Source of the DNA: Saccoglossus kowalevskii
Lineage: Eukaryota; Hemichordata; Enteropneusta; Harrimaniidae
Direction of reading: 5' to 3'
Length of the DNA: 22,798 nt
NCBI RefSeq assembly: GCF_000003605.2
Contig: NW_003128868.1
Location: 301,921 to 324,718 of the forward strand
The position numbers and the translations under genes were made by a program. Below are positions 1 through 22,798 of the stretch, one piece after another (within the stretch, counting starts at the first letter, position 1; each line of letters opens with the position of its first letter). The notes under the pieces were generated by a model. It did no database searches. It was not told the DNA's origin and worked only from the letters and a program-made list of their open reading frames with translations.

Positions 1-554
1 TCAGTTGTACGTTTCATACCAGTATTTAGCTTATCCCTATTGCTCTAACCTTGTCTTGTTTTTACTGCAACCGGGCGCTACTTATACAACCAAAAAGTGA
101 CTGCATTAAACACAGTCAAGATAAGGAGTTCACTTTTCGGACAACTTCTAAGTACATATAATATTTCAGCGACGGCATTGCCACGTTTCAAACCACATAC
201 CTTCCGATGAACTATATCGTAGTCCGCTTGCTGTATGATCTAAAGAGTTACTTGACAAGAGACAACAAGACATAGGTCTGCTGTCGCGTGTACACGATAA
301 TCGATATGGTGGTTGAAACTCACTACTGACGACGAGGTGAAAAGTGAAGATTCAAGGTTACCACGTAAACACAGATGGTTTATATAATTCAACAACGGGC
401 CAAACATCAGTACTCGTTCAGATCGATTATAATGTACAAGCAACACCTGACACATGATTGTATCATCGCAACTATGTCTTGTTTTACCTGTATCAAGTAC
501 ACAGTCAGCTGCACACGCACACCTAATTACACGAAGAACCTAGAAAACTTTCCT
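1..554. other. Intergenic, no gene seen
   Basis: I see no coding signal. The open frames here are short, lack any recognisable motif and run over one another on both strands. It is ordinary AT-rich sequence leading up to the foldback repeat that starts at 555. Confidence 0.5.
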
Positions 555-646
555 GGGGTATTTGAAACTAAAAATTGGCATTCCCGCTCAGCAGCCAATC
601 AGCGACGGCCTTACACTTAGATGACAATTTCGGTTTCAAATACCCC
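555..646. repeat. Foldback repeat (short palindromic MITE candidate)
   Basis: The ends are perfect 14-base inverted copies: GGGGTATTTGAAAC at 555-568 and GTTTCAAATACCCC at 633-646. The match continues inward imperfectly for about 12 more bases (left reads AAAATTGGCAT, the complement of the right reads GAAATTGTCAT). The spacer is about 40 bases and holds CAGCCAATCAGCG. No target-site duplication is obvious, so the family is open. hAT-like ends often start CAGGGGT, which is only weakly similar. Confidence 0.55.
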
Positions 647-1646
647 GGCCGAATGTTGTTATCGGTTGGCTTAATATAACCCCAACAGACCGTATTTTTG
701 TGAAAGATTGGTATTTTCGTCCTGATTTGTAGGAATTAGAAAAACGCGTTTTACAACTTGTCTCATCTTTAGTTCGCATAGTAAGGTGACTATAAAAGCT
801 CTATGGTCGTGCCTAAATCAAGACTTGGTTTAGAATAATCAGGATACGGGTTGGTTTTGGCTTGCTTGTCGAACAAATGTCATGGGATCAGCACTTATGT
901 TCCTCCTAACTCCCACCTGCCATGATTTGAAGTGATACGATTAAATCCAATTTCCCAATCTGTATAGACTTTCAAATGAATATTCATTATGCATAATGTG
1001 GATGATTATAGCGTAGTGATAAAGTTGTTAATTATGTTATACTGTATTTTAATCCGTGCCATATCTCTATGTGCAATGATTTTTCTATTGTATTAAGCAT
1101 TGGGGACAGCATGTTGCCCTCAAAACTTTTACCCCAACGATTTTTAATCCCACTACAACAGTATTCCCCCACTCATCAAATTACTCCCACTCCTAAAATA
1201 AATGTTTGTGTGGTAATTTGTTGCTACTAGGGTATCTATTATCCGGTATAAACTTAGTAAATTGGCGATCTGGATATTTATAAATAATCTATGTGGTTTA
1301 GTCAACATGATCCTACGTCTCTCTTAAAAGAAGGCCAATATATTTTGAAATATGCACTCCATTACTCGGCCAGTTTATATTTTGAATACTATTATATGCC
1401 AACATGTACAAAATAATGGTCCTCATAGAGCGTGTACAATCTGTAAATATACTAGTACATTTTCGTTATAAGACATCGATGTCAGACATTCCACTACTAG
1501 CTTCACGTTCGGGTAAATAAAACCTCAAATAGCCTCCCGAGCGCTTACTCATTGCCCAAATTATACTGAACACCTAATCCCGATCGAACTCAGTCTCAGG
1601 TCATATGTGGGTCATTCGTTTATTCATTTCCGAACATGATTACAAT
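647..1646. other. Intergenic, nothing recognised
   Basis: About 1 kb with stops in all frames. I found no gene, no RNA gene and no clear repeat. Confidence 0.5.
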
Positions 1647-1659
1647 ATTAATATATATA

Positions 1660-1713
<54 letters not shown>

Positions 1714-1720
1714 AATATAT
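1647..1720. repeat. AT dinucleotide microsatellite
   Basis: An almost pure AT run at 1663-1710, preceded by ATTAATATATATATTAATAT-type sequence and followed by TTAAATATAT. It is a simple sequence repeat, prone to slippage and to length error in assembly. Confidence 0.95.
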
Positions 1721-2730
1721 GACTTTACCTTTACAATCGTGGTTGCATTTTGAGATCAAATCAGAATAACTTACATCGATGTGAACATTTCTTGCACTGT
1801 TGTACTTATAAACTGTGTCTATCCAAAATACATCAGTGGAAATAAGAAAAATGCTTCCAAAACATTAAGTTCTCTTGTGAATGTTTCACATTCCTTTCAG
1901 ACATCAACAACAAACAAATACAACCACAGAATCATATCCGTACTACTGTGAAATATAGTGAAATATGGACAGACCCGCAAATAAGCAAGACGCGAGAATT
2001 GAACCACCACATGATAGGGTCTAACTCACAATCAACACGAATGGTATTGATATACAGTATTTAGAACTATTATTTTGTATTTAGTGTTAGCTCATCAATA
2101 TTTATTTGATGGTGATGACCACTGTGCGAATTTAGTGTATGTCATACACCTGTCACACATGCAATATACAATGGAGGTCCAATCTCTGATATACACGTCA
2201 ACACATAGATGGCTATGGTTTTAAATTTATAACTTAGACCAGGTATATTCAAAGAAACACCCGGAAGGACGCGGATATGAATTCATAACATAGGATAGGC
2301 ATTGTTATACAAAGAAATTCATACATGACTAAGGTTTAATAATTTACAATATTAATAAAGTGGTGTTAGACAATGAAACGCATCGATGGCCGTGGTTTTA
2401 ATTTGCAGTGATATGCAATTGTTAGAGATGAAATCAATGAAAGAACTAAACAAGGCGCCTGCTCTATAAGGATAACATGTCCTCTTTTAGTGCACAATAT
2501 CTTAGAACCCGAATAACTTAGAATAAGTGTTTTTTGTTTAAGTCCAAACCTCGCATTCAAGAAAATCTGTCTCAAATAAAAATAATAACGCATTCGTCAC
2601 ATATCTATTGAATCATTTATTATTTAATTCATTCTAATAAATTCTACTTATCATCCTACACCGCAAAAGCATGCATAACGTACTAGTTGTATACGATCTG
2701 TAAAAAAAAAGAGAAAATATATTATCACGC

Positions 2731-2733
<3 letters not shown>
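1721..2733. other. Intergenic, weak internal repeat only
   Basis: No gene recognised. Two stretches about 178 bases apart resemble one another: ATAGATGGCTATGGTTTTAA near 2205 and ATCGATGGCCGTGGTTTTAA near 2381. This could be an old degenerate duplication. A TTTATT near 2617 would read AATAAA on the minus strand and is a distant poly(A) candidate for the gene ending at 3165. Confidence 0.4.

Positions 2734-2804
<71 letters not shown>
2734..2804. repeat. TA dinucleotide microsatellite
   Basis: About 35 uninterrupted TA units. With the array near 1.68 kb it is the second long TA tract downstream of the LamG gene. Tracts of this kind can extrude as cruciforms and are often collapsed in assemblies. 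Confidence 0.95.
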
Positions 2805-2807
<3 letters not shown>

Positions 2808-2944
2808 GCAAAATGTTATGTTGTGTTCTTAATATCTAATCAACACGTGATTCAATAACAATAATTGTTGTCCTCTCGCGTAGTTCCATTGCATATGTAT
2901 CTATAATCACAAATATTCTACATGTACATCCATATGCGATATAT

Positions 2945-3109
2945 TTAAAGCGGGAGGGTCGTCACCTGCGCACGCGCGGTAATTGAGGCCCAAGTGGCGA
3001 TAACAACACATGCTAAAACGCAAAGGCTCATGGGTAGACACTTGTTTGTAAACAATGAAACGCTGTGGCCATCTGACGCATGCGCAGGTGACGACTTCCC
3101 CCGCTTTAA
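2945..3109. mobile_element. TTAA-flanked MITE, copy 1
   Basis: The 157-base element (2949-3105) is bounded by TTAA at 2945-2948 and 3106-3109. Its terminal inverted repeats are about 30 bases: the left begins AGCGGGAGGGTCGTCACCTG and the complement of the right begins AGCGGGGGAAGTCGTCACCT. The interior has no coding capacity. A second copy lies at 18846-19016 in the opposite orientation and aligns over the whole length, which marks this as a mobile family rather than a chance palindrome. TTAA target duplication is typical of piggyBac, but the end is not the usual CCC start of piggyBac. Because the end is itself palindromic (TTTAAA), a TA target cannot be excluded. It lies 56 bases downstream of the LamG stop codon, probably inside the 3' UTR. 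Confidence 0.85.
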
Positions 3110-3164
3110 AAGTTGGCAAAATATATTCGCAAAAAAAAAAAACAATACGTGTTACCTTTAGATA

Positions 3165-6100
3165 CTAAGATGGTGGAGCGTTTGGACAGCCGCCGTCTGG
3201 TTGAGCGCTCTTAATTTCAAACAAGTTGAGTGCATGGTCGTAGATCTGGAGGCACTTAAAATACCCTTTGTAAGCATTGCCTGCAGGGTCACTGCCAATT
3301 ACTGCCTTCACACCGGTATCTAAATTCATGGTACCAAAGTCTTCGGAAACAGCCTCTACCTGGTCTATGTAGAATTTTGCGTTTCCAGATTGGTAATCGT
3401 AAGTGAACGCGATGTCATGCCATTCCACGGGTTGAATAGACTTCTGCTTGCTATCCAAGTTTACTTCCATGTCACTATCTCTGTCTTTAAGTGTGATTAG
3501 AAGACTGCTGAAGCGATTGCGATAAATACGTACTGCTAGGGTATCGTCCGCCGCCAGGAAGGAGAACACCATACCACGGTTTGATCTGCCGAACTTCACA
3601 CGAGCCAGTATACTGATGGAGTACTCAGCGTTGATTGTGTTGGGAATCTCCATGTAACCATTCACAAAATAGTAAGCCCCGCTTCCATCGTCTTCGGTTG
3701 CGTCGTATGAGATGCCGTTGTCGGGTACATCAATATCGTTACCGTTACCCGATTTATCGATTGCGTCGCCCATTAGTGGCCATAAACCAACCAGTCCTTC
3801 AGGAGCAGGGATCACTTCAGAGAGGGAAACAAACGATAATCATAATTAATAGGCAGTTTTCAGCAGCCAACTGGATTGTCCTCTGCATATACTAGAACAG
3901 TAAATATACTGCATATTTATCTTACCTTCTGGTGCCTCTGTTACATCTGGTGGTAGCTCCCCACCCCCTGAAGAAACACATGCAAAATATTAGTTCAATA
4001 CTTTGGAAGAAGAAAAACTTCCTCCAAATCTATGGCACATTAGCAACTCAGAGGATGAAATATATTGACCACCCAAAAAAAATACTTTCAAATTGTCAAC
4101 CCTGATTAAACAAATCAGCTATGAAATAGAACACACTCATTGTCAGCAAATGTACATTTCACGTCAATGTCATGGTATCGTTAAAAATATACCAGGCCAT
4201 ATATAGTCTGCAAGCTTGTGTATCTAAATCGAGACCCATATTCTAGTGTATAATCTTAAAAAAAAAACAGTTTAGCCAAAACCACTTGTTGCCTTTTTTT
4301 CATTTTCAAGGGAATGTGTTCTGACTGTTTCTGTAATTCGCAGTGGTGGCGCCATTCAACATATGCTTCACTTAGCTGTGTTTCTGCTACCATCTTAGAC
4401 ACAGCTAAGAACAAACAAACATATTTCAGTTTGTTTTTACAATTTCAAGAGAACACAAGATGCGAGAAACTGAATGTAGCGCAAAAAAATATATACTTAT
4501 GACACAAAACTAATAAGTGGTAATAAGAGGTAAAGATTTGGCAATCCTATTGTTATTGTTGCGCAAAGTTTGAAAAATTACACAGAAAAAAACTTGAAAA
4601 ACAGGAGTACAATGCCATTGATAGAGTGATAGAGCTAAAATAAAATTGAAACAGATGAAAAGTAGTATACAAATGGTGCAAACTTTGTAGTCAAAGGAAA
4701 TGATCGAAATCTGTTTGTGTTGATAAATATTAATTTCCCCACAGTCCAGTGCGCTCTACTAATAGAAATCACAATATTTAGGGCGCGACTTTTGCCGCCG
4801 GTGACTCCTTCGATACCTTCATGCGTAGCGCGACGACTACCGCCCTTTAACCAATCAAAAGGACATTATTGTACATCTCGTATGTATATGACTGACAGAC
4901 TGATTGATCAAACCAATGACACTCAAAACCTTCATAATGGTGGCCATTCTTATGACAGACAGAATAAACCCAAGCCTTGAATACATAATTTATCTTTTGG
5001 AATTATAACTGTGGAAATCAATATATCGCTTGAAATTCAAAATGATCGACTTTAGGATTGCTGGGAAAAAATGGCAACAAGTGATTTTGAGTTAAATAGA
5101 TCAAAATTTATGTTAACAGAAATGTTCTAAGAATTATTCAAAAATACATATGACGTTCACAACCTAACAGAGTAACACCACTACTAGATGTAAACCTCAT
5201 ACATACGAAAACGATATGAAAAAGTAATTGTTCAAGAGTACATACAAAACAAGGATGCTATTTATGTCAAAAACGGTGTGAGTACGCCGTCTAATGAAAT
5301 AGATCAGTGTGTTAGTTTACGGCAGTGGCAGATAACACGTACAATCAAATAAACCGTCCAATCAACTGACATATATTAATATTCAAACTAATTGCCAATG
5401 ACGTAACGCGTATTCGATGAGTCTCTTCAATCGATTTACCCGGCAACTAGGTTTGAGCGTATTCTACTACCGGGTGGGATCATATTGGTGGTCGGCTTAG
5501 ACTTGTCGGACCTCACATGATAGATAAACCGGCCGATTCGAAATTTGCTTCACAATGAGTAATTTGTATTTTGTTTAAATCAGATATACTAGACTTCTCA
5601 GCTTCATGATTTATCAAACCTAAACTAAGGCACATATAAACACATATATTGTGACATGATTCTCAAAAGACTCTTATTGTGACATTATTAAATCATGTTA
5701 CCCTGATTGAACATATGTTATATTAAATAAGAAATATATATAAATACTTACCATTCTCCTCCGGTTCTATTACTTCAATGGTCAGAAGCAACGAAGAGAA
5801 GACAAACCAACATCAAAGAGCAGTGCAAATAACGAACAAATGCAAACAACTATTAAAATGATTATAGGTTTTAAATATTGAACTCTTATTTATTGTACAA
5901 TATTTAACTGTTTTCTTAGTATGAACGAAGCAGCATTTCGTGGAAGTGTAATCTCGAAAATCATATTTAAAAGAATGTAAATATAACGTTAGGCTTACCG
6001 ACGTCCGTTCCGTCGCCGGTTGAATCGTAATCGCAGCCGTCCGGGGCAGCGATTTCCGGCAAACCAGATTGCTGTCCATCGAACGTGTTGATATCATCTG

Positions 6101-6548
6101 AAATAATTAAATGTAAATGGTGTGCGTCTATATATTGTATAGAGCGTTCTAATATGGGATGGCATTCAAGATGAGAGTGGTTTACTGCCGGGACCACATA
6201 TATATATTAAATAATTTAATGAAATTAAACAAAAAAATGTTATTGAATTGTTGGCCTGACATGGTGTTGGATGTACGCAACCTGAGGATCTATCCACGCG
6301 GCCAGGAGTTCAACAAAATGGATGTAAGATCATTACTTACCGGTGCCTGATAAGCAGTCCTCGGTACCGGCGCATGCTTTCAAAGCAGCGATGTGTTGCT
6401 TGAGAATTGAGATATCATTCACCTGATACTTAACATACTTCGATAAGTGGTACAGAGCGCATTTAACAGCAGGGTCGTCCGTCAGCGACATTCCACATAG
6501 CACGGGTGTGACCACAAAGACAACGAGTACGGTGATTCTAGATAACAT
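3165..6548 (-). CDS. Secreted protein with C-terminal LamG-like (Laminin_G_3) domain, five exons
   Basis: My model joins 6548-6341, 6097-5999, 5772-5752, 3967-3926 and 3814-3165 (1020 nt, 339 residues). Every junction is GT-AG and phase 1. I chose the ATG at 6548 because the frame extending upstream of it has only a TTG. Residues 1-18 or 19 form a signal peptide (MLSRITVLVVFVVTPVLC). Residues 20-69 are a mainly helical segment with C30, C59 and C65 that I do not recognise. Residues 70-130 are an acidic, Pro/Gly-rich linker with C91. Residues 131-328 form a LamG jelly roll: GLVGLWPL at the start, WHDIAFTYDY at 255-264, FYIDQVEAV, then GYFKCLQIYDHAL at 307-319. C311 and C333 probably pair. Such domains bind glycans or proteins outside the cell, but no ligand can be read here. 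Confidence is high for the domain and good for the exons; exon 3 (21 nt) is the least certain. Confidence 0.85.
4371..4436. repeat. Two adjacent hairpins in LamG intron 4
   Basis: The first has perfect 10-base arms, CTTAGCTGTG (4371-4380) and CACAGCTAAG (4400-4409). The second has 8-base arms, AAACAAAC (4413-4420) and GTTTGTTT (4429-4436). They lie in the large intron between exons 3 and 4. They may be a remnant of a small repeat or nothing functional. Confidence 0.4.
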
Positions 6549-8690
6549 TTTAAGCTTAAAAAAAGACAAAACAAAAGTTAAGAAATTGTATTTTGTGATT
6601 CAGACTCGTAATTAAAGGTAGTAGAGGCATACCCTATGTCTCGCAATGTCAATTTCGTCAATATAAAAAACAAAAAAAAATATACGGAAAAGTTTTTTGG
6701 TTGAGTGTTTCACAGGTGACAGCTCGAAAATTGAAGGTAAAGAACGCATCGCATGCGCTGTCGACTTAATACGCTCCCGCAAACTTCACCTTACTTTTCG
6801 TCAAAAAAATAAATGTTATCTACTGTAGTGTCTCCGTCGAAATAAAAATCATCCGGATGATGACGGTATTTTGTTTAGAAAATATCGATATGTGGTTAAA
6901 TTAATTAATTAAAGTGAAATCGACATTAATAATTATATTAATATATAGAATATTTGTTCAATTTGGTAAAATTTTTCGTGAGTGTGTTTGTTCTCACATC
7001 GACGTTGATTTAATAATAAATACATTTATATTGGGCGTTCCAATATTGCCATCCGTGCAAACATAGTAATATTGATCTCCGTTATTCTTCATCACCTTAC
7101 ACCTGTTGATTTCCCGAGGCATAAATAAAAATATTATATACATATACGGTTGTATTTAGCAACATGTACTACTTCCGTAAATGTTACGCACAATCTGAAA
7201 CTTAAAATATGTCCTAGACAAATAATACACATGATGTCTTTAAAAGTTCAAAGACGCATAACGCTGTCTCGCCATAATTTCATTAGCTAATAAGGAATCA
7301 TTCTAGTTATGAAAATTAATTTCAAAAATATTTCAAAAATGAAAATTTTCCATGACATTTTCCTTTTTCTTGAAAACCCATAATGACAAAACCACGAATA
7401 AGATAATAACGTTAGCTATACTATTTAATTCCACCCGCACGCTCTTTAAAAACACACGTGCGTCATGTGTACGAACAGCATGAGCCTGAGTGATCTTGAT
7501 AGTATGTTCTGTAATAAAAAAGCTCTTGTTTTTCTCATCTTCTCCTTGATTGATTTCAGCGTAACCCTAATCTTCATTATTAGCTAAATCACATTGTCAT
7601 GTATTTGACGTCATTCGGTGATCTCCGCGTCACGATGTAATGGAAGGCCTGTCTGATCCATGTTTGGCATTAGTAATTACTTCAAATATCATTTTAACAA
7701 GCGACACTGTGTAAACCGGTAATATGACTATAATTACTAATTAATTCTCCAAATAATTGGAATTTTCCGTAATCGATATTTTTTTATCAATTACAGAATG
7801 GTTGCATGCACCTGGCGGAGACATTAGAATCACACGTACATCGTCATGGTGATATGAATATTTTTGCAATATCATGTCATAATTAAATATATTCGTACAA
7901 TCATACATAACACGTTCGTATCATATTCGCACTCTTCCACTGTTCGTAACAGTCAGAAATTTGATACGGTACTAGTGTGTAGTCTTAACCATGGTATTCG
8001 CGAGATATGCGCCTTGCCATTCCCCGAACGTCGCCGAGCAGTTCCGTATGTAGCGTCGGCTGTCATTGCGTTTTCAATGTTTTAGGGTGCCATCATGTCT
8101 CCAAATCACTTGTTTAACGACCAAATGACTATATTACAAAAGATTATATTTTCACTAAGATTAGTCTGAGATGTTGTTTCCTTCATCGCCATTTAGTCTT
8201 TTACTTTTTGGATTTATCGGACGACTAATATACGCATATTACCTTAACGTTGGAGCGAACATCTACCATAATTATGTACTACCCTGCTTTGTTCTTTCTC
8301 TTCTTCATAGGTCGTTTTGCTTTACGCATTCAGAGACGGTCATTTTTCCATAATTATCTTACCCGAACATATACTGATAAAAAAATGTTTGTGACAACCG
8401 AACTATTTATTAATGTCTGCGAGATAATGTTACTGGTGTTAAATGCCTCACAAGATGAACCAAAACTGGGAGGAAACAAAGTAGTGTTTACGTATAATAA
8501 TTGAGAGATAAACATAAACCACTAATTTCATAAGCTACGTGGTTCATGAGAACCATGACTACTAGGTTTTGTATGTGTATATTTACAATAATGTAGGTTA
8601 TTTGTGTTGTCCGTGATTCAGCCTGAGTATTTCCATCTAGTCAATGTGGGTTCGTGTGCACTGCAGACAATTTCGAGCTGACTATTCTAG
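6549..8690. other. Intergenic, upstream of the LamG gene
   Basis: About 2.1 kb, very AT-rich. It should hold the promoter and 5' UTR of the LamG gene, but I see no convincing TATA box on the minus strand. Overlapping open frames at 7864-8504 (plus) are short and hydrophobic, show no motif and are probably chance. A small palindrome, TGGTTCATGAGAACCA, lies near 8542. Confidence 0.4.
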
Positions 8691-8765
8691 CTAGTATGGC
8701 TGAGTGGTTAACGCGTTCGCCTGCGTTAGCGAGGCGCTACACCGAGTGTCAAGTTCCAGTTACGT
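8691..8765 (+). repeat. tRNA-like remnant, probable SINE head
   Basis: TGGCTGAGTGG at 8697-8707 fits a type II (Ser/Leu) tRNA D-arm and an internal A box. GTTAACGCG follows, then an anticodon-arm-like hairpin CGCCT/AGGCG with a 9-base loop. The B-box position (8751-8760) reads AAGTTCCAGT instead of GGTTCGANTCC. The oversized loop and weak B box argue against a working tRNA and favour a tRNA-derived SINE or tRNA pseudogene. I could not define the SINE body or tail. Confidence 0.55.
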
Positions 8766-11085
8766 GTTGTTATGTGTTATGCACGTTTGTATTTTTCACT
8801 CAAACAGATTTTCTAACATCTCCGTTCGTCTTGATTTCTGGCGAATATCGAGTATCCGCGCCTAACAGGCTAGAACACAAAGCCTAAAACCAGTTTATAC
8901 AGTTGATATATAGTAGATAATATTTGGTGATAATATATATTCAAAATACCTTGACTTTTTTAATGATGGCTTTTCTCTGGCATCTAAGGAAATGATTAAA
9001 CAACAAACATATAGGCAGAACACAATAACGTATGAACACGTACAACAACTACAAAATGAAATCACTAAAAGAGACGTATGTGAGCACTAGATAGTAAGCA
9101 TATGAAATGATTTGAATAGTTTATTTCCCTGTGTTTCTGTAGTTCCATGGCGGAATATTTAGCGTATAACACATAACAAATACGTCGTTTTAGCACCGAC
9201 GTAAATTTAACAACGGTGTTATTTTTATCGTGTGAAAATTACACTGGTGTAAATATGGCGGTTTTTACACTAGCATAAATTATGTGACCAGAGTCCGCGC
9301 TCAAAAAGAAAAATACTTGTGAATAAGCACAGTGGCATAAACGCCCTCTACCAGGAATTTGTGTAAACTCGATGACTGGATCACCAGATCTTGTCAACTC
9401 AAGGCCCCAGAGAACTATAGAGGGCTTCAACGTGAGATGACAATCCCTGTGTATCACAGAATTGTTCTGGATCAAAATGAAAGGAGAGGGGCTATAGAGC
9501 TATAGCAGCGATTCGCTCATCCATGTATAATTAAATAGTCAGGCTGTCAAGTATAGATATAATGGAATTACTATTGTTTTATTTCTCCAATTTAATATCC
9601 AGAACTTTTGCCGGTGAGTTTTCATAACACCACGAGTCCATACAACCTACTTTGTTAACCATGTCAAAATTGTACTTATCATTTAGTGTTATACCATGTA
9701 GCCGTAGATCGAGGTAATCATAAATCAGTATGGGCTTATTTTGATATGTTGACAATTTACAAGACACTGTATACCTTTTTGACAATTGGCTTCAGACAGG
9801 TCCAGGATTTTGACACCCTGGTCTCACACTGGTAATATTTTTTTACAAAGTGGATGAATACCATATATGTATTATTGACGCTGCTTTTTTTGAATTTGAA
9901 AAATACATACACGGCACGCAACGCTCAATTTTGGATCCGATTTGTTTATATTCAGAACACCATCCGAACTTTAGAGGGCGTGATACAGTTTGCGGATAAA
10001 CGGGTATTTAAACAGTGCCATCTATTGGCCGACAACTAATATTTATTATATTTAGTCGCACTTAAACAATTGCTATAAAAAAGGTGAAATAGTTGCATTA
10101 CCTGTGAAAATTAAATCATCATAAAATCCCCCCCCCCCTCACCAGCCACACAATTATACATGATATAACGTAGCATAAAACGTATACAATTTATAACGAG
10201 AAATAATTAAAATAGTTGCGTAGCTAAAATAAATACTGCAAACATTCGATACGTGGCAATCAAAATCAGCATTTTCTAAATGTTGGTTATTGATATCTGT
10301 ACATTAAATACACTACTGAGATGATGTTATATCGACACCCAATATCAAACGTTGAATTTTCACCACGACAACAATTTTTACGCGTTCCATTGCAAGGAAC
10401 TGAGGTAATCTAAATCTACAGTAGATATTATAATTTGTAATGCCCCAATCTCTCTCCGTTGTTATTAATGAACTGACATAATATACAAAACATAAGCTCG
10501 GCTGGAAACATTTATTTTATTTGGGAGTCGAATAGTGATTTCTGATGGTTCCAGGCTACAATTGAAAACACTGTCAAATAATAGCCCGCACCGACAATCA
10601 GTTGAACAAACATTACAAGAGGGAGGGCAGGGGTAGCTGGTATAGGTTACAGGAAATAAAAACGGCATTTTACGTTTTTACAGGAAATAAAATAAAAGTT
10701 CCATTTACAGATAAACAAAATTCCTCATTACATTTTTATAGTATTTTTGATAATTTGTGTTTACGAATCAAAAATGTCTACGAATTTACGTTTTTTTATT
10801 TATTTAAATTACATTTTTACGAAAATAAAAAAAAATTGATTACAGCTTACTAAAATACTCCTTACCGACCCGCTTACAAGAAAAAAGACGTCTTGAACAG
10901 TTATCATGCAGAATCGGTAAGTTGGACATTGTGTTTAAATTACCCACCCTCCCACCACCCTACTAAACAGAGCTTCACACTCTAGCCGACTGCTGCAATA
11001 AATTTTGCATGTTCCACTAAATACGGGCTAGCTAAGTAGTAAACATATCAGTCCCCCTAAGTCGGTCATAGATGAATCTAAGGGG
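8766..11085. other. Intergenic between LamG and sialyltransferase-like genes
   Basis: No gene recognised in about 2.3 kb. A palindromic motif TTACACTGGTGTAA lies near 9239. An 8-base inverted pair, GCCCTCTA (9343-9350) and TAGAGGGC (9418-9425), brackets 67 bases, and a C10 tract lies near 10129. The short open frames here carry no motif. Confidence 0.4.
10795..10804 (-). terminator. Candidate poly(A) signal for the sialyltransferase-like gene
   Basis: On the minus strand this reads AATAAATAAA, two overlapping AATAAA hexamers about 280 bases past the stop codon at 11086. Position and strand fit, but the region is AT-rich enough for chance hits and no transcript evidence exists here. Confidence 0.4.
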
Positions 11086-13224
11086 TCAGGCGTGACACGT
11101 ATTATGGACGTGTATTATGCCAGCATGTTGCAGATCCATGAATACTTCCTTCATCGAAGTTGCTCCTGGTCCCGTCAATATGTTCTTAACAATGTCGCCT
11201 TCGTCTGACGTTTTTTTCTCGTGTATCGGCGCTCCATAAACGTGTATTGTATCACAGAGTAGCACGGCCAACGTCACCAGTGTCAGGTCCGATGTTGAAT
11301 TGGCAATCTTCCAATATCTGGAACACGAGAAATGGGTTGTTTTAAAAGCGGTGAGAAACAACGAATGAACACAATTCATGTCTGGTGACGTTACCAAGAT
11401 ATCAGTGGAGCATACTGGATCGTTTTTTTTTTATTTATTTATTGGAACAAATGACTGCTCAAGACGAAATCAGAATGAGCGGGTCTGTGTATTCAGGACT
11501 CAGAAGTTCAGTTTCGTCCAACAGCGTGTGATATGCCTCCTAGAATTAACCAAATGCTAGAAATATATAGTAATTTCCCGGTGTTTGATGTATATATGGA
11601 AAATCCCCATAATAATACTAAAATATGAACATGAACGGGCTGTACTTACTCGCTCACTCGCACTGAGAACGGTTTCAGGGGCGAGTAAGCCATCTGGAGG
11701 TGAACTTGGTATCGTTCTCGAAGCCGAAGTGTCATAAAGCGAATGTTGTTTCTCTCGCGTGAAGTCCTTTCCAGTCTCCATGGATACAACAAAATCGTAC
11801 CGTTTAACTTTTGCACGGTGGAAAAAAGTTTAAGGTTAGACGACTTTCGGGCTCCTCTCCTCGGGTTTTCAGATACGAAATCGTATAACGATTGTAATAG
11901 TGTGCTGTCCAATAACGCCAGGTCGGTTTTAAAACCAATGTCATTAGTCTTATCATCCTGTAGCCCTGTTAAAGTCCTCCTAATCACGAAAGGTGAAAGT
12001 TCAATTTGGTCACCACATCGGGAATGAATCAGGGCTTTCTCGCTGAGTACTACGGAACACGACTTTGATTGGCGTAGAGGGCGCGTGGCATTTGCGAGAC
12101 GTTTAAATTCTGGATCGTGTTTAACATATTTGTCCTGGTAATCTTGGAAAAAGTGCATATATTTTGGAGTTGTGTCATTTTTAAACACCCGTATGTCTGC
12201 ATCAATGACGATATTGCCGGATATGTTTTTTCTGCAATGAACAAAAACAGACAATAGCATATTTCTGAACTTGAACTTGATCATATTGAAATAATCTTCA
12301 ACTTAATATACTCGTCATATTCAGAATAGTTTCTATGACAACGTTGTTGAAGTGTGACCGCATAGTGATGATGGCTCATCCAGTTGATAAAAAGATATTC
12401 CTATGTTCCACTATATGAACATATCCTCGATCGCACGTGCATTAAACCGATGAAACTATTATCAGGAAGTGCGTGCCAGGGAATCTTTAATGGCACATTT
12501 ATTGTCTGACATACTCACAATAAAATGCCAATGAAAGAAGGGAGCTAAATGTCTAGTTGTATAACAAATAACAACTGAGCAATAATGATTTGGGTAAAAT
12601 TTGGGTATCACATACACTACTCTTTTTGCCATACCTGAGTAGCAGTAACTGATTAAGAACCACTTTCTGATCTTTGTCAGGAAATCGTCCACCCCGATGT
12701 ATTACGTCATGGTGAAAGCGAGAATTGTTCGACTTTTTTTCCTTGTTTTCCAACTTGAATGACGTGAATCCGCTAATACCAGGACTGTGTGTGAAACAAA
12801 TAATTGCGATCATTTATAAAAACATTTATACTTAATATACGACAATAATATAATGCTACCTTTCGGCTTGGTATCGATCGTACATACATGTACAAATCCT
12901 CGATAATTACCGAATATATCCGAAACAACAAATGTTACTCTATAGTAAACTAGTGTTTACTTTAAACAGTAAACTCGTTACAATTTTCAGTTCTAAAACA
13001 CAGTGCAAAATACAAAATATGCGATATTCAGGGGGGTCATAATCGTGACCAAGAGCAAATAGGTTTATGAAACCCCACCTTTTAGCAATCGGCGATTTGT
13101 TGTGCTCATTGACATCGGATAAGTCGAATATCCCAAAATTAACTGTGACCATGACAACAGCGAAGGCAAGGGGAAGAATGCAGAAACATTTGTTTCGTCT
13201 TGCCCATCTCATAAGTCTCGCCAT
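11086..13224 (-). CDS. ST8-type sialyltransferase-like protein, catalytic motifs degenerate
   Basis: Four exons: 13224-13079, 12784-12635, 12231-11650 and 11317-11086 (1110 nt, 369 residues), all phase 2 and GT-AG. The first donor (AAG/GTGGGG) is the weakest. Residues 1-12 are a basic tail (MARLMRWARRNK) and 13-33 a signal anchor, giving a type II Golgi topology; the stem runs to about 100. Sialyl motif L starts at C157 (SCSVVLSEKALIHSRCGDQI) and continues FVIRRTLTGL (180-189) and DIGFKTDLALLD. LNGTILLYP (241-249) and YWKIANSTSDLTLVTLAVLLC (294-314) match the ST8SIA order, and the length matches the usual 340-380. Cysteines 157, 171, 314 and 367 match the two family disulfides. Missing: the two motif-L Asn (S162, T185), the STG of motif S (STS), GFWPF, the motif III HYYD and the motif VS His. 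No stop or frameshift breaks it, so it reads as a maintained pseudoenzyme or a strongly altered enzyme. N-glycosylation sequons: 68, 101, 117, 146, 242, 299. Confidence 0.85.
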
Positions 13225-14283
13225 ATTAGTTGGTAATCGTCAGTCCAGCGTGGTCATGTCCTTCTCTCTGTTGATACATATATACATATCGTTATGAATA
13301 TGATTATATATTTATATAATTTTACATAAATAAAACTTGATTGTTATTGCAAGCAGGCATAGAAAGGCAGGTTTAATATTAACCTGAGTCTGTTTTCGTC
13401 GCATTTACCACCCCTACGTACCCAACCAGATATCCTTCATAGGGCCACCATTATGTACATACCCAATCATGTTAGTGAGCGCTGAATACTAAGTATAACA
13501 ATGGCTATTGTACTACTGAACACACACAGTAAGGGTAATTACAAGTGTACACATTTCAGTTCACGGGTACAGACGCTTAGACGTTTAGTCGAACGGTCAT
13601 CACATTTGTCATTGATGCGCACGGCGCTTACGGCCTTGAAACTGTTTCCACCGTCCATCGCGTAAACAATGCCAATAATAATTTCAAACATAGAGTATCA
13701 CTCTTGTCGAGTTACAAAGGAACGGAAAAGCTGCGGCGTTGGATATACACTGTTTAGCTGTAGATATGTTGGCAAATATTCGAGCAATTCAGAATCCACC
13801 CTGCCAGTACTTGTTGTAGCTATGTGGCACTCCCTTAACATAGAAAACATACAATAACACACGATTTTCTGTTCTGATCCTTACTATTATGCCTTTCTAA
13901 CGGTATAATATACGATCCGTCCGAGCTTCTATTTATCTCTATGAATACAATGATCATCGATGACAATGCCTGTCAGTTTCCGACCTCACTAATTAATTCC
14001 AAAGTAATTCATGTCTGAGTTTACATGTCTCTCGGTCAGTTAATAAAAAACACTGAATATGACGCGAAACATCTCGATATGGCTGAAATAGCTTGCTACG
14101 CTTAACTAACGGGTCAGAGGGTGGTATCTGAATTGTCGGGTGCGGTTTAAAAGCTTTGTGTGAAATCTTCGTTTGTATCGCAATGCCTGCTTTTCTGTTA
14201 AGGAAAAAAAAAACGTTTGTCCTAAACCTAGTCATTGTAGGAGACGGTACTACTTGGTCATGACATTAACCAGGCATGTAAAT
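13225..14283. other. Intergenic, upstream of the sialyltransferase-like gene
   Basis: No coding exon recognised. This should include the promoter of the gene starting at 13224, but no clear minus-strand TATA box or initiator is visible. A small palindrome, CAGGTTTAATATTAACCTG, lies near 13368. Confidence 0.4.
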
Positions 14284-14354
14284 AGTTTGTTTATTTGGTA
14301 AACATTTTTGATGCCGCTACTATACAGTAGAAATGTTTACCCGGCAAACAAACT
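14284..14354. ncRNA. Pre-miRNA-sized hairpin or foldback repeat
   Basis: Two 24-base arms (14284-14307 and 14331-14354) pair at 20 positions around a 23-base loop. The outer 9 pairs (AGTTTGTTT with AAACAAACT) and inner 11 pairs (GGTAAACATTT with AAATGTTTACC) flank one 4-by-4 internal loop, two positions of which could wobble-pair as RNA in the plus sense. Size and shape suit a miRNA precursor. The arms also hold GTAAACA-type forkhead sites, and a solo MITE remnant would look similar. No expression evidence is available. Confidence 0.3.
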
Positions 14355-16122
14355 GGCTTACTAGCATTTGAGAACAGCATCCCAATTTACTGGGATGATT
14401 TAGGACGACCCTATTTAATGCTGTATTTGTTTTACTGAAACTAATATTATTATGTAAACAAATATCAATAAATTCACATTTAGGTTGTATTACAATCCCA
14501 ATATGGCCGTATAAACGCGTACGTATAAATATTCTATGCCCTCTTACCCCAATCACTTTATGCGAATATCACAATGGATGAGTGTATTCTCAGTTTTCAG
14601 AAGTGTATTTATGTTTTGCGCACAACTACTATGGCGTAATGAATTATAAAAAGTCTGCGATTCAGAAGAAACTTCAGGTACTGCATCATGTGACGACTCC
14701 TAGCAAATGATATGTTGTTCAATCAGTAGTTATTGTTATCCAGCTACACATATGCAGACATATACAGACATAAATAATCGATAATTCGTATCAACTGTGA
14801 TAATATATATAATACCGCTTGACGATAATTACTGGTACACTTACCTGCAATCACGCGGAATACAGCGTTTAATACAAGCCCCATTTGTCATTCAGCGTTC
14901 CGTATACGCATTGGGACCCACTCCGTGTACGTCACCAACGACTAAACATCCAGTGAATGCGATGTGCCCGTGGCTAGTTAAAAGGAACAGAGAACGAGGT
15001 CATAAGGTGACAGAACACGAAAGTCAGTGAACCGAAGATTGACTACTGGTGCATTGTCTGTCGCCGGCCTCTGAACGCTGATTGTTGGTTATAATGCGTA
15101 ATCCAACCCTTCAGTGTCCTGTCAACGGATTTTCTCCCTCAAGTATTCGGGATAATATGTATAACATAAGCCTCATAAAGACCATGATTACGTGTCTTGC
15201 ATGTAACGGCTAATAGGACGAAAAAATATATTATCAATTCGTCAAAGCAGAATGCAAGGGTGTATCCCTTGACGTATGACGTTGAATTGACACCGGAATT
15301 GACTTGACAACACGGTATAAGGTTTTACTGAGGCCCAGCATACGCTATACGTACAACTAAATTATATACGTTGGTAACAAAATGCAAAAAAATGTAATAA
15401 ATTTGAAGATAATATTTCTATATTAGTAATTTACTTTTGTTTCCCATTCTTCTTAAAAAGTGAAAAAATGCCAAAACTTAAAAAAATGTACCCATTCTGT
15501 TGTTGCAATAAATTTACTTATTACTAATATATGGATGCTAACTATTTTTGTGTGGTGTGTTTTATGCATTTGAATGCTTGCAGTTACAGAATTTGTATTA
15601 AAACAAAGGCTACCCACAGTTCAGTCGTAGGTGGCGCACGTTTCATTAATCAGCTTCAGCCTGACGAAGATTTGATTCTTGCAACAACATCCGGCGTCAT
15701 CATGTGCACAGCTATACGCTACATTGCGTTTCAGTTCGCATTAGATGTAGATCACTGAAATGAGCTGCCTGAGTATAGGTTTATGTCTCAACACCATTTT
15801 CTTTCAACAAATACACTGTACATAATATGACAATATACTGTCAAACACACACAATACAAAAACAATATCAAACACAACGATGCCGTCACACGGCAAAGCC
15901 CACGACTCTCAGATTTAGATTGACGAAATACTCAATCGCAGATCGAATGTCTCAAACCACGTAGTTTTTCTCTCCAATAAGATAGTCAGATTGTGAACAT
16001 AAACCTAGAAAAAAAAATCAGATCGCGAATATTGCCGCGTATCTTGTTCCCTTGACAAGTTATTAACGTAAATCAGGTAAATTGAGGAGGAAAGTACCCG
16101 GATGGAGGTTGACATACAATGA
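14355..16122. other. Intergenic, mostly featureless
   Basis: I see no gene. The only structure noted is the inverted repeat at 15419-15531, listed separately. The short open frames lack motifs and a plausible start context. Confidence 0.4.
15419..15531. repeat. Short inverted repeat, 12-base arms
   Basis: TATATTAGTAAT at 15419-15430 is exactly complementary to ATTACTAATATA at 15520-15531. The 89-base interior holds two CCCATTCT copies. It could be a small MITE remnant, although AT-rich arms of this length can occur by chance. Confidence 0.35.
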
Positions 16123-16533
16123 TGGCAAGGGGTGAATGCACTCCCGAACTTGCGGCCTCATGTCGGGGAAGTTGACATAGTTACGTATGATCTCATGCCG
16201 AACGCTTCTGAAAAGGGGAAAGAAATAATAGTCGATTGCAATGTTTACTCGTACAACATTACTCGGAGATGTAGTGTACGAAGCAAACTCTTAACATGTA
16301 TGATAACTGTTCTACAAAAGGGAAAAATATTTACGAAAGATTTGCATGGTCATAATCAACAATCACTGCCAGGTGAGGTGACGACGGTTGAGGTGAAAAC
16401 TAATGTCCGAAACAATGTCTTTCGCTCTGCTGCAGACATTGTTGAGAAGGTTATCGTTATAATTACGTCCAAGCTGCACCAGCCTACAGCCAACCGGTAC
16501 CACTCAACCTTATCCGAGCAGCGAATAGATTAG
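16123..16533 (+). CDS. Unclassified open reading frame, possible exon or chance
   Basis: The frame is open for 136 codons, the longest in the window outside the three recognised genes. Its first ATG comes after 24 codons (MPNASEKGKEIIVDCN). Composition is protein-like, with no low complexity and a run EVTTVEVKTNVRNNVFRSAADIVEKVIVIITSK, but I recognise no domain, signal peptide or membrane segment. There is no obvious promoter or partner exon. It may be a chance frame, an exon of an unseen gene or a relic. Confidence 0.2.
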   Translation, partial: WQGVNALPNLRPHVGEVDIVTYDLMPNASEKGKEIIVDCNVYSYNITRRCSVRSKLLTCMITVLQKGKIFTKDLHGHNQQSLPGEVTTVEVKTNVRNNVFRSAADIVEKVIVIITSKLHQPTANRYHSTLSEQRID

Positions 16534-16570
16534 GTCAAAATACGGCCGACATACCTAGACAATGAAGCAA

Positions 16571-16690
16571 CTACTGATATTAACAAAATACCAGTATCGT
16601 CCCATGTTACAACACGTCACATCGTATCAGTTCCACTGATAATAAAAAAATCCTCCTATGTTACGGTACGTCGTAGCATATTAGTACGTC
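16571..16690. repeat. Degenerate tandem duplication, about 60-base unit
   Basis: The unit starting CTACTGATATTAACAAAAT at 16571 is repeated from about 16633 as CCACTGATAATAAAAAAAT. Both copies continue through ATGTTAC, ACGTC and AT[CT]AGT. The second copy lacks about 8 bases, and identity looks like roughly three quarters. Confidence 0.45.
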
Positions 16691-17767
16691 GCATTTGTTT
16701 TGTACGATTGTGTAATTGAAACTAGGCAACAATGAGTCACGTGTCGCCTGATGATACCACTCTTCATCGCATATATTGGTAATGTGGGACTTAGTGCCAG
16801 AGTGATTATCTTATATCATGTCAATAAGTAAATGTTACAAATGAATTCAGTTGAAAAAACAGATCACACCCCAAAACGACATTTTGTGCGTGCATGCGAA
16901 CGCCGAAACTTCCGGAAAAGTCGTCTATACAGGGAATCGATTTGGAAATAATAAACCAGAATCGGAACTTGACAAGAACCGGCGTAAGGTGTTAAATCGA
17001 ACAAAAGAACGGAAACAGTGTGAATGTCGCAGCGTACGTAGTAATGGTGTCAAAACTTGCGTTAAATATATCGTTCATACGTATCCAAGTACCAACACAT
17101 GTGCTATAAATTGAAGAAAATAATCAGCTTTTTTCTAGGTTGTGATCATACCTGATTCATGCTTTAATCACATCACGTTAAATATGGAGCCGACGTTTTT
17201 TTGTTGAAAGTTTGTTGTTTTTCCTTACGGTAACTTCTTTGCTTTGCATGTATTACATGGAGTAAAACAATCGGTGGTTTCTTGATGTTGAAGATGTAAT
17301 GTGGTGCGTTTTTCCATAGTCAATTCGCTTATTCCTATCACTAAAAAAATAAATGGTTTTCGATGAGATGTAGTATATCGAATAATGTGGTATGCACATT
17401 TAATGATAGTCAATGTCGATGGCTCATGGGTATATGATGAAATTGTTTTCGCGCATCTGTTAATCGACTTAATTAGCTGATTATTAGCGAATGGCTGTGT
17501 TATGTCTGTCATCGTTTAGGCAGGCGAGGTCCTGGACGGAACTCGACTCTGTGATTTGGAACTAATTATCAGATAACCGTCGCTATTCGGACTAATATTT
17601 CTGACAGTTAGTATTCGTAGTTATTAATGTAGTGAACAATTAATCAAAAGACATGACGTGTACAGTACTTAGTGTGATTGGCTTTATGATTGAAGGTTAC
17701 GCCCTAGAGTCTTTTTACTGCTTTGTAATTGGTTAATGTTTTGAAAATGAATAAAGAGTTGTTTTAG
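16691..17767. other. Intergenic, no gene recognised
   Basis: Open frames at 16851-17114 (plus, no ATG at the front) and 17225-17512 (minus) show no domain. Inverted CCAAT-type sequences (TGATTGGCT near 17680, TAATTGGTT near 17728) and AATAAA at 17750-17755 precede the GC-richer island and could belong to it. Confidence 0.35.
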
Positions 17768-18092
17768 TTGGTCTTGGCGAGTACTCCACGACAGAGGAGT
17801 CTAGTCCTGGAGAGTCTTGGGGCGAGTCTTGACACAGTCTTGGGCGAGTCTTGGATCAGCCTTGCGATAGTCTTGGGGATTTTTCCCCAGGGCGCTGTGT
17901 CTTATAGAGTGCTCGACTGGTCGACAAAGACGAGAGTTGAACCGTATTTCGTTGTGTGTGTCTTATTTGACTGTAAAGCTTAAGTGACTTTCCCGATATC
18001 GTACCTCAAGGGGACGCGATAGAGAGACGAGACGAGACTCCCCCCTGACACGTGTGGAGAAACCCAGAGAGAAGATTTCCCCCGTGATAGGT
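17768..18092 (+). repeat. GC-richer structured island with 11-base periodic repeat; possible old LTR
   Basis: GTCTTGG-like heptamers recur at 17804, 17814, 17826, 17837, 17848, 17859 and 17870, a spacing of 10-12 bases. Small hairpins follow: ACTCC/GGAGT (17783-17800) and GGGGA/TCCCC with a TTTT loop (17875-17888). CCAAT-like boxes and AATAAA lie just upstream. This layout resembles the promoter/poly(A) part of an LTR with a GC-rich leader; if so, it is a fossil fragment or solo LTR. I found no matching partner, no clear end duplication and no internal genes. A 5' exon or structured RNA is the alternative. Confidence 0.3.
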
Positions 18093-18845
18093 ATGTCAAC
18101 GTCATGTTTCTATGTGATAGATCGGTATTTCGAAATTGAACTATGAAGAATAAAAACAATCATGAAACTGAAAATCATTCGATTTTTTTGGCCCCAGATT
18201 CGTATCTTTTACGCACAAAGCGGGATCTCAATATGTTCGAAAAATGCCTTAATCGACATGCATAGTCTCGTGGCTATTTCGCTCCCAGTGACATCACTTT
18301 TATCGGGGAATACCATATGCCCTAATTAGCTTATTTGGGACAGCTAATAACCTCACTTACGCTCGGTTAACGTTCTTATCTCACTCCAAATATGCTAATT
18401 TACCCCCCCCCAGAAAGATCTCATACCCGCCGCTTGATGCATATCAAAACCAATACAGGACTTACATAGTACACTAGCTTCCGATCTAGAAACTATTCTT
18501 TCTTTTTCCTTGTATTGTAATTCCACGAATATTGAATATAGCAATACACTCGGAGCACTGTCCTTCCATATAGTGCATAATTTTATTATGTGCAACGCAG
18601 TCACGCTTAAATCAACCTCCTAATAAGCAATTATGTAAATGCTTTCAAAATGTCAAAATGACGTACATGTGTGAGAGCTAAGTCTTTCAATTCTACAACT
18701 GTGTTCGTAATAAAGTGTATAGTAACGTCCCTCAAAATAACATTAATTTGTGAAAAAATACAGATAAAAACCATTTGACCGGCGTTTACGTCACAAATTT
18801 ACTCCAAAAAAACGCCTCGTAACTAGGCGGCGCGATTTGTCAATA
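18093..18845. other. Intergenic, nothing recognised
   Basis: No coding signal. A short inverted pair, ATTAGCT/AGCTAAT, lies near 18325, and a C-tract lies near 18402. A 9-base inverted pair, AATTTGTGA/TCACAAATT, brackets about 40 bases shortly before the MITE. Confidence 0.4.
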
Positions 18846-19016
18846 TTAAAGCAGGGGAGTCGTCACCTACGTATGCGTCAGGTGGCCATAGCGTGTCAAT
18901 GTTTACAAACAAGTGTCTAACCATGAGTGACTGTCTTTGTGTTCTTAGCGTGTGTTGTTATCATCGCTTAGGACTCAATTCCCGCGCGTGCGCAGGTGAC
19001 GACCCTCCCGTTTTAA
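18846..19016. mobile_element. TTAA-flanked MITE, copy 2
   Basis: The 163-base element (18850-19012) lies between TTAA at 18846-18849 and 19013-19016. Its complement aligns with copy 1 end to end, sharing for example GGAGGGTCGTCACCTGCGCA at one end and TAGACACTTGTTTGTAAACA inside. It differs by scattered substitutions and a few short indels, so the two copies are moderately old. There is no coding capacity, so transposition would need a transposase from elsewhere. It sits about 210 bases downstream of the UDP-glycosyltransferase stop codon. Confidence 0.85.
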
Positions 19017-19017
19017 T
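19012..19017 (-). terminator. Candidate ATTAAA poly(A) signal at the MITE edge
   Basis: On the minus strand this reads ATTAAA, the commonest variant poly(A) hexamer, 209 bases after the UGT stop. It is formed by the TTAA target copy plus flanking bases. I saw no AATAAA on that strand between the stop and this point. Use is unproven. Confidence 0.3.
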
Positions 19018-19225
19018 GTATTACTGTGCGAAATACTGCGTCTAGTTTGAGCCGACTCTCAGACTAACACTCAAACCGCCCAACAATATCTTTATATGCG
19101 TAACGAAAACCACACATACCAAATGTCTCGCGAGATATATCTCAAACCCGTTGGGTCTGTTTTTCTTATCATAATTATATGTATGTATTACACAGACTAC
19201 TTGCATAACTCCTTCCCAAATTTCA

Positions 19226-21742
19226 TCACTGTTCCTTCTTTCTGTTCAATTTGATATTAGTTGGTTTGCAACAAATTTTAAAGATTAGTCTGATCACTTG
19301 CTTTAAGATAATAATGGCAATGGCCACTACGGCTAGTAAAAATAAGGCAATATCGAGGAGATAATACTGCAGGAAATTCAATTGGAGGGATGCTGGTTTT
19401 ATGTGATCACCGCCAAACTTCAAAATGTGTTCAATCCAAAATACAGCTGCATCTCCTGGAGGCATTGGAGTATCTCTCTGGATACTGGATAATTTAGCGG
19501 CGTTCTCTTTGTACCTACCAAAAATAATTTGTACTATAAATTATTATCTGTGCAATCTTCAAGTTGTACTTTTTTAAAATGACCCATTGAGTTACAATTT
19601 TAATTGTAACATATTATTGATTAGCAGTCTGTCAGTAAGAGTCCCTTACCTAGGGTCTTCGATTACTTGTTTCACAGCATTGTAGACATCATCTTCTGTA
19701 GAAGATTTCAAATCTATAACAATTGCCATCCCTTGGCCGACCAGTCTTCTAGTATTTTCAAACTGATCTCCGTATATCGGCACGCCAATAAAAGGCACTG
19801 CATGATATATAGCCTCGTTTACACCATTGATACCTCCATGGCCTATGAATGCTTTGGTATTTGGGTGACCTATTGAACATATGGGGTAAGTAAGAACAAT
19901 TATTACATATGTTTGAACAAATAGCAAGGTCGATATTCTGAATATGTATATACTATAACACATGTGTATTTATTTTAAAATTTATTTGTTTTAAGGTAGC
20001 AACAGGGAAAACCTGGTCACATGTTTTTTGTTTATTAATCGGTATATCATGTTATAGACGTAAATCGGAGAGAAAACTGAGCACAACCAGCTGACTTCCA
20101 TTTGTCATTTAAAATGCAAACACTTATATAATTCAAATGATTGACATATTGTGAACAATGGCATTGCGGTAATCGGTTGTCGCTCCAACTTGGGTGTTTT
20201 CTTTTGTAAATAAAACCCCATCTTATCAGTTCCCATTATATTGTCAGTGTCAACAGTTTCCATATATACACATTCATTATTGGAAGAGCGTACGCACAAC
20301 TAACATTTATTTTTTTGTCAAGGCAAAGCAACATTATTTTAACATGAGAAAGACGAGAGGTCGTTTAAACAAGTATTTTGAACCTTTGAGTGAAGAGAAA
20401 CGGGTCCGATTTAGTGAGTACAGCCGGAAACTAAATCCTGTTTCAGATGACTTAGAAGACGACACTTTATGAGAACCTGTCACAGCGAAATTATTTCGAA
20501 AACGCCCAATCAAATGGTTAAATCGCCGGGCAGAAATGTTGTTATTTTGACAGGGTTCAGTTAATCTCCAATCACATTACCCATATGTAAACAGTCTTTG
20601 CAAAACATGAATTAACAAATTTCTGATTATTTCAGCCTCATATATTATATGGTTTGTCATAAATATGTTTTGATTGGAGTTGCGCAAACCATCTGAACTA
20701 AACGATATGATTTCCCCTGTTGCTACATTAAACTGCAATTTACGAAAGTCGAAGAACACAAAACAAAGTATAAACTCAGTATTACAAACATCGTTATACC
20801 ACAAGGAGAAAGCACATTCTGCATATATTCCCCATCTACCATTCTGATTCACAACTACATCCCAGTGCACAGGTGGATGACTTACATCAAAATATCACAA
20901 AATAAACGACTGACAAGAAATAACAATTAACAATACAATTAACTGGCAAGCAATCTACATCACCATGCCACCATTGTGGTTTATATGAGTGATATCAGGT
21001 GATTCGAATAGCTCCATATATTTTGCACGTGTACGTTTTCTATAAGAAATGTGTCTACTTCATGGTCAGCATTGTGTGTCTTTCAATGCTTGTGTAGTCG
21101 TTGTATGTATGTCATTCACAAAAATGAAAGTATATTGACGGGATTATGTTGTTGGCTCCTTGTTGATATGTTCTCCAAACTGCTGTTCAATGTGATTACA
21201 TATATAGAGGGTGGTTATTAGATAATGTTACTATGTGTTAGTGGACCTCAATTTTGATAAATATGAAACGTGCGTACTACCTTGTACTAATATTGCTACA
21301 CAAAATACATATTTGAGATTTAGCATTTGTGCCTCCACGAACAAATACATATATTTTAGGATGTTATCAAGTATAATCTAGATAACTGGATGTCGTATAG
21401 AGGTACGTTTTGAGCGCGCTGTCACAAATTACGATTGCTGTATCATTTTGAAGGTCAGAAAGCTGCTATACTGATACAAGTAATATCGTACGGCCACTCA
21501 TGAGATATTGTCTATGTATTACCTAGGAGATCATTTTGCGGAATCCAACTGCTAAGTTTGGTGTTCTCGCCAAGTTCATTTGGTGGATTCCCAACGTATT
21601 TCATAATCACTTTCTGTGGCAATCTAGCAAACGCTCTAACAAACTTTGTTGCCTTTTCCATGTCTTCGCCGATGTTAACCTGTGAACCAAGTGTAAATAC
21701 TACAATTCCTTCTTCAGCCGATTCGACGAATTCGGTCCATTC
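19226..21742 (-). CDS. UDP-glycosyltransferase (UGT/GT1), C-terminal half; 5' exons outside the window
   Basis: Exons 21742-21523, 19869-19650 and 19514-19226 give 729 nt and 242 residues with clean GT-AG junctions (entry phase 0, then 1 and 2). The first encodes EWTEFVESAEEGIVVFTLGS to WIPQNDLL. The second carries the UGT signature: GHPNTKAFIGHGGINGVNEA, then YHAVPFIGVPIYGDQFENTR, whose HGG and DQ contact the UDP-sugar. The third begins YKENAAKLSSIQRDTPMPPG and includes AVFWIEHIL, a membrane segment (LLDIALFLLAVVAIAIIIL) and a basic tail ending KKEQ, a KKxx ER-retrieval motif. Such enzymes transfer sugar from UDP-sugar to small lipophilic acceptors in the ER lumen. This half binds the sugar donor; the acceptor-binding half was not found up to 22798, so specificity cannot be given. 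The 220-nt middle exon matches the size of the vertebrate exon covering the same residues. Confidence 0.9.
20344..20472 (+). CDS. Small charged ORF inside the UGT intron, uncertain
   Basis: A 42-codon frame with ATG: MRKTRGRLNKYFEPLSEEKR, ending SDDLEDDTL. It goes from a basic start to an acidic end and lies antisense within the UGT intron. I recognise no family. It could be an exon or transposon scrap, but chance is quite possible. Confidence 0.15.
   Translation: MRKTRGRLNKYFEPLSEEKRVRFSEYSRKLNPVSDDLEDDTL
20577..20894 (-). CDS. Unclassified open frame inside the UGT intron, uncertain
   Basis: The frame is open for 105 codons plus stop, with no ATG near its start. It begins YFDVSHPPVHWDVVVNQNGR and continues WGIYAECAFSLWYNDVCNTE, then FDFRKLQFNVATGEIISF. 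The aromatic, beta-strand-like composition looks more protein-like than most chance frames here. It matches no part of a UGT, so it is not a skipped exon of that gene. It may be the end of an inserted element or gene relic. Confidence 0.18.
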   Translation of the reverse strand, partial: YFDVSHPPVHWDVVVNQNGRWGIYAECAFSLWYNDVCNTEFILCFVFFDFRKLQFNVATGEIISFSSDGLRNSNQNIFMTNHIIYEAEIIRNLLIHVLQRLFTYG

Positions 21743-21979
21743 CTAAGGAGGAAACAAATCGGAAAATACCGCTTGAATTATATTTGCGGTTGGAATGAGT
21801 AGACTTCGATGTCACTCATGGGACATCTATCAACCATATTTCTATTTTTCGCCTCAATATGAATTAGAAATACCACAAAAAAGTGTGTGTTCACTGATTA
21901 TTATTTAAAGCACAACAATTGTGACACGCGGATACACTATGTTTATTATTGCTGTTCGAAGGGCTTCTGTCAATCTGAT

Positions 21980-22010
21980 ATAAATAAATATATATATATA
22001 TTTATATATG
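21980..22010. repeat. Short AT-rich microsatellite
   Basis: ATAAATAAATATATATATAT followed by TTTATATATGGCCATATATC; imperfect and self-complementary. Confidence 0.7.
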
Positions 22011-22356
22011 GCCATATATCATTTGGTGGTTTCTAAACATACTTATAAGATGAAAGAAAATCGAAATTGAAATATTCTAGCGTGACAGAAAAGCTGACCT
22101 GAAGTGCAAAGGTTAATTATTAGCACTACAACTATCATTCTTCTTTATAGAACACGTTTACACAATGTTTTTATAAATATGGCTATGTTTATTTGTTCTT
22201 GCTTCACCCATCATAAGAAACGAGTATTGGGGGAATCGAAGTAGATTTTCACGAACAACAGTATAATTCCACCGATCACAAAGAAAATGTCAAGACTGCA
22301 GGTTGAGACATTTTACCATAGGCTAGACTTTATATCCATAACTGTCCGGGTACGAG

Positions 22357-22416
22357 GGGTTTATTATGTGAAATAAACCCACAGTACAAACTATCTTTGA
22401 GAGTAAATTCTCAAAG
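22357..22416. repeat. Two adjacent perfect hairpins
   Basis: GGGTTTATT (22357-22365) pairs with AATAAACCC (22372-22380) across a 6-base loop. CTTTGAGA (22395-22402) pairs with TCTCAAAG (22409-22416), again across 6 bases. Equal loop size and close spacing are notable, but the family and role are unknown. Confidence 0.5.
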
Positions 22417-22798
22417 TCCTGTCAACAATTCTGCATACAATTTGTAATGGGGAATATTCATGATCTTATCCTAGTAGTTCAATGAGAAGCATGTCACACC
22501 GGACTTTGTGTGAACTTTGAGCTCGATGCCAGCCCTCATGGTTATGTTTAGCACTGTATAGTTTGGTGTTTCATTAATGATGTCACGTGATCTGTATGAA
22601 TCTCCAAGGGCAATTTATAAGAACAAACAAATTGTACTTGAGAAAACCAGTCAGACTCGAGAACAGGAAATATAGTGCACGCAATTCTGCACTGGAAAAT
22701 TTTGATTAGGTCGAGAAGCACTAGGTGTAGCACTTATGTGGCTAGTAAATACAACTAATGTACATAACGCTGTAGCTAATACTGTGACGGTACAAAAG

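Follow-up and report, generated by a model that had tools for sequence, protein, structure and literature searches.

The gene considered here raises the question of whether a sialyltransferase fold can be kept after the residues that bind the donor and carry out the chemistry have been lost, and, if so, whether such a gene is maintained or on its way to becoming a pseudogene. It lies in the acorn worm Saccoglossus kowalevskii (assembly GCF_000003605.2, contig NW_003128868.1, positions 301,921 to 324,718 of the forward strand); this whole stretch of 22,798 nucleotides was analysed and is referred to as the window. An original prediction, made from the DNA letters, had proposed an intact sialyltransferase-fold protein without catalytic motifs, a candidate pseudoenzyme.

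Gene structure and family membership

The gene is a four-exon, 369-residue, ST8-type member of the GT29 family, located on the minus strand at 11086-13224 of the window. Its parts are as follows:

13079..13224, minus strand: exon 1, with the ATG, a basic tail and the transmembrane anchor (residues ~14-33); donor AAG/GTGGGG, phase 2
12635..12784, minus strand: exon 2, the stem region; acceptor CACACAG/T, donor CAG/GTATGG, phase 2
11650..12231, minus strand: exon 3, the bulk of the GT29 domain from sialylmotif L up to motif S; donor CGA/GTAAGT, phase 2
11086..11317, minus strand: exon 4, motif S through the stop codon; acceptor GTTCCAG/A
11095..11097, minus strand: codon of Cys367, the putative C-terminal half of the second disulfide that typifies the ST8 branch (compare Cys156-Cys356 of ST8SiaIV)

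All three introns have GT/AG borders and phase 2, and the spliced frame of 369 codons contains no internal stop. An in-frame stop is found 6 codons upstream of the ATG, and the stop codon of the gene falls two residues past the last cysteine. The intron before motif S lies at the place used by the two-exon ST8-like paralogues of this genome and shares their phase 2. The coding signal of the gene exceeds chance: its frame had a codon score of 0.135, whereas the two remaining frames of that strand had -0.286 and -0.511, and those of the opposite strand ranged from -0.144 to -0.537. The splice sites and the codon score confirmed the uninterrupted four-exon frame that had been predicted, and its coordinates were right. 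The predicted type II anchor was also borne out by a hydropathy peak of 2.29 at residues 15-33, with a basic tail ahead of it. The product would be expressed and, by means of this anchor, probably resides in the Golgi.

Three other features were noticed in the window, all on the minus strand: a UDP-glucuronosyltransferase-type gene in two frames (19226-19969; PF00201, E 7.5e-24 and 7.7e-21), a 224-residue frame with a Laminin_G_3 / concanavalin A-like domain (3165-3839; PF13385, E 1.4e-13), and a short frame with cysteines and a signal-peptide-like start (6333-6599), for which no Pfam match was obtained.

The search of GT29 families with the 369-residue model, which had been suggested with the prediction, placed the protein in PF00777 (Pfam, GT29) with an E-value of 3.8e-11 and 43.3 bits, exceeding the curated cut-off of 23. 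Two solved sequences matched it, both of them human ST8SiaIII (E 2.4e-10 and 6.9e-10). An AlphaFold2 model of exon 3 (pLDDT 78.6, pTM 0.77) gave GT29 structures as its best structural matches, ST8SiaIII foremost. The four ST8 cysteines (157, 171, 314 and 367) are present, as had been claimed, and align to the family. Cys157 and Cys314 fall in the invariant columns of the pair for which a motif L-motif S disulfide is predicted. The second, ST8-type pair comprises Cys171, 14 residues past the motif L cysteine, and Cys367; by analogy with the Cys156-Cys356 disulfide reported for ST8SiaIV (PMC12682141), these two probably form a second bond.

Residues for donor binding and catalysis

The roles of the conserved residues can be read from hST3Gal1, in which N147 and N170 bind the CMP phosphate, S268/T269 touch the sialic acid, F289 the ribose, W297 is stacked on the cytidine, and H299 and H316 are the acid and the base, respectively; N147S is harmful and N170A strongly damages both kcat and KM (PMC6884586). 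These residues were assigned to our alignment columns by eye, motif by motif. The segments of the protein in which the motifs are altered are listed below, the coordinates of the motif L and S segments having been derived manually from the exon positions:

11928..12059, minus strand: altered sialylmotif L, residues 157-200; Cys157 and Cys171 kept, VGNSGIL replaced by VLSEKAL and RCN by RRT
11233..11301, minus strand: altered sialylmotif S, residues 299-321; Cys314 and YG kept, STG replaced by T301-S302-D303, sequon N299-S-T
11098..11232, minus strand: shortened tail, residues 322-366, the expected place of GFWPF, motif III (HYYD) and motif VS (H...E)

In the family alignment sialylmotif L carries the substitutions G161L, N162S, G164K and N185T. 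The Asn of RCN and the Gly of STG occur in 24/24 reference rows; the protein studied here has T185 and D303. The absence of GFWPF, HYYD and the VS His held up as predicted: the F and P of GF(W/Y)PF are lost, I339-L340 stands in place of the motif III His and Tyr found in all 24 reference rows, and a gap lies opposite the His and Glu of motif VS. Among the 28 other rows the VS His was present in 25, namely the 24 references, which were chosen for it, and the paralogue L014; the remaining three have Gln. Because Cys314 and the last cysteine, Cys367, are spaced by 53, compared with 59-67 in the 24 reference rows, the motif III/VS region appears to have been remodelled, beyond point mutation.

Altogether 18 of the 34 family-conserved columns are retained. 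None of the seven ligand or catalytic columns is among them, compared with 18 of the 27 other conserved columns (Fisher p 0.002, a descriptive value, as the seven columns were picked after alignment and the references were chosen for the VS His); with the VS His column excluded, the count is 0/6. Five of the seven columns, namely both Asn, the Phe that follows YG and the His of motifs III and VS, are supported by PMC6884586; a sixth, the motif III Tyr, is named in PMC12682141, and the seventh, the Gly of STG, we take to belong to this class.

Two details of the prediction stood only in part. Ser162 and Thr185 are indeed found at the positions of the family Asn residues, but S162 is a weak sign of loss: Ser occurs at this position in three genes of the same genome (L015, L019 and L022), each otherwise motif-complete, and the equivalent residue is Ser in most ST3Gal5 and ST6Gal1 sequences (PMC6884586). 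Similarly, STG is lost, but the reading 'STS' was one column off, the ungapped alignment giving T301-S302-D303. The broader claim, that the fold is kept while the chemistry is lost, appears well supported by the alignment and the structural model together, that is, by the 0/7 and 18/27 columns, the four cysteines and the match of the exon 3 model to GT29 structures. Compared with its best solved relative, human ST8SiaIII (ST8SIA3; PDB 5BO6-5BO9), the protein is without counterparts of N190, G302, motif III H337-Y338 and VS H354 (residue numbers that we take from anchoring on Cys162, with the spacing computed). In addition, the sequon N299-S-T is located at the donor loop, and a glycan on N299, if added, could plug the former donor pocket.

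Related genes in the genome

A search of the S. kowalevskii assembly (572 Mb) with PF00777 gave 135 matches, counted at the exon level and with 142 of 157 candidates scored. The matches often lie in arrays (contigs C2960, C50, C2109, C2071 and C4442), and their number is a large sialyltransferase expansion. No close copy of the gene was found in the genome; the 29 matches beyond its own exons had 24-33% identity, with a best E-value of 3.6e-10. Searches of collections of prokaryote genomes and viral contigs gave no orthologue.

Sixteen of 20 two-exon candidates were kept for alignment. A second gene in L009 and L016 were dropped for failed joins, L018 for an exon 4 missing from the examined stretch, and the first gene in L009 for a TAG in the exon 3 frame. 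Together with 11 single-exon genes and the gene studied here they made 28 genome rows, with ST8SIA3 as the 29th; L025-L028, whose exons are arranged differently, were left out, as was a gene on the plus strand of L011. The 28 rows represent part of the family behind the 135 matches, clusters on C2071, C2109, C1608 and other contigs being outside them. At the VS position the 28 genome rows have His in 24 cases and Gln in three, and only in our gene is the position absent.

In the tree of the 29 rows the gene has the longest terminal branch, about 2.2-2.4 changes per site. It was placed with L014 and L021 at 89/80, a value that is not starred and concerns a very long branch in a tree holding no ST3Gal, ST6Gal or ST6GalNAc rows; tests of narrower pairings around it decide nothing. 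L014 (C50:70000-72500, minus strand) is an ST8-like paralogue with an intact ORF, in which STG is replaced by GDA, motif III is lost, the tail is shortened and the cysteines are kept; a possible anchor frame, unspliced, lies upstream. It resembles our gene also in the place and phase of the intron before motif S, but it retains 23/34 columns, still has the Asn of RCN and has a His close to the VS position, and the two proteins are 23% identical. L021 (C1594:598000-605500, frames 1322-1927 and 4775-5158) keeps 32/34 columns; its motif S contains TSEG, and Gln replaces the VS His.

The tandem ST8-like genes L013a/b (C50:28500-38499, at 1975-3198 and 7458-8851) carry Gln (CAA) in place of the catalytic VS His and are otherwise nearly motif-complete (33/34 columns in L013a). 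Their dN/dS is 0.17 (95% bootstrap 0.12-0.25, over 269 codons), and four pairs with the VS His gave 0.17-0.48. L013a/b are under purifying selection, and since their dN/dS is this low, selection can maintain an ST8-like protein in this genome even if it lacks the canonical base.

In L009 (C2960:142000-151000) we also saw an ST8-like frame, 878-1252, whose exon 3 is interrupted by a TAG and in which, by eye, Leu replaces the VS His; judged by its sequence it is a decaying member of the C2960 array. Another observation concerns a mitochondrial contig, L060 (C4830), whose COX1, COX2 and ND1 have ATA at positions where Ile, and AAA at positions where Lys, is the usual residue. ATA for Ile is common to hemichordates and echinoderms, and the reading of AAA as Asn arose in echinoderms (PMC2697986); the code of this contig suggests a hemichordate, if the contig belongs to the same animal. 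Two points speak against this: COX1 is on the opposite strand to ND1 and COX2, which is not usual in hemichordates, and the use of ATA for Ile is also known from some other animal groups.

Divergent ST8Sia genes have been described before: ST8Sia EX of amphioxus and sea urchin are, like our gene, divergent duplicated ST8Sia of invertebrate deuterostomes. As far as they can be compared by description, ST8Sia EX appear to bear the characteristic motifs and might be active, whereas our protein is without them; the C-terminal motif is given as present in all ST8Sia sequences of that study (PMC2564942).

Maintenance, decay and possible role

We favour, with somewhat more confidence than doubt, the explanation that the gene encodes a maintained Golgi pseudo-sialyltransferase of the animal ST8Sia branch with a non-catalytic job. 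The disulfide-braced GT29 fold would be retained although its donor pocket and the two catalytic histidines have been lost; judged by these residue losses, the protein would be unable to transfer sialic acid, and it may instead pair with active ST8-like enzymes as a partner or regulator, or hold sialylated substrates.

The strongest alternative, which we regard as unlikely though to be taken seriously, is that the gene was functional until recently and is now relaxed and pseudogene-bound, with no stop or frameshift so far. Its very long terminal branch (2.2-2.4), the lack of a near copy in the genome, the alteration of all four motifs and the occurrence of broken frames such as that with the TAG in L009 within the expansion are consistent with this. 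To set against it are the stop-free frame with three good splice sites and a stop close behind the last cysteine, and the retention of all four cysteines and 18/27 non-ligand columns. The stop-free frame was also compared with neutral simulations (60 runs, model set near the window composition). At 0.05 replacements per codon 38% of runs were stop-free; 0.1 gave a mean of 2.5 stops, and 0.2 gave about 5 stops, with 0/60 runs stop-free. As the stop-free branch is roughly ten times longer than 0.2, most of the divergence would have accumulated under constraint, which argues against long decay of the gene. The comparison bears on the branch as a whole and not on the time after the catalytic residues were lost, and a recent relaxation is possible.

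It seems improbable that the gene encodes a neofunctionalised transferase or hydrolase, with a rebuilt pocket, other catalytic residues and perhaps a different donor. A rebuilt motif L loop and tail on a family fold that is likely kept would fit such a change, as would the other donors that GT29 relatives outside animals are thought to employ. However, the counterparts of both His, N185 and the STG glycine were lost together, the sequon lies at the donor loop, and orthologues would be needed before an acid/base pair could be proposed.

A wrong gene model, with the true last exon and its intact motifs elsewhere or a faulty assembly at this place, is very improbable. The alignment to solved ST8SiaIII does stop at YG321, and the matching of the motif S frame fades at about the same place in L025-L027, other GT29 genes of this genome. 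With a C-terminal profile (GFWPF to the C-terminal cysteine), however, no frame of at least 15 residues in the window scored above 4.3 bits, while 19 exon-4 frames from two-exon loci reached 36-73 bits; the tail of the gene itself gave 3.0 bits and that of L014 6.5 bits. No further GT29 match was found on the contig at E 0.001 in the PF00777 genome search, which missed the gene's own exon 4 and which altered exons could escape; an intact alternative exon on the contig should have been detected by it. Other exons restoring motifs III and VS, which the prediction had named as evidence against itself, were thus seen neither in the window nor, as a GT29 match, elsewhere on the contig. The tail also finishes with the family C-terminal cysteine and a stop, and the intron place and phase agree with those of the two-exon paralogues. 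A wrong last exon is therefore unlikely.

For a maintained pseudo-sialyltransferase, the glycan-binding or regulatory paralogue originally suggested is plausible, and a partner, a regulator or a holder of sialylated substrates is in our view the likeliest job. The remodelling extends to the acceptor-side segment (motifs S, III and VS), which makes a lectin using the classical pocket less likely and the partner role somewhat likelier. Binding without catalysis is possible for a GT29 fold, since pST3Gal1 without one catalytic His, the engineered H302A protein, binds sialyl core-2 (PMC12274613). Like our protein it has a GT29 fold minus a catalytic histidine; it differs in being a single designed mutation in another subfamily, whereas here most active-site residues have been lost naturally. 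In a targeted literature search, judged from titles and the beginnings of abstracts and thus weak evidence, we recognised no natural GT29 pseudoenzyme.

If selection keeps this gene, the sialyltransferase fold would be reusable without catalysis, and the protein would provide a natural scaffold on which to build sialoglycan binders. Several ST8-like genes with intact ORFs in a single genome have lost the catalytic His, which makes the question testable by comparison among hemichordate species. Very tentatively, and with doubt prevailing, hemichordates may keep a small natural lineage of pseudo-sialyltransferases, comprising this gene, L014, L021 and perhaps L013a/b, which bind or regulate sialylation and do not transfer; such a lineage, if true, would be the natural counterpart of engineered sialyltransferase lectins.
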